Origin: Armatimonadota bacterium
GTDB lineage: Bacteria > Armatimonadota > Fimbriimonadia > Fimbriimonadales > Fimbriimonadaceae
Assembly: GCA_016789105.1 (NCBI GenBank)
Contig: JAEURN010000010.1
Span: 1 to 51,347 of the forward strand
Direction of reading: 5' to 3'
DNA length: 51,347 nt
Below the pieces are notes generated by a model. It was not told where the DNA came from. It searched no databases and was given only the letters and a program-made list of their open reading frames with translations. The stretch's first letter is position 1, and each line of letters starts with the position of its first letter. Position numbers and translations under genes: made by a program. Shown piece by piece: positions 1 to 51,347 of the stretch.

Positions 1-2976
1 GACATCACGACCAATCAGGTCGCCATCAACACCGAAACGGGCGGGATGGGCCCGGAAGAGGTGGAAAAGCTGGTCACCTTCCCCATCGAGACGGCGATGG
101 GAGGAATTCCCGGTGTGACCCAGGTTCGGAGCCTCAGTCAATACGGGCTTTCGCAAGTCACCGTTACCTTTAAGGATGAGGTCGACACCTACTTTGCCCG
201 GCAACTCGTGAGCGAGCGGCTCAACAACGTCAAAGAGCTGCTGCCCACGGGAATCGAATCACCACAAATGGGGCCTGTTTCCACGGGCCTTGGCGACATT
301 TACATGTATGTCCTTGAGTCAAAGACTCGACCACCGATGGAGCTTCGGAGCTTGCAAGACTGGTTCATATCGCCACAGCTGCGGACCGTTGCGGGTGTAG
401 CCGAAGTCAACTCGGCGGACGGTAGCGTCAAGCAATACCAGGTCGTCGTTCGACCCCGTGCGTTGCTGGCCCGTGGCATCGCCGTGGACGAGGTTGTCAC
501 CGCCCTTCAAAAGAACAACCAAAACGCCGGGGGTGGCGTTTTGGAGCAAAACGGCGAAAGGGTGCTTATCCGTTCCGTCGGAATGGCGACCACGATGAGC
601 GACATCGAACGCATCGTCGTGAAGTCTGAGAGCGGGGTTCCGGTTCTCATTCGTGATGTTGCGGATGTCAGATTGGGAATCCCGACCCTGACTGGAATCT
701 CCACTAAGGATGGTAAGGAGTCGCTGCTTGGCATCGTGATGATGCTAAAGGGGGCAAACGGCCGCGAAGTTGCCAAGGCGGTCGATGACCGAATCCAAGA
801 AATCAAGGCTCAACTTCCCGGAGACGTCACCCTCACGACGACCTACGACCGGTCACACCTTGTCGACGACGTTCTGCACACCGTTGCCAAGAGCTTGCTG
901 GAAGGCGCAGCTCTCGTTATCATCGTGCTCGTCCTGTTGCTGGGCAACGTTCGGGGTGCCATCGTCGTGGCACTGGCAATACCGCTGGCGATGCTTTGTG
1001 CCGTCATCGGAATGAACCGCTTTGGCATCTCTGGCAACCTGATGAGTTTAGGGGCCATCGACTTCGGCTTAATTGTGGACGGAGCCGTTGTCATGATTGA
1101 AAACGCCGTCCGGCGACTTGCGGAAGCGAGAGAACACAAGGGCATAACTCTGACGCGCAAGGAAGTCAGGCATTCGGTGTGGGAATCTGCGCGAGAGGTG
1201 GCCAAGCCAACGGCATTCGCGGTGACCATCATCACCGTTGTCTACCTGCCGATTCTCGCCCTTGAAGGGACCGAAGGCAAGATGTTCAAGCCGATGGCCT
1301 TCACGGTCGTGTTCGCACTCATAGGTGCTCTCCTGTTGACGATGACACTGGTTCCAGTATTGGCGAGCATGTTTCTGTCGGGGGACACCAAGGAAAGCAA
1401 CAACCCGGTGATGAGCCTCTTCAGCCGAATCTACGCTCCCGCGCTCAGCTTTTCGCTTCGTGCGCGAGGCGTCATTATCGGTGGAGCCCTTGCCCTTCTT
1501 GCAGTTTCAGGATTGGTGTTTTCGAGATTGGGCTCGGAGTTCGTGCCTCAACTCGACGAAGGCTCACTAGTCATCCAGCCCGTTCGAGTCCGGACAGTCG
1601 ATACCGAGCAGACCGTCAAGTTGGTCACAGCTTTCGAAAGGAAAGTGCTTGAAGTGCCAGAAGTGCTGACGGTTTTTTCAAGGAGTGGCACGCCCGAGGT
1701 GGCGACAGACCCGATGCCGCTGAGCCTGACGGATAGTTTCATCATGCTCAAACCGCGCGACCAGTGGCGAAAGGGCCTGACCAAGGAGGGGCTTGTCGAA
1801 GAGCTTGAAGCCAAGGTCGCCGAGGTCCCGGGCCAAGGCTACAACTTCTCACAACCCATTCAGATGCGCTTCTCCGAGTTGGTTTCTGGAGTCAAGGCCG
1901 ACGTCGGCATCAAGGTCTTCGGTGAAGACCTGAAGGAATTGAAATCCAAAGCGGATGAGATTGCTGCGGTCATGCGGGATATTCCGGGCGCTCAAGACGT
2001 CGAAGTCGAGCAGGTCGATGAGGTTCCGGTTCTTCAAATCGATATTGACCGCGACGCGATTTCTCGACTAGGCATCAATATTGATGAAATTCAGGAACTA
2101 GTTGCGACAGCGCTCGGTGGCGAGCCCGTTGGGCAAATCATCGAAGGAGACAAGCGATTTGCTCTCACAGTGACGATGCCCAATGAACTTCGGAACGACA
2201 TCGACGCTATCAAGGGCATGCTCGTGGAAACTCCGGATGGGGGAGGCGTCCCCCTGAGTTCGGTCGCGCACATCGACAACGTGCCCGCACCAGCACAGAT
2301 TTCCCGAGAAATGGGCAAACGACGGGTCGTCGTCCAACTCAACGTCAGGGGAACCGACCTGGGCTCGTTCGTTGCCAAGGCGCAATCGGCAATCAAAGAA
2401 AGGGTGAAACTCAAGGAGGGTTACTACATCACTTGGGGCGGTCAATTTGAAAATCTGCAACAAGCTTCGCAACGTCTGACTCTCGTTGTGCCGGTTGCCC
2501 TTGCGTTGATTTTCATTCTTCTCTTCTCAACGTTTGGTTCGCTCAAGCAGGCAATTCTCATCTTCACCGGCGTCCCCCTCGCAATCACGGGGGGCATCTT
2601 GGCGCTTGCCATGCGGAGCTTGCCATTCAGCATCACAGCAGGGATAGGCTTCATCGCATTGTCTGGCGTGGCAGTGATGAATGGCGTCGTCATGGTCTCG
2701 GCAATCAATCGACTGCGCACCGAGGGGCGGACGGTTGCTGATGCCGTTCGAGAGGGCGCGACCGAACGATTGCGCCCAGTTCTGATGACCGCTCTTGTCG
2801 CCGCGCTTGGGTTCATTCCAATGGCCCTCAACACGGGCATTGGCGCTGAAGTGCAACGACCGCTGGCCACTGTGGTTATTGGCGGAATTGCTTCGGCAAC
2901 GTTGCTCACGCTGGTCGTTCTTCCCGCTCTCTATGCCATGTTTGAAAAAGATGCCGATGTCGAGGAGGAGCTTTGA
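1..2976 (+). CDS. czcA: Heavy-metal RND efflux pump, CzcA/CusA family (5' end cut off)
   Basis: Inner-membrane proton-driven pump of the HME-RND type, which exports divalent or monovalent metal ions through a periplasmic adaptor and outer-membrane channel. The reading frame is open from base 1 and the first visible residues already align inside the family (PEEVEKLVTFPIETAMGG), so perhaps 50-60 N-terminal residues lie outside the window; 991 residues are visible against about 1030-1050 for the family. The TM4 proton-relay motif DFGLIVDGAVVMIEN is intact near bases 1060-1105, followed by a second porter and TM half with the matching ...GVAVMNGVVMVSAINRLR segment. The adaptor (CzcB) and outer-membrane protein (CzcC) would be expected upstream. 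Its stop overlaps the start of the P-type ATPase by four bases. Whether the substrate is Zn/Cd/Co or Cu/Ag cannot be settled from sequence alone; the neighbouring ATPase favours Zn/Cd. Confidence 0.92.
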   Translation, partial: DITTNQVAINTETGGMGPEEVEKLVTFPIETAMGGIPGVTQVRSLSQYGLSQVTVTFKDEVDTYFARQLVSERLNNVKELLPTGIESPQMGPVSTGLGDIYMYVLESKTRPPMELRSLQDWFISPQLRTVAGVAEVNSADGSVKQYQVVVRPRALLARGIAVDEVVTALQKNNQNAGGGVLEQNGERVLIRSVGMATTMSDIERIVVKSESGVPVLIRDVADVRLGIPTLTGISTKDGKESLLGIVMMLKGANGREVAKAVDDRIQEIKAQLPGDVTLTTTYDRSHLVDDVLHTVAKSLLEGAALVIIVLVLLLGNVRGAIVVALAIPLAMLCAVIGMNRFGISGNLMSLGAIDFGLIVDGAVVMIENAVRRLAEAREHKGITLTRKEVRHSVWESAREVAKPTAFAVTIITVVYLPILALEGTEGKMFKPMAFTVVFALIGALLLTMTLVPVLASMFLSGDTKESNNPVMSLFSRIYAPALSFSLRARGVIIGGALALLAVSGLVFSRLGSEFVPQLDEGSLVIQPVRVRTVDTEQTVKLVTAFERKVLEVPEVLTVFSRSGTPEVATDPMPLSLTDSFIMLKPRDQWRKGLTKEGLVEELEAKVAEVPGQGYNFSQPIQMRFSELVSGVKADVGIKVFGEDLKELKSKADEIAAVMRDIPGAQDVEVEQVDEVPVLQIDIDRDAISRLGINIDEIQELVATALGGEPVGQIIEGDKRFALTVTMPNELRNDIDAIKGMLVETPDGGGVPLSSVAHIDNVPAPAQISREMGKRRVVVQLNVRGTDLGSFVAKAQSAIKERVKLKEGYYITWGGQFENLQQASQRLTLVVPVALALIFILLFSTFGSLKQAILIFTGVPLAITGGILALAMRSLPFSITAGIGFIALSGVAVMNGVVMVSAINRLRTEGRTVADAVREGATERLRPVLMTALVAALGFIPMALNTGIGAEVQRPLATVVIGGIASATLLTLVVLPALYAMFEKDADVEEEL

Positions 2977-5069
2977 AGTCAGTCTTCCGCATCGAGGCCA
3001 TGGACTGTTCTGCTGAGGAGCAAGTCCTCAGAAAGAGGTTCAGCAAAGTCAGCGAGGTCTCCTCGTTGACTTTCGACCTGGTGAACCGGCAGTTGACGGT
3101 GGACCACGAGTTCGCTTCCGATGAGCCCGTCCGCCAGATATTGGCGGAAGTTGGAATGCCCGCAGCGGCCGATTGCGATGTTGGGTGCACACCAGAAACC
3201 AGACCTGCTTCCAAAGCCGACCTGCTTCTGGGGTTGGCCCTTGGTGTCGCGATTGCTGCAGAGCTATTGGCCGTCTACACGGGGAACGAGCGTTCGTTCC
3301 CCGTCGCGGCACTGGCAGTCTTGGCAATCGTAATGGGAGGAGTGCAGACCTTCAAGAAGGGTCTCGTCGCAGTTCGAACATTCGCGCTCAACATCAATTT
3401 CCTGATGTGCTTGGCCGTGATAGGAGCCTTTATCATCGGCTCCTACCCTGAGGCCGCGATGGTGACGGTGCTGTTCGCGATTGCCGAACGCATTGAGTCG
3501 TTCGCGCTCGACAAGGCGAGGGATGCGGTGCGCTCGCTAATGAGCCTAGCGCCCGACAATGCTCTTGTCAACCGTGGCGGCACGTGGGTTGAGGTCACCG
3601 CATCAAGCGTCGAAACTGGCGAAGTTGTACGAGTCCGGCCCGGTGACCGAATACCGCTCGACGGGACTGTGGTTGGAGGATTAAGCAGTGTCAACCAGGC
3701 TCCAATTACGGGGGAGAGCATCCCCGTCGATAAGGTTGTTGGTTCGTCCCTCTTCGCTGGCACCATCAACGAGGAAGGTGTACTTGAGTTCGAGGTCACT
3801 AGCACCAAAGGGCATACAACTCTCGACAGAATTATCAAGACCGTTCAGGAGGCTCAAGGGTCTCGGGCCACATCACAGCGGTTCATCGACTCATTTGCCC
3901 GTGTATACACGCCGGTGGTAGTTTGCCTAGCCCTGCTTGTGGCGATGGTTCCAAGCATTGTTTTCGGTCAGCCGTTCGTGCCTTGGCTTTATAAGTCGCT
4001 GGTCCTGCTTGTCATCGCGTGCCCGTGCGCCTTGGTCATCTCAACTCCGGTCACGGTCGTTAGTGGGCTTGCAGCGGCAGCCAAACTCGGAATCCTCGTG
4101 AAGGGCGGTGCTCACCTTGAGTCGGGCAAGCACCTAACCGCCATCGCATTGGACAAGACTGGAACACTCACCTTTGGCAAACCAAGGGTCGAGGCCATGG
4201 TTCAGCTTCACGGCTTTGACGAGAAGCTGGCTAAACAGGTTGCAGCCAGTCTGGACCACCTCAGTGCGCACCCGGTTGCCAAGGCTATCGTCGAACACTG
4301 GGACGGCAGGCTACTCGCTGTCGACTCATTTAAGTCTTTGCCCGGCCGCGGTGTGAAGGGCATCGTCGACCGAGAGCCTTTCATCCTCGGCAACCACCGT
4401 CTGATTGAGGAGAGTAACGTCTGCTGCGACCACGTACATGACGCTCTGCTCGACCTTGAGAACAAGGGAATGTCAATCGTTGTTCTGGCGACCGCCAAGG
4501 AAGCTGTCGCGGTCTTTGCCGTTGCTGACGGAGTTAGGCCGGAGAGTATTGAAGCTGTCCAAGAACTTCACGCTATGGGTCTCAAGGTGGTGATGCTTAC
4601 CGGAGACAACCTAGCAACGGCCAATGCTATCGGTGCGAAAGTTGGGATTGACCAGGTCCAGGCTGAAATGCTCCCCGAAGCCAAGCTGACGGCTATCGAG
4701 GAGTTGATATCGCAGGGCGACAAAGTTGGCATGGTTGGCGATGGCGTGAACGATGCACCAGCGTTGGCGAAGTCGACGGTTGGATTCGCCATGGGCGCAG
4801 CAGGCACCGACACCGCTATCGAAACCGCTGACGTTGCCCTTATGGACGACGACCTCCGAAAGATTCCAACCTACATTCTGCTCAGCAGAAGAACCGCGAC
4901 CATCTTGGCGCAAAACATTGCCTTTGCGCTCGGAATCAAAGTCGTCTTCTTTGCCTTGGCTCTATTGGGAGTTGCCACGTTGTGGATGGCTGTGTTTGCA
5001 GACATGGGGGCAAGTCTCCTGGTGGTCTTCAACGGCCTCCGAATGCTACGCATGCCGGTCCGGCACTGA
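2973..5069 (+). CDS. cadA: Zn2+/Cd2+/Pb2+-type P1B ATPase (CadA/ZntA family)
   Basis: ATP-driven exporter of soft divalent metals from the cytoplasm. The TTG start at 2973 overlaps the czcA stop (TTGA) and is preceded by a strong GAGGAGGAG ribosome site at 2962-2970, so the two genes are translationally coupled. Visible motifs: N-terminal metal-binding domain with a single-cysteine MDC motif (residues 10-12), actuator TGES near 246, membrane CPC near 350, phosphorylation site DKTGT near 394, the SAHP histidine-proline near 432, and GDGVNDAP near 589. The last membrane segment has K in TM7 and the DMGASLLVVFNGLRML stretch in TM8, which is typical of the Zn/Cd/Pb subgroup rather than the Cu subgroup. 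698 residues is normal length. Together with the RND pump it gives two-step export, cytoplasm to periplasm to outside. No metal-sensing regulator gene is seen in this part of the island. Confidence 0.93.
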   Translation: MKSVFRIEAMDCSAEEQVLRKRFSKVSEVSSLTFDLVNRQLTVDHEFASDEPVRQILAEVGMPAAADCDVGCTPETRPASKADLLLGLALGVAIAAELLAVYTGNERSFPVAALAVLAIVMGGVQTFKKGLVAVRTFALNINFLMCLAVIGAFIIGSYPEAAMVTVLFAIAERIESFALDKARDAVRSLMSLAPDNALVNRGGTWVEVTASSVETGEVVRVRPGDRIPLDGTVVGGLSSVNQAPITGESIPVDKVVGSSLFAGTINEEGVLEFEVTSTKGHTTLDRIIKTVQEAQGSRATSQRFIDSFARVYTPVVVCLALLVAMVPSIVFGQPFVPWLYKSLVLLVIACPCALVISTPVTVVSGLAAAAKLGILVKGGAHLESGKHLTAIALDKTGTLTFGKPRVEAMVQLHGFDEKLAKQVAASLDHLSAHPVAKAIVEHWDGRLLAVDSFKSLPGRGVKGIVDREPFILGNHRLIEESNVCCDHVHDALLDLENKGMSIVVLATAKEAVAVFAVADGVRPESIEAVQELHAMGLKVVMLTGDNLATANAIGAKVGIDQVQAEMLPEAKLTAIEELISQGDKVGMVGDGVNDAPALAKSTVGFAMGAAGTDTAIETADVALMDDDLRKIPTYILLSRRTATILAQNIAFALGIKVVFFALALLGVATLWMAVFADMGASLLVVFNGLRMLRMPVRH

Positions 5070-5230
5070 GTTTGGCACCAAGAGCACCCAGTTCATGGTA
5101 GAGGCACATCGACTTGTATCTCCGTGCTTGCGAAGTAGACCTGGTCGAGTTCGTAGCGACCTGGCAGCAAGCTGTCCATGAGAGCAAGGTAGTTGTTGGT
5201 TTTGAGGTCAAGCTAAAGAAGGGGCGACCG

Positions 5231-5259
5231 GTTGTGAGTCCTTCAAATGGACTCACAAC
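5231..5259. repeat. 11-bp inverted repeat after cadA
   Basis: GTTGTGAGTCC at 5231-5241 and its exact complement at 5249-5259 enclose a 7-base loop. It lies in the 226-base gap between the convergent cadA and integrase genes. There is no T-run on either side, so it is not a canonical intrinsic terminator, but the position fits an end-of-transcript hairpin. I see no other gene in this gap. Confidence 0.5.
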
Positions 5260-5295
5260 AGTGACAAGCTCCGAGCAGACCAGCGGAAATCCAGA

Positions 5296-6720
5296 CTAGC
5301 CGGACTTTGATTCGGCCCCAGGAAATGTCCGCGATGCCCAAGGAAGCAACTCGCTGGCGCAGATTCCGTCCACGAACATATTCTTCCTAGCGGCCTTCCG
5401 CTTGGCCCGAATTTGCCTTAGGTCGTAGACCTTTGAAAGCATGCTGTCGCTGTGCTTCTGATGACCCCACATTTCTGCTACAGACTCTCCAGCGACTTCC
5501 GAGACTGTCGTCAGCACCGTGTGGCGAATGAACTTGCAGTAGTCGCCGTCGCTCCAAGTAACACCAGCTCGCTTGCACAAGCCCCAGTAGATATCACCCA
5601 CATCGTCAGTGCTGCGAAGAGGAGACCCGCACACATACTCATCTCCCGCTGACTTCGCCAATTCGAGCATCTGTCTCTGGTAACCACACACTGGAAGCGC
5701 TCGATTTTCGCTCCAGCCAACTTTGGTTCTTGGCTTCCATCGCCGACCTGTGGCCGAAATGCTGCCAACTGGTTCGACCCACAGTCGCCCCTGCTCATCG
5801 GTTGTAATGTCTTCCCACCGTACGGCTCCGACCTCGTTCATCCGCAACCCCATCATTAGGAGCGCCATTACACCAGCTTCAACTGGCGTCCGAGCGCTGT
5901 CGGCGACCTGAAGCAACTTTTCCAGGTCAAGCAACCGACGGTCAACTTCTCGTGGAGTTCCCTTGCGGAATAGGCTGCCAAGCGAATCGAACCGCAATGC
6001 GTCGAAGAACCCAGCTTGCTCTTCGTCGTGAACCAACTCCTTCCAAGCAACTTTAACCAATGCGATGGCCAGTTCAATGGAGTGCTCCGATAGAGTCTCC
6101 CCTTCCTTCTTTCCTGGTAACTTTGCAACCTCCTTGACCCAAGCCACCAAGTGCGACTGAGTGACTTTATCGACTCTGAGTCGACCAAGCTTGAACGTGC
6201 CATCCTTGAAGACAACAGGTAAGTCCAGCTTGCTGAGGTGAGCACGGTCGGCCGTGACGTCGATTCCCAACTGGTTTCTTTGGTCAACAGCCTGTTCGGC
6301 AAGTTTCCTAACGGTGGGCAAGGCTGCGGCCTTTGCTCGCTCGATAGATGTGGCCAAACTGGTCTCCGGGTTTCCATGTGCAGATAGCGCCCACGCCAAA
6401 TCCTTGGCCGAAATCGTATCCAGACCAATTCGCGCATGCCTCAAGTTGATGTCGAGGACAAGGGGCGAAGAGCGAGCCAGCGCCTCCGCCTTCTGCCTGC
6501 ACTCTTCGGATGTTCCTCCATAAACGGCGGTTCGTGCCAATCCAATTTTCCCGTTGACGTCGGTCGGCACTTGGACGTAGCACCGCCAGGTGATGCACTC
6601 CTTTTTGCCCGTTTCCCGGTCGGCGGCTTTCTTGCCCTCTACATAGAAGTAAGACTTGTTCCGGGTGACGCGGAACCGATGAGGGTGTGGTTCTGAGACT
6701 GCAATTCTTCGTCTTGCCAT
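5296..6720 (-). CDS. Tyrosine recombinase / phage-type integrase of the island
   Basis: Catalyses site-specific integration and excision of the island at the tRNA-Leu site. Numbered from the chosen ATG at 6720 (474 residues, starting MARRRIAV), the catalytic residues are visible: R293 in MGLRMNEVG, R399 in KFIRHT, H420 in WGHQKH and the nucleophile Y432 in KVYDLR. The box II position that is usually histidine is a lysine (K396), a tolerated variation. The N-terminal part has an arm-binding-like basic region (RVTRNKSYFYVEGKK) followed by a core-binding SAM-like helical domain. An in-frame ATG at 6804 would add 28 residues that look unlike the family; neither start has a strong ribosome site. 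The gene faces away from the tRNA piece toward the metal genes. Typical integrase length is 350-450 residues, so this one is slightly long. Confidence 0.9.
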   Translation of the reverse strand: MARRRIAVSEPHPHRFRVTRNKSYFYVEGKKAADRETGKKECITWRCYVQVPTDVNGKIGLARTAVYGGTSEECRQKAEALARSSPLVLDINLRHARIGLDTISAKDLAWALSAHGNPETSLATSIERAKAAALPTVRKLAEQAVDQRNQLGIDVTADRAHLSKLDLPVVFKDGTFKLGRLRVDKVTQSHLVAWVKEVAKLPGKKEGETLSEHSIELAIALVKVAWKELVHDEEQAGFFDALRFDSLGSLFRKGTPREVDRRLLDLEKLLQVADSARTPVEAGVMALLMMGLRMNEVGAVRWEDITTDEQGRLWVEPVGSISATGRRWKPRTKVGWSENRALPVCGYQRQMLELAKSAGDEYVCGSPLRSTDDVGDIYWGLCKRAGVTWSDGDYCKFIRHTVLTTVSEVAGESVAEMWGHQKHSDSMLSKVYDLRQIRAKRKAARKNMFVDGICASELLPWASRTFPGAESKSG

Positions 6721-6830
6721 GGATTTACTTATCGCACCGGCAAGCCCGAATCGTCCATGCAACTCACTATGCAACTCAAATGAAAGGCAGAATTCTGCCA
6801 TCATAGGTTCAAATCGGTGAGCTTGGAGTG

Positions 6831-6885
6831 ATTTAGGTTCCAGCGCCTAATCAGCGTGAGGGTTCGAGTCCCTCCTCGCCCACCA
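6831..6885 (+). other. Attachment site (attR): displaced 3' part of tRNA-Leu(UAG)
   Basis: From the anticodon loop onward the sequence is a class II tRNA 3' half: loop TTTAGGT (anticodon TAG), 3' anticodon-stem strand TCCAG, a variable arm CGC-CTAATCA-GCG, T-arm GAGGG-TTCGAGT-CCCTC, 3' acceptor strand CTCGCCC, discriminator A and encoded CCA at 6883-6885. The matching 5' strand of the anticodon stem and everything before it is absent: the bases to the left (GCTTGGAGTG) do not pair. The break is therefore in the anticodon loop, a frequent crossover point for tRNA-targeting integrases. A long variable arm plus the UAG anticodon means leucine. It cannot be a working tRNA. Confidence 0.85.
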
Positions 6886-6990
6886 GCCTTCACCCCGGTG
6901 AGGGGCGGGTTCCCACTTCTACTCCGCTATCAAGCGGCACCTTCGTCGAATCCCGCCGGTTTCGGTGCCGACCCGCCCGGCCCCAGATGA

Positions 6991-8907
6991 GTGACGGCGT
7001 GTAAACTCCGGGTCCCCTTGATCCTATCCGTAGCCAACTTGCGCAAACTTTTCGGCGTCGAAATCATCCTCGACGGCGTGAGCTTTCGCATCGAGAACCG
7101 CGAAAAGGCAGCCTTGGTCGGGCGGAATGGCACGGGGAAGACAACCCTCCTCAAAATCATCACGGGGCAATATGAGCCTGACGGGGGATCGGTCACATTG
7201 GCCCGGGGAGCCAAGGTTGGCTATTTGCGCCAAGAAAGCCCGGTCGGCCTGGGACGCACCGTTTTACAAGAGGCGCAATCTGGGTTGGAGCACTTGCTGG
7301 AAATCAAATCCAGGCTCGATGAGCTCACCAAGATTTTGGAATCCGATCCGACTCAGGACGACTTGGACGAGTTTGCCATGCTCCACGAGCATTTTGAGGA
7401 AACTGAAGGGTATGCGGCGGAACGGGACGTCCATGCGATCCTCGGCCGCATGGGGTTTGAAGAGAGCGACCACGGCCGGTTGACTGACTCGCTCTCAGGC
7501 GGGGAGAAGACGCGGCTCGCACTCGCCCGGCTTTTGCTGGAAGAACCCGAGCTCTTGATCCTGGACGAGCCGACCAACCACCTCGACCTGCAGGCTACCG
7601 AATGGCTGGAATCATGGATCCGCAGTTACCACGGAGCGGTGTTGCTGGTCAGCCACGACCGGACGTTTTTGGAAAACACTGCGGGCAAATTTCTGGAGCT
7701 TCGCTCCGGCAAGATCTCGACCTACCTAGGGGATTACGCCAAGTACATCAAGCTCCGTGAAGAAGATGAAGCCCGGCAAGCCGACATCGCAGCCAAACAG
7801 GCCCAACAAATTGCCAAGCTCGACGAATATGTCCGCCGGTTCATGAACTCCCAGCGGACCGCCCAAGCGCGGGGACGTCTCAAGCAGATGGAAAAGCTCC
7901 AGGCGTCCCAAGTCAGGGCCCCCGAGCGGGAGTCGGGCATGGCGGCCGGGTTCAACAATACGAGCCGGTCGGGAGATATCGTCATCCGCACAGAAGGGTT
8001 GTCGGTCGGGTTTCCTGACGAGACCTTGTTCACCGGGTTGGATTGGGAAGTCCGCTATGGCGAGCGGTGGGGAGTGATCGGCGAAAACGGGGCCGGCAAA
8101 TCCACCCTGATCAAGACGATCCTCGGCCGGCACAAAGCCATCGCGGGCACCGCAAAACTTGGCTCCAGGGTGGAGCTCGGGTACTTTTCCCAAGACGTTG
8201 CCGACCTCGATCCCACCGATACGCCGTTGGATCACATGGTTTTTCAAATGGGGATGGATGCGGGGCCGGCCAGGAACCTTTTGGGCCGGTTCTTGTTCAG
8301 CGGCGACGACGTGTTCCGCCCGATCGCATCGCTGAGCGGGGGAGAAAAGAACAAACTCGTGCTTGCCTCGCTCACCCAGCTAAATCCGAACCTGCTTGTG
8401 TTGGATGAGCCGACAAACCACTTGGACATGGACTCCCGTTCGGCTCTCGCCGAAGTTTTGGCCGAGTTTCCCGGAACCCTTGTTTTGATCTCCCACGACC
8501 GTTGGCTGCTCCGGCAATGCACGGATCGGATCCTCGATGTCCGGCGATCCGGGCCAGTTAGCTACCCGGGGGGATATGCGGAATACCGGCGTTCCACCTC
8601 TCCTGCGGCAAAAGGCGCCCCAGCTAGGCAAATAGCCGCTCCGGAATCGCCTCAGCTCACGCCCCGCGAACTCAGTAAAGAAATCGCCCGGATGCGGGGA
8701 GTGGTGGAAGAAGCCGAAAACCGGGTGGCTCAGGCGGAGGCCGAGATCTCCCGGATCGAATCGGTTTTAGCCGACCCCCCAGATGGTGCCGACATCCTCC
8801 AAATCAGCCTGGAATACCAAGCCGCCCAAAAGTCTCTGGCCGCCGCCATGGCGCAGTGGGAAGAAGATTGCATTCAATTGGATGCCCTCGGACAACTGCA
8901 GCGGTGA
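6991..8907 (+). CDS. ABC-F family ATPase (Uup/YdiF-like)
   Basis: Soluble duplicated ABC ATPase without membrane segments; ABC-F proteins act on the ribosome (translation factors or antibiotic-protection proteins). Two complete nucleotide-binding domains are visible: Walker A GRNGTGKTT and GENGAGKST, signatures LSGGEKTRLALARLL and LSGGEKNKLVLASL, and Walker B runs ending in DEPTNHLD twice. A basic linker rich in Q, K and R between them (about residues 255-320) is the P-site tRNA interaction motif region. The last about 80 residues form a probable coiled coil (EEAENRVAQAEAEISRIES), as in Uup/YdiF. 638 residues from GTG at 6991; a TTG at 7018 gives MILSVANLRKLFG, a more family-like N-terminus, and may be the true start. 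No strong ribosome site is seen for either. It lies 105 bases right of the island junction and 32 bases before the thioredoxin-like gene. Confidence 0.93.
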   Translation: MTACKLRVPLILSVANLRKLFGVEIILDGVSFRIENREKAALVGRNGTGKTTLLKIITGQYEPDGGSVTLARGAKVGYLRQESPVGLGRTVLQEAQSGLEHLLEIKSRLDELTKILESDPTQDDLDEFAMLHEHFEETEGYAAERDVHAILGRMGFEESDHGRLTDSLSGGEKTRLALARLLLEEPELLILDEPTNHLDLQATEWLESWIRSYHGAVLLVSHDRTFLENTAGKFLELRSGKISTYLGDYAKYIKLREEDEARQADIAAKQAQQIAKLDEYVRRFMNSQRTAQARGRLKQMEKLQASQVRAPERESGMAAGFNNTSRSGDIVIRTEGLSVGFPDETLFTGLDWEVRYGERWGVIGENGAGKSTLIKTILGRHKAIAGTAKLGSRVELGYFSQDVADLDPTDTPLDHMVFQMGMDAGPARNLLGRFLFSGDDVFRPIASLSGGEKNKLVLASLTQLNPNLLVLDEPTNHLDMDSRSALAEVLAEFPGTLVLISHDRWLLRQCTDRILDVRRSGPVSYPGGYAEYRRSTSPAAKGAPARQIAAPESPQLTPRELSKEIARMRGVVEEAENRVAQAEAEISRIESVLADPPDGADILQISLEYQAAQKSLAAAMAQWEEDCIQLDALGQLQR

Positions 8908-8939
8908 ATCCCGACGTAAAATCGGGCGAGAGGTTACTG

Positions 8940-10064
8940 ATGACCACCATTGCCCTTGCCGCCGTCCTGTTGGCCAACGCCGATTCGGTCAGCACGAAAT
9001 TCGTCCCATCCGGCGCTACCGCCAAAGCTGGGGGTTACCGTCCGATTCGCTCCGATATGTCCCCGGCCAAGCCCTCCGGTGTCAAAAAGTTACCGGATGG
9101 TCTGGCTGAGCCCCGCTTCGGCTCTTTCACCTTTGGGACAGTCGCCGTCGGCTACGTCCTTTCGGGCGAAAAGCTCTTGGTCGATTCCAACCGGAATGGC
9201 GATTACACCGACGATGCCGCCCCGACTTGGGAAAAGCGGCAAAACGGTGTCTTCTCCGGTTCGGCAACCGTGGATATTGGGAAGGGACAACCTTCGGTCA
9301 TCAACTTCTACCACTTCGACGAAGAATCCCGAGGTGAGATGAAGGACGTCATGCTCTATTACGGGGACTTCGGTTATGAAGTCACGATCAACCTGGGGGG
9401 CAAGTCGTTCACCTCTTTCGTCCAAGGGGAAATCGAGCCGACCTCCACCTTTTGGATTGACCGGAACAGCGACGGCCGACCGAGCTACAACTATGAGATG
9501 GTCAACATGGGCAAGCCGTTCAATTTCACCGGCACCACCTATGTCCTTGATTTTGTCGGCGGGAAATTGTCATTGACAAAGTCGGCAACGCAGGTTCCCG
9601 AATCCCCGATGGCCCCGAACCTATCGGATGGCCAACCGGTGCTCCCATTCAAAGCCAAGGCGATGGATGGGACGGCCGTCGACTTCCCTGGCTCCTTTAA
9701 GGGCAAAGTGGTTCTCCTTGATTTTTGGGCGACATGGTGCGGGCCATGCCTGCAAGAAATGCCGAACGTGGTGGCCGCTTACAAAGAATTCCATGGCAAA
9801 GGGTTTGAAATTCTGGGCGTGACCTTGGACGACGACGATGCGACACCCCAGATCAACGACACCATGGCCAAGCACAACATGGACTGGAAACAGATCTACC
9901 AAGGCAAAGGTTGGGAGACGCCACTCGCGGTGAAATACGACGTGTCGGCGATCCCGTTTGCCTTGCTGGTGGACGGTTCGACCGGCAAGATCATCGCAAG
10001 CGGAAACGCGCTCCGGGGTGAAGGCCTGAAGAAAGCACTGTCATCGGCTTTGAAGGCAGACTAA
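8940..10064 (+). CDS. Exported TlpA/ResA-like thioredoxin-domain protein
   Basis: 374 residues from ATG at 8940, which has a GCGAGAGG ribosome site just upstream. A short hydrophobic leader (TTIALAAVLLANA) suggests export. Residues about 30-220 are a beta-rich region of unknown function with repeated Asp/Asn-Gly-Asp turns (DSNRNGDYTDD, DRNSDGRPSYN) that resemble calcium-binding loops. Residues about 230-374 are a thioredoxin fold with the redox motif WCGPC after LLDFWAT, the cis-proline region SAIPFALLVD, and the TlpA-type central insert. Such proteins reduce disulfides in the periplasm, for example during cytochrome maturation, but no cytochrome-biogenesis genes are nearby. Followed by a strong hairpin at 10077. 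Function of the N-terminal half is unknown. Confidence 0.85.
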   Translation: MTTIALAAVLLANADSVSTKFVPSGATAKAGGYRPIRSDMSPAKPSGVKKLPDGLAEPRFGSFTFGTVAVGYVLSGEKLLVDSNRNGDYTDDAAPTWEKRQNGVFSGSATVDIGKGQPSVINFYHFDEESRGEMKDVMLYYGDFGYEVTINLGGKSFTSFVQGEIEPTSTFWIDRNSDGRPSYNYEMVNMGKPFNFTGTTYVLDFVGGKLSLTKSATQVPESPMAPNLSDGQPVLPFKAKAMDGTAVDFPGSFKGKVVLLDFWATWCGPCLQEMPNVVAAYKEFHGKGFEILGVTLDDDDATPQINDTMAKHNMDWKQIYQGKGWETPLAVKYDVSAIPFALLVDGSTGKIIASGNALRGEGLKKALSSALKAD

Positions 10065-10076
10065 GCGCCGCTTGAT

Positions 10077-10114
10077 GGCCGATCCGACGGGGGCCCGTTG
10101 CTGTCGGATCGGCC
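10077..10114 (+). terminator. Probable terminator after the thioredoxin-like gene
   Basis: A perfect 12-bp stem: GGCCGATCCGAC at 10077-10088 pairs with GTCGGATCGGCC at 10103-10114 across a 14-base loop. It starts 12 bases after the stop codon. The following tract (CTATTC) is only weakly T-rich. The remaining gap to 10290 is AT-rich and should contain the pseudopilin promoter, with an imperfect inverted repeat CATTGTTAA...TTAACACAATG at about 10211-10242. Confidence 0.6.
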
Positions 10115-10290
10115 CTATTCATGCCGCAGGCCCCAAACTTTAACGTATTTTTCTGCCATTTTCCTGCTATCTAATCGAGCGCTAACATTTCATTAATCAT
10201 TTTGAATCTACATTGTTAACATTGAAATTCCTTAACACAATGTCAATGAACATTTCGTAGTATGGGCACTTGTCCGGAGGGACATTTCCC

Positions 10291-11169
10291 ATGAAATTCA
10301 GAGCCTTTACCCTGATCGAGCTCCTGGTTGTCATTGCAATCATCGCTATCCTTGCCGCCATCCTCTTCCCGGTTTTCGCCCAAGCCAAAGCCGCGGCGAA
10401 GAAGACCCAAGCGCTGAGCAACATGAAGCAGATCGCGACGTCCAGCCACATCTACGCTTCCGACTACGACGACCGCTTCCCTTCGCTTTACGACGGCCCC
10501 AACTGCGGCGGTGACCCCATCTGCACGATGTATCCCTACATCAAGAACCTGCAAATGTGGAGCGGCCACCGGCAAAACGGCCGTCCGAACAACATCACTT
10601 ACAATGCCACCACCGGCGCCTTCACCACCGACCGGAACGACATCGGTTACAACTGGGGTTGGGAAATCCGCGGTGCAGAAGGGATGCTGGATGAAGAAAA
10701 GTGCGCCAACGGCGGCCCGGTCCAAGGCTGCGTTGCTGGCCCGCTCGGTCGCCGCTACAACACGGGTAAATCCAACACCCAGTTCGTCAACCCGGCCGAT
10801 ATGTTCGCCTTTGGCAACACCTACGACACGCCCCGCCAAACAATGGGCGGCATCGACTGGTTCTTCGACGACTATCCCGGTGGCACCAAAAACAGTGGCA
10901 TCTACTTTGGTGGCAAGATCACCGTGGCCTTTGCCGACAGCCACGCCAAGGTCATTGCGTGGAAAGGCGGCCAAGCCACCCTTCCCGGCTCCGGCACCGT
11001 TTTGATCGGTTCGCCCAAGAGCTTTGACCAACGGGCTAAAGGCTATTGCGCCGACCCGGATGCCACCATCCACCCGTACCCGCGCGATGGGTTCCCGCTC
11101 GGCTTCGTTGTCTGCAAAGACTTCGTCGCCCTTCCGGAAGCTGTCGGCGTCACCTGGTGGAACGACTGA
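10291..11169 (+). CDS. Pseudopilin-like protein 1 (type II N-methylation signal)
   Basis: 292 residues. The N-terminus [20 protein letters not shown] is a class III prepilin signal: short basic leader, cleavage before F, E at +5, and a 20-residue hydrophobic helix, followed by [20 protein letters not shown]. The globular part has SDYDDRFPSLY after the helix, several cysteines (NCGGDPIC) and a C-terminal segment FADSHAKV that is a degenerate form of the H-x9-DG ending common in DUF1559-like surface proteins. ATG at 10291 is preceded by CGGAGGG at a good distance, so the upstream TTG at 10270 is rejected. Members of this family are abundant in Armatimonadota and Planctomycetota and are presumed exported by a type II/IV pilin-like route; their role is unknown. 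No pilus or secretion genes are adjacent. Two paralogues lie at 25260 and 29648. Confidence 0.88.
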   Translation: MKFRAFTLIELLVVIAIIAILAAILFPVFAQAKAAAKKTQALSNMKQIATSSHIYASDYDDRFPSLYDGPNCGGDPICTMYPYIKNLQMWSGHRQNGRPNNITYNATTGAFTTDRNDIGYNWGWEIRGAEGMLDEEKCANGGPVQGCVAGPLGRRYNTGKSNTQFVNPADMFAFGNTYDTPRQTMGGIDWFFDDYPGGTKNSGIYFGGKITVAFADSHAKVIAWKGGQATLPGSGTVLIGSPKSFDQRAKGYCADPDATIHPYPRDGFPLGFVVCKDFVALPEAVGVTWWND

Positions 11170-11174
11170 TCCCC

Positions 11175-11405
11175 ATGAAAGGAGTCGCTTTCCTCATCTG
11201 CGCATTCGGCCTGGGCTTTGCCCTGGCCGGGTGCGCCAGCGAAGAACCGGCCCCCAAGGAGTCGGATGCTTCCAAAGCCGCGGCCCAAGAGTCGGCATCC
11301 AAATGGACGCCGGAACAAATCGAAGCTTTTGGCAAGGCCCATGAGCGGGCCAAGACCGGAGCCGATGAAGGCCCGGGCGGCCCGGAACAGAGCGAAGGCA
11401 AATAA
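11175..11405 (+). CDS. Small lipoprotein, function unknown
   Basis: 76 residues beginning MKGVAFLICAFGLGFALAGC. The lipobox LAGC at residues 17-20 predicts cleavage before the cysteine and lipid anchoring. The mature part is short, charged and low-complexity (Glu, Lys, Ala, Pro) with a helical WTPEQIEAFGKAHERAK stretch and a glycine/glutamate-rich tail. The ATG is six bases after the pseudopilin stop, so the two are probably one transcript; a clear terminator follows at 11429. I do not recognise a family. Confidence 0.7.
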   Translation: MKGVAFLICAFGLGFALAGCASEEPAPKESDASKAAAQESASKWTPEQIEAFGKAHERAKTGADEGPGGPEQSEGK

Positions 11406-11428
11406 CCAATTCGCACGTGGAATCTCAT

Positions 11429-11460
11429 GCCGCCGGTTTCGCAGCCGGCGGCTCTTTTAT
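11429..11460 (+). terminator. Intrinsic terminator after the lipoprotein gene
   Basis: GCCGCCGG at 11429-11436 pairs with CCGGCGGC at 11445-11452 around an 8-base loop, followed by TCTTTTAT. It closes the pseudopilin-lipoprotein unit and lies 13 bases from the end of the convergent beta-helix gene. Confidence 0.85.
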
Positions 11461-11472
11461 TCGCGGATGATC

Positions 11473-13845
11473 TTAGTCTTTGGATAACCGGGCCTGCAGG
11501 GTGGAATATCCGTCCAGCTCAAAGTGCTCAATCCGGAATGTGTGGCGGCCTGCTTCCAACTTTAGTCTGATCTCTTCTGACTTTGGCCCATGCCAAGTCC
11601 AATCTTCAAACACCACTTTGCCATCCACCAAGACCCGGACTCCGTCGTCGCTGGTCACGGTGAGCGTATAGGCGCCGGCCTCCGTGGTTGCCCGGCCCTC
11701 GGCCAATGTGGCAAACCCGTCGGCATTCACGCCTTTCATGGGCGACCCGGACCAGGCACCGTCCAGGGATTGCGTGCGCATGGACGCCGCCGGCTCGGTT
11801 TCATAGATTTTCCGGAATGCCTCGGGGTCTTTCCGCGGGTCGTTGGCCAGCCGGTCGTAATTGAAGAAATCGACCGACCAACTGACGGGAATGCTCCGAT
11901 CGGCATAGCCGAAAGCCACTGTGCGGCCGGCCGGCGTTTCAATCCCCCGATAGTCCACCGTCTTGGCGCCGACATACGTCATGGCAACTTTGAATTGGCC
12001 CGGGGATTTGACAAGAATCCGGTCGTCCATCAAACCGGTGAGGGGACCATTCATGAACGGGGGTTCGGCGGGGATAACGCCGTTCCAAGCCGGATCCATT
12101 TTGAGATAGACGCCGTTTTCAACGCCTTCAAGGGTCCACTTTCCTTTGGGCCCGACAACCCGGAAGACGTAATACTTTTGTTGGTCGGGGGTGTCGTACC
12201 AATCTTCGAGCCACAACACGGGCGACCGGAAATCCACGGGCCCCCATTCGTCGACGAGGATTTCAGTCCTGCCCCGGCGGGCTTTCATCCCCAGGAACGG
12301 GATGTTTCCCCCATCGAGGGGGGCGACATAGGATCGGCGCACCATGTCATTGGTGGTGGCCACGGGGTTCCACGAGATTTGTCGGAGGGTGTCGGCAAAA
12401 AGTTTTTCGTTCCCACCGCGCCGGAGCACGAGGCCATTCCTCCCCATATAAGTGTCCCCCTTGGGCCCCGCCGCCATTTCAACCCGATCCCGTTTGACCC
12501 CTTCCGGCCAAATCGTCTCATCTGGGGCACGGTAGTCTGACCCTTGGTCATTGAGTCCAGAATTGCCGGGGCCCAACTCGAAAATCTTTCCAAAGGTTTC
12601 GACAGAGTTATCAGAAAAGGAAACATTCTCGGTTCGGGTGATGGAATAGACCAGTTCCCCGATTCCGGCAAAAGCGTTTTGGCCAATGACGTAATCCCGG
12701 CTCCGGGTGTCGTGGTTTTTGGGGTAGCCCCATTCAGGGTCTTCCGATTCCTTCCGCCACAAGTTGATGCCAACCGTGTCCCGGAAGAAGGCGTTGGCGA
12801 TGATGCGGTTTTCTTGGCCGTGTTCGATGGCGATGGCCTCGCCATTCAAGCCGAAGACATTGCCAATGAAATCGGAGTTGTAACTGTAGCCCCCCCAAAC
12901 GCCGTGCCAGCACTCAAGCACCAGGTTGTTGACGAACTTGTTGCGGCTAAAGGTGGCTTCGATGCCGTTGGTTGGGGCGTGGCTGAAATCGTTGCCATAG
13001 AACAAGTTGTCGTTGCAGCCGCCCTTGCCGGTGTCCATCGTGGTTTGGCCGGCCCACAAAAACAGCCCGTCTCCCCCATGAGTGATGGAGTTGTAGGCCA
13101 CGGTGTTGTTCGAGCTTTGCTCATACATCAGCAGGCCCGCTGAATCCTGGCCCCGGTTGTAAAACCGGTGCGAATAGCCCCGCACGCACCAATCGATGTT
13201 GTTGTGCATGATGCGGTTATGCGAACTGCGGTACATGCCGATCCCCAGCGAGCTGAGAAAGGTGAATTCGTTGTTCCACACCAGTCCTTTGGAGCAATTG
13301 GCCATCATAAGCCCATTGCCGCCTCCGGTGATGGTGTTCCCCCGAACCTCGAAATCTGTGCACGACTTCAAGTAGATGCCGGCACCATAGCCGAACCACT
13401 CATCAGATTCGTTGTGGTGGTAGCTCATCCAATCGGAGAGGTCTTCTTTCAAGCGACCGCTTTTGAGGTGGGCCTTCCAGTTGTAGCTGAAGTCGCCATC
13501 GATGAGTTTGAACTTCGCCGCGCTTTCTGCGTAGAGCCCGACTTTGAACCCGCGGACGGTTGCCCCGGTGATTTCGATGTTCTTGCCCCGGGCAGAGATC
13601 CCGAACCCCGCCCGTTTGTCGGGCTCTGAATCCGCCGGGGTGCCCCGGAGGACGGCGTCCCTGAAATCGATTGTGATGTTGTCGCCTTCGATCCGGATGG
13701 CGGCCTTGGCCGGGCTTTCCCCTCCCGCAACCAGGTAATCACCTGGTTTGATCCGGCACGATGACTTGATCACGAGCCCAGGCTTGAGGGTGACTTCCGG
13801 CAGGTCGCTGGAAAGGGGGCGGCTCATCAGCAAGAACGATAGCAC
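11473..13845 (-). CDS. Secreted right-handed beta-helix protein with C-terminal PA14-like domain
   Basis: 790 residues. A weak hydrophobic N-terminus (MLSFLLMSRPL) may be a short signal. Residues about 25-430 are a parallel beta-helix of the NosD/pectate-lyase-like type: repeated short strands with Asn turns such as IRIEGDNITIDF, IEITGATVRGF, FEVRGNTITGGGNGLM, NRIMHNNID, NNTVAYNSITHGGDGLFL and NRIIANAFFRDTVGINL. Residues about 430-680 have no obvious family. The last about 100 residues resemble PA14 (GAYTLTVTSDDGVRVLVDG, then LKLEAGRHTFRIEHFE), usually a carbohydrate-binding module. A polysaccharide-binding or -processing role at the cell surface is inference; no catalytic residues can be named. 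Transcribed alone, with a terminator hairpin just upstream at 13867 that separates it from the sigma gene. Confidence 0.82.
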   Translation of the reverse strand: MLSFLLMSRPLSSDLPEVTLKPGLVIKSSCRIKPGDYLVAGGESPAKAAIRIEGDNITIDFRDAVLRGTPADSEPDKRAGFGISARGKNIEITGATVRGFKVGLYAESAAKFKLIDGDFSYNWKAHLKSGRLKEDLSDWMSYHHNESDEWFGYGAGIYLKSCTDFEVRGNTITGGGNGLMMANCSKGLVWNNEFTFLSSLGIGMYRSSHNRIMHNNIDWCVRGYSHRFYNRGQDSAGLLMYEQSSNNTVAYNSITHGGDGLFLWAGQTTMDTGKGGCNDNLFYGNDFSHAPTNGIEATFSRNKFVNNLVLECWHGVWGGYSYNSDFIGNVFGLNGEAIAIEHGQENRIIANAFFRDTVGINLWRKESEDPEWGYPKNHDTRSRDYVIGQNAFAGIGELVYSITRTENVSFSDNSVETFGKIFELGPGNSGLNDQGSDYRAPDETIWPEGVKRDRVEMAAGPKGDTYMGRNGLVLRRGGNEKLFADTLRQISWNPVATTNDMVRRSYVAPLDGGNIPFLGMKARRGRTEILVDEWGPVDFRSPVLWLEDWYDTPDQQKYYVFRVVGPKGKWTLEGVENGVYLKMDPAWNGVIPAEPPFMNGPLTGLMDDRILVKSPGQFKVAMTYVGAKTVDYRGIETPAGRTVAFGYADRSIPVSWSVDFFNYDRLANDPRKDPEAFRKIYETEPAASMRTQSLDGAWSGSPMKGVNADGFATLAEGRATTEAGAYTLTVTSDDGVRVLVDGKVVFEDWTWHGPKSEEIRLKLEAGRHTFRIEHFELDGYSTLQARLSKD

Positions 13846-13866
13846 AGGCCGATTGTACTAAAGGAA

Positions 13867-13895
13867 CCGGCTCCCGGGTTTGATCCGGGAGCCGG
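13867..13895 (-). terminator. Intrinsic terminator after the first ECF sigma gene
   Basis: CCGGCTCCCGG at 13867-13877 pairs exactly with CCGGGAGCCGG at 13885-13895 (7-base loop). Read on the minus strand it follows the sigma gene by 25 bases and is trailed by TTCCTTTAG, a fair T-tract. Confidence 0.75.
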
Positions 13896-13919
13896 TTTGG
13901 CATGGGATGCCGAAGTGTA

Positions 13920-14555
13920 TCAGGCCGAAAAGGCCACCAGGCCGCCGTCCAAATCTTTGCGGAGCAGGGCCCGTGCGCGGAACAGCCAGCTTTTGATCGT
14001 GCCTTCTGGCTTACCCAAAAGTTCGGCGATCTCGTTGACATCGAGGTGTCGGTAATGCCGCATCAAAATGATCTCGCGATACCGTTTGGGCAGCCGGGTG
14101 ATTGCCGCACGGAGGGTTTCTGAAGAAGCCGACGCCTCGAAGTCCCCGGCGACGTCGGATCGTTCATCGAACAACGCGTGCTCGTAGGTCTCGATGTTTT
14201 CGCTCCGGTTGCGCCGGGCCCGGATGATGTCCACGCAGCAGTTGCTGCAGATTCGCATCAGCCAGGGCAACATCGGCCGGCCGGATTTGAAGTTCCCGAT
14301 GGCGCGGCAGGCTTTGAGGAACGTGTCTTGCACGGCGTCTTGGGCATCGTCTCCGTCCCGGAGGATCCGGCTGGCGTGGGCCAAAATGGCCGGCCTGTGC
14401 ATTTCCACCAAGAGTTCGAAGGCGATCCTTTCGCCAGCTTGTGCCCGGGCGATCAGGTGTTCCTCCCATTCTGGGATTCGTTTTAAGGTTGTGTTCTTGC
14501 GGTCCACAGCCTGATGGTAATAGAGTTTTTGCCGCCACCAAACAATTGGGACCAT
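13920..14555 (-). CDS. ECF-type RNA polymerase sigma factor
   Basis: 211 residues. Region 2 is visible from about residue 50 to 115, with DAVQDTFLKACRAIGNFK and LPWLMRICSNCCVDIIRARR, and region 4 from about 150 to 205 with LPKRYREIILMRHYRHLDVNEIAELLGKPEGTIKSWLFRAR split by the usual helix-turn-helix spacing. The first about 30 residues (MVPIVWW...) are not part of the fold; the ATG at 14555 lacks a clear ribosome site and a GTG at 14507 is an alternative start. No anti-sigma gene follows it; instead a membrane-anchored protein gene starts 56 bases away on the opposite strand and could be a partner or target. Confidence 0.9.
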   Translation of the reverse strand: MVPIVWWRQKLYYHQAVDRKNTTLKRIPEWEEHLIARAQAGERIAFELLVEMHRPAILAHASRILRDGDDAQDAVQDTFLKACRAIGNFKSGRPMLPWLMRICSNCCVDIIRARRNRSENIETYEHALFDERSDVAGDFEASASSETLRAAITRLPKRYREIILMRHYRHLDVNEIAELLGKPEGTIKSWLFRARALLRKDLDGGLVAFSA

Positions 14556-14611
14556 AACGGGCCTATCGATGGACTCCAGTAATAGGACCTGACGTACCGA
14601 GAATCCCCTTT

Positions 14612-15478
14612 ATGAGGGCACGGACGCTAGGTTACGTTTTTGCTGCGCTCACCCCTGTGTGGCTCCTGACCTTGTTGGCAATCCAAGGGCGTTTCTTTGT
14701 TTCACCGCACACATTTGTGGAATATGGCCCCGAAACTTCTCGGGGGATCTTGGGGTATTCCGGCGCGATCCGGTTCACGGAACGCAATTCCGAGGGGCTC
14801 GACTACCTGGACAAGCAGGTGCTGGACGAAACCTATGACCGATGGGTGAAGTACGACACCGAGGGCCTGTTGCCCACCGTTGAACCGATTGCCACGGACG
14901 ACGACGGCACCACCGGTTTCCGCCAGGAGGTTGAAGGAGCGCGGCGCCTGGTGATCAATGCCTTGCAACGGGATATGCGCCGGCAGCGCAAGCAGGGCAA
15001 TCTCCCTGAATCGGCCCGGCGGGCAACCCAAGTGCTGCGAATGGCCTCGATCGCAAAATACAGCTCGTCCTATTCGGCATTCTATGGTTCGTCCACCCAG
15101 CTCTATGCTATCGGATTCTTTTCGGAGATCGAAGGCAAGCTGCCGTCCAGTGCGCGCCTTGAATTTTGGGAGGCGCTCAATGAAACCGAGGCCGACCCGG
15201 AGACGATCAAGCGGACGGCGATGCACCTGGTCTCGCTATCTGAGCTGGATTTGATGCCGGCCAAGGCGGAAATGCCGACCAAAACGCAGGTGCAGATGAT
15301 GCTGGCCAACGACCAGACAGCCACCCGCTACACCTTGGGGCCGAACGCCCAGGGCTACTTGTTGGCCGAGAGTTACCGGGTCGCCTACCAAAGCGAACTC
15401 CACCTTGAGGCCGAGCTCAAGCGCCGCCGGGTGACGGCGCTCAATTCGAATTCAGGATCGAAATCCCGTCTTCCCTAA
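14612..15478 (+). CDS. Membrane-anchored protein of unknown function
   Basis: 288 residues. A single hydrophobic segment at about residues 7-28 (LGYVFAALTPVWLLTLLAIQG) is followed by a mostly helical, charged domain with no cysteine pairs or catalytic motif I can name. A central basic stretch (LQRDMRRQRKQGNLPESARRATQVLRM) and C-terminal ELHLEAELKRRR suggest helices. It is divergent from the ECF sigma gene with only 56 bases between start codons, so the two share a promoter region. Its 3' end overlaps the convergent anti-sigma gene by 38 bases. Not recognised; co-regulation with the sigma factor is inference from position. Confidence 0.65.
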   Translation: MRARTLGYVFAALTPVWLLTLLAIQGRFFVSPHTFVEYGPETSRGILGYSGAIRFTERNSEGLDYLDKQVLDETYDRWVKYDTEGLLPTVEPIATDDDGTTGFRQEVEGARRLVINALQRDMRRQRKQGNLPESARRATQVLRMASIAKYSSSYSAFYGSSTQLYAIGFFSEIEGKLPSSARLEFWEALNETEADPETIKRTAMHLVSLSELDLMPAKAEMPTKTQVQMMLANDQTATRYTLGPNAQGYLLAESYRVAYQSELHLEAELKRRRVTALNSNSGSKSRLP

Positions 15479-16298
15479 CGCTGATGCTGAGCGATTGGGG
15501 GTTCAGTTTGGTTGAGATGGCCGCGGTGTCATCCGACGTGTCAAAGTCCCAAGAATATAGCTTGTCGCGATCCTTTGCGCGGACGATGATGGGGGTGCGG
15601 AACGTTCCCGCGATCGCAACGGCAAGGTCAAGGACATTGCCGCTGCCTTTCAGTTCTTCGCCTTGTTGGCTCCCCGGCAAGGCGATGACGAGTTTTTCGC
15701 CATTACGGTTGTCAAAGACTCCATAGGCTCTGGCTGTTTGGGATTCGATCTGCAACGATTGCATGACCTTTCCTCCCACGACGTCGATTTTGCCGAGCTC
15801 CGAATTGTCCGCGATGTCACGGAGGGAGTAGGTTGCGTTCTTGCCGTTGCGGATGGAGATGGAAAGGGACTTGCCATCAGCTACGAGGTCAACATATTCC
15901 GCGGCGGACTTTGCCTGTCCTGGGATGGGCACTGGCGTAGCGATCGAATTTTCACCGGCCCGGTTGTTGAGGCTGGCGACAGTCGCGATCACGGCAATGG
16001 CGGCGATCCCACCGACGAGGGCGAGCCGCCACTGGCCCCAAAATGAGACCTTTTGGTATTGTTTTTCTTCCCACGCCTGAAGATCGAGCCGGGCCATGAT
16101 TTTTTCATGGAGGTCGACGGGGATTTCCACATCGGGGGCCGGCTCCTCGAGCAGGCTCATGGTTGCGCAAAATTCTTCGTATTCCGCCTTGAGATCCGGG
16201 TCGTCGAGCAATGCGCGTTCAAAGGCTTCTTTGATGCCTCCGCCCAGTTCGCCTTCATAGTAGGCGCTAAAGAAATCCCTGGCTTTGGTTGCGTTCAT
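15441..16298 (-). CDS. Anti-sigma factor, single-pass membrane protein
   Basis: 285 residues. Cytoplasmic N-terminal helical domain (residues 1-85: AYYEGELGGGIKEAFERAL, then DLKAEYEEFCATMSLLEEP) typical of anti-sigma proteins but without the HxxxCxxC zinc motif; one membrane helix at about 90-110 (LALVGGIAAIAVIATVASL); and a periplasmic domain of about 170 residues. It follows the ECF sigma gene with a 46-base gap and has a good AAGGAGC ribosome site. By family logic it holds the sigma factor at the membrane until a surface signal triggers release. The periplasmic sensor domain is not recognised. The last 38 bases overlap the convergent gene at 14612-15478. Confidence 0.82.
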   Translation of the reverse strand: MNATKARDFFSAYYEGELGGGIKEAFERALLDDPDLKAEYEEFCATMSLLEEPAPDVEIPVDLHEKIMARLDLQAWEEKQYQKVSFWGQWRLALVGGIAAIAVIATVASLNNRAGENSIATPVPIPGQAKSAAEYVDLVADGKSLSISIRNGKNATYSLRDIADNSELGKIDVVGGKVMQSLQIESQTARAYGVFDNRNGEKLVIALPGSQQGEELKGSGNVLDLAVAIAGTFRTPIIVRAKDRDKLYSWDFDTSDDTAAISTKLNPQSLSISVREDGISILNSN

Positions 16299-16344
16299 TG
16301 ATCAAGCTCCTTGGCTGCGGCCCATGCTCTTGTTGCGTTTGACC

Positions 16345-16932
16345 TCACCCTAATGAGAAAAGTTCCGAGTTCTGGGACAAAATGTCCCGAAGCGCTACCC
16401 GGGCGCGGTTGAGCCGGCTCTTGACGGTCCCAATTGGGAGATCCAAGGTTTCGGCGATGTCTTCGTAGCTCAGCGATTCGACGTGGTACATGACGAGCAT
16501 CGCCTGCTGGTATTCGGGCATCAGGGCCAGTGCATTTTGAACAGCGGCTTCGCGAGCGTTGCGTTCCGCGATTTCGGCCGGGCCGTCCGCCTCGTCCTCG
16601 AACTGCCGCTCGATTTCCCCTCCCCCGGTTTGAACGGATTGGTCAAGGCTGAGGTTTTTGGATTCTTTGTCGCGCTTCTTCCGGTCTAGGTAACAGTTCG
16701 TGACGATGCGGTAAAGCCAGGTGCCGAACGCGCTTTGCCCCCGGAAGTTTTTGAGGGCGCTGTTGATGCGGACGAATGCATCGGCAACAACGTCGGCCGC
16801 CAAATCGGGGTTGTTCGTCAATCGATAGGCATACCGGTACGCTCGTTCCTGATAATCGGAGACGAGTTCATTCAGGGCTTCACGGTCGCCTTTTTGCGCC
16901 CGCTCGATGAGCATTTGGTCGCGTTGGGACAT
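16345..16932 (-). CDS. ECF-type RNA polymerase sigma factor
   Basis: 195 residues. Region 2 about residues 22-90 (YRYAYRLTNNPDLAADVVAD, then FGTWLYRIVTNCYLDRKKR) and region 4 about 130-185 (LMPEYQQAMLVMYHVESLSY, then IAETLDLPIGTVKSRLNRAR). The ATG shares one base with the TAA of the DUF4446 gene (TAATG), so translation is coupled; the anti-sigma gene follows 46 bases later. Order DUF4446, sigma, anti-sigma is one operon. The acidic, glycine-rich linker between regions 2 and 4 (residues 98-122) is longer than in minimal ECF factors. Its regulon cannot be told from this sequence. Confidence 0.93.
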   Translation of the reverse strand: MSQRDQMLIERAQKGDREALNELVSDYQERAYRYAYRLTNNPDLAADVVADAFVRINSALKNFRGQSAFGTWLYRIVTNCYLDRKKRDKESKNLSLDQSVQTGGGEIERQFEDEADGPAEIAERNAREAAVQNALALMPEYQQAMLVMYHVESLSYEDIAETLDLPIGTVKSRLNRARVALRDILSQNSELFSLG

Positions 16933-17450
16933 TACAAACCGATCTTGGGCCGGTTCCTCCCGGCCACTGCCTCCTCAAGCGCCTGCTCTTCTTCGGCGGT
17001 CATGGCCATATCGGAACGCCCGGCCCTCAACGTTTTGCCAAAGACGCGGCAATCCATACGCCCGACTTGGCTGGTGACCAACGCCCCGTCCCCGTTTTCG
17101 TCGCAGATCGCCAGGGCGAAGCTCTGACCCCCGCCCACATCGTCGAACGCGTCGTACCGAATCAATCCGACATACCGTTTGGATTGCATCAATTTGCCTT
17201 CCGCAACCTTAAGACGTTCGGAAAGCCCTTGGATCTCAGAATCCGTGCGGGCCGAATTCCGGAGCTGCTGTTGCAAAACCTGCTCCAGGTTCCCCGTTTC
17301 GACACCGTCGGCCAGCTGGATCCAAAGACCTTCCAACCGTTTGAACCGGGAATTGAGGCGGGCAACTTGAACCCCCAAGGCAACCACACTGGCCAGCAAC
17401 ACCGCCACCACGGCGGGCACAAGCCAAGGAACTGAATTCAGCCAATCCAT
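16932..17450 (-). CDS. DUF4446 family membrane-anchored protein
   Basis: 172 residues. An N-terminal membrane helix (WLVPAVVAVLLASVVALGVQ, about residues 9-28) is followed by a coiled-coil-prone segment (about 30-90) and the DUF4446 core KRYVGLIRYDAFDDVGGGQS, then FALAICDENGDGALVTS and an arginine-rich C-terminus. The family is widespread in Firmicutes and related phyla and has no settled function. The ATG at 17450 matches the family start; the same frame stays open upstream but that extension is antisense to lepB and is rejected. It is the first gene of the sigma/anti-sigma operon and divergent from lepB (69-base gap). Confidence 0.85.
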   Translation of the reverse strand: MDWLNSVPWLVPAVVAVLLASVVALGVQVARLNSRFKRLEGLWIQLADGVETGNLEQVLQQQLRNSARTDSEIQGLSERLKVAEGKLMQSKRYVGLIRYDAFDDVGGGQSFALAICDENGDGALVTSQVGRMDCRVFGKTLRAGRSDMAMTAEEEQALEEAVAGRNRPKIGL

Positions 17451-17519
17451 GACCACTAAAGCCGGCCGCAATTTCGACCGATCTGGAGTATAACCCCCAA
17501 AAGGACGGCGTCCGTAAAT

Positions 17520-18029
17520 ATGATGGGAACCGCAGCCAAACCCGCCTCCGCCAAAAAGAAGGTCGTAGTCACGGGGTTCACTGTGTTCTTGTTGTTCGTG
17601 TTGGCCTTTGTTATTTTCCTCAGCCAGAACTTCACTTCGGTGGAAGTCAAGGGCCCCTCCATGGAGCCGACGTTCTTTGAAAAAGACCACGTGCTGGTCA
17701 GCAAGGCGTATTGGTTGGTTGGGGACATCAAGCGGGGCGACATCGTCGTCATCAAAAGCCAGGACAAAGCGGGCGAGTATTACATCAAGCGTGTGAACCG
17801 GTTGCCCGGCGAATCGGTGGACTTTTACAACCTTCCCCAGGATTACAGCCTGACCAACGGCGAATTCGTGGTTCCCGAAGGCCAATATTACGTGCTGGGA
17901 GACAACCGCCCGGTCAGTGAAGACAGCCGCGTTTGGGGGCCGGTCGATGCCGGCGAGATCATCGGCAAAGTGATTGTAATCAAGTTCGGGCTCCCGGGAT
18001 CCCAGCGCGCCAGTGCCAAATCCGAGTGA
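17520..18029 (+). CDS. lepB: Signal peptidase I
   Basis: Membrane serine protease that removes signal peptides from secreted proteins. 169 residues: a cytoplasmic basic N-terminus, one membrane helix at about 17-35, catalytic serine S47 in GPSMEP, general base K90 in YYIKRVNRLPGE, and the conserved GDNRPVSEDSR box. This is the short, single-anchor type found in many Gram-positive and related bacteria. An AAAGGACGG stretch before the ATG is a likely ribosome site. The window encodes many exported proteins that would be its clients. Its 3' end overlaps the NUDIX gene by 17 bases, suggesting co-transcription. Confidence 0.94.
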   Translation: MMGTAAKPASAKKKVVVTGFTVFLLFVLAFVIFLSQNFTSVEVKGPSMEPTFFEKDHVLVSKAYWLVGDIKRGDIVVIKSQDKAGEYYIKRVNRLPGESVDFYNLPQDYSLTNGEFVVPEGQYYVLGDNRPVSEDSRVWGPVDAGEIIGKVIVIKFGLPGSQRASAKSE

Positions 18030-18501
18030 TCCTGAATTCCCGACCGCCGTCCTCAGTGAAGGCCGGTTGGATTTCTTCCCGGTCCCATTCCAACCCCCTG
18101 CCCCTACTTTTGCCGTAGTCGTTTTTGCCTGGCAAGAAGAATCTGTCTTGCTGGCGGAGATCCCAGGGCGCGGATGGTGCGTCCCCAGCGGGCGGGTCGA
18201 AATCGGCGAAAGACCAGATCAAACGGCTATCCGCGAAACCTTTGAGGAAACCGGTGCCGTGATCGCCCCTCCCTCCCTGATCGGTTACAACCGATGGGAA
18301 TCCGTAGGTAGCGCGCTCAGGTGGGTTGCCGTTTTCGCGGCCCGGGTTGAATCGTTGGGCTCCATCCCAAAAGGATCAGAATCGGCCGGCAGAAGCCTTT
18401 GCCCGTTGGCGGGCTTGCCCAAAACCTATTACTTGTGGAACCCGCTGACTGAGGCGGTTTTCCGCTATTCGCTTTCCTGTTTGGCAGACCTCCCGCGTTA
18501 A
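18013..18501 (+). CDS. NUDIX hydrolase
   Basis: 162 residues from a GTG inside the end of lepB. The NUDIX box is complete (GRVEIGERPDQTAIRE followed by TFEETGAVI): Gx5Ex7REUXEExGU, which binds Mg2+ and cleaves nucleoside-diphosphate-linked substrates. It is preceded by the usual WCVPSG. Substrate cannot be predicted; the protein resembles small house-cleaning NUDIX enzymes. The start is uncertain because there is no clear ribosome site and coupling to lepB is assumed. Its 3' end overlaps the convergent DHDPS-like gene by four bases. Confidence 0.85.
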   Translation: MPNPSDPEFPTAVLSEGRLDFFPVPFQPPAPTFAVVVFAWQEESVLLAEIPGRGWCVPSGRVEIGERPDQTAIRETFEETGAVIAPPSLIGYNRWESVGSALRWVAVFAARVESLGSIPKGSESAGRSLCPLAGLPKTYYLWNPLTEAVFRYSLSCLADLPR

Positions 18502-19283
18502 ACCACTTGGAACAGCCGATCCACCGCCTCGCGACCCGTTGGGTTCAGCGGCATAAAGGGCCCTCTGAGCGGCCCGGTTTCCAGCCCGAGCTTCTCGGTT
18601 GCATACTTCCCGATCCTGGCCAGGCCGAAGTGGCGGACGATACCTTCGACCACAGGCTTGTAGGCCGACCACTTTTGGAGCAGGATTTGGGCATGATCCA
18701 TCCCGAACATGGCGACCGGGTGCACCATCCCGCTGGGAGTCCAACATTCCGAGCTACCGCCATGCGGGGTAACGGCGAGCCCATCCAGTCCGTGCGCAGC
18801 CAACGGCTCTGCCGATTTTGCCCCCGATGTTTCGACGGCATTGGCCGCTTCGTTGAGTTTGCCAGACGGATCGATGAAACCGACCGGCAAGTTGCCATGC
18901 CGGCGAACAACGTTGACAAAGTTCCTCGCCTCATCCAAACCGAGTTGGCCGAAAGGTGGAGGGCAAAGAATCGCCCCGGTGGCTCCGCAATCGGCGGCAT
19001 CTTGGCACAAGTCGATCGCAACGGCGGTCGTCTGGGCGGTCACGTTGACATAAACAGCCAACTTGCCGCAGTCGCGCATGACCCATTCGAGGAGTTTTTT
19101 GCGCTCGGCCAGCGAAAGGCTCCCAAATTCACCGGAGGGTGTAGCCACAGCCACGCCTTCGAAACCAGATTCCCTCATCAGGCGCATGAGCCGGGCCAGG
19201 CGGACCTCGCTAACCGCCGACCCGTCATCGGTGAACGGTGTCACGATCGGGGCGATGAGCCGGGGGATTTCCACGACCTTCAA
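18498..19283 (-). CDS. DHDPS/NAL-family protein lacking the Schiff-base lysine
   Basis: 261 residues, shorter than the usual 290-300. The N-terminal family pattern is clear: LIAPIVTPFTDDGSAV, then GFEGVAVATPSGEFGSLSLA, which corresponds to the GTTGE loop of dihydrodipicolinate synthase. The middle keeps the barrel layout (CGATGAILCPPPFG) but the YNVP motif is replaced by FIDPSG and the position of the catalytic lysine (usually GIKEASG) reads GLAVTPHGG. Without the lysine the class I aldolase mechanism is not possible, so another activity or a non-enzymatic role is likely. The start codon overlaps the end of the methyltransferase gene by four bases (ATGA), so the two are coupled. Confidence 0.78.
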   Translation of the reverse strand: MKVVEIPRLIAPIVTPFTDDGSAVSEVRLARLMRLMRESGFEGVAVATPSGEFGSLSLAERKKLLEWVMRDCGKLAVYVNVTAQTTAVAIDLCQDAADCGATGAILCPPPFGQLGLDEARNFVNVVRRHGNLPVGFIDPSGKLNEAANAVETSGAKSAEPLAAHGLDGLAVTPHGGSSECWTPSGMVHPVAMFGMDHAQILLQKWSAYKPVVEGIVRHFGLARIGKYATEKLGLETGPLRGPFMPLNPTGREAVDRLFQVV

Positions 19284-20065
19284 GACGTTGTCAGCGGGGA
19301 TTGAGAATCAACTAGGCGGGCAAAGAGTGTCATTTCCCACAGGTCGAATGTGGCAGGCGGGCCGGGCTGGGGGTTCAAATAGGTGCGCAGGCCGGCCAGT
19401 GAACCCCTCAATTCCTGCCTCAGTTCTGCCCGGATCGGTTCCGGCACTTCCATCCGGGCCATCCAATCCTCAAGCTCCAGCGTCTTTCGCGCCGTATCGA
19501 CCCACTCGATGCGGTAGCCGTTGCTTTCGATCATTGCCGACCATTCGGATACCGAAAGGTCATGGACGTGGCTGGGGTCGCGCTTGGCTTCGAACCGGTC
19601 AACGGCAACCGCCGTTTGGGGATCTTCCGGGCCGATTGTGTCCACGATCAAAAGCCATCCACCCGGTGACGTGACCCTTTGCGATTCGGCGACGAACGCC
19701 TCAACATCGGGAAAGTGGTGGGCCGCAAGGCGAGTTGCTACCCCGGCCATGGAGCCATTTTCAAAAGGGAGGCTATCGGCGGCGGCAAGGCACGTCTCGA
19801 TGTTGTCCAGTCCGCGTTTTTCCAATTCGCGGGATACGATTGCGAGCATCTCCGGCGTGATATCGACCGCAATGACTTTTTCGGCGACCCGGCTAAGCGC
19901 GTAGGCGGTGTGGCCGGCACCCGTCCCAACATCCAGAACGGTGCCGGGAGTTTTGCCGACCCGCTCGGCCAGGGCTAAGAGGGCGTCGGGTTTGGCGTGG
20001 GGTGCACTGGTGAGATACTTTTCGGCAACTGGAGCAAAACTTTGTCGGGGATCGCGCGGTTCCAT
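19280..20065 (-). CDS. Class I SAM-dependent methyltransferase
   Basis: 261 residues with the Rossmann methyltransferase motifs: motif I VLDVGTGAGHTAYAL (about residues 43-57), acidic motif II AVDITPEML, motif III-like AAADSLPFENGSM and post-motif GGWLLIVDTIGP. Closest in layout to the UbiE/COQ5-like small-molecule methyltransferases. Substrate unknown. It precedes and overlaps the DHDPS-like gene and follows the secreted CBM9-like gene by only four bases on the minus strand, so 21308 to 18498 may be one operon. Confidence 0.88.
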   Translation of the reverse strand: MEPRDPRQSFAPVAEKYLTSAPHAKPDALLALAERVGKTPGTVLDVGTGAGHTAYALSRVAEKVIAVDITPEMLAIVSRELEKRGLDNIETCLAAADSLPFENGSMAGVATRLAAHHFPDVEAFVAESQRVTSPGGWLLIVDTIGPEDPQTAVAVDRFEAKRDPSHVHDLSVSEWSAMIESNGYRIEWVDTARKTLELEDWMARMEVPEPIRAELRQELRGSLAGLRTYLNPQPGPPATFDLWEMTLFARLVDSQSPLTTS

Positions 20066-20069
20066 TCCG

Positions 20070-21308
20070 TCATTTGATCATGACGTAAACGACTTTCTGG
20101 ATCTCGAGATCCCCGACTTTTGCGGTCAATTCCACCGGAAACGTGCCGGTCGCCCCGCCCGGGATCGAATATTCGACGCTGACTTTGGCCGTTCCCCGGG
20201 GATAGTAGATCAGGAAATCTTCTTGTTGGCCCCGCCGGCCCGACCACGAGTCAGGCAGCTTCATGGTGAACCGGCCGTTAATCTTCCCTTCCCCCTGGCT
20301 CTTGATGGTCACTACTCCTTTGACCACTTGCGGGTTTTCGGAAAACCGAACCGTTGTTGGAAGCCCGAAATCGAAATCGACGAGGTCAGCAATGCGGAAA
20401 CTAGACCGGATTTGGGCGATCCGCCCGTCGGCGGCGAGCACGGTCGCCCGCAGGACGCGGTAACCCCCGACGGCCGACTCCTTGATCTGGCTGGAATAGG
20501 CGACTGTCGCCCGGTTCTTGCGGTCGAGGGCCGGGAACGGCACCGTGACTTGGTTGATTGCATCCCGGGCGTATCCCTCCCCGACGACATCGACCGATTG
20601 GATGGCCGGGGCATCGGGATCCAGTTCGAAATCAAAGTTGAATTTGAGGGGATCGAGCCTGGCCACGGCCCGGTTCCGGATCCCTGGATGCCAGACGACG
20701 CCGCTGAACAGGTTGCGGCTTTTGTCGAACCTCATCCTCAAAAAGGCCAGGTTGCGGGGCAGGTAGGCGGGGCCGGTGTCCGTGCCCTCTGGGACGATGT
20801 CGATCCTTAGCCCGACCCGGGAATCTTCTTTGACTTCTTTGCTGAGCCCAGCGGCAAGGAACGACGCTTCCATATTCCAGTAGGCGGTTGAATTTTTTGC
20901 CGCCACTTGGACTGAGTTGGGCAAAAGCCGCGGAACCACCCAAACTGGCCCCGACCGGTCGGTCGCATCCAACTGCCGGACCTCCACCCGGGGGGAATCG
21001 CCAACCATGGTGATCCTGATCTCCAGGTTATCGTCGCCGACAAGCCAGCCGTCGCCATTGGCGTCCAAAGAAACCACGACTTCTTGGCCCGGTTTGGGCT
21101 TGGCGCCCAAATGCAACTTGCCCGGCTCCCATTGGAAGAATGTGGGGCCGTTCGGCGTGTCAGCAAACTGATCCCACTCCTGATCCGTGACGACGCCATC
21201 CCGAATGGGGGAGATCGCCAGCCGCAAGGGATCGACCCCCGGTTGGGGCTTGAGCAGGAATTGATCTTGCCCAGCAATCAAAAAGGCGCTGACGAGGGTT
21301 GGCGTCAC
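20070..21308 (-). CDS. Exported protein with CBM9-like N-terminal domain
   Basis: 412 residues from a GTG start. The N-terminus (MTPTLVSAFLIAGQ) may be a short signal. Residues about 28-200 resemble carbohydrate-binding family 9 domains: IRDGVVTDQEWDQFADTP, then VVVSLDANGDGWLVGDDNLEIRI. Residues about 200-412 are beta-rich, ending in an immunoglobulin-like domain (VEYSIPGGATGTFPVELTAKV). No catalytic motif is visible. A second CBM9-like gene starts at 50442. Likely a cell-surface or periplasmic polysaccharide-related protein; this is inference from the fold only. Confidence 0.68.
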   Translation of the reverse strand: MTPTLVSAFLIAGQDQFLLKPQPGVDPLRLAISPIRDGVVTDQEWDQFADTPNGPTFFQWEPGKLHLGAKPKPGQEVVVSLDANGDGWLVGDDNLEIRITMVGDSPRVEVRQLDATDRSGPVWVVPRLLPNSVQVAAKNSTAYWNMEASFLAAGLSKEVKEDSRVGLRIDIVPEGTDTGPAYLPRNLAFLRMRFDKSRNLFSGVVWHPGIRNRAVARLDPLKFNFDFELDPDAPAIQSVDVVGEGYARDAINQVTVPFPALDRKNRATVAYSSQIKESAVGGYRVLRATVLAADGRIAQIRSSFRIADLVDFDFGLPTTVRFSENPQVVKGVVTIKSQGEGKINGRFTMKLPDSWSGRRGQQEDFLIYYPRGTAKVSVEYSIPGGATGTFPVELTAKVGDLEIQKVVYVMIK

Positions 21309-21389
21309 GGTAAAGATTCAGACTAGCCAGGTTCCCTAAACGATTCAAGCCCGGACGCGTGGCGGGCCCGGATTCCTATAAGGGCAAGG

Positions 21390-21395
21390 TATAAT
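21390..21395 (+). promoter_or_regulatory. -10 element of the tRNA-Trp promoter
   Basis: A consensus TATAAT lies 11 bases before the first tRNA base, which puts the start of transcription about five bases before the mature 5' end. The region where a -35 box should be (about 21367-21372) has no good match. Confidence 0.6.
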
Positions 21396-21406
21396 CCTTT
21401 CGGCGC

Positions 21407-21482
21407 AGGGGTATAGCTCAGCTGGTAGAGCGAAGGTCTCCAAAACCTTAGGTCGCGGGTTCGAATCCTGTTGCCCCTGCCA
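21407..21482 (+). tRNA. trnW: tRNA-Trp (anticodon CCA)
   Basis: A complete 76-base cloverleaf: acceptor AGGGGTA paired with TGCCCCT, D-arm GCTC/GAGC, anticodon stem AAGGT/ACCTT with loop CTCCAAA (anticodon CCA at 34-36), T-arm GCGGG/CCTGT with loop TTCGAAT, discriminator G73 as expected for tryptophan, and encoded CCA at 21480-21482. A terminator hairpin starts two bases later, so it is transcribed alone. Confidence 0.97.
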
Positions 21483-21483
21483 T

Positions 21484-21525
21484 AAAACAAAACCCCGCAA
21501 CCCATGGTCTGCGGGGTTTTGTTTT
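21484..21525. terminator. Bidirectional terminator between tRNA-Trp and the PEP-CTERM gene
   Basis: A perfect 16-bp inverted repeat: AAAACAAAACCCCGCA at 21484-21499 and its complement at 21510-21525. The GC core is flanked by A-runs and T-runs on both sides, so it can stop the tRNA transcript on the plus strand and the PEP-CTERM transcript on the minus strand. Confidence 0.92.
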
Positions 21526-21545
21526 CCGTACGAAAGCGGTCGTCC

Positions 21546-22244
21546 TCAGCGTTTTCTGCGGAGGAGGCCCAGGCCCGCTAGGGCACAAACGGCCATCGTT
21601 GCCGGTTCGGGCACCGGGTTGAAGGCCACATGGTCGAACATGAGGCCGTCGCTAAATGTCCCGTTGCTCCCATTGGCAACCGTCACCGAATTGATTTGGT
21701 CGCCCCCAAAGGCATCGATCCTCACATAGCCTTGGCGCTGGCCGTTGACCGACCAACCAGCCAAGACGTCGAGCAATCCGACCGGGTTCCCATTGATCAA
21801 AACCGTCGTTTGCAGATCCATTTGCTGGACGCTGAAACCAACGCTGGAAGCGCCACCGGCAAAGGTGAAGGTCGTGAAGCCCCAGCTGCCTGTCTCACTG
21901 TAGGGGAACTCACGGTTGGTGCGCGTGTTGATCAGCCCGTTGCTGCCGTCCCACGCTCCGCCGCCGCCGAATTGGAATGCGGTTCCAAAAGTGCTGTCGG
22001 TGAACGGGTTAAACGTGTTGGGAATCGTCGAGCTTGGCCCATAGCCGCCATTCGGCGAGGCGATGGTCACCTGCAAGCCGCTGACGAGGTTGACATCTTC
22101 AAAATCCTCGACCGTGTAGCCAGAAACCCCGAGGGTCGCATCGGATGCGCCCCATTGCGATGGGCCAAAGCCCGTGAAATTGAATCCGGCATGGGCGCAC
22201 GCCGAAAGGGCTGCGACTCCTGCGCAAACGAGTGTTGTTTTCAT
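21546..22244 (-). CDS. PEP-CTERM sorting domain protein
   Basis: 232 residues. Signal peptide MKTTLVCAGVAALSACAHAG; the body is Gly/Ser/Thr/Asn-rich beta-structure with motifs such as FEDVNLVSGLQVTIAS and SSVGFSVQQMDL; the C-terminus VPEPATMAVCALAGLGLLRR plus KR is a textbook PEP-CTERM signal (motif, hydrophobic helix, basic tail) for an exosortase. The ATG at 22244 has a strong GGAGGAGA ribosome site. No exosortase gene is in this window. It is divergent from the SARP-like regulator, and a direct repeat suited to that regulator lies over its predicted promoter. Such proteins are usually surface-anchored and linked to exopolysaccharide; the specific role is unknown. Confidence 0.9.
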   Translation of the reverse strand: MKTTLVCAGVAALSACAHAGFNFTGFGPSQWGASDATLGVSGYTVEDFEDVNLVSGLQVTIASPNGGYGPSSTIPNTFNPFTDSTFGTAFQFGGGGAWDGSNGLINTRTNREFPYSETGSWGFTTFTFAGGASSVGFSVQQMDLQTTVLINGNPVGLLDVLAGWSVNGQRQGYVRIDAFGGDQINSVTVANGSNGTFSDGLMFDHVAFNPVPEPATMAVCALAGLGLLRRKR

Positions 22245-22290
22245 TGTCTCCTCCAAATGCCGCCAAGATTTTTTGGCTGCACAGACCCTT

Positions 22291-22325
22291 ATTATGTTGG
22301 CAAAAACCGTTACAATACCGTTACA
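22291..22325 (-). promoter_or_regulatory. Tandem 9-bp direct repeat and -10 box upstream of the PEP-CTERM gene
   Basis: On the minus strand TGTAACGGT occurs twice (22325-22317 and 22314-22306), 11 bases from start to start, that is one helical turn. Nine bases after the second copy comes CATAAT (22296-22291), a good -10 hexamer, giving a start about 40 bases before the PEP-CTERM ATG. Tandem repeats with 11-bp period ending about 8 bp from the -10 box are the known operator design of SARP-type activators, and the gene on the other side encodes a SARP-like regulator. Confidence 0.6.
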
Positions 22326-22367
22326 CGTCTGCGACACCGACAACTTTTGGGGAGGGCATCCGGCGCA

Positions 22368-23681
22368 TTGGTAGGAAGAGTCGATCTGAGCAACGGTTTC
22401 GAGGTCTACTTGGATGGCAGGTTGGTGGCAAATCCATACCCCACCAAGGCAACCGCGGAACTTCTGCTCATCCTTGCCGCGTCGGCGCCTAGGCCGGTGC
22501 ACCGCGCCAACCTGGCGGCGAGAGTCTATCCGTCGCTCGACCAAGGCCGTTCGGCCAATGCCCTGCGGCAAACCCTTTTCCGGTTGCGGAAGTGGCTGGG
22601 TGCGGACCTCGTTATTGCCCGCAAAGGCTTGATCGGTCTAGCCGGCGAGTGGCACGTGGAACCAGCGGTTGCGGAGCCATCCACCGTAGGTGCTGCTGAA
22701 ATGGAACCGCCCCCCGGCAGGGTTGGTTTCAGCCCGGCCCCTCCGGGTTTAGCCAACCCGTCCGCCCTTTACCAGTTGGTGATGTCTCTTGCCGCGGAAG
22801 ATGCCGATGTTGCCCGGGAGATTTTGGTTTCGGCATCCACCGTCTTGGAATCTTGCCGCTTTACGCAAGTCCAAGAAATGTTCCGGGCCTGCAAACCCGT
22901 CCGCTCCACATGCCCCCGTGCTAGCGAGTATTACGTCCTCAGGTCTCAACAGAACATCCGGTCTTGCCAATTGGCCAATGGAGTTAAGGATGCGGAAACC
23001 GCCTACCGGATCGCACGGCACAACAATCGCCGAACCCTGTTGGCCCAATGCCTTTCGAATTGCTTATTTGCGTGCCTCGAGGCGGCAAGGATGGAGGAAT
23101 CCACCTTTTGGCTTCAACGGCTCCATGACTTTCAGTCCGTTACATCGACCCGGTTGCTGACCATCAACGCCGAATTCGCTTACCACTGGAACTCCGGAAA
23201 CATCGAGCAAGCGGTTGAGGCGATGGTCCGGGGCGTCGCCCAAATGCACACGGCGACCCGCCGGTCACAATTGCACTTTTTTTCCAACGCCTCGGTCTTC
23301 TGTGCCGAAATCGGCGATCCTGGGCAAGCAATCCAATTCCTCGATTCGGCGAAGAGGCTCGTGATGCCCACGCTCGACGTCCTCTACTCCCTAACCATCC
23401 TCTTCGCCGAATCGGAAATCGCCCTTGCTCGGGGTGATATGGGAACCGCCTTAGAGACTTGCTCCAAAGCCCTGGATCTTGCCGACGAGTTGGAGTTTCC
23501 CGCCACGCGGCTGTACGTCCTCTCCCAACTAGCGCGGGTGCATTCGCGGTTGGGGAATGCGGAAAAGGCGGCACAGGCGTGGCGTGAAAAAGAGCAAATG
23601 CGGAAACGGTCGGGAGGTGGATTGACTCCACGTCTTGAGGGACAAAAAGCAGCCGCCTTGGGAAGGGCCCGGTTAGCGTGA
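22368..23681 (+). CDS. SARP/BTAD-like transcriptional regulator with helical repeats
   Basis: 437 residues from a TTG start preceded by GGGGAGGG (22349-22356). Residues about 1-100 are an OmpR-type winged-helix domain as in SARP activators: LSNGFEVYLDG, then PTKATAELLLILAAS, then NALRQTLFRLRKWLGADLV. A proline-rich linker (about 105-130) leads to a helical region with TPR-like repeats (about 135-420: NWP-type ANGVKDAETAYRIARHNNRR, EQAVEAMVRGVAQMH, GQAIQFLDSAKRL, GTALETCSKALDLADELEF, EKAAQAWREKEQ). The frame is open far upstream, but that part is antisense to the PEP-CTERM gene and is rejected. It likely activates the divergent PEP-CTERM gene, itself, or both. The 3' end overlaps ispH by nine bases (convergent). 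Confidence 0.78.
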   Translation: MVGRVDLSNGFEVYLDGRLVANPYPTKATAELLLILAASAPRPVHRANLAARVYPSLDQGRSANALRQTLFRLRKWLGADLVIARKGLIGLAGEWHVEPAVAEPSTVGAAEMEPPPGRVGFSPAPPGLANPSALYQLVMSLAAEDADVAREILVSASTVLESCRFTQVQEMFRACKPVRSTCPRASEYYVLRSQQNIRSCQLANGVKDAETAYRIARHNNRRTLLAQCLSNCLFACLEAARMEESTFWLQRLHDFQSVTSTRLLTINAEFAYHWNSGNIEQAVEAMVRGVAQMHTATRRSQLHFFSNASVFCAEIGDPGQAIQFLDSAKRLVMPTLDVLYSLTILFAESEIALARGDMGTALETCSKALDLADELEFPATRLYVLSQLARVHSRLGNAEKAAQAWREKEQMRKRSGGGLTPRLEGQKAAALGRARLA

Positions 23682-24623
23682 TTGCGCCAATTGCACCAGG
23701 TTCCGCGACGGGATGAACTCGATGTCTTCTTTGACCGTTTCCAAGACCTTGACGGGCGTGCCAGGCGACCATTCCAGCAACCGACCAATGACAGCCTCGA
23801 CGAGTTCATCAGGGGTTGAAGCCCCGCTTGTGACGCCAATGGTGCGGTAATTGTCGATGACCGGGCGTTCAAGTTCGTCCGGTGACATCAAGAGCACAGA
23901 TTCGGCCCCATACCCCCGGGCAACCTCGGCAAGGCGGTTGCTGTTGGAACTCTGGGTGCTGCCGACGACGATGATGAACTCGCAGACCTTGGCCATTTCC
24001 TTCACCGCCCCTTGCCGGTTTGTTGTGGCATAGCAGATGTCTTCCTTTTTTGGCCGTTCCAAGTGGGGGAACCGGCGTTCCAAGACTTGGGTGATGGATT
24101 CGACTTCGTCGACGCTGAGAGTTGTTTGGGTGACGAGGGCCAGCCGTTCGTGGTCTGGGAGTTCGACGGTTTCGGCCTCCTCCGGGGTTTCGACCAGGAT
24201 CATCCTGCCGGGGGCCTCGCCCATGGTCCCTTCGGCTTCAACGTGCCCCCGGTGGCCGACATAGACCATCAAGTAGCCTTTGGAATCAAACCTCTTGGCT
24301 TCGTTGTGGACTTTGGTCACCAAGGGGCAGGTGGCATCGATCACGTTCAACCCCCGGGAGGCGGCATCTTGCCTGACTTGCGGCGAAACCCCGTGCGCGC
24401 TAAAGACCACCGTGGCCCCTTCGGGCACTTCGTGGACATCTTCGACAAAAACGACGCCCTGGGATTCAAAGCTTTTCACAACGTGCTCGTTGTGAACGAT
24501 GGCATGCCGGACATAAAGCGGCGCCCCATGGATTTTGAGGGCCAGGTTGACGACCTCGATGGCATAGGCGACCCCGGCGCAGAACCCCCTTGGTGCGGCC
24601 AATGTGATGGAATCCAATGCCAT
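23673..24623 (-). CDS. ispH: 4-hydroxy-3-methylbut-2-enyl diphosphate reductase
   Basis: Last enzyme of the MEP isoprenoid pathway, converting HMBPP to IPP and DMAPP with an Fe-S cluster. 316 residues with the three cluster cysteines in their conserved settings: C15 in RGFCAGV, C99 in DATCPLV and C197 in DICYATTNRQ; the conserved AHG (about 76-78) and TQTTLS segments and SSNSNRL are also present. A GAGGAGG ribosome site precedes the ATG at 24623. The preceding pathway step, IspG, is encoded at 46444 in this window. It is divergent from the EamA-like gene with a 61-base gap. Confidence 0.97.
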   Translation of the reverse strand: MALDSITLAAPRGFCAGVAYAIEVVNLALKIHGAPLYVRHAIVHNEHVVKSFESQGVVFVEDVHEVPEGATVVFSAHGVSPQVRQDAASRGLNVIDATCPLVTKVHNEAKRFDSKGYLMVYVGHRGHVEAEGTMGEAPGRMILVETPEEAETVELPDHERLALVTQTTLSVDEVESITQVLERRFPHLERPKKEDICYATTNRQGAVKEMAKVCEFIIVVGSTQSSNSNRLAEVARGYGAESVLLMSPDELERPVIDNYRTIGVTSGASTPDELVEAVIGRLLEWSPGTPVKVLETVKEDIEFIPSRNLVQLAQSR

Positions 24624-24684
24624 TTCCTCCTCATTATCCTACGGGAGTTGGCCCGCCGGTTCGGCAATGGTCATACTTCCTGAC

Positions 24685-25098
24685 ATGGATTACCGTGGGT
24701 GGGCCCTGCTTTCCGCCTTTTTCGCCGGGCTGACGGCTGTGTTGGCCAAGCGCGGCGTGGATGGTGTCCCGGCAAACACGGCCTTGCTGGTCCGGGTCGC
24801 CTTCGTCTTGGTCTTCAGCTTTGTTTTGGCGGCCGCGGCAAAGGAAGCCGACCTTTCCCAGCTGACCAAGGAAAACTGGCTTTTCCTCGCGTTTTCTGCC
24901 GTGGCCACGTTTCTGAGTTGGCTTTGTTATTTCCGGGCTCTGCAAACGGGCGAGGTGAGCAAGGTCGCGCCGATTGACAAACTCAGCTTTGTGGTGGCCA
25001 TGGTTCTGGGTCTGGTTGTGTTAAAGGAAAAGTTCGATCTGAAGGTGGCAGGCGGGGCGGCATTGATTGTGGCCGGCGTCCTCGTGACGCTTGCTTAA
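24685..25098 (+). CDS. Small EamA-like (DMT superfamily) membrane protein
   Basis: 137 residues with about four to five hydrophobic helices: ALLSAFFAGLTAVLAKRGV, ALLVRVAFVLVFSFVLAAA, FLAFSAVATFLSWLCYFRAL, LSFVVAMVLGLVVL and AGGAALIVAGVLVTLA. It is a single EamA half, as in the family of short predicted transporters that should work as dimers. The ATG at 24685 gives the family-like start MDYRGWALLSAFFAG; an ATG at 24667 would add six residues. Substrate unknown. The 161-base AT-rich gap that follows holds the promoter of pseudopilin 2; TTGGTC at 25206-25211 and TTAATG at 25229-25234 with 17 bases between are a possible but weak pair. Confidence 0.85.
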   Translation: MDYRGWALLSAFFAGLTAVLAKRGVDGVPANTALLVRVAFVLVFSFVLAAAAKEADLSQLTKENWLFLAFSAVATFLSWLCYFRALQTGEVSKVAPIDKLSFVVAMVLGLVVLKEKFDLKVAGGAALIVAGVLVTLA

Positions 25099-25259
25099 GC
25101 AGGATTTTGACAATTATACTCATATATTACCAATTCCTTATGAGTTAACCATCACAAATTTATACATTATTTATATAGATAACAAAAAGTCCTAATCTAT
25201 CACGATTGGTCACAGTGTTAATACTCTCTTAATGAATTTCTCGATAAATCGTTGCTGTC

Positions 25260-26222
25260 ATGCGACGCGCATTTACCCTCATCGAACTCCTGGTCGTAAT
25301 CGCGATCATTGCGATCCTGGCCGCCATTTTGTTCCCCGTTTTCGCCCAAGCCAAGGTTGCCGCCAAGAAGTCGGCCGACCTGAGCAACACGAAACAAATC
25401 GGAATCGGCCTGCAGCTTTACTTGTCCGACTTCGACGACATCTACCCGATGGCCAACTACCGTAACAACGACAACGCGGCATTTGGAGAAGTCCATTGGT
25501 CGTGGATGGTGTTGCCGTACATGAAGAACGAGCAGATTTTCGTCAGCCCTTCGGATAAGAACGGCGGCTGGGCTCCCTCGTGCTGGGATCCCAACACCAA
25601 CAACCGCGGTTTCGGCGTGCCGGGCGTGCAATCGGATGTGTCTTCGGCTGCCGCCTGTGCGCTTGCGGGTTACAACGCAGGCATCTACACCACCCAGGTC
25701 GGCCGCATCAGCTACACCGGCAACCAGTTGCTGATGCCCCGCAAGCGGGTGAGCTCTGACACCAGCACCACGGTCAGCCAAACGCAGGTAGACGATGTTT
25801 CGGGCACGATCCTGCTGGCCCCGACCACGGAATCCAAGCAGTGCATGCAACGGTCCGGCGAATACCGCACCTACCGCAATGCGATCGGCATCTCCAAGAA
25901 GGGCCAAGTCCCCGACGGGTTCAGCAGCGCCCCGACGGCAGCCGCCGATTTGCCGCTGGAAGCGATCAGCGTCGCCACGGCAAAGCAGGTCTTTGCCTGC
26001 AACACGGGCACGGTGTTGCCCAGCAGCCTGGACCACACCCTGCGCTACACGCACGTTGGCCGGTATGACCGCGGCAACAACTACGTGTTTAGCGACACGA
26101 GCGCCCGTTTCCGCGAGACCTATAGCACCTTGAATCCGGCCCGGTTCGCCTGGGGCAAATCGGCCTACTCGCTCGGCGGCAGCGCCATCGTCGACCCGCT
26201 GACCGGGAACCCGGTTCAGTAA
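25260..26222 (+). CDS. Pseudopilin-like protein 2 (type II N-methylation signal, H-x9-DG-like end)
   Basis: 320 residues. Very short basic leader MRRA then [20 protein letters not shown], giving cleavage before F and E at +5. Then FAQAKVAAKKSADLSNTKQI and LSDFDDIYPMANY. The C-terminus has YTHVGRYDRGNNYVFSDTSA, a variant of the H-x9-DG motif of DUF1559-like proteins. Four cysteines in the globular part may form disulfides. No ribosome site is seen before the ATG; the 5' region is AT-rich. It stands alone with a terminator at 26251. Paralogues at 10291 and 29648 share the first 35 residues but the codons differ, so the copies are old. Confidence 0.88.
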   Translation: MRRAFTLIELLVVIAIIAILAAILFPVFAQAKVAAKKSADLSNTKQIGIGLQLYLSDFDDIYPMANYRNNDNAAFGEVHWSWMVLPYMKNEQIFVSPSDKNGGWAPSCWDPNTNNRGFGVPGVQSDVSSAAACALAGYNAGIYTTQVGRISYTGNQLLMPRKRVSSDTSTTVSQTQVDDVSGTILLAPTTESKQCMQRSGEYRTYRNAIGISKKGQVPDGFSSAPTAAADLPLEAISVATAKQVFACNTGTVLPSSLDHTLRYTHVGRYDRGNNYVFSDTSARFRETYSTLNPARFAWGKSAYSLGGSAIVDPLTGNPVQ

Positions 26223-26250
26223 TCCGGATCCCATTTCGTGGATAGCATTG

Positions 26251-26277
26251 GCGGGGCTTTGGCCCCGCTACTTTTTT
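26251..26277 (+). terminator. Intrinsic terminator after pseudopilin 2
   Basis: GCGGGGC at 26251-26257 pairs with GCCCCGC at 26262-26268 around a TTTG tetraloop, followed by TACTTTTTT. Confidence 0.88.
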
Positions 26278-26348
26278 GCCTCGGCACCTCTGTGCACAAG
26301 ATAAGAAGAGGGGTGTCAACGCCGTACCCGTATGGGTAACCTGGGTTC

Positions 26349-29300
26349 ATGCTGACGAGCCTTGTCGCCGCATGCCTGATTGCGGCCCCTGCCCCGGAAC
26401 GGCCCCGTGACATTTGGGTGTTCCGATCGGTTCTCGACCAAAACGCGCGGATGCTCACCGCCGCATTAAGCGACGACCTGTGGGTGGCCTACGACACTCA
26501 AACCTGCAGCCTTTACAAGGCCTGGACAGGGGGCGTCAAGTTTGATGGCGCGGTGTATACGACGGTTCACGGCCCGCAGCCGACCAGCGTCGGCGCACCT
26601 TACATTTTGAACCACGGCGAAACGTGGTCGATTCTCGAAAAAGGCGTTGCCGAACCCGTCAAGCCCAAATATCTCGGATACCGGTTCCAGAACGGGGGCG
26701 TCTTCATCTCGTTCAAGTTTTCGACCGGATCCGGGCAAAAGATCTCGGTCACGGAATCGCCCGAATACCTGCCCGCTGCCGCGGGCCGGGTCGGTCTTAG
26801 GCGGCAGTTCCACGTATCCGGCCTCAAATCGGGCCAGTTACTGTCCCTTGGTTGGAACGAATCGGAACCGGGCACCGTGCTCGACAAGGTTGCGGTCGGG
26901 GTTTTGTTCCCACCGGCGACCCAATCCGACGCTGCAACCCACACGGTGCTGATTGACAACGGGAACAACGAATTCGTCGAGACATTCGCCAAATCAGGGA
27001 CTTCTGGGGGCGTCCGCCAGGATCCGCCCGAGCCAACGCCGCCGGCCGATGCCGACCAGGACAAGCAAGATATCAGCAAAGAACGCGAACCGGGCTTGAG
27101 CCTCCGCGTGTATTACACGGGGCTCGACATGAGCGAGATCCCCGAACTGATTTCGGGCCAAACCCCCAATTACAGCGTCGTGATCCCAAACATCAACCTG
27201 GGCAACGACGACTGGGGGCCGAACAAAGAGCAGATCTTGGCGGTGGTCACGGGCTTTATCAATGTCAAGCAAGCCGGGAGCTACGAGTTCTCGCTGGGTT
27301 CGGACGACGGCTCCAAACTCTGGATCGGGGACAACTTGATCGTGGACAACAACGGGCTGCACGGCAAGGAGTTCAAGAACGGCCGGGCAGAGCTAGTCGC
27401 CGGGGAGAATTCCATCCGGATCGAATGTTTCAACGGCCCCGCCGACGGCGCATTGGAACTCAAATGGAAAAAACCGGGCGATACTGAATTCACAACCGTC
27501 CCGCCATCGGCCTTCACCACTCCGGCCGGTGAGGTCCGGGTCACGGCACCGGGCAAAAAGGGCGTCATGGGCGTAGACAACTACCGAGCCGGCGACCGCC
27601 GTCCTTTGGAAGATGTCCATCCCGCCTACACGCTCAGCCAAGCCCGTCCCGGTTGGTTCCACCCGCGCGTTGGCGGGATCGGCTTCTTGCCGAACGGGGA
27701 CATGCTCATCTGCACTTGGGATGCCGACGGAGCCGTTTACCAACTTTCCGGTTGGGATAAGTCACCGATCAATCGGACGGTCAAGCGGATCGCTTCCGGG
27801 CTTGCCGAACCACTTGGGCTCAAGGTGGTCGACGGGCGCATCTATGTTCTGCAAAAGCAGGAGTTGACTGAACTCATCGACAACGACAAGGACGGGCAGG
27901 TGGACGAATATCGGTGCGTGGCCAATGGCTGGGGCGTGACCGCGAACTTCCACGAATTCGCTTTTGGCCTGGAATACAAGAACGGGAAATTTTATGGCAC
28001 TTTGGCCACGGCGATCAACCCCGGGGGGCGATCCACCCAACCGCAAAACCCGGATCGCGGCCGGTGCATTGAAATTGATGCCAAAACTGGTGATTACCGG
28101 TTCATCCTGGCCGGGCTGCGAACCCCCAACGGGATCGGGTTCGGCGCAAAAGGCCTGCTCTACATCGCCGACAACCAGGGCGACTGGCTGCCCAGCAGCA
28201 AAATCCTGCTGGTGAGAGAGGGGGCGTTCTACGGCAACCGGTCAGTGGAACCGGAAGCGAAAAAGGACACTCCCGAAGATCCGCCGGTCGTGTGGTTGCC
28301 ACAGAACGAGATCGGCAACTCGCCCAGCCAGATCACAGCCCTGAACGATGGCCCCTACAAAGGTCAGATGATCCACGGTGACGTCACCCACGGCGGGCTC
28401 AAACGGGTCTATGTCGAAGAAGTCGGCGGCGTACTCCAAGGCACGGTTTTCCGCTTTACCCAGGGGTTGGAAGCCGGGATCAACCGAGTCGTGACCGCAC
28501 CCGATGGCAGCATTGTCGTCGGCGGCATCGGCTCCACCGGGAACTGGGGACAAACCGGTAAGCAAAGCTACGGCACCCAGCGCCTTGTTTACAACGGGAC
28601 ATCCGTCTTTGAGATGCTGAGCTGTTCCCCACGCCGCAACGGGATCGAAGTCAAGTTCACCGAACCGTTGAGCCCGGAAACTGGCAACACGCCCAACTAC
28701 TACGAAGTCAAGCAATGGCGTTACGTCCCGACCAATGAGTACGGCGGCCCCAAGGTGGATGAAGAAACCCTGGCGGTCAAGTCGGTTTGGGTGAGCGAAG
28801 ACCGCAAAACGGTGTTCCTGAACGTGGACGGGCTAAAGGAGGCCCACGTGGCATATGTCCATTGCCACCATGCCCTGCAAAGCCTCAGCAACCAATTCAT
28901 GTGGTCCACCGAGGCTTGGATGACCAACAACAAGATCCCCGCCAAAAATGGCCCGGTCGGCAAGAACCGGCCAAGCAGCCCGGCGCAAGTGCCGGCAGGC
29001 GAACGGCTCACGAACTCAGTTGCCAACTTCATGGGTTGGAACAAGGATCATGTGCCGTCCGGTTGGTCGCTGGAGGGCGGCGTCCTCAGCTTCACACCAG
29101 GCAAAGAAGGGGGCGACCTGCGCACGGCCAAAAGCTACGGCGACTTTGACCTTTCGTTCGAGTGGAAAATCTCCGAAGGCGGGAACAGCGGCGTCATTTA
29201 CCATGCCCAAGAGCGGCCGGGCCAATACCCGTGGCAAACCGGGGCCGAATACCAAATCTTGGACAACACCAAGCACTCGGACGGCCGGAACCCGTTCACG

Positions 29301-29582
29301 TCGGCCAGCGCGCTCTATGCGTTGGAGCGGCCCGAATACGACTACACCCGCCCCGTCGGCGAGTGGAACAGTTCCCGCCTTGTGTGCAAGGGCGGGGTCG
29401 TTGAGCATTGGCTGAACCACAAGCTCATGCTTCGAGTGGATATGGATAGCCAGGAGTTCAAGGACAAGGTCGCCATGAGCAAGTTCAAGGACATGCCGGA
29501 ATTCGCCAAGTTCCGGGAAGGGTATATCGTGTTCCAAGACCACGGAGATGCCGTGAGCTACCGGAACATCGTCGTGAAGTGA
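26349..29582 (+). CDS. Secreted PA14 / beta-propeller dehydrogenase-like / DUF1080 fusion protein
   Basis: 1077 residues. Signal-like N-terminus MLTSLVAACLIAAPAP. Residues about 20-215 are a beta-rich domain of the kind found before c-type dehydrogenases in PVC bacteria. About 240-385 is PA14 (LRVYYTGLDMSEIPEL, then GSYEFSLGSDDGSKLWIGDN). About 405-760 is a six-bladed propeller resembling PVC-type glucose/sorbosone dehydrogenases (GGIGFLPNGDMLICTWDADG, LAEPLGLKVVDGRIYVLQK, GLRTPNGIGFGAKGLLYIAD, LKRVYVEEVGG). About 870-1077 is a 3-keto-disaccharide hydrolase (DUF1080) domain: GWSLEGGVLSFTPG, FDLSFEWKISEGGNSGVIYH, GAEYQILDN, FQDHGDAVSYRNI. A role in oxidation then cleavage of sugars is inference from the last two domains. 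No heme-binding CxxCH is present. Single-gene transcript with a terminator at 29594. Confidence 0.85.
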   Translation: MLTSLVAACLIAAPAPERPRDIWVFRSVLDQNARMLTAALSDDLWVAYDTQTCSLYKAWTGGVKFDGAVYTTVHGPQPTSVGAPYILNHGETWSILEKGVAEPVKPKYLGYRFQNGGVFISFKFSTGSGQKISVTESPEYLPAAAGRVGLRRQFHVSGLKSGQLLSLGWNESEPGTVLDKVAVGVLFPPATQSDAATHTVLIDNGNNEFVETFAKSGTSGGVRQDPPEPTPPADADQDKQDISKEREPGLSLRVYYTGLDMSEIPELISGQTPNYSVVIPNINLGNDDWGPNKEQILAVVTGFINVKQAGSYEFSLGSDDGSKLWIGDNLIVDNNGLHGKEFKNGRAELVAGENSIRIECFNGPADGALELKWKKPGDTEFTTVPPSAFTTPAGEVRVTAPGKKGVMGVDNYRAGDRRPLEDVHPAYTLSQARPGWFHPRVGGIGFLPNGDMLICTWDADGAVYQLSGWDKSPINRTVKRIASGLAEPLGLKVVDGRIYVLQKQELTELIDNDKDGQVDEYRCVANGWGVTANFHEFAFGLEYKNGKFYGTLATAINPGGRSTQPQNPDRGRCIEIDAKTGDYRFILAGLRTPNGIGFGAKGLLYIADNQGDWLPSSKILLVREGAFYGNRSVEPEAKKDTPEDPPVVWLPQNEIGNSPSQITALNDGPYKGQMIHGDVTHGGLKRVYVEEVGGVLQGTVFRFTQGLEAGINRVVTAPDGSIVVGGIGSTGNWGQTGKQSYGTQRLVYNGTSVFEMLSCSPRRNGIEVKFTEPLSPETGNTPNYYEVKQWRYVPTNEYGGPKVDEETLAVKSVWVSEDRKTVFLNVDGLKEAHVAYVHCHHALQSLSNQFMWSTEAWMTNNKIPAKNGPVGKNRPSSPAQVPAGERLTNSVANFMGWNKDHVPSGWSLEGGVLSFTPGKEGGDLRTAKSYGDFDLSFEWKISEGGNSGVIYHAQERPGQYPWQTGAEYQILDNTKHSDGRNPFTSASALYALERPEYDYTRPVGEWNSSRLVCKGGVVEHWLNHKLMLRVDMDSQEFKDKVAMSKFKDMPEFAKFREGYIVFQDHGDAVSYRNIVVK

Positions 29583-29593
29583 CTTGTAACCAG

Positions 29594-29633
29594 AGGGTGT
29601 CCGGCCGAAACGATGAGCTGGGCCGGACGCCCT
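29594..29633. terminator. Bidirectional terminator between convergent genes
   Basis: AGGGTGTCCGGCC at 29594-29606 pairs over 13 bp (one G-T) with GGCCGGACGCCCT at 29621-29633. It fills the 65-base gap between the fusion gene and pseudopilin 3. T-tracts are short on both sides. Confidence 0.7.
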
Positions 29634-29647
29634 TTGGAAACGACCGG

Positions 29648-30310
29648 TTATTCCAGGTCGAAGAACTTGTCGGTCGGGGTTTGGCCGGAATAGAACTGCC
29701 CCAACCTCAACCGCTTGGAGTGCGTGTCGCCCCAAAAGATGGTGGCTCCCATGGCCCACGTGGGATCGGGCCTGCCCCAGCAGTCGGCATCGGGTTCGCT
29801 GGGGGCAAGCAAGTGTTTGCCGTCGTCGCCGCACCAACTGCCAGGGATGGCCGCTTTGGCCGAAGCCAGAACGACGGTCTCGGCGGGAGAACCCAAGGCG
29901 GTCGATGACACTCCGGTGTGGCCGTCGAAGTTGCTGAAGTCGGTCTGGATGTTGGTCAGGTAGGTGGCGTTGTAGCCGAAGTGGCTGGTTTCGGCACCCG
30001 TCACGTCCTTGTCAGAAATGGACGAGCCAGGGCAGAGCCAGATCTGCTTGTTCTTGACATAAGGGTCCACAAGGTCGTGCCACAGCAAGAACTGCGTGGG
30101 AGTCGCATAGGCGTCGAGCACGTAGGTGTCGTCGTAATCTTGCATGTAAAGCACCATCGCCAAACCCAGGTTCCGCTGGTTGCTCAGGCATTGAGTGGCT
30201 TTGGCCGCCCCTTTGGCTTGGGCAAAGACCGGGAACAGGATCGCGGCAAGGATCGCGATGATTGCGATGACGACAAGCAGTTCGATGAGAGTGAAGGCGC
30301 GGCGGGCCAC
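29648..30310 (-). CDS. Pseudopilin-like protein 3 (type II N-methylation signal)
   Basis: 220 residues from a GTG at 30310, giving [20 protein letters not shown]. The frame is open further upstream into waaA, but the conserved leader fixes the start. After the helix: [20 protein letters not shown] and [13 protein letters not shown]; the C-terminus has [19 protein letters not shown] in the place of the H-x9-DG motif. No ribosome site is seen. It begins ten bases after the waaA stop and is the last gene of a purC-waaA-pseudopilin run. Role unknown. Confidence 0.87.
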
Positions 30311-30320
30311 GGAGGCTATT

Positions 30321-31595
30321 CTACTGGGCTGAGGCGCCAGGGTCGTGGTCGAGGGCTTCACAAATGGCTGCCGCATAGGCTTTGCTCGCCCCCCGGTTGG
30401 CTGCGACCAGGCTGGCGGCAGCCGCTCCCATGGCGGCCCGTTTGTCTGCGTCGGCAAACAGCCGGGCCAATGCATCTCCAAAGGATTGTTCGGAATCCAC
30501 CGTTAGCGTCGCGCCCGCCCGGAATGCCATTTCTGCAACATCCCGGAAATTGAACATATACGGACCGTGAACCACTGGCTTGCCGTGGGCCAGCGGCTGG
30601 ATCAGGTTTTGCCCTCCAAGCCTATCGAAGCCGCCACCGACGACGACCACATCCGCCACCGAATACACCTTGGAGAGCTCGCCATAGGTGTCAAGGATCA
30701 GGTACCTCCCAGTTTCGCCCTTGGATCGCAGGGCAACCGATCCGAAGAGCGTGGCAACACGCCCGGCCAGCGCCGGCACTGTCTCCATATGGCGGGGGGC
30801 ATGGACAACCCAAACATCTTTCAGGCGAGCGTCTTGCAATGCCCTAAGCACAAAATCCTCCTCCGATTGGCCCCGGGTCGAGCCAACGACGACCACAGGC
30901 GAGCCCTCAGGGATGCCGAGTTGGCGGCGCCACTCGGCTGGGTCGGCTTCCAATCCTTCCAGCGCCTGGTCGAACTTGCAGTTCCCGATGGTTTGGGTGT
31001 GCTTTGCCCCCAGTTCCTCAAAGCGCGAGCGGTCGGTGTCCGTCTGCACCAAAACTTTTCCGACCAGCCCCAACAAACGTTTATAAAAAAACTTGAACCG
31101 GCGGGCCCGGGGGAACGAGCGGTCGCTCAACCTCCCGTTCACGACCAGGGTTTGGGCTCCGACGGCCTCGGCCGCCCACAAGAAGTTGAACCAGAGTTCG
31201 GTCTCCATGATCGCCACGACCTTGGGTTTGACGCGAACCATCGCATTCAACGTGAATCGCGCCACGTCGATGGGGAAATACACCAAATGGTCGTAAAGGC
31301 CATCGGCTTGCTTTCGGGCCGTTTCATGCCCGCTGGATGTGGTGACGCTGAGGATGACTTCGGCTTCCGGGGCTTGCCGGCGGATCTCGCGTAGTATCGG
31401 GAGGGCCGCCACCACTTCGCCCACGCTCACCGCATGGAACCAAACCCGCCGGCTTCCCGGCTTGAGCACGATGGGGTAATTCCCTTGCCTTTGTTGCCAA
31501 TCGACTTTTTCGGCCCGGCGGTTGGCCCGCCACAGCATCCAGGGCACCCAAATCGGGCTGAACAAAGTCAGCAAAGCGTTATAGAACCAAAACAT
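30321..31595 (-). CDS. waaA: 3-deoxy-D-manno-octulosonic acid (Kdo) transferase
   Basis: Transfers Kdo from CMP-Kdo to lipid A precursor on the inner face of the inner membrane, which shows that this organism makes LPS. 424 residues: N-terminal membrane anchor ([18 protein letters not shown]), the catalytic-base segment [13 protein letters not shown], the ETELWFN motif, and a C-terminal GT-B half with [28 protein letters not shown] and [18 protein letters not shown]. The ATG shares an A with the purC stop (TGATG), so translation is coupled to purC, an unusual pairing. Confidence 0.95.
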
Positions 31596-32485
31596 CAGGG
31601 GGTGAACGGTTGCCCGGTGACGCGTTCATACGCTTCAATGTATTTGGCCCGAGTTGCGGCAACGACTTGATCCGGGAGTTCTGGCCCGGGCGGGGTTTTG
31701 TCCCAATCGAGCGTTTCCAGGTAATCGCGGACGAACTGCTTGTCAAAACTGGGTTGGGGCCCGCCGGGTTTGTAGAGACTGGCTTCCCAATAGCGGCTGG
31801 AATCCGGGCTCAACGCTTCGTCGATCCAGATCAGGCCGTTTTCAGTGAGTCCGAACTCGAATTTGGTGTCGGCCAGGATCAAACCGGCCCTCGCCGCATG
31901 CTCGGCGGCCCGGGCATACAGCATCAGCGTCCAATCTCTGACTTTGCCCGCAACGTCGCTCCCAACCCGGTCTGCGGCTTCGGCAAAGGAGATATTTTGG
32001 TCGTGCCCCGATTCGGCTTTGGTAGCCGGGGTGAAGATCGGCTCGGGCAACCGCGACCCGTCGCTGAGCCCGTCTGGCAGTTCTAACCCGTGGATTTTGC
32101 TGCCCTCTTTCCGGTACTCCTTGAAAAGCGATCCGGCAATGTAACCCCGGGCAACACACTCGATGGTGAGAGGGGTTGCTTTCCGCGCCACCATGCACCG
32201 ACCTTTGAGGTCGCTTCGGAATCCCCCGACGATTTCGGCCACGTCCGTGTCGTCGGTGGAAATGACGTGGTGGGGCACCTCGCCCTCAAACATCTTGAAC
32301 CAGAATGCGCTCATCTGGTTGAGGATCCGGCCCTTATCGGGGATGCCGTTGGCCATGACGACGTCGAAGGCGCTGATCCGGTCGGTGGTGACAATCAGGA
32401 GCTGGTCGCCGAGGTCAAAGACCTCGCGGACTTTTCCCGTTCGCGGGGGGCCAAGGCTGGGGAGGTCGGCGGTGAGCAACGCCAT
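31595..32485 (-). CDS. purC: Phosphoribosylaminoimidazole-succinocarboxamide synthase
   Basis: Purine biosynthesis: joins aspartate to CAIR using ATP, forming SAICAR. 296 residues, the longer type. Motifs visible: GKVREVFDLGDQLLIVTTDR, ISAFDVVMANGIPDKGRILN, ECVARGYIAGSLFKEY, and ADTKFEFGLTENGLIWIDEA followed by SPDSSRYW. It is the first gene of the run purC-waaA-pseudopilin on the minus strand. The other purine gene here, purF, lies 8 kb away in the same direction. Confidence 0.96.
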   Translation of the reverse strand: MALLTADLPSLGPPRTGKVREVFDLGDQLLIVTTDRISAFDVVMANGIPDKGRILNQMSAFWFKMFEGEVPHHVISTDDTDVAEIVGGFRSDLKGRCMVARKATPLTIECVARGYIAGSLFKEYRKEGSKIHGLELPDGLSDGSRLPEPIFTPATKAESGHDQNISFAEAADRVGSDVAGKVRDWTLMLYARAAEHAARAGLILADTKFEFGLTENGLIWIDEALSPDSSRYWEASLYKPGGPQPSFDKQFVRDYLETLDWDKTPPGPELPDQVVAATRAKYIEAYERVTGQPFTP

Positions 32486-32509
32486 CCCGGTTAGGATAGC
32501 ACCGCTGGC

Positions 32510-33004
32510 TCAGGCGTCGGTGCGGACGAACCGTTCTTCGTAGGCCCGGATTTTCCGTTGGATCTCGTCAGGGTGGCGGTCGGCATAGCGGAGGGCCGCC
32601 CGGAGTTCCGCCTCGGTGAGAGATGCATAGGATTGCTTGAGGTCTGCCAAGGAGCCGCGTTTCCGGTGCTCCCGCACGATTTCCCACACAAAGATTCCAC
32701 TATCCACAAGACAAGCCGTGCCGTTCTCGTCGATTTCGATCAAGATTGCGTTCTCATCGTTCCCAGTGTCGGATCGGTAGATTTCCAGCCGGACGGCCAA
32801 GTGGCTGACATCGGTGGCCAAGCACACGGCGCAATCGGCCTGTTCAAGGTCTCCGTGCTCGACGGCCATGAGGCAGAGCTCTTCATAGACTTCCGGATGG
32901 AACTCTTTGACATGGGAGACGAGGTTTTCAAAGGATGCCGGCTTCATTCGCGCGAGTCGGCGCAACTGCGGAAGCATCCAATGCTCCATTTGGGGTTGGA
33001 TCAT
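32510..33004 (-). CDS. Uncharacterised protein with DUF433-like C-terminus
   Basis: 164 residues from ATG at 33004, which has an AAGGAAGG ribosome site; an earlier ATG at 33055 is rejected. The N-terminal part is helical (LPQLRRLARMKPASFENLVS); the middle is acidic (TGNDENAILIEIDENGTACL, then VDSGIFVWEIVREH); the C-terminus (LKQSYASLTEAELRAALRYA, then DRHPDEIQRKI) resembles DUF433 antitoxin-like domains, which usually pair with PIN-like DUF5615 proteins. No partner is adjacent; a DUF5615-like gene is found 15 kb away at 47747. Function unknown. Confidence 0.68.
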   Translation of the reverse strand: MIQPQMEHWMLPQLRRLARMKPASFENLVSHVKEFHPEVYEELCLMAVEHGDLEQADCAVCLATDVSHLAVRLEIYRSDTGNDENAILIEIDENGTACLVDSGIFVWEIVREHRKRGSLADLKQSYASLTEAELRAALRYADRHPDEIQRKIRAYEERFVRTDA

Positions 33005-33131
33005 AATTTCAACCTTCCTTGGCCCTGGTGGTCTGCAACGACCTGCCGACCTCATCGTCAGCCCGGTTTCGGCCCAATTCCGAATACTTTGGACGCATCT
33101 TACCCATCCGAGGATGCGTGGTTTAACGCTC

Positions 33132-34016
33132 TCACAACAATCCGTGCCGATCTAGGAACCCGGCGAGCGACCTTTTGAACAGCTCCGGATCATTGAGCCT
33201 CCCCGCCCCGTGGGTGGAATCGGGGAATGTGACGGACTGGACCGGCCCCTTGACCGAATCGGCCAGGAGCGCGGCCGAGGCGGGCGGCACAATCGGATCA
33301 AGACCGCCGAAGAATAGGAGGACGGGGACATCGGGGCCGAGTTCAGAAAGCGCGTGGTCAACCCGAACCGCCTCGGGCTGGAAGCCTAAGAACCATGGCC
33401 CAATCCAAGAGGTCGGCCGCATCCACCGGGCAGCCTTCTCGCCACCCAAGAACAGCCACCAGGCATCGCTGGCTTCTTTCATAGACCGGAATGGGGCATC
33501 AAGCACAAGGGCATCCACTTCCCCACCCGGTTCCCGCGCCGCCAAGGCGCAGGCAACGCCACCCATCGAGCTCCCCAAAAGCATGACCTTGCGGCCTGGG
33601 AACTCTTGGCGAACCCATTCGAGCACGGCCAAGACGTCCAGGCGTTCGTCCCGCCCAAGCGTGACTTTGGCGCGGCCGCTCCGCCCGTGGCCCCGGTGGT
33701 CGAAGAACACCATGGTCGCCCCCATGGGAACCAGTTGTTGGGCTACCGGAACCCATTCGCACCGGTTGACCAGGTAACCATGGGCGCAAACCACAACCAG
33801 GTCGCCCAAACCTTTTGCCACCCATCCCCGGATTGGAACGCCGTCCTTGGTCACGACTTCAAATCCGGCCTGCGGGAACCCCATCATGCCAGGGCTCACG
33901 AATTGGTGGATGCGGATGGGGTAGAGGCTTGCGCGCACAGCGGCGATCAGCACGGCGACATAGAGGAGGGCCGCCAAAATGGCGAGAGTCGCCACCACGG
34001 TTAAGAAGATCGTCAA
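33132..34016 (-). CDS. Membrane-anchored alpha/beta hydrolase
   Basis: 294 residues. One N-terminal membrane helix (about 3-28), then an alpha/beta hydrolase fold: oxyanion region VVCAHGYLVN, DHRGHGRSG, nucleophile elbow GSSMGG (Ser about 151), acid D in GGLDPIVPP and His in STHGAGRL. It belongs to the YqkD/bem46-like group of serine hydrolases. Substrate unknown. A 127-base gap separates it from the DUF433-like gene; no terminator is obvious. Confidence 0.88.
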   Translation of the reverse strand: MTIFLTVVATLAILAALLYVAVLIAAVRASLYPIRIHQFVSPGMMGFPQAGFEVVTKDGVPIRGWVAKGLGDLVVVCAHGYLVNRCEWVPVAQQLVPMGATMVFFDHRGHGRSGRAKVTLGRDERLDVLAVLEWVRQEFPGRKVMLLGSSMGGVACALAAREPGGEVDALVLDAPFRSMKEASDAWWLFLGGEKAARWMRPTSWIGPWFLGFQPEAVRVDHALSELGPDVPVLLFFGGLDPIVPPASAALLADSVKGPVQSVTFPDSTHGAGRLNDPELFKRSLAGFLDRHGLL

Positions 34017-34079
34017 GTCCGCCGCTCCGATAGGAAGTACGGCTCTGCGCGATATTTGCTAAACTCTTGCCTCGCTGCC

Positions 34080-34427
34080 ATGTTCGCCCTCAATTTTTAC
34101 GCCGAGCTTTACGACGAGTTACTGCGCACCGGCCGGAAGACCGTTTCGATCCGCCTTGGCGACAAGACCGACAAATACCAGGACGGGATGGTGGTTTGGG
34201 TGACGATCGGGCCCCGGTTCGGGCGGCGGCAGAAACTCTATTCTGCGATATTAGATCGGGTGGAAACCAAAAAGATCAGCGAGCTCAGCCCCCGCGACAT
34301 CGAGCGGGAAAACCCCGAGATCCGCAGCCAGGATGAGATGATCTCGTTCCTCAGCCGGGTTTATGGCGAATTCATCACCCCGGCCCACACCTGTACGGTC
34401 ATCTACTTCAGCCGGATCGACGAGTAG
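34080..34427 (+). CDS. ASCH/PUA-like domain protein
   Basis: 115 residues starting MFALNFYAELYDELLRTGRK. The pattern FYAELYDELLRTGRKTVSIR, then YQDGMVVWVTIG, then AILDRVETKKISELSPRDI and a YGEFITPAHTCTVIYF end is that of ASCH-fold proteins, which are predicted to bind RNA. It starts 63 bases from the divergent hydrolase gene and ends 11 bases before the NAD(P)H-hydrate repair gene, so the two probably share a transcript. Confidence 0.8.
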   Translation: MFALNFYAELYDELLRTGRKTVSIRLGDKTDKYQDGMVVWVTIGPRFGRRQKLYSAILDRVETKKISELSPRDIERENPEIRSQDEMISFLSRVYGEFITPAHTCTVIYFSRIDE

Positions 34428-34438
34428 AGGTTCGCGTC

Positions 34439-35944
34439 ATGTGGATCGCCACCCGCGCCGAATTCCAGGAGATGGATCGCCGGGCAACCGAGGAGTTCGG
34501 AATCCCGGTGGCAACCTTGATGGAGAGCGCGGGGGAAGCCGTACTCCAATATGTGAGCGAAAACACTCGGCCGGTTGCGGTGGTCTGCGGGGTTGGCCAT
34601 AACGGGGGCGACGGGTTTGTGGTTGCGCGACTGTTGGCCGAAAGGGGTGACCAGGTCACCGTCTTTGTCGCCGCCGAATCCCCTGACCGTTTGAAGGGCG
34701 AGGGTCTCGCCCGGTTCAATGAACTCCCCGCAGGCATCCCAATCCATTTCGGCGAGTTTTCCCAGTTAACGGACGAGCGGTGGGACACTGTTGTGGATGC
34801 CATCCTGGGGATCGGGGCCGAGGGCGCTCCACGGGGATTGGCAAAAGCGGCGATTGAGGCAGTCAACTCCTGTTCTGCCACCCGCATCTCAATTGACGTT
34901 CCAAGTGGCATCGATTGCGATACCGGCCAGGCTGCGGGAGCATGGGTGCGGGCTGACGAAACGATCCTCCTCGGCCTGGCCAAACAATTTGTCTTTCAAG
35001 GAAATGGGATCACGGCGATGCGGCATTGGTCGCTTGCTCCTATCGGATTTCCGACGAAACTGCTTACGCAAGTGAGGGGCGCCTACCTCACGGACCGGTC
35101 TGAAGTTTCGGAGCAACTGCCAATCCGCAGATTCGACTCCCACAAAGGCGAGAACGGCCATGTCCTCATCGTTGCCGGAAGCCAAAGCATGCGGGGGGCG
35201 GCGGTTCTCGCGGCCATGGGCGCCGTGCGATCAGGAGCCGGATTGGTGACAGTGGCCGGCATACCGGCGGTTTGTGATTCGGTCGCTTGTCATTTGCCAG
35301 AGTGCCTGACGATGGCCCTGCCGCAAAGCGGCGACGGCATCGCCCATGTTGCCGCCCAGCTGATCCGGGCTAACAAAGGCAAGTGGACCGGGGCCGTGTT
35401 CGGGCCCGGATTGGGGCAATCGGACAATGTGCGGCAATTCCTTGCCGGCGTTTGGGACGGGTGGGACATCCCGAGCGTCATCGATGCCGACGCTTTGAAC
35501 GCGGTCTGCGAAGGGGTGAGCCTTGCACCTGCGCCGTGCATCCTGACCCCGCATCCAGGCGAAATGGGGCGCCTTTTGCGCACCTCAGCACAGGATGTCC
35601 AGTCGAATCGGTTCACTGCTATCCGGCAAGCCTGCGAACAGTTTGGAAAACCAGTGGTCCTCAAAGGCGCTTACAGCTTGGCGGCTACCCCAGGTCATCC
35701 GATATCGGTCAACCCTACCGGCAATCCCGGCATGGCGGCCGCTGGGATGGGCGACGTATTGTGCGGGGTGCTGGCCACCCTCCTTGCCCAACAACTTGAT
35801 CCGCGGATTGCGGCCGAATGCGCTACGTTTTGGCATGGCCATGCGGGCGACCTTTGCGTGGAAGAGCAAGGTGATTTTGGCTACACGGCTAGCGACCTGG
35901 CGCGAAAACTGCCCGACGCCCGGGCTACACTCACCCCAGCGTGA
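34439..35944 (+). CDS. nnrD: Bifunctional NAD(P)H-hydrate epimerase / ADP-dependent dehydratase
   Basis: Metabolite repair of damaged NADH and NADPH. 501 residues. The N-terminal half is the YjeF_N epimerase (about 1-210): VATLMESAGEAVL, VVCGVGHNGGDGFVVARLL, ISIDVPSGIDCDTG. The C-terminal half is the ribokinase-like dehydratase (about 225-495): GHVLIVAGSQSMRGAAVLAA, VFGPGLGQSD, CILTPHPGEMGRLL, and GNPGMAAAGMGDVLCGVLAT. Fusion of the two activities is the common bacterial form. Its stop overlaps the next gene's GTG start by four bases (GTGA), linking it to the FHA module. Confidence 0.96.
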   Translation: MWIATRAEFQEMDRRATEEFGIPVATLMESAGEAVLQYVSENTRPVAVVCGVGHNGGDGFVVARLLAERGDQVTVFVAAESPDRLKGEGLARFNELPAGIPIHFGEFSQLTDERWDTVVDAILGIGAEGAPRGLAKAAIEAVNSCSATRISIDVPSGIDCDTGQAAGAWVRADETILLGLAKQFVFQGNGITAMRHWSLAPIGFPTKLLTQVRGAYLTDRSEVSEQLPIRRFDSHKGENGHVLIVAGSQSMRGAAVLAAMGAVRSGAGLVTVAGIPAVCDSVACHLPECLTMALPQSGDGIAHVAAQLIRANKGKWTGAVFGPGLGQSDNVRQFLAGVWDGWDIPSVIDADALNAVCEGVSLAPAPCILTPHPGEMGRLLRTSAQDVQSNRFTAIRQACEQFGKPVVLKGAYSLAATPGHPISVNPTGNPGMAAAGMGDVLCGVLATLLAQQLDPRIAAECATFWHGHAGDLCVEEQGDFGYTASDLARKLPDARATLTPA

Positions 35945-37146
35945 AACGGGCTTTCCTTCTCTTCGCACTCCTTGCGGCGGCTCTCGGCTCCGCCCAAGAC
36001 CTCAAAACATTCGTCGTCACCCCTCCCGGAGAAGGTGGTTTTGCCTACGTCTTTTCGAAAGGCGACGAGATCAAAGACCCTGTCCCGATCGAAGGGAAAT
36101 TCGCCGAAGCGGCGGCACCTGATGACCCGAATGGCTGGAAAGTCTGGGTTGTGGACTCGGCCATCAACCGCGCCGCCGGAATGGACTTGGTCGCTGCCCT
36201 CAAAGCCAAGGCATTCAAACCCAAGGCTGACCAATTCACTACAGTTGCCGACATCGAGTTCCATGTCGCGACCAAATCCGGGCCGTTCCCGGGCGGCAGC
36301 CTGGTCGTCACGGGGGGGAAAGACCCGCTTGTTTTCAATATCCCGGCGAGCGACAGCAATGTTGTCGGAGCCCACTTCCTCACACAGGGGGCCTACAAAT
36401 TCGAACTGAAATATTCAGCAGGCGGGGAGGACAAGTCGGTCAGCGGCACATTTGAGCCGGACAAAAAAGGCGGGGCCTTTGTGGTGGACATTTTGGTACC
36501 CGAATCTTTCAAGGAACCTGTATCCGACCAATCCACGGCAAAGCCTGCTGGAAGCACGCCGGTTCAGACTCCCTCCCAACCCCGCGACTCTGGTCAGAAC
36601 CCAGCCATGGCGTTCTTGCGGCTTCTGGTGGGTCTTGCGGTCGTCGGCGGCTTGGGTTATGCCGGTTGGTGGTACTACCGCAACAACCAGACCGTTGTTG
36701 AAAAACTCGCCGACCAAGCCGGGCTGAACCGGCAGACAGGGGCGGCACCGGATCCAACCGGGGCGATGCCCCCCGAACCCGCTAAGCGGGACATCCAGAA
36801 AATAAACCTCGGCTCGGACGCCGCACCCATTGCGGCTTCGGCATCACCGGCGGCAACCCCCACCGTCAAGAATCCCCGGTTGGTGACGGCTGGCGGCGAC
36901 GTGTTTTTGATCCCCGAAGGCACCGCTACCGTCGGGCGGGAAAATTCGGACGTTGTGGTCGCCGCCGAATCGGGGGCCAGCCGCCGCCATGCCGAAATCT
37001 CGCGAACCGGCGGAGTAGTCACCCTAACCGACAGCGGGAGCACGAACGGAACCTATGTCAACGGAACCAAGATCGCTGCCCCCACCGTCATTCAATCGGG
37101 GGACACCATCCAGTTCGGGGCCGCGTCCTACCGATATGAAGAGTAA
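35941..37146 (+). CDS. Single-pass membrane protein with cytoplasmic FHA domain
   Basis: 401 residues. Signal peptide (VKRAFLLFALLAAALGSAQ, GTG start), an extracytoplasmic beta-rich domain (about 20-190), a Ser/Thr/Pro linker, a membrane helix at about 221-242 (FLRLLVGLAVVGGLGYAGWW), and a C-terminal FHA domain (about 310-400) with the phosphothreonine-binding residues visible: TVGRENSD, SGASRRHAEIS and SGSTNGTYVNG. The topology places the FHA domain inside the cell. Such domains bind phosphothreonine peptides made by Ser/Thr kinases, but no kinase gene lies in this window. First gene of an FHA/FHA/VWA set; the outer domain may sense a signal. Confidence 0.85.
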   Translation: MKRAFLLFALLAAALGSAQDLKTFVVTPPGEGGFAYVFSKGDEIKDPVPIEGKFAEAAAPDDPNGWKVWVVDSAINRAAGMDLVAALKAKAFKPKADQFTTVADIEFHVATKSGPFPGGSLVVTGGKDPLVFNIPASDSNVVGAHFLTQGAYKFELKYSAGGEDKSVSGTFEPDKKGGAFVVDILVPESFKEPVSDQSTAKPAGSTPVQTPSQPRDSGQNPAMAFLRLLVGLAVVGGLGYAGWWYYRNNQTVVEKLADQAGLNRQTGAAPDPTGAMPPEPAKRDIQKINLGSDAAPIAASASPAATPTVKNPRLVTAGGDVFLIPEGTATVGRENSDVVVAAESGASRRHAEISRTGGVVTLTDSGSTNGTYVNGTKIAAPTVIQSGDTIQFGAASYRYEE

Positions 37147-37147
37147 T

Positions 37148-37165
37148 CCCGGCATTTGTGCCGGG
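37148..37165 (+). repeat. Short GC-rich hairpin between the two FHA genes
   Basis: CCCGGCA at 37148-37154 and TGCCGGG at 37159-37165 form a 7-bp stem with a TTTG loop directly after the first FHA gene's stop. No T-run follows, so it may attenuate or stabilise the message rather than end it. Confidence 0.5.
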
Positions 37166-37185
37166 TGAAACCAACAGAAACCGCC

Positions 37186-38565
37186 ATGGGGAAAATGCTC
37201 GGAAGGGCCCTGCTCTGCGCGATTGCAGGGACATTGGGATGGATTGTCACCGAACCGATGCTGCCCAAATCGACGCTGAGTCCCGAGTGGTCCCGTGCCG
37301 AGTTCGTGATGGTTTGGCTGACCCTGATGTTGATGGGGCTGGCCGCCGGATTCCATCAGGGTTGGATGAAAGGCGGGCGGCGAAACATCCTATTCGGCAT
37401 CGCCCTTGGCGCGGTTTTCGGAACGATCGGCGGAATCGTCGGCTACCAAATCGGTGGCGGCCTGAGTTCTGCCATTTTCGGCCCCGGTTGGGCCGTCCAA
37501 GGCTTCCCGATCATCCCACGGACGATCACTTTTGCCTGCATCGGTTCGTTTTTGGGGATGGGGGTCGGCCTCACCCAGTTCCGTAGCCGCATCGTGGTTG
37601 CGGGAGCGTTTGGCGGATTGATTGGCGGCGGTTTTTCCGGCCTGGTTTTCGACCCGATCGGCCAGACGGTCGGCCATATCCTGGCGGGTGGCGGCGAATC
37701 GGGCTTTGTCGGGCGCGCAGTGATGTGGCCCTTGATCGGTTTCACCGTTGGGATGTTCACAGCCTGGCTAGAAGTGGCGACCCGCCAAGCATGGGTGCGT
37801 TTGGTGTTGGGCCGCAACGAGGGCAAAGAGTGGCCCATCGACGGTGTTCGAACCTTTATTGGCCGGGATGAGCGTGCCAACGTGCCCCTGTTCGGTGACA
37901 TGAACGTGGCCCCTTTGCACGCCACCATCACACGCCAAGGGGTGAACTACATTTTGAGCGATGCTGGATCGCCAATCGGCACCGGATACCAGGGGATGCA
38001 ACTGTTGCAACCGGTGGCCTTGCAACCGGGGGACACGTTCCAGATCGGATCGCACCAACTGCAATTTTTGGTGAAAGCCGGGGCCGCGCAGCGCATCCGC
38101 GAGGGCCGCGCCCATGCCGTCCCCGTGGGATACCAAGGCTCGCCGAGCGCGGCGCAGCCGCCCGGTCAGCCCGTCCCGTTGACTCCGATCCAAACATCAG
38201 GGGCCTTGTCAAGCCCAATCGGCGCGCCGGTTCAGCAGACGAACCCGACCCAAGCTTATGCGCAATCGGCGGCAGTGGCTGGATTTGCGCTTGTTGCGTT
38301 GGATGGCCCGATGACCGGGCAACGAATCGCAGTTGCCGGGCCGATTGAAGCCGGCCGCGAAGCCCCCGGGATCAACCTGGGCTTCGATGCCCAAGCGTCG
38401 CGTCGCCATGCCACCCTTGCGCCAACCGCCCAAGGAATCCATGTCAAAGACCTCGGGAGCACCAATGGCACGTTTTTGAACGGTCAAAAGGTGCCCGAAG
38501 GCGATGCCCCTGTTGGGAGCGTCATCAAGATTGGATCGACCAGCTTCCGCGTGGAGTCAACATAG
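37186..38565 (+). CDS. Polytopic membrane protein with two FHA-like domains
   Basis: 459 residues from ATG at 37186 (a GTG at 37165 would add seven). Residues about 5-205 contain five to six glycine-rich hydrophobic helices (LLCAIAGTLGWIV, FVMVWLTLMLMGLAAGF, GIALGAVFGTIGGIVGYQIG, ITFACIGSFLGMGVGL, VVAGAFGGLIGGGFSGLVF, AVMWPLIGFTVGMFTAW). A first FHA-like domain follows (about 225-310) but is degenerate: GRDERAN and APLHATI are kept while the usual GSTNGT reads GSPIGTGYQG. A Pro/Gln-rich linker leads to a canonical C-terminal FHA (about 370-459) with GREAPG, SRRHATL and GSTNGTFLNG. Middle gene of the FHA/FHA/VWA set, 13 bases before the VWA gene. The glycine-zipper helices suggest an oligomer or channel-like body; that is inference. 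Confidence 0.82.
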   Translation: MGKMLGRALLCAIAGTLGWIVTEPMLPKSTLSPEWSRAEFVMVWLTLMLMGLAAGFHQGWMKGGRRNILFGIALGAVFGTIGGIVGYQIGGGLSSAIFGPGWAVQGFPIIPRTITFACIGSFLGMGVGLTQFRSRIVVAGAFGGLIGGGFSGLVFDPIGQTVGHILAGGGESGFVGRAVMWPLIGFTVGMFTAWLEVATRQAWVRLVLGRNEGKEWPIDGVRTFIGRDERANVPLFGDMNVAPLHATITRQGVNYILSDAGSPIGTGYQGMQLLQPVALQPGDTFQIGSHQLQFLVKAGAAQRIREGRAHAVPVGYQGSPSAAQPPGQPVPLTPIQTSGALSSPIGAPVQQTNPTQAYAQSAAVAGFALVALDGPMTGQRIAVAGPIEAGREAPGINLGFDAQASRRHATLAPTAQGIHVKDLGSTNGTFLNGQKVPEGDAPVGSVIKIGSTSFRVEST

Positions 38566-38578
38566 AGTAGCCGCCGCC

Positions 38579-39982
38579 ATGAATCAAAACGACCCAAACC
38601 GAACCATCATCTCCCCGCCGCTCGACCCAAACCGGACGGTAGTCGGCGGCCCCTCATTCGGCGGCAATCAGACGATGGCCATGTCGGCCCCGCCAATGGC
38701 CGGCGACCCGAACCGGACGGCCGCATTTGCCCCCGCGAGCCCCCTAAAGTTTGTTTTGACACCGACCCGCGAGGCAACGATGGCCAACGGCCCGGCTCGG
38801 GAGCAGTTTCTTTTGGAAATCACCGCCCCGACCGACGGCGGCCTCCCTGGCATGTCGATGTCTGGCGACCGCGCCCCTCTCAACTTGTGCCTAGTCATCG
38901 ACCGCTCCGGATCGATGGAGGGCCAACCAATGGACTATGCCAAACAAGCCTGCAACCAGCTGGTCGACCTGCTGAGTGCCAATGATGTGCTCTCCATCGT
39001 GGTTTTCGATGAGATCGTCGAAGTGCTGATGACCCCGCAAAGGGTGACGGACAAACAGGCCATCAAAAACGGGATCGCCCAACTCCAACCCGGCTACACC
39101 ACAAACCTCTACGACGGGATGACCTTGGGGAGCCAGCAACTTGGCCAAGCCATCGAATCGGGAAGGGTGACCCGCATGGTAGTGCTCACCGACGGCGAGC
39201 CGACGGCCGGCATCAAAGACTTTCAGCCGCTTGTGGCCCATTCGGGCGAGATCAAAGACAAAGGCATCACCACCACATTCCTGGGGTTTGGGCAGGAATA
39301 TAACGAAGAACTATTGGCCAGCATGGCCAAGCGGTCCGGCGGCAACTACTACTACATCCCGCGTCCCGAACTGATTCCGGAGATCTTCCGCACCGAGTTC
39401 AACAAGATGGTCAGCACCACCGGTGTCAACCTCCGCCTCGACCTAAAAACTGCCCGATGGGTCAAGCTTAAAGGCGTGACCGGGCACACCGGCGCCATCG
39501 ATCGCGAAATCAGCGTCAATTTGGCCGACATCGAAAAGGGTTCGACCATAGAAGTCGTCTGCGATTTCGAATTCGAAAACCATCCATTGGGTTGGTACCG
39601 GGTTGCAAGCGGCAAACTCTCCTACGACTCGGTGACTGGCGGCACGCAAACCGTCGATGTGGATTTCGTCATGGAATTTACGGCCGATTCTGCACGTTAC
39701 ATGGCGGCCCCGAATCCCAAGGTCGATGCGGCGTGGCAGGTTTCTGCGGCTTCGCGGGTGGTTGAAAAAACGATCATGGGGCTCAAAACCCAGGCGATTA
39801 CATCACAGGCCGCTTTGGCGGATCTTGCCAAAACCCAAGCCTTGTTGACCTCTCAAGGCAAGAAAGCCGACGCCCAAGAGGTCACTATGGCGATGCAGGC
39901 GATCCAGCGGGGGGATATCGGCGGGGCCGAGAAAACCCTGATGGGAACAATGGTCAAATTGGATCAGGGCAAGAGCCAATAA
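38579..39982 (+). CDS. Cytoplasmic VWA-domain protein with N-terminal DPNRT repeats
   Basis: 467 residues. The N-terminal about 50 residues are disordered-looking and hold three DPNRT copies (threonines at 9, 20 and 47) plus a related NQT at 30-32. The VWA domain (about 95-290) has an intact MIDAS: D108-x-S110-x-S112 in VIDRSGSME, a threonine in TTNLYDG and an aspartate in VVLTDGEPTAG. A beta-sandwich region (about 300-390) and a helical C-terminus (about 395-467) follow, as in VWA proteins related to YfbK or Ca-activated-channel-like families. No signal peptide, so it is probably cytosolic and could meet the FHA domains encoded by the two preceding genes. The repeated threonines are candidate phosphosites. 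Confidence 0.88.
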   Translation: MNQNDPNRTIISPPLDPNRTVVGGPSFGGNQTMAMSAPPMAGDPNRTAAFAPASPLKFVLTPTREATMANGPAREQFLLEITAPTDGGLPGMSMSGDRAPLNLCLVIDRSGSMEGQPMDYAKQACNQLVDLLSANDVLSIVVFDEIVEVLMTPQRVTDKQAIKNGIAQLQPGYTTNLYDGMTLGSQQLGQAIESGRVTRMVVLTDGEPTAGIKDFQPLVAHSGEIKDKGITTTFLGFGQEYNEELLASMAKRSGGNYYYIPRPELIPEIFRTEFNKMVSTTGVNLRLDLKTARWVKLKGVTGHTGAIDREISVNLADIEKGSTIEVVCDFEFENHPLGWYRVASGKLSYDSVTGGTQTVDVDFVMEFTADSARYMAAPNPKVDAAWQVSAASRVVEKTIMGLKTQAITSQAALADLAKTQALLTSQGKKADAQEVTMAMQAIQRGDIGGAEKTLMGTMVKLDQGKSQ

Positions 39983-40194
39983 GGCGCAGTGGATGCGCCG
40001 CCCGGCATATCCGGTCTCAGAACCTGGTCTTGCCTGGGCGGCTCTTCATCCCAGCATCACGCGGATGCTGCCACAACCAACAGCGTTCTCCCCTTCGAAT
40101 TCCGTGCCAATTCCAACAATTGCGCAATCAACCACAATCATTCGATTTCTAAGAGGAGCTGGCCAGATTTCACGGTGGCCATTTCGCCGCTGGC

Positions 40195-41625
40195 TTACGC
40201 CTTGGCCAGGGCATCTTTATCGAACTCGCCAGCGATCTTGATCGGGTAATTCCCGGTGAAGCAAGCGTTGCAAAAGCGCCGCTCTTGCGGGCCGACCGCG
40301 TCCATCGCCCCCTCCACGCTCAAGTAACCGAGGGATGTTGCGCCGAGGTGCTGGCGGATCTCTTCGATGGATTTGTTGGCCGCAATGAGTTGGGCGCGGG
40401 TCGCCATGTCGATGCCGTAAAAACAAGGGTGCATAATTGGCGGGGCGGTGATGCGGACATGGACCTCTTTTGCGCCGTTGTCGAACATCATTTTGACGAT
40501 CTGGTCGGTGGTCGTCCCACGGACGATGGAATCGTCCACCAAGACAATGCGCTGCCCTTCAATATTCGACTTCAGGGGTGAAAGCTTCATGCGGACACCC
40601 AATTCCCTCATGCGCTGGTCGGGTTGGATGAACGTGCGGTGGATGTACCGGCTTTTCATCATGCCCTCGCCAAAGGGGATCCCGCTTTCACGCGCGTAAC
40701 CGATCGCGGCGGGGATGCCGCTATCGGGAACTGGGATAACCAGGTCGGCATCGGCAGGGTGCTGACGGGCGAGGGCCGCCCCCATCCTCCGGCGAGCTTC
40801 ATAAAGTGATGTGCCAAACATCAAGCTGTCTGGCCGGGCGAAGTAGATGAATTCAAAAAGGCACATCGACTCCCCAAGCGAATCGGCAGCTTGGAAGCAG
40901 TGCATGCCGCCTGAATCGACGACGACACATTCCCCAGGTGCAACATCGCGCTCAAAGTGGGCGGCAACGGGTTCAAAGGCGCAACTCTCGCTGGCCAGCA
41001 TCCATCCCTCGCCAACCCGGCCGATGCTGAGCGGCCGAACCCCGTTCGGATCCCGGAACCCGATCAGCCGGTCTTCCAGGCAGACCGCGACGGAATAGGC
41101 CCCCTCGATGCGAGCCATCGTCTGCCGGACGGCTTCATCGATTCCGCGATCCATATATTTCATGAGCAGGATGGCAATCAGCTCGCTGTCGGCATCAGTT
41201 TCAAAAGTGTGGCCTTCGGCCCGGAGTTCGGCATGGAGCCGGACAGAATTCGTGAGGTTGCCGTTGTGGGCCACGGCCATCTCACCGACGACGGTGACAC
41301 AAAAGATAGGCTGCGCATTGCGCTTTTCGCTCCCCCCGGCAGTGGAATAGCGGGTGTGCCCCACTGCCACATGGCCAGGCAGGGCATCCAAGATCTCCTC
41401 GGTGAACACCTTTCCGACGAGCCCCATATCTTTGTGCATGCGGACGGTTCCCCCATCGCTCGCGGCAATCCCGGCGGATTCCTGACCCCGGTGTTGGAGC
41501 GCGAACAGCCCGAAAAACGCCAGCCGTGCCACTTGCTCGCCGGGCACGTAAAAACCCACGATCCCACATTCTTCCTTGATCCGGTCTCCGTGCCAAGAAT
41601 CGTGGTGGGGGTCGGTGGGGATCAC
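40195..41625 (-). CDS. purF: Amidophosphoribosyltransferase
   Basis: First committed enzyme of purine synthesis: PRPP plus glutamine gives phosphoribosylamine. 476 residues. The Ntn nucleophile is C20 (KEECGIVGF) after a 19-residue propeptide, followed by LQHRGQESAGIA and GHTRYSTAG. The PRPP loop is VLVDDSIVRGTT. Cysteines in CLFEFIYFARPDS, HPCFYGID and RFCNACFTGNYP are those that bind a [4Fe-4S] cluster in the Bacillus-type enzyme, so this is the oxygen-sensitive, propeptide-processed class. The 212-base gap downstream of it (39983-40194) holds a small GGCGCA/TGCGCC hairpin at 39983-39999 just after the VWA gene and nothing else I can identify. Confidence 0.96.
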   Translation of the reverse strand: MIPTDPHHDSWHGDRIKEECGIVGFYVPGEQVARLAFFGLFALQHRGQESAGIAASDGGTVRMHKDMGLVGKVFTEEILDALPGHVAVGHTRYSTAGGSEKRNAQPIFCVTVVGEMAVAHNGNLTNSVRLHAELRAEGHTFETDADSELIAILLMKYMDRGIDEAVRQTMARIEGAYSVAVCLEDRLIGFRDPNGVRPLSIGRVGEGWMLASESCAFEPVAAHFERDVAPGECVVVDSGGMHCFQAADSLGESMCLFEFIYFARPDSLMFGTSLYEARRRMGAALARQHPADADLVIPVPDSGIPAAIGYARESGIPFGEGMMKSRYIHRTFIQPDQRMRELGVRMKLSPLKSNIEGQRIVLVDDSIVRGTTTDQIVKMMFDNGAKEVHVRITAPPIMHPCFYGIDMATRAQLIAANKSIEEIRQHLGATSLGYLSVEGAMDAVGPQERRFCNACFTGNYPIKIAGEFDKDALAKA

Positions 41626-41678
41626 AAGATCATGATACCGGTTGGCAATCGGCGGTTTGGTACGGGTAGCGTGCGTGG

Positions 41679-42143
41679 ATGGATTTCCAAGCCAGCGCCG
41701 TTAAGCTCCTCGAAGGGGCGGTCCGGCTGATGACAGCCGACCTGGAGGCGATGCCGGAGGCGATGTTTTCGCGGCATTTCGGAGGTAAGGCGAGGACGGT
41801 GGCTGACATCGTCTACGAAGTCATGCTCGTTAACGACCACGTTGGCAGGACGATTCGAGGGGACGAGTTGTTTGAGTGGCCAGAAGGCGGGTGGATCACG
41901 GCGCCCGAAAGCTTCGCCGGTAAGGATCACATCCTGGCCCAGTTCAAAGAGTCTTGCGATAAGATTGTGGCAACCGGCAAGTCCCTTTCCGAAGCCGACC
42001 TCCTGAGCAATGTGACGACCGAACACGGCGAGACCAGCCGTTTTGAGCGTTGCCAGTTCATCGCCCTACACATGTGGTACCACAGCGGGCAATTCAACTA
42101 CATGCAGACCCTGGCCGGAGATGACGGATGGCATTGGGGATAA
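41679..42143 (+). CDS. DinB/YfiT-like four-helix metalloprotein
   Basis: 154 residues. Four-helix-bundle pattern with the DinB metal-ligand positions: an early helix with VYEVMLVNDHVGR (His) and the late HMWYHSGQFNYMQ segment with two His. The family includes metal-dependent thiol (bacillithiol or mycothiol) S-transferases and proteins of unknown function, so no activity is assigned. Divergent from purF by 53 bases and 37 bases before the E2 gene. Confidence 0.82.
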   Translation: MDFQASAVKLLEGAVRLMTADLEAMPEAMFSRHFGGKARTVADIVYEVMLVNDHVGRTIRGDELFEWPEGGWITAPESFAGKDHILAQFKESCDKIVATGKSLSEADLLSNVTTEHGETSRFERCQFIALHMWYHSGQFNYMQTLAGDDGWHWG

Positions 42144-42180
42144 CCTTGGGCCCTGGCAAAGATCGGCCATAATCCAGCAT

Positions 42181-43560
42181 ATGGCCGTAGAGATTCTGAT
42201 GCCCGAACTGGGCGAATCGGTGCACGAGGGCACGGTCAGCCGATGGCTGAAAAATGTCGGCGACTTCGTCAAAGAAGACGAGCCCGTCGTCGAGATCATG
42301 ACCGACAAAGTCAACACCGAACTCGGTGCCCCGGCAAGCGGCTATCTGGTGAAAATCACGATCCCCGAAGGCGAACTCGTCGAAGTGTTTGCCGAAATGG
42401 GGGTTATCGAAGAAGACGAAGCGGTGGCCAAAGCCCAACTCGGCGGGAGCCCTGCCCCGGCAGATGCCACGCCGGCTCCTGAAACCCCGGCCGCAGAAGC
42501 GCCGGCCCCGTCTGAGCCCACCCCGGCAGCGATGACCGAAGAACCGGCCACCCCGGCCGTCGGCGGCGAGCGGCGGTTCTACACCCCGGTCGTCCGGGCC
42601 ATGGCCAAGCAATACTCAATTTCTGAGGCGGAGTTGGAATCCGTTCCTGGCACCGGTCAAGGTGGCCGGGTAACCAAGTCCGACCTGGAGGCCTACATTG
42701 CCTCTCGCGATGGCGCATCCAAGCCGACCGCGACTCAAGCCGCGCCAGAAGCACCGGCCGCACCGGTCGCCAGACCTGCGGCACCGGCCCCGGTTGCAGA
42801 AGTCCCTGCGGCTCCGGCAGCCAAAACGCCGACGCCAGCCACGCCCGCACCTGCGGCGACCTCCGAGACCGAAGTCACCCAACTCGTTGGCATTCGCAAA
42901 GCGATTGCCGACCACATGGAACGGAGCTCTCTGATCCCGGTGGTGAGCACATTGATCGAGATCGATGTGACGCCTTTGGTGGAATACCGTGCCATCAACA
43001 AGGATGTGTTCCAGGCGAGCCATGGGGTCAAACTCACCTACACGCCGTTCTTCATCAAAGCCCTTGCCGAATGCCTCGGCCAGTTCCCCGCCCTCAACTC
43101 CAGCCTGCAAAACGGCTATGTGACATCGCACAAGAACGCCCATATCGGGATCGCCGTATCGTTGGGCCGGGATGGCGAAGGGGGTCTGATCGTTCCGCCA
43201 ATCCGGGACTGCAACACCAAGTCGATCGTGCAAATCGCTCGTGACCTGGACGACATCGCCGGCCGGGCGCGCAACAACCAACTCCAAGTGTCCGAAGTGC
43301 AAGGGGCGACTTTCACGCTGACCAACCCGGGCAGTTACGGCGCGATCCTGGGGACTCCGATGATCTCGGCACCGCAAGCCGGCATTTTGGGTGTCTACGG
43401 CATCGTCCAGCGGCCCGTGATCATCAACGGGATGATCGCCGTGCGGTCCATGATGAACGCCGTGCTCACCTACGACCACCGACTGGTGGACGGTTTGCAG
43501 GCGGGACGGTTCCTCCAGGCCTTCAAAGGCAAGTTGGAATCGCTGGACTTCTTCAAGTAA
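42181..43560 (+). CDS. Lipoyl-dependent 2-oxo acid dehydrogenase E2 acyltransferase
   Basis: 459 residues. Lipoyl domain 1-80 with the lipoylated K43 in IMTDKVNTE; an Ala/Pro linker; the peripheral-subunit-binding domain at about 137-175 (YTPVVRAMAKQYSISEAELE, then VPGTGQGGRVTKSDLEAYI); a second long Ala/Pro linker; and the catalytic domain at about 235-459 with H433 in TYDHRLVDG. The TDKVNTE lipoyl site and overall form are closest to branched-chain E2 proteins (BkdB type), but pyruvate or 2-oxoglutarate cannot be ruled out. Unusually no E1 or E3 gene is adjacent: it is framed by the DinB-like gene and cydA. ATG at 42181 is clear; the open frame upstream is the end of the DinB gene in another frame. 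Confidence 0.93.
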   Translation: MAVEILMPELGESVHEGTVSRWLKNVGDFVKEDEPVVEIMTDKVNTELGAPASGYLVKITIPEGELVEVFAEMGVIEEDEAVAKAQLGGSPAPADATPAPETPAAEAPAPSEPTPAAMTEEPATPAVGGERRFYTPVVRAMAKQYSISEAELESVPGTGQGGRVTKSDLEAYIASRDGASKPTATQAAPEAPAAPVARPAAPAPVAEVPAAPAAKTPTPATPAPAATSETEVTQLVGIRKAIADHMERSSLIPVVSTLIEIDVTPLVEYRAINKDVFQASHGVKLTYTPFFIKALAECLGQFPALNSSLQNGYVTSHKNAHIGIAVSLGRDGEGGLIVPPIRDCNTKSIVQIARDLDDIAGRARNNQLQVSEVQGATFTLTNPGSYGAILGTPMISAPQAGILGVYGIVQRPVIINGMIAVRSMMNAVLTYDHRLVDGLQAGRFLQAFKGKLESLDFFK

Positions 43561-43580
43561 CCGGTCTGGAAAACGGTCAA

Positions 43581-43619
43581 GGGCCGCCACATTGTAATGT
43601 GGCGGCCCTTTTCTTTTTG
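43581..43619 (+). terminator. Intrinsic terminator after the E2 gene
   Basis: GGGCCGCCACA and TGTGGCGGCCC at 43581-43608 form an 11-bp stem (13 if the loop is closed), followed by TTTTCTTTTTG. A strong canonical terminator. Confidence 0.95.
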
Positions 43620-43637
43620 TTGCACCTGACGCAAATT

Positions 43638-43666
43638 TTGTCAATCTTTACATTACTGTAATGTAT
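43638..43666 (+). promoter_or_regulatory. Predicted cydAB promoter with a 17-bp palindrome in the spacer
   Basis: TTGTCA at 43638-43643 and ATGTAT at 43661-43666 are separated by 17 bases. The spacer region contains TACATTAC-T-GTAATGTA (43649-43665), a perfect 8-bp inverted repeat around one base, the natural place for a repressor. A second palindrome CTCTT-TT-AAGAG is at 43679-43690. The leader to the cydA ATG would be about 140 bases. The palindrome does not match the FNR or Rex consensus as I know them. Confidence 0.45.
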
Positions 43667-43814
43667 TTATTAATCCCACTCTTTTAAGAGACCTAATGCC
43701 CAAAAAGTGTTAAAGTTACGCCGACTTGTTTGCAATTTGTGAATATGGCACCTTTGTTTGAGTAATCTCATTTTTGAGGCAGGACGAGCCTCTCCTGTCT
43801 CAAGAAGTAATTCA

Positions 43815-45227
43815 ATGAGTGCAGACGTCCTTGCGAGAATCCAATTCGCCCTAACGGCGGGATTCCACTACATCTTCCCCCCGATGTCGATCGGGATGGG
43901 CGTCCTCCTGGTTTACATGGAGGGCATGTACCTCAAAACCAAAGACCCGCTGTATCACAAGATGACGCGGTTTTGGGTCTTGGTTTTCGCTTTGACCTTT
44001 GCCGTTGGCGTGGCCACCGGCATCCCGATGGAGTTCCAATTTGGGACGAACTGGGCCCGGTATTCCCGATACGTCGGCGACATCTTCGGCTCCGCCCTTG
44101 CCGCAGAGGGCGTTTTTGCCTTCTTCCTTGAATCTGGTTTCTTGGCGATCTTAGTGTTCGGCTGGAACAAAGTGAGCCCCAAAGTCCACTTTTTCAGCAC
44201 CTGCATGGTCAGTTTGGGTTCGATGTTCAGTGCGATCTGGATCATCGTGGCCAACAGTTGGCAACAGACCCCGGCCGGGTTCCGATTGGAGCAGGGCCCG
44301 CATGGCGAAGTCGCCCGCATCACAGATTTTTGGTCGATGGTGTTCAACCCGAGCACAGTGGATCGCTTGACCCATACGGTGACCGGCGCTTGGCTAACGG
44401 GCGCGTTTTTCATGGCCTCGGTCAGCGCGTACTACTTGCTCAAAAGGCAGCACATCGAGTTTGCCCAGCGTTCCTTGAAAATCGCTCTCACGTGGTCGGC
44501 AGCGATCTGTCTATTGCAGATCTTCTTGGGCCACTCATCCACCCAGCACTTGGCCGTGAACCAGCCGGAGAAATTCGCAGCTATCGAAGGGCATTATGAC
44601 TCCAGTCAGCCGGTGAACCTCACATTGGTTGGCGTCTATGACGATTCAACGAACAAGGTCAACGGCATCACCATCCCCAAACTGGGGAGTACGCTCTTGG
44701 ATGGCAACCCAGAAGCCAAGGTCAAAGGGTTGGACGCCTTCCCTAAAGAAGAACTCCCTCCGGTTTCCCCGGTCTTCCAGAGCTTCCGGGTCATGGTGTT
44801 TGCCGGTGTGGCCATGCTTCTTATTAGTTGGACTGGCGCGTACTTCGCGTTCAAAGGGACTTTGAAGGATAAGCCCTGGCTGCTCAAGGTCATTGTTTGG
44901 GCGGTTGCCCTTCCCCACATCGGCAATATGTTGGGGTGGATGGTTGCCGAGCTCGGCCGCCAACCCTGGAGCGTCTACCGCCTGTTGCGGACCGACCAGA
45001 GCCACTCCAAAGTGGTGGATGCGGGGTCTATCTTGGCCTCGTTGACGATGTTCACCCTGATGTACATCATGCTCGGCTTCTTGTTCTTCTACCTGCTGGA
45101 TAAGCGAATCAAAGCCGGGCCGGATGCCGAAGACAACAGCGCGCCCTTGGCGCCCGAACCCTTGGAAGCCCAAAAGCTCAGGCTGTTTGGTGCAAACACT
45201 GAATCCCTCTCGGAGGAAAAACCGTGA
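43815..45227 (+). CDS. cydA: Cytochrome bd ubiquinol oxidase subunit I
   Basis: Catalytic subunit of the high-affinity terminal oxidase in the inner membrane, carrying hemes b558, b595 and d. 470 residues from ATG at 43815 (MSADVLARIQFALTAG). Heme ligand H18 in GFHYIFPP, the WQQTPAGFRLEQG segment, DRLTHTVTGAWLTG with the second heme histidine, and the conserved ELGRQPWSVYRLLRT near 375. About nine hydrophobic helices. The Q-loop is of moderate length, without the long E. coli-type insertion. It overlaps cydB by four bases (GTGA). Confidence 0.96.
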   Translation: MSADVLARIQFALTAGFHYIFPPMSIGMGVLLVYMEGMYLKTKDPLYHKMTRFWVLVFALTFAVGVATGIPMEFQFGTNWARYSRYVGDIFGSALAAEGVFAFFLESGFLAILVFGWNKVSPKVHFFSTCMVSLGSMFSAIWIIVANSWQQTPAGFRLEQGPHGEVARITDFWSMVFNPSTVDRLTHTVTGAWLTGAFFMASVSAYYLLKRQHIEFAQRSLKIALTWSAAICLLQIFLGHSSTQHLAVNQPEKFAAIEGHYDSSQPVNLTLVGVYDDSTNKVNGITIPKLGSTLLDGNPEAKVKGLDAFPKEELPPVSPVFQSFRVMVFAGVAMLLISWTGAYFAFKGTLKDKPWLLKVIVWAVALPHIGNMLGWMVAELGRQPWSVYRLLRTDQSHSKVVDAGSILASLTMFTLMYIMLGFLFFYLLDKRIKAGPDAEDNSAPLAPEPLEAQKLRLFGANTESLSEEKP

Positions 45228-46258
45228 TCAACTACCCGTTCGACCTGCCCACCGCTTGGTTCATCTTGATTGGCGTCCTCCTGACTGGATACGCGATCCT
45301 CGACGGCTTCGACCTTGGGGCCGGGATGCTCCACCTTTTCGCCAAAAAAGACCACGAGCGCCGGGTGATCCTCAACGCCATCGGCCCGGTTTGGGATGGC
45401 AACGAAGTCTGGCTGCTTGTTGGTGGCGGGGCTTTGTTTGCCGCCTTTCCGCCGGTCTATGCAACCGCATTTAGTGGCTTCTACCTGGCGTTCATGCTTG
45501 TCCTGATGGGGATCATCTTCCGCGCCGTAGCCATCGAATTCCGATCCAAAGAGGAATCGCCAAAATGGCGGGCATTCTGGGACAAAGCCTTTGCCGTGGC
45601 CAGTTTTGTGTTGCCGTTGCTGATGGGTGTGGCTTTGGGCAACTTGGTGATCGGGGTTCCGCTTGATGCCGAAGGTGAATATGCCGGCACGTTCTGGACA
45701 TTGCTCAGCCACCCGTACCCGATCATCCTGGGTGTCACGACGATTGCCATGTTCATGTTGCACGGGGCGATCTATTTGTCGCTCAAGACATCCGGTGAAT
45801 TCCGCGAGACCATCCGGGTCTGGGTACGGAATTCGATGATCTTCTACTTCGTCAGTTTTGCGCTGACGACGGTGGCGACGTTTGTGTTTGCTCCGCACAT
45901 GGCGGCCAAGATCCAATCGATGCCCATCCTGTTCCTGTTGCCGCTGCTGAACATCCTGGCCCTGGCCAATGTTCCGCGGGAAATCCACCACGGGCGCGAC
46001 TTCTTTGCGTTCCTGAGTTCTTGCTTCAGCATCGTGATGAACCTAGCCCTGTTTGGAATTGGGATGTTCCCGAACATGTTGCCGAGCAACCCGGCGCCCG
46101 AAAACAGCCTCACGGTCTTGAATTCGGCGAGTTCGCACACCAGCCTGACGATCATGATGACGATTGCGATCATTGGGGTTCCGTTTGTGTTGGCGTACAC
46201 GGCGGGGATCTACTGGGTGTTCCGCGGCAAGGTGGACGAAAAGCACCTGCACTATTAA
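45224..46258 (+). CDS. cydB: Cytochrome bd ubiquinol oxidase subunit II
   Basis: 344 residues, GTG start overlapping the cydA stop, with a CGGAGG ribosome site just inside cydA. The family signature LLTGYAILDGFDLGAGMLHL is at residues about 19-38, followed by GPVWDGNEVWLLVGGGALFA and eight or nine hydrophobic helices. Pairs with CydA to form the oxidase; the CydX-like small subunit and CydCD assembly genes are not seen here. A strong hairpin follows at 46276. Confidence 0.96.
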   Translation: MINYPFDLPTAWFILIGVLLTGYAILDGFDLGAGMLHLFAKKDHERRVILNAIGPVWDGNEVWLLVGGGALFAAFPPVYATAFSGFYLAFMLVLMGIIFRAVAIEFRSKEESPKWRAFWDKAFAVASFVLPLLMGVALGNLVIGVPLDAEGEYAGTFWTLLSHPYPIILGVTTIAMFMLHGAIYLSLKTSGEFRETIRVWVRNSMIFYFVSFALTTVATFVFAPHMAAKIQSMPILFLLPLLNILALANVPREIHHGRDFFAFLSSCFSIVMNLALFGIGMFPNMLPSNPAPENSLTVLNSASSHTSLTIMMTIAIIGVPFVLAYTAGIYWVFRGKVDEKHLHY

Positions 46259-46275
46259 GTGTCCTCATGGGGGCT

Positions 46276-46306
46276 GGGGGCCGGGTTTCCCGGCCCCCAT
46301 TTCTTT
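46276..46306 (+). terminator. Intrinsic terminator after cydB
   Basis: GGGGGCCGGG at 46276-46285 pairs with CCCGGCCCCC at 46289-46298 over a TTT loop, followed by ATTTCTTT. The remaining gap to 46443 is extremely GC-rich with runs of G and C and no gene I can support. Confidence 0.85.
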
Positions 46307-46443
46307 GATGAATCTGGCTTCGCCGGGCCATTCGCTTTCCCCCCCCGGCCCGGGGGCGGAGGAGGCCGACAGGCCGACGAGGGCGTGGCCTCGGGCCCGG
46401 GCCGGGGGGTCATCGCCAACCAACGTAAAATACATCAAAGCCC

Positions 46444-47691
46444 ATGAATCTCGACGTCACTTACGAGCGCCGCAAAACCAAACCCTGCCGCGTGGGCAGC
46501 GTGACCATGGGCAACGGGCATCCCGTCGTCGTTCAGTCGATGATCACCGAAGAGACCCGCAACATCGAAGCCTGCGTGGAGCAGATCATCGCCCTCCACC
46601 AAGCCGGTTCCGAGATTGTGCGCGTCACCACCCCGACCCTCGGCGAAGCCAGCTGCCTGGAAGAAATCAAGGCCAAAGTCATCGAACGCCACGGCGACGT
46701 CCCCATGACCGCCGACGTCCACCACCAGGGCACCAAAATCGCTATCGAAGCCGCCAAGTACGTGGACGAGATCCGCATCAACCCAGGGCTGTTCGTGTTC
46801 AAACGCCACGGCCAGCGCGGCGACGATATGCGCGGCCGCACAGACGAAGACCTCACCACCGTCGAGGCCCTGAGATCCCAACTCGCCTACTCGCCCGAAG
46901 AAGTCGCCGAAGAAATCAAAGCCATCGAAGAAGATTTCGTCCCCGTGGTGGAAGCCTGCAAAAAGCACGGCCGAGCCATGCGCATCGGGGTCAACCACGG
47001 CTCGCTCAGCGAGCGCATCCTCATCACCTACGGCGACACGCCGCGCGGTCTGGTGGAAAGCGCGATCGAATACGTCCGTATCTGCGAGGCCCACGACTAC
47101 TTCAACCTCAACATCAGCGCCAAAGCCAGCCGCGTACCCGTGATGATTGCCAGCAACCGCTTGATGGCCATGCGCCTGGATGAAGAGGGCATGAACTACC
47201 CTCTCCATCTCGGTGTCACTGAAGCCGGAGACGGCCAATATGCCCGCATCAAATCGACCGCCGGGATCGCCACCTTGCTCGCCGAAGGCATCGGCGACAC
47301 CATCCGCGTCAGCCTGAGCGAAGATCCGGTCAACGAAATCCCCGCCTGCTACGAGATTTTGCAGGCTATGAACCTGCGCAAAACCCAGGTCGAATACATC
47401 GCCTGCCCCAGTTGCGGGCGCACCAAGTTCGATTTGCCTTCGGTGCTCAACAAAGTCCGCGACGCCACGCGCCACCTCAAGGGTTTGGATATCGCCGTCA
47501 TGGGGTGCATCGTCAACGGCCCCGGCGAGATGGCCGATGCCGATTATGGCTATGTGGGCGCCGCCGGCGGCAAAATCACCCTGTACCGCAAACGCGAGGT
47601 CGTCAAAACCGGCATCCCCCAAGAGCAGGGGGTCTCGGAGTTGGTGGCCCTGCTCAAAGCCGATGGGGTGTGGAGTGAGCTAGAAGCATAA
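46444..47691 (+). CDS. ispG: 4-hydroxy-3-methylbut-2-en-1-yl diphosphate synthase
   Basis: Penultimate MEP-pathway enzyme, an Fe-S protein that reductively opens MEcPP to HMBPP, the IspH substrate. 415 residues: TIM barrel start [36 protein letters not shown], and the C-terminal Fe-S domain with C321 and C324 (CPSCGR), C355 ([10 protein letters not shown]) and E362. Arginine is written almost only as CGC and C-ending codons dominate, more strongly than in the neighbouring cyd genes. It has no obvious partner gene; a short AGCTAG/CTAGCT hairpin without T-run lies downstream at 47723-47739. Confidence 0.97.
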
Positions 47692-47746
47692 CATCCATGT
47701 CATTGGCGGAGCCAGAGCAACGAGCTAGCCCTCCTAGCTACGATTG

Positions 47747-48076
47747 TCACCGCGGCCACTCGACCCGGACGGTTTCCCCCGCCTTGCACCGCAGAACCCC
47801 GTCGCGGATGCGGTCGATCTGCGCTTCGTACCCTTCTAGTGTTGCCGGGCTGATCTCCAGCACCACGATGCCGAACGTCCACCCTTCTGACCCCATGGGG
47901 AACCGATAGTCGCGGCTGGCGGTAAGGATCGCGTCGAACTTCATGTCCCGCGCCTCGCGCATGATGGTGGCCGGGCCTTTGTCTTCCAACCCCATACGGC
48001 GGGCGGTGAGCATGTTGAACCCGCTCAGGCGTTCGGCGAGTTCATCGGGGAGCGACCCATCCAGGAGCACTTTCAC
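47747..48076 (-). CDS. DUF5615-like PIN-fold protein
   Basis: 109 residues from a GTG start. MKVLLDGSLPDELAERLSG followed by ARRMGLEDKGPATIMREARD, then FDAILTASRDYRF has the Mut7-C/PIN-like pattern: an early aspartate (D6), and later acidic and polar residues at the usual active-site positions. Such proteins are predicted ribonuclease toxins paired with DUF433 antitoxins. Here no antitoxin is adjacent; it follows the dioxygenase gene by nine bases. Toxin activity is inference. Confidence 0.72.
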   Translation of the reverse strand: MKVLLDGSLPDELAERLSGFNMLTARRMGLEDKGPATIMREARDMKFDAILTASRDYRFPMGSEGWTFGIVVLEISPATLEGYEAQIDRIRDGVLRCKAGETVRVEWPR

Positions 48077-48085
48077 GGCGTGAAT

Positions 48086-48886
48086 TTACTTGATCGCACC
48101 GGCAGAGTTGCGGGTGGCGTGGTGGTTCCAGCCGGACAAGACCAGGTTCTCGGCCGGGTGGATCACGCCATCTTCGACCCGGTCTTGGCCCGAATGCATT
48201 TGAACCAGCACGGTTTTGCGGGTATGCGGCGAGCGGTTGGGCATCGACCCGTGGATGGTGAAGTAATGGAAGAACACCACGTCACCGGGTTCGGCTTCCA
48301 AAGGCAGGGCCTTTTCAATCGGGTACTGCGCCAGGAGTTCGGATTCGGATTGGCCGCTGCTGCCATCCACCCTCCCCAGTTTGTGCGTGCCGGGGTAGAC
48401 CCGCAGGCACCCCATTTCGTCGGTTGCCGCCGAAACATGGATGATGCCCGCCAGCATAGTGTCTTGGATGGTTGGGAAGTAAGTCCAGTCTTGGTGCATG
48501 GGGAACGGTGCGCCTTCTTCCCCAGGTTTTTGGAACAGCTTGCTGTGGTGCAGCACCACATCCGGCCCCAGCAGGTCGGTGGCAGCCTGGATAAATCGCT
48601 TTTGGTAGAACGCGCGCGCCCATACCGCCGAATACTGCTGGACGTTGTGGGTGTGCAGCACCACCATGTTCTGGCTGCCGAGTTTTTCCATTTCGGGCCC
48701 GGTCCATGTGGCGTTGATGTGTTCGCCCGAGGCGAGGATCTGGGCTACGATGCGGTCGAAGTCGGCTTCGAGCACTTGGACTTCATCGGGGCTAAAAATG
48801 CCTTTGGCAATGAAGTAGCCGTCTTCGGCGAACTGCCTTCCGGCGGGGGTGTCGAGGGTTTGGGCTCGGAAGGCATCCATTTGCAA
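48086..48886 (-). CDS. Phytanoyl-CoA dioxygenase (PhyH) family protein
   Basis: Fe(II)/2-oxoglutarate-dependent oxygenase. 266 residues with the double-stranded beta-helix features: FAEDGYFIAKGIFSPDEVQV, the metal motif HxD in MHQDWTYF, the distal histidine in FTIHGSMPNRS and the 2-oxoglutarate arginine in HTRKTVLV. Length and motifs match the family; substrate unknown. An internal ATG two codons on is an equal start. Leads an apparent two-gene unit with the PIN-like gene. Upstream, the 319-base space to rplJ holds the L10 leader on the other strand. Confidence 0.88.
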   Translation of the reverse strand: MQMDAFRAQTLDTPAGRQFAEDGYFIAKGIFSPDEVQVLEADFDRIVAQILASGEHINATWTGPEMEKLGSQNMVVLHTHNVQQYSAVWARAFYQKRFIQAATDLLGPDVVLHHSKLFQKPGEEGAPFPMHQDWTYFPTIQDTMLAGIIHVSAATDEMGCLRVYPGTHKLGRVDGSSGQSESELLAQYPIEKALPLEAEPGDVVFFHYFTIHGSMPNRSPHTRKTVLVQMHSGQDRVEDGVIHPAENLVLSGWNHHATRNSAGAIK

Positions 48887-48979
48887 AAGTTTTTACTGCT
48901 CCGGGTGCGGCTGGGTCAAGCCGGTGACCAGGATGGGCGGGCCATTGCCACTTGGCATGGAAGCCCTTGCGGTCCCAAG

Positions 48980-49006
48980 CAGGTTCAACCGAACCTGTGC
49001 CATAAT
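48980..49006 (+). promoter_or_regulatory. Predicted rplJ promoter with adjacent 7-bp palindrome
   Basis: CATAAT at 49001-49006 is a good -10 box. Immediately upstream CAGGTTC-AACC-GAACCTG (48980-48997) is a perfect inverted repeat that covers the expected -35 position, where no consensus hexamer is visible. Transcription would start near 49013, just before the L10 leader structure. Confidence 0.45.
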
Positions 49007-49020
49007 TTTCTCGGCTCAAA

Positions 49021-49193
49021 AACCAGAGACAGCAGGCGCACCAATCGAGGTGCCATAAGACGCCAGCCCGCCGAGGAAGAACGAGACAACCACAACCAGT
49101 TTTCCGCCGCAAGGCAAAAGCATGGCCGGTTCCTGTCCCCTCAACCTCCAAGGACACGAGCCGGTTTTTTCCGTTTTGAAAAAAGCGGAAAAA
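49021..49193 (+). promoter_or_regulatory. Ribosomal protein L10 leader with terminator-like hairpin
   Basis: Autoregulatory mRNA leader bound by L10(L12)4. The hallmark strings are present: GACAGCAGG at 49028-49036 and GCCGAGG at 49070-49076, with GGCG (49035-49038) able to pair with CGCC (49061-49064) and a GCACC/GGTGC hairpin (49038-49053) inside. Further on, 49126-49138 pairs with 49152-49164 in a 13-bp stem with one mismatch, followed by TTTTTT: a terminator-like attenuator. The same T-run starts a second hairpin, TTTTTCCG with CGGAAAAA (ending 49193), which touches the AAAGG ribosome site of rplJ. The 48887-48979 stretch before it shows nothing else. Confidence 0.78.
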
Positions 49194-49205
49194 GGTCAAA
49201 GCACG

Positions 49206-49904
49206 ATGCAGACCGCCATGAAACCCCAAATCCAAGCTAAGGCAAACGTTGTCGACGACACGCAAGAGAAATACTCGCGTGCCGCCGGGGTGTTTTTCAC
49301 CGGATACAGCGGCCTTAAGGTGAAGGAAATCCAGGCTCTCAGGAAAGAACTGAAAGCCAAAGGCGGCGAGCTCCACGTCATCAAGAACACCTTGTTCCGC
49401 AAGGCGGTTGGCGATGATGCCTCCAAGATCAGCGAAGAGATGACCAGCGGCGCCACCGCTTACGCATTCGTTTACGAAAACGAAAGCGACTGCGCCAAGG
49501 TGCTCTTTGATTTCGCCAAATCCAGCAAGAAATTGACGGTGAAAGGCGGGATTTTGGCGGGCAAGGAATTCAACAGCGATGCGGTTGAAAACCTCAGCAA
49601 GCTCCCTCCGCGGGAAGTGTTGATCGCCCAAGTGATTGGCGCGGTCGCCGCCCCGCTTTCCAACCTCGTCGGTGTCATCGAAGCCCTTTACGCGGATCCG
49701 ATCCGTGTGATTGGCGCCGTGGCCGACAAGGTCGCCGAAGGATCGCCGATCGAAGCCAAAGCCCCCGAGGCTCCGGCTGCCGATGAGGCCCCTGCCGAAG
49801 CAACTAGCGAATCCACCGAAACCGCTCCCGAAGCAACCGCCGAAGAAGCCCCGACCGCAGAGGAAACCCCTGCCGCAGAAGAACCTGCACCCGAAACGGA
49901 GTAA
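49206..49904 (+). CDS. rplJ: 50S ribosomal protein L10
   Basis: Anchors L12 dimers to the ribosomal stalk. 232 residues from ATG at 49206 with an AAAGG ribosome site. The L10 core is clear: YSRAAGVFFTGYSGLKVKEI, LRKELKAKGGELHVIKNTLF, KGGILAGKEF, and LPPREVLIAQVIGAVAAPLS. L10 is usually 165-180 residues; the last about 55 here are an unusual Ala/Glu/Pro/Thr-rich tail beyond the L12-binding helix (EAPAADEAPAEATSESTETA and similar). The preceding genes rplK and rplA that often form the same cluster are absent. Confidence 0.96.
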   Translation: MQTAMKPQIQAKANVVDDTQEKYSRAAGVFFTGYSGLKVKEIQALRKELKAKGGELHVIKNTLFRKAVGDDASKISEEMTSGATAYAFVYENESDCAKVLFDFAKSSKKLTVKGGILAGKEFNSDAVENLSKLPPREVLIAQVIGAVAAPLSNLVGVIEALYADPIRVIGAVADKVAEGSPIEAKAPEAPAADEAPAEATSESTETAPEATAEEAPTAEETPAAEEPAPETE

Positions 49905-49910
49905 CCCAAA

Positions 49911-50297
49911 ATGGCCAGCACTGTTGAAAAATTGGTTGAAGACATCAGCAAAATGACCGCCCTTGAACTCAGCGAGCTCAAGACGGCCCTCGAAGACAAA
50001 TTCGGCGTCACCGCCGCGGCTCCCATGATGGGCATGCCGATGATGATGGGTGGCGGTGCCGCCCCCGCCGCCGAAGTCGAAGAAAAGACCGAGTTCGACG
50101 TCGTCCTGACCGAAGCCGGCGGCAACAAGCTCGCCGTCATCAAGGTTGTGAAGGAAACCCTGAACCTTGGCCTCAAAGAAGCCAAGGATCTGGTGGACAC
50201 CGCCCCGCAAAAGGTCAAAGAAGGCATCGGCAAGGCCGAAGCCGACGAGCTCAAGAAGAAGCTCGAAGAAGCCGGCGCGAAAGTCGAGCTCAAGTAA
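49911..50297 (+). CDS. rplL: 50S ribosomal protein L7/L12
   Basis: 128 residues, six bases after rplJ with an ACGGAG ribosome site. N-terminal dimerisation domain ([20 protein letters not shown]), a hinge rich in Met, Gly and Ala ([20 protein letters not shown]), and the conserved C-terminal domain that recruits GTPases ([40 protein letters not shown]). Normal length. It is followed by a terminator, so it is not co-transcribed with rpoB, which is not in the window. Confidence 0.98.
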
Positions 50298-50328
50298 GGC
50301 GTCCCGCAGTTATTGCGGATCGCTTGCC

Positions 50329-50361
50329 GCCCCCGGGGGATTCCTTCCGGGGGCTATTTTT
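50329..50361 (+). terminator. Intrinsic terminator after rplL
   Basis: GCCCCCGG at 50329-50336 pairs with CCGGGGGC at 50347-50354 across a 10-base loop, followed by TATTTTTG. Confidence 0.9.
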
Positions 50362-50441
50362 GTTCATCCGGGCACCCCTCAACCCTCCCAGGCTTTAGAG
50401 AGGATGACCGTCGCCATTAGGTAGCCTCCACCAATCAGCCC

Positions 50442-51347
50442 ATGCAGCATCCAAGAGCCTATGCCTGCGCCAGAACCGCGACTCCGCCACCGCTTGGCAA
50501 CCTTGCCGACCCGGCCTGGGAGGCCGCCCCGTGGATCGATTCGTGGATCGGAATCATGGGCGGGGAGACGAACGCCAAGGCGATCCGCGCCCGCTTGCTG
50601 TGGGATGACACCGGCCTCTATCTGGGAGTTCAAATGCAGGAAGACGACCTGTGGGCATCCGTCACCGAACACGATGGCGATGTCTGGCAGGATCCGTGCT
50701 TTGAGCTGTTCCTTGACCCCGACGGGGACGGCCACAACTATTTGGAATGGGAGGTGAACGTGATCGGCACGGTCTTGGATTTATCCATGGACCGTCCCTA
50801 CGTCACCGGCGGGACGCGGGACGACAGCTTGGAAGTTGCCGGGTTGGCCATGGAAATCATGACCGACGGGCCGGTGAACGACCCCTCAACCAGGGCGGGA
50901 TTTTGGCAGGTCGGGGCGGCCATCCCTTGGCGGGCCCTGAATCAGATCGGCCACCCTGGCTCTCCGCCGGAATGCGGCGAAACGTGGCGGTTCCAACTGA
51001 TGAAGATGGAGTACCCGGCCGAAGTCGCTGACGGCAAATACCGCAAATCACAAACGGAAGCGGAAAAGTATTGGTGTTTTGCCCCCACATTGGTGATGGA
51101 CATCCACCGGCCTTGGTTTTGGGGATACCTGCACTTTGCGGAATCGGCCAGTGCCCAGCCCCCAGTGGACCCGGATTGGGACACCAAGTTTGCACTTTGC
51201 CGGGCAATGGGTTTGGATTCCCGCTCGCGAGCCGAAGGCCCACTTGCCTGCGGCAAAGCCCAGCTCGTTCCCGGAATGGACCTTACAACACAGACCGATG
51301 GCTATGCCTTGGCGTACAAGGGATGGCGGCTGGATTCCCAGGGCCGG
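50442..51347 (+). CDS. CBM9-like protein (3' end outside the window)
   Basis: The frame is open from ATG at 50442 to the last base (302 codons visible), with an in-frame stop at 50418. It begins MQHPRAYACARTATPPP and has the hallmarks of the CBM9-like family: LADPAWEAAPWIDSW, RARLLWDDTGLYLGVQMQED, then CFELFLDPDGDGHNYLEWEV, NVIGTVLDLSMDRPYV and WRFQLMKMEYPAE. Such domains bind sugars or occur in uncharacterised soluble proteins; no signal peptide is visible. A related but more diverged domain is in the gene at 20070-21308. No ribosome site is seen, and the true length is unknown. Confidence 0.85.
   Translation, partial: MQHPRAYACARTATPPPLGNLADPAWEAAPWIDSWIGIMGGETNAKAIRARLLWDDTGLYLGVQMQEDDLWASVTEHDGDVWQDPCFELFLDPDGDGHNYLEWEVNVIGTVLDLSMDRPYVTGGTRDDSLEVAGLAMEIMTDGPVNDPSTRAGFWQVGAAIPWRALNQIGHPGSPPECGETWRFQLMKMEYPAEVADGKYRKSQTEAEKYWCFAPTLVMDIHRPWFWGYLHFAESASAQPPVDPDWDTKFALCRAMGLDSRSRAEGPLACGKAQLVPGMDLTTQTDGYALAYKGWRLDSQGR

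Follow-up and report, generated by a model that had tools for sequence, protein, structure and literature searches.

Three adjacent genes in a stretch of Fimbriimonadaceae (Armatimonadota) DNA belong to a conserved module that extends beyond these three genes, and they probably supply the membrane half of a phosphothreonine switch resembling the archaeal ArnA-ArnB pair in the way it works. The stretch analyzed, referred to here as the window, comprises 51,347 nucleotides of a genome that we labelled G000. The genes encode two membrane FHA proteins, FHA1 and FHA2, and a VWA protein; the original prediction described them as a three-gene membrane signalling module, but it overlooked the tandem DPNRT repeats with which the VWA protein begins, as well as the second half of the system, whose genes lie beyond the window.

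All three open reading frames were found closely packed on the plus strand, as had been described, with gaps of 39 bp between FHA1 and FHA2 and 13 bp between FHA2 and VWA. FHA1 (35941..37146) has a signal peptide, an outer beta region, and one transmembrane helix, joined by a disordered linker to a cytosolic FHA domain; FHA2 (37186..38565) carries six predicted glycine-rich transmembrane segments and two FHA domains; and VWA (38579..39982) has an ArnB-like architecture with a split beta-sandwich, a vWA domain with an intact MIDAS, a C-terminal four-helix bundle, and a threonine-repeat tail. Pfam searches identified one FHA domain in FHA1 (E 9e-19), two FHA stretches in FHA2 (4e-23), and VWA in the third gene (1e-19). 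Earlier starts are possible for FHA2 (TTG 37156) and VWA (ATG 38504), but orthologue alignments back ATG 37186 and ATG 38579, respectively. Directly upstream of FHA1 on the same strand is a fused NAD(P)HX epimerase/dehydratase gene (34439..35944), a position that it also holds in most of the Fimbriimonadaceae and, among distant genomes, in 13 of 20; it is probably co-transcribed with the module, and a functional tie is not known.

On the available evidence, the VWA protein appears to work like ArnB. Its AlphaFold model (pLDDT 84) places a split beta-sandwich, a vWA domain with its MIDAS (38879..39412, plus strand), and a four-helix bundle (39716..39967, plus strand), located where ArnB has its regulatory bundle, after a disordered tail. 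Residues 54-466 of the model matched ArnB (8s05_A) with a Z score of 34.0 and 3.4 Å over 373 residues, the whole folded length. The next PDB matches were a Catenulispora vWA protein (4fx5, Z 33.0) and ArnE/vWA2 (5a8j, Z 30.7), below which Z fell to 26 with less coverage; ranking the PDB by sequence only put 5a8j first and 8s05 third. The Pfam ArnB_C model (PF18677) had no match in the window's genome at E 10, although the Sulfolobus control was positive, so the VWA protein would not be filed as ArnB. The VWA protein is soluble, and none of its MIDAS positions (D108, S110, S112, T174/T175, and D205) varies among 36 orthologues, which agrees with its earlier description as MIDAS-containing. In the archaeal complex, ArnB offers its sandwich and bundle as the docking surface for the ArnA zinc finger, and phosphorylation of bundle threonines by ArnC recruits the FHA domain (PMC12852372). 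Bundle residues T398, T419, and T453 of the VWA protein are invariant among its orthologues, with the conspicuous threonine array located N-terminally instead. A highly conserved FxNHPLGxYR stretch in the beta-sandwich (residues 332-342; 39572-39604) is a possible docking site for a zinc ribbon.

The feature that is new here is the presence of tandem DPN[KR]T repeats in the disordered tail of the VWA protein. This tail (residues 1-52; 38579..38734, plus strand), in which pLDDT is below 50 almost throughout, contains four repeats, DPNRTIIS, DPNRTVVG, NQTMAM, and DPNRTAAF, within the N-terminal sequence MNQNDPNRTIISPPLDPNRTVVGGPSFGGNQTMAMSAPPMAGDPNRTAAF. Among 46 VWA tails from the window's order, whose genomes are related so that the counts are not independent, most had 3-4 repeats (range 1-5) at variable spacing. 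Threonine followed lysine or arginine 141 times in these tails and serine only once, while a stricter pattern, D(1-3 residues)[KR]T, occurred 133 times and its serine equivalent never; relative to the tails' own Ser:Thr ratio, this excess corresponds to a binomial P near 1e-18, uncorrected for kinship. All four threonine codons are used in the repeats. A hydrophobic residue occupied the +3 position at 111 of 163 sites (68%) compared to a background of 21%, and the +3 residues of the window's own VWA protein are S, G, M, and F, two of the four being without a hydrophobic residue. In other classes the repeats loosen to a TQ(A/M) type that keeps the threonine (TQ 40, SQ 1). We rejected DPNRT as a common motif of the window's genome: five of its 13 DNA matches fall within VWA and the gene for a second candidate substrate, ZRFHA (see below), and each of the other eight stands alone, mostly in a frame that is short or implausible. 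FHA domains bind phosphothreonine and mostly fail with phosphoserine (PMC6509490), and this preference is the simplest reason for finding threonine without serine in the tails. The threonine array and the enriched +3 hydrophobic residue are what would be expected of FHA ligands, and we propose that the VWA tail is a multi-site phospho-acceptor for FHA domains.

The repeats could instead represent another linear motif, such as a metal- or protein-binding one, on a VWA protein that acts as a phosphorylation-independent scaffold or chaperone while the targets of the FHA proteins and the kinase lie elsewhere. The ArnB-like architecture is indeed widespread and mostly comes without a phospho-switch (PMC12852372, discussion). 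Nevertheless, the near-absolute choice of threonine over serine, the +3 hydrophobic enrichment, and the presence of FHA, PP2C, and kinase genes in the same operon make this explanation unlikely.

The two membrane proteins largely match what had been predicted for them. FHA1 is a single-pass protein by predicted topology, with a signal peptide, a beta region on the outside at residues 23-189, one transmembrane helix at residues 221-248, and a canonical FHA domain inside (36928..37119, plus strand; residues 330-393), in which the phosphothreonine-binding Arg, Ser, His, and Asn are invariant in 38 of 38 orthologues. FHA2 is polytopic and glycine-rich, its six predicted transmembrane segments (residues 3-197) preceding both FHA domains. 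The first of these domains (37855..38049, plus strand) is degenerate, since its Arg and His are mostly kept across 40 FHA2 proteins but the pocket Ser and Asn are absent, whereas the second (38371..38535, plus strand) has a full pocket with all four residues invariant in 40 of 40. We found no evidence for the channel-like body suggested for FHA2, and the sensor role given to FHA1 on account of its ectodomain is a guess; the ectodomains of FHA1 orthologues gave only sub-threshold Pfam matches to CarboxypepD_reg or DUF1416, and the rows listed by structure searches for the ectodomain fold were taken up by FHA chains. Zinc ribbons of the form CPYCGxxxDPxTGxCxC directly precede an FHA domain in FHA1 of families f5, f3, and one f2 member and in FHA2 of families f2, f3, and f4 (orthologues L133, L139, L126, L128, and L123), and are absent in the window's family. 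Neither protein reached the NCBIfam cut-offs compared, with FHA2 scoring 53.9 against 200 bits for OdhI and 85.4 against 125 bits for FhaB and FHA1 scoring 49.4 against 125 bits for FhaB.

The FHA proteins also match TagH and GltG weakly, below cut-off, which raises the question of whether the module regulates or belongs to an envelope machine of the secretion, pilus, or gliding type, comparable to FHA-PpkA-PppA of type VI secretion. FHA, VWA, kinase, and PP2C domains likewise come together in type VI control, where the threonine phosphorylation pathway of PpkA, PppA, and Fha1 unites all four as the present system does. However, the NCBIfam matches are far below cut-off, no secretion genes lie beside the module in the window, and the VWA domain here is a separate, soluble ArnB-like protein. 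A pathway linked to type VI secretion was rejected on the absence of any match to the VipB sheath gene (PF05943) in this genome, the E. coli control being positive. We therefore regard an envelope machine as rather improbable. A defence system was rejected in turn, as PADLOC returned no match.

Sequence searches covered 61 relatives (threshold E 0.001), those named being Fimbriimonadaceae and other Armatimonadota. VWA, FHA2, and FHA1 queries each matched 60 of the 61, some of the matches being paralogous domains; full-length VWA orthologues are present in nearly all of them, and phylum-wide at 45-50% identity. The best 80 matches of a genome-contig scan came essentially from Armatimonadota only. 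In families f1, f3, f4, and f5, FHA1 and FHA2 adjoin in 39 of 40 genomes, and FHA2 adjoins VWA with FHA1 preceding in 36 of the 40, so the three-gene order whose conservation had been set as a test is kept in four families. In family f2, FHA1 and FHA2 stay together in six of seven genomes and VWA lies elsewhere in six of seven. One member of the window's own family, G036, has a reduced genome without VWA, FHA1, FHA2, ZRFHA, or the kinase; the neighboring NAD(P)HX gene (NAXE) was lost as well, and for this reason we did not count the co-loss as specific evidence. G036 and G164, both 1.5 Mb, 97% complete, and without VWA and NAXE, represent a genome-reduction lineage in this family.

The module is larger in other orders of the Armatimonadota, where six genes follow one another on one strand in the order FHA1-FHA2-VWA-ZRFHA-PP2C-kinase. 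ZRFHA is a protein with a zinc ribbon (CX2CX10CX2C) followed by two FHA domains. Among 20 sampled genomes outside the window's order, VWA and ZRFHA adjoin on the same strand in all 20, PP2C follows ZRFHA in 17, the kinase follows PP2C in 14, and the run of six is complete in nine, several of the shortfalls being contig ends; FHA1-FHA2 precedes VWA in most of these genomes, not all. Two families of the window's order have a five-gene run, FHA1-FHA2-VWA-ZRFHA-PP2C, without the kinase. That FHA1, FHA2, and VWA are mere operon neighbors without joint function, as the seemingly unrelated NAD(P)HX repair gene in the same operon might suggest, is very improbable given that Fimbriimonadaceae and distant families of the Armatimonadota share the order and that FHA1-FHA2 or VWA-ZRFHA move as blocks.

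The Ser/Thr kinase and phosphatase that the original prediction sought near the module in other genomes are accordingly present, sharing its operon in other orders; in the window's family both are unlinked from the module, and only orthology ties them to it there. In the window's genome, ZRFHA (G000:C10:66836-67729) and PP2C (G000:C10:65999-66832) adjoin each other (C10:65999-67729) at a distance of about 27 kb from the module, the membrane kinase being on another contig (G000:C4:197199-198956). Kinase and ZRFHA orthologues are near-universal in the window's order. ZRFHA of the window's genome bears a tail similar to that of the VWA protein (MSDLNRTQMAPPPTTDPNKTQLGTPVDPNRTIMG), and sequence comparison picks ArnA among other FHA proteins; neither the OdhI (66.7 against 200 bits) nor the FhaB (116.4 against 125 bits) NCBIfam cut-off was reached. 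PP2C passes the Stp1/IreP cut-off (237.1 against 230 bits). The kinase (Pkinase, E 2e-50) has its catalytic VAVKE lysine, HRDVKPEN, and DFG all present and is single-pass with one transmembrane helix; a scan of one outgroup orthologue showed TPR repeats on the opposite side of the membrane. An EITAK(F/M)-like motif with a threonine is conserved at the N-terminus of the operon PP2C (L275-L292) and is perhaps a further FHA ligand.

Two other kinase loci were rejected as cognate. A PASTA protein on contig C7 (L028:4329-6095; G000:C7:52328-54094) reads HGD in place of HRD and has no DFG, making it likely a pseudokinase. An FHA-kinase cluster on contig C3 is a separate locus with its own PP2C, and its kinase is not an orthologue of the kinase in the outgroup operon; this cluster (L026:4353-12894; G000:C3:144352-152893) encodes an FHA-kinase fusion, a PP2C, a 911-residue FHA protein, and a 561-residue lipoprotein-like protein with a C-terminal FHA domain.

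Among known systems, the ArnA-ArnB network of the Sulfolobus acidocaldarius archaellum, with kinases ArnC and ArnD and phosphatase PP2A, shares the vWA domain with split beta-sandwich and C-terminal four-helix bundle, the type of partner (a CX2CX10CX2C zinc finger with FHA), a Ser/Thr kinase and phosphatase, and several candidate phospho-threonines. It differs in that the known ArnB phosphosites are in the C-terminal bundle, whereas the acceptor array here is N-terminal and repetitive. The partner here also has two FHA domains, the phosphatase is a PP2C rather than PP2A, two membrane FHA proteins are added, and the system is a single bacterial operon without an archaellum or a Pfam ArnB_C match. 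The combination, which the original prediction did not know as a named system, is not entirely unfamiliar, as VWA, zinc-ribbon FHA, kinase, and phosphatase resemble archaeal ArnB-ArnA-ArnC-PP2A. A literature search for this gene combination in bacteria returned archaeal work and general papers only. In the actinobacterial switches GarA and OdhI, an FHA domain likewise reads a threonine motif from a disordered tail at the N-terminus, the motif being TSVF there and, by prediction, TAAF here, and ZRFHA also combines such a tail and FHA domains in one protein; unlike the present system, GarA and OdhI are small enzyme regulators with a single FHA domain and have no VWA, zinc ribbon, or membrane partners. 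The mycobacterial fhaA-fhaB-pstP-pknA-pknB cluster also groups FHA genes, a PP2C, and a membrane kinase, but it is without VWA and a threonine-repeat substrate; the outer part of the kinase here is short or TPR-like, not PASTA, and the NCBIfam FhaB (Rv0019c) cut-off is unreached.

From the gene order, domain architecture, predicted fold, and threonine-array and motif statistics, which were observed directly, we infer the phosphorylation and binding steps of the ArnA-ArnB-like switch as follows. The single-pass kinase would sense a signal and phosphorylate the threonines of the VWA tail and probably also those of the similar ZRFHA tail. The phosphorylated T-x-x-hydrophobic motifs would then be bound by the canonical FHA domains of FHA1, FHA2, and ZRFHA, and the number of phosphorylated repeats would decide whether VWA sits at the FHA1/FHA2 membrane platform or tightly with its ArnA-like partner. 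PP2C would reset the switch, while the output would pass to a target through the ArnB-like body of VWA with its MIDAS face, beta-sandwich, and helix bundle. The phosphothreonine-gated membrane complex originally proposed is thus supported by conserved adjacency, a linked kinase and PP2C elsewhere, an FHA-ligand-like threonine tail, and intact predicted pockets, but the proposal missed ZRFHA, which is inseparable from VWA outside the order, and FHA1/FHA2 are sometimes not beside VWA. More tentatively, these sequence patterns could reflect a phylum-wide bacterial multi-site phosphothreonine rheostat, in which the number of phosphorylated tail repeats directs an ArnB-type vWA protein either to a membrane platform of FHA proteins or to a soluble partner with zinc ribbon and FHA; it would be a bacterial relative of ArnAB in which a single operon encodes the substrate along with its writer, its eraser, and every reader.

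For most bacterial FHA proteins the phospho-ligand is not known. Here, a single operon provides a candidate ligand with multiple threonines together with three FHA readers, a kinase, and a phosphatase, such that the circuit could be tested with few peptides and proteins. If the reading is true, the logic of ArnA-ArnB, described from archaea, is present in bacteria with its phospho-sites placed differently, and the module would offer a first functional handle on signalling in the Armatimonadota, a phylum with little experimental work.
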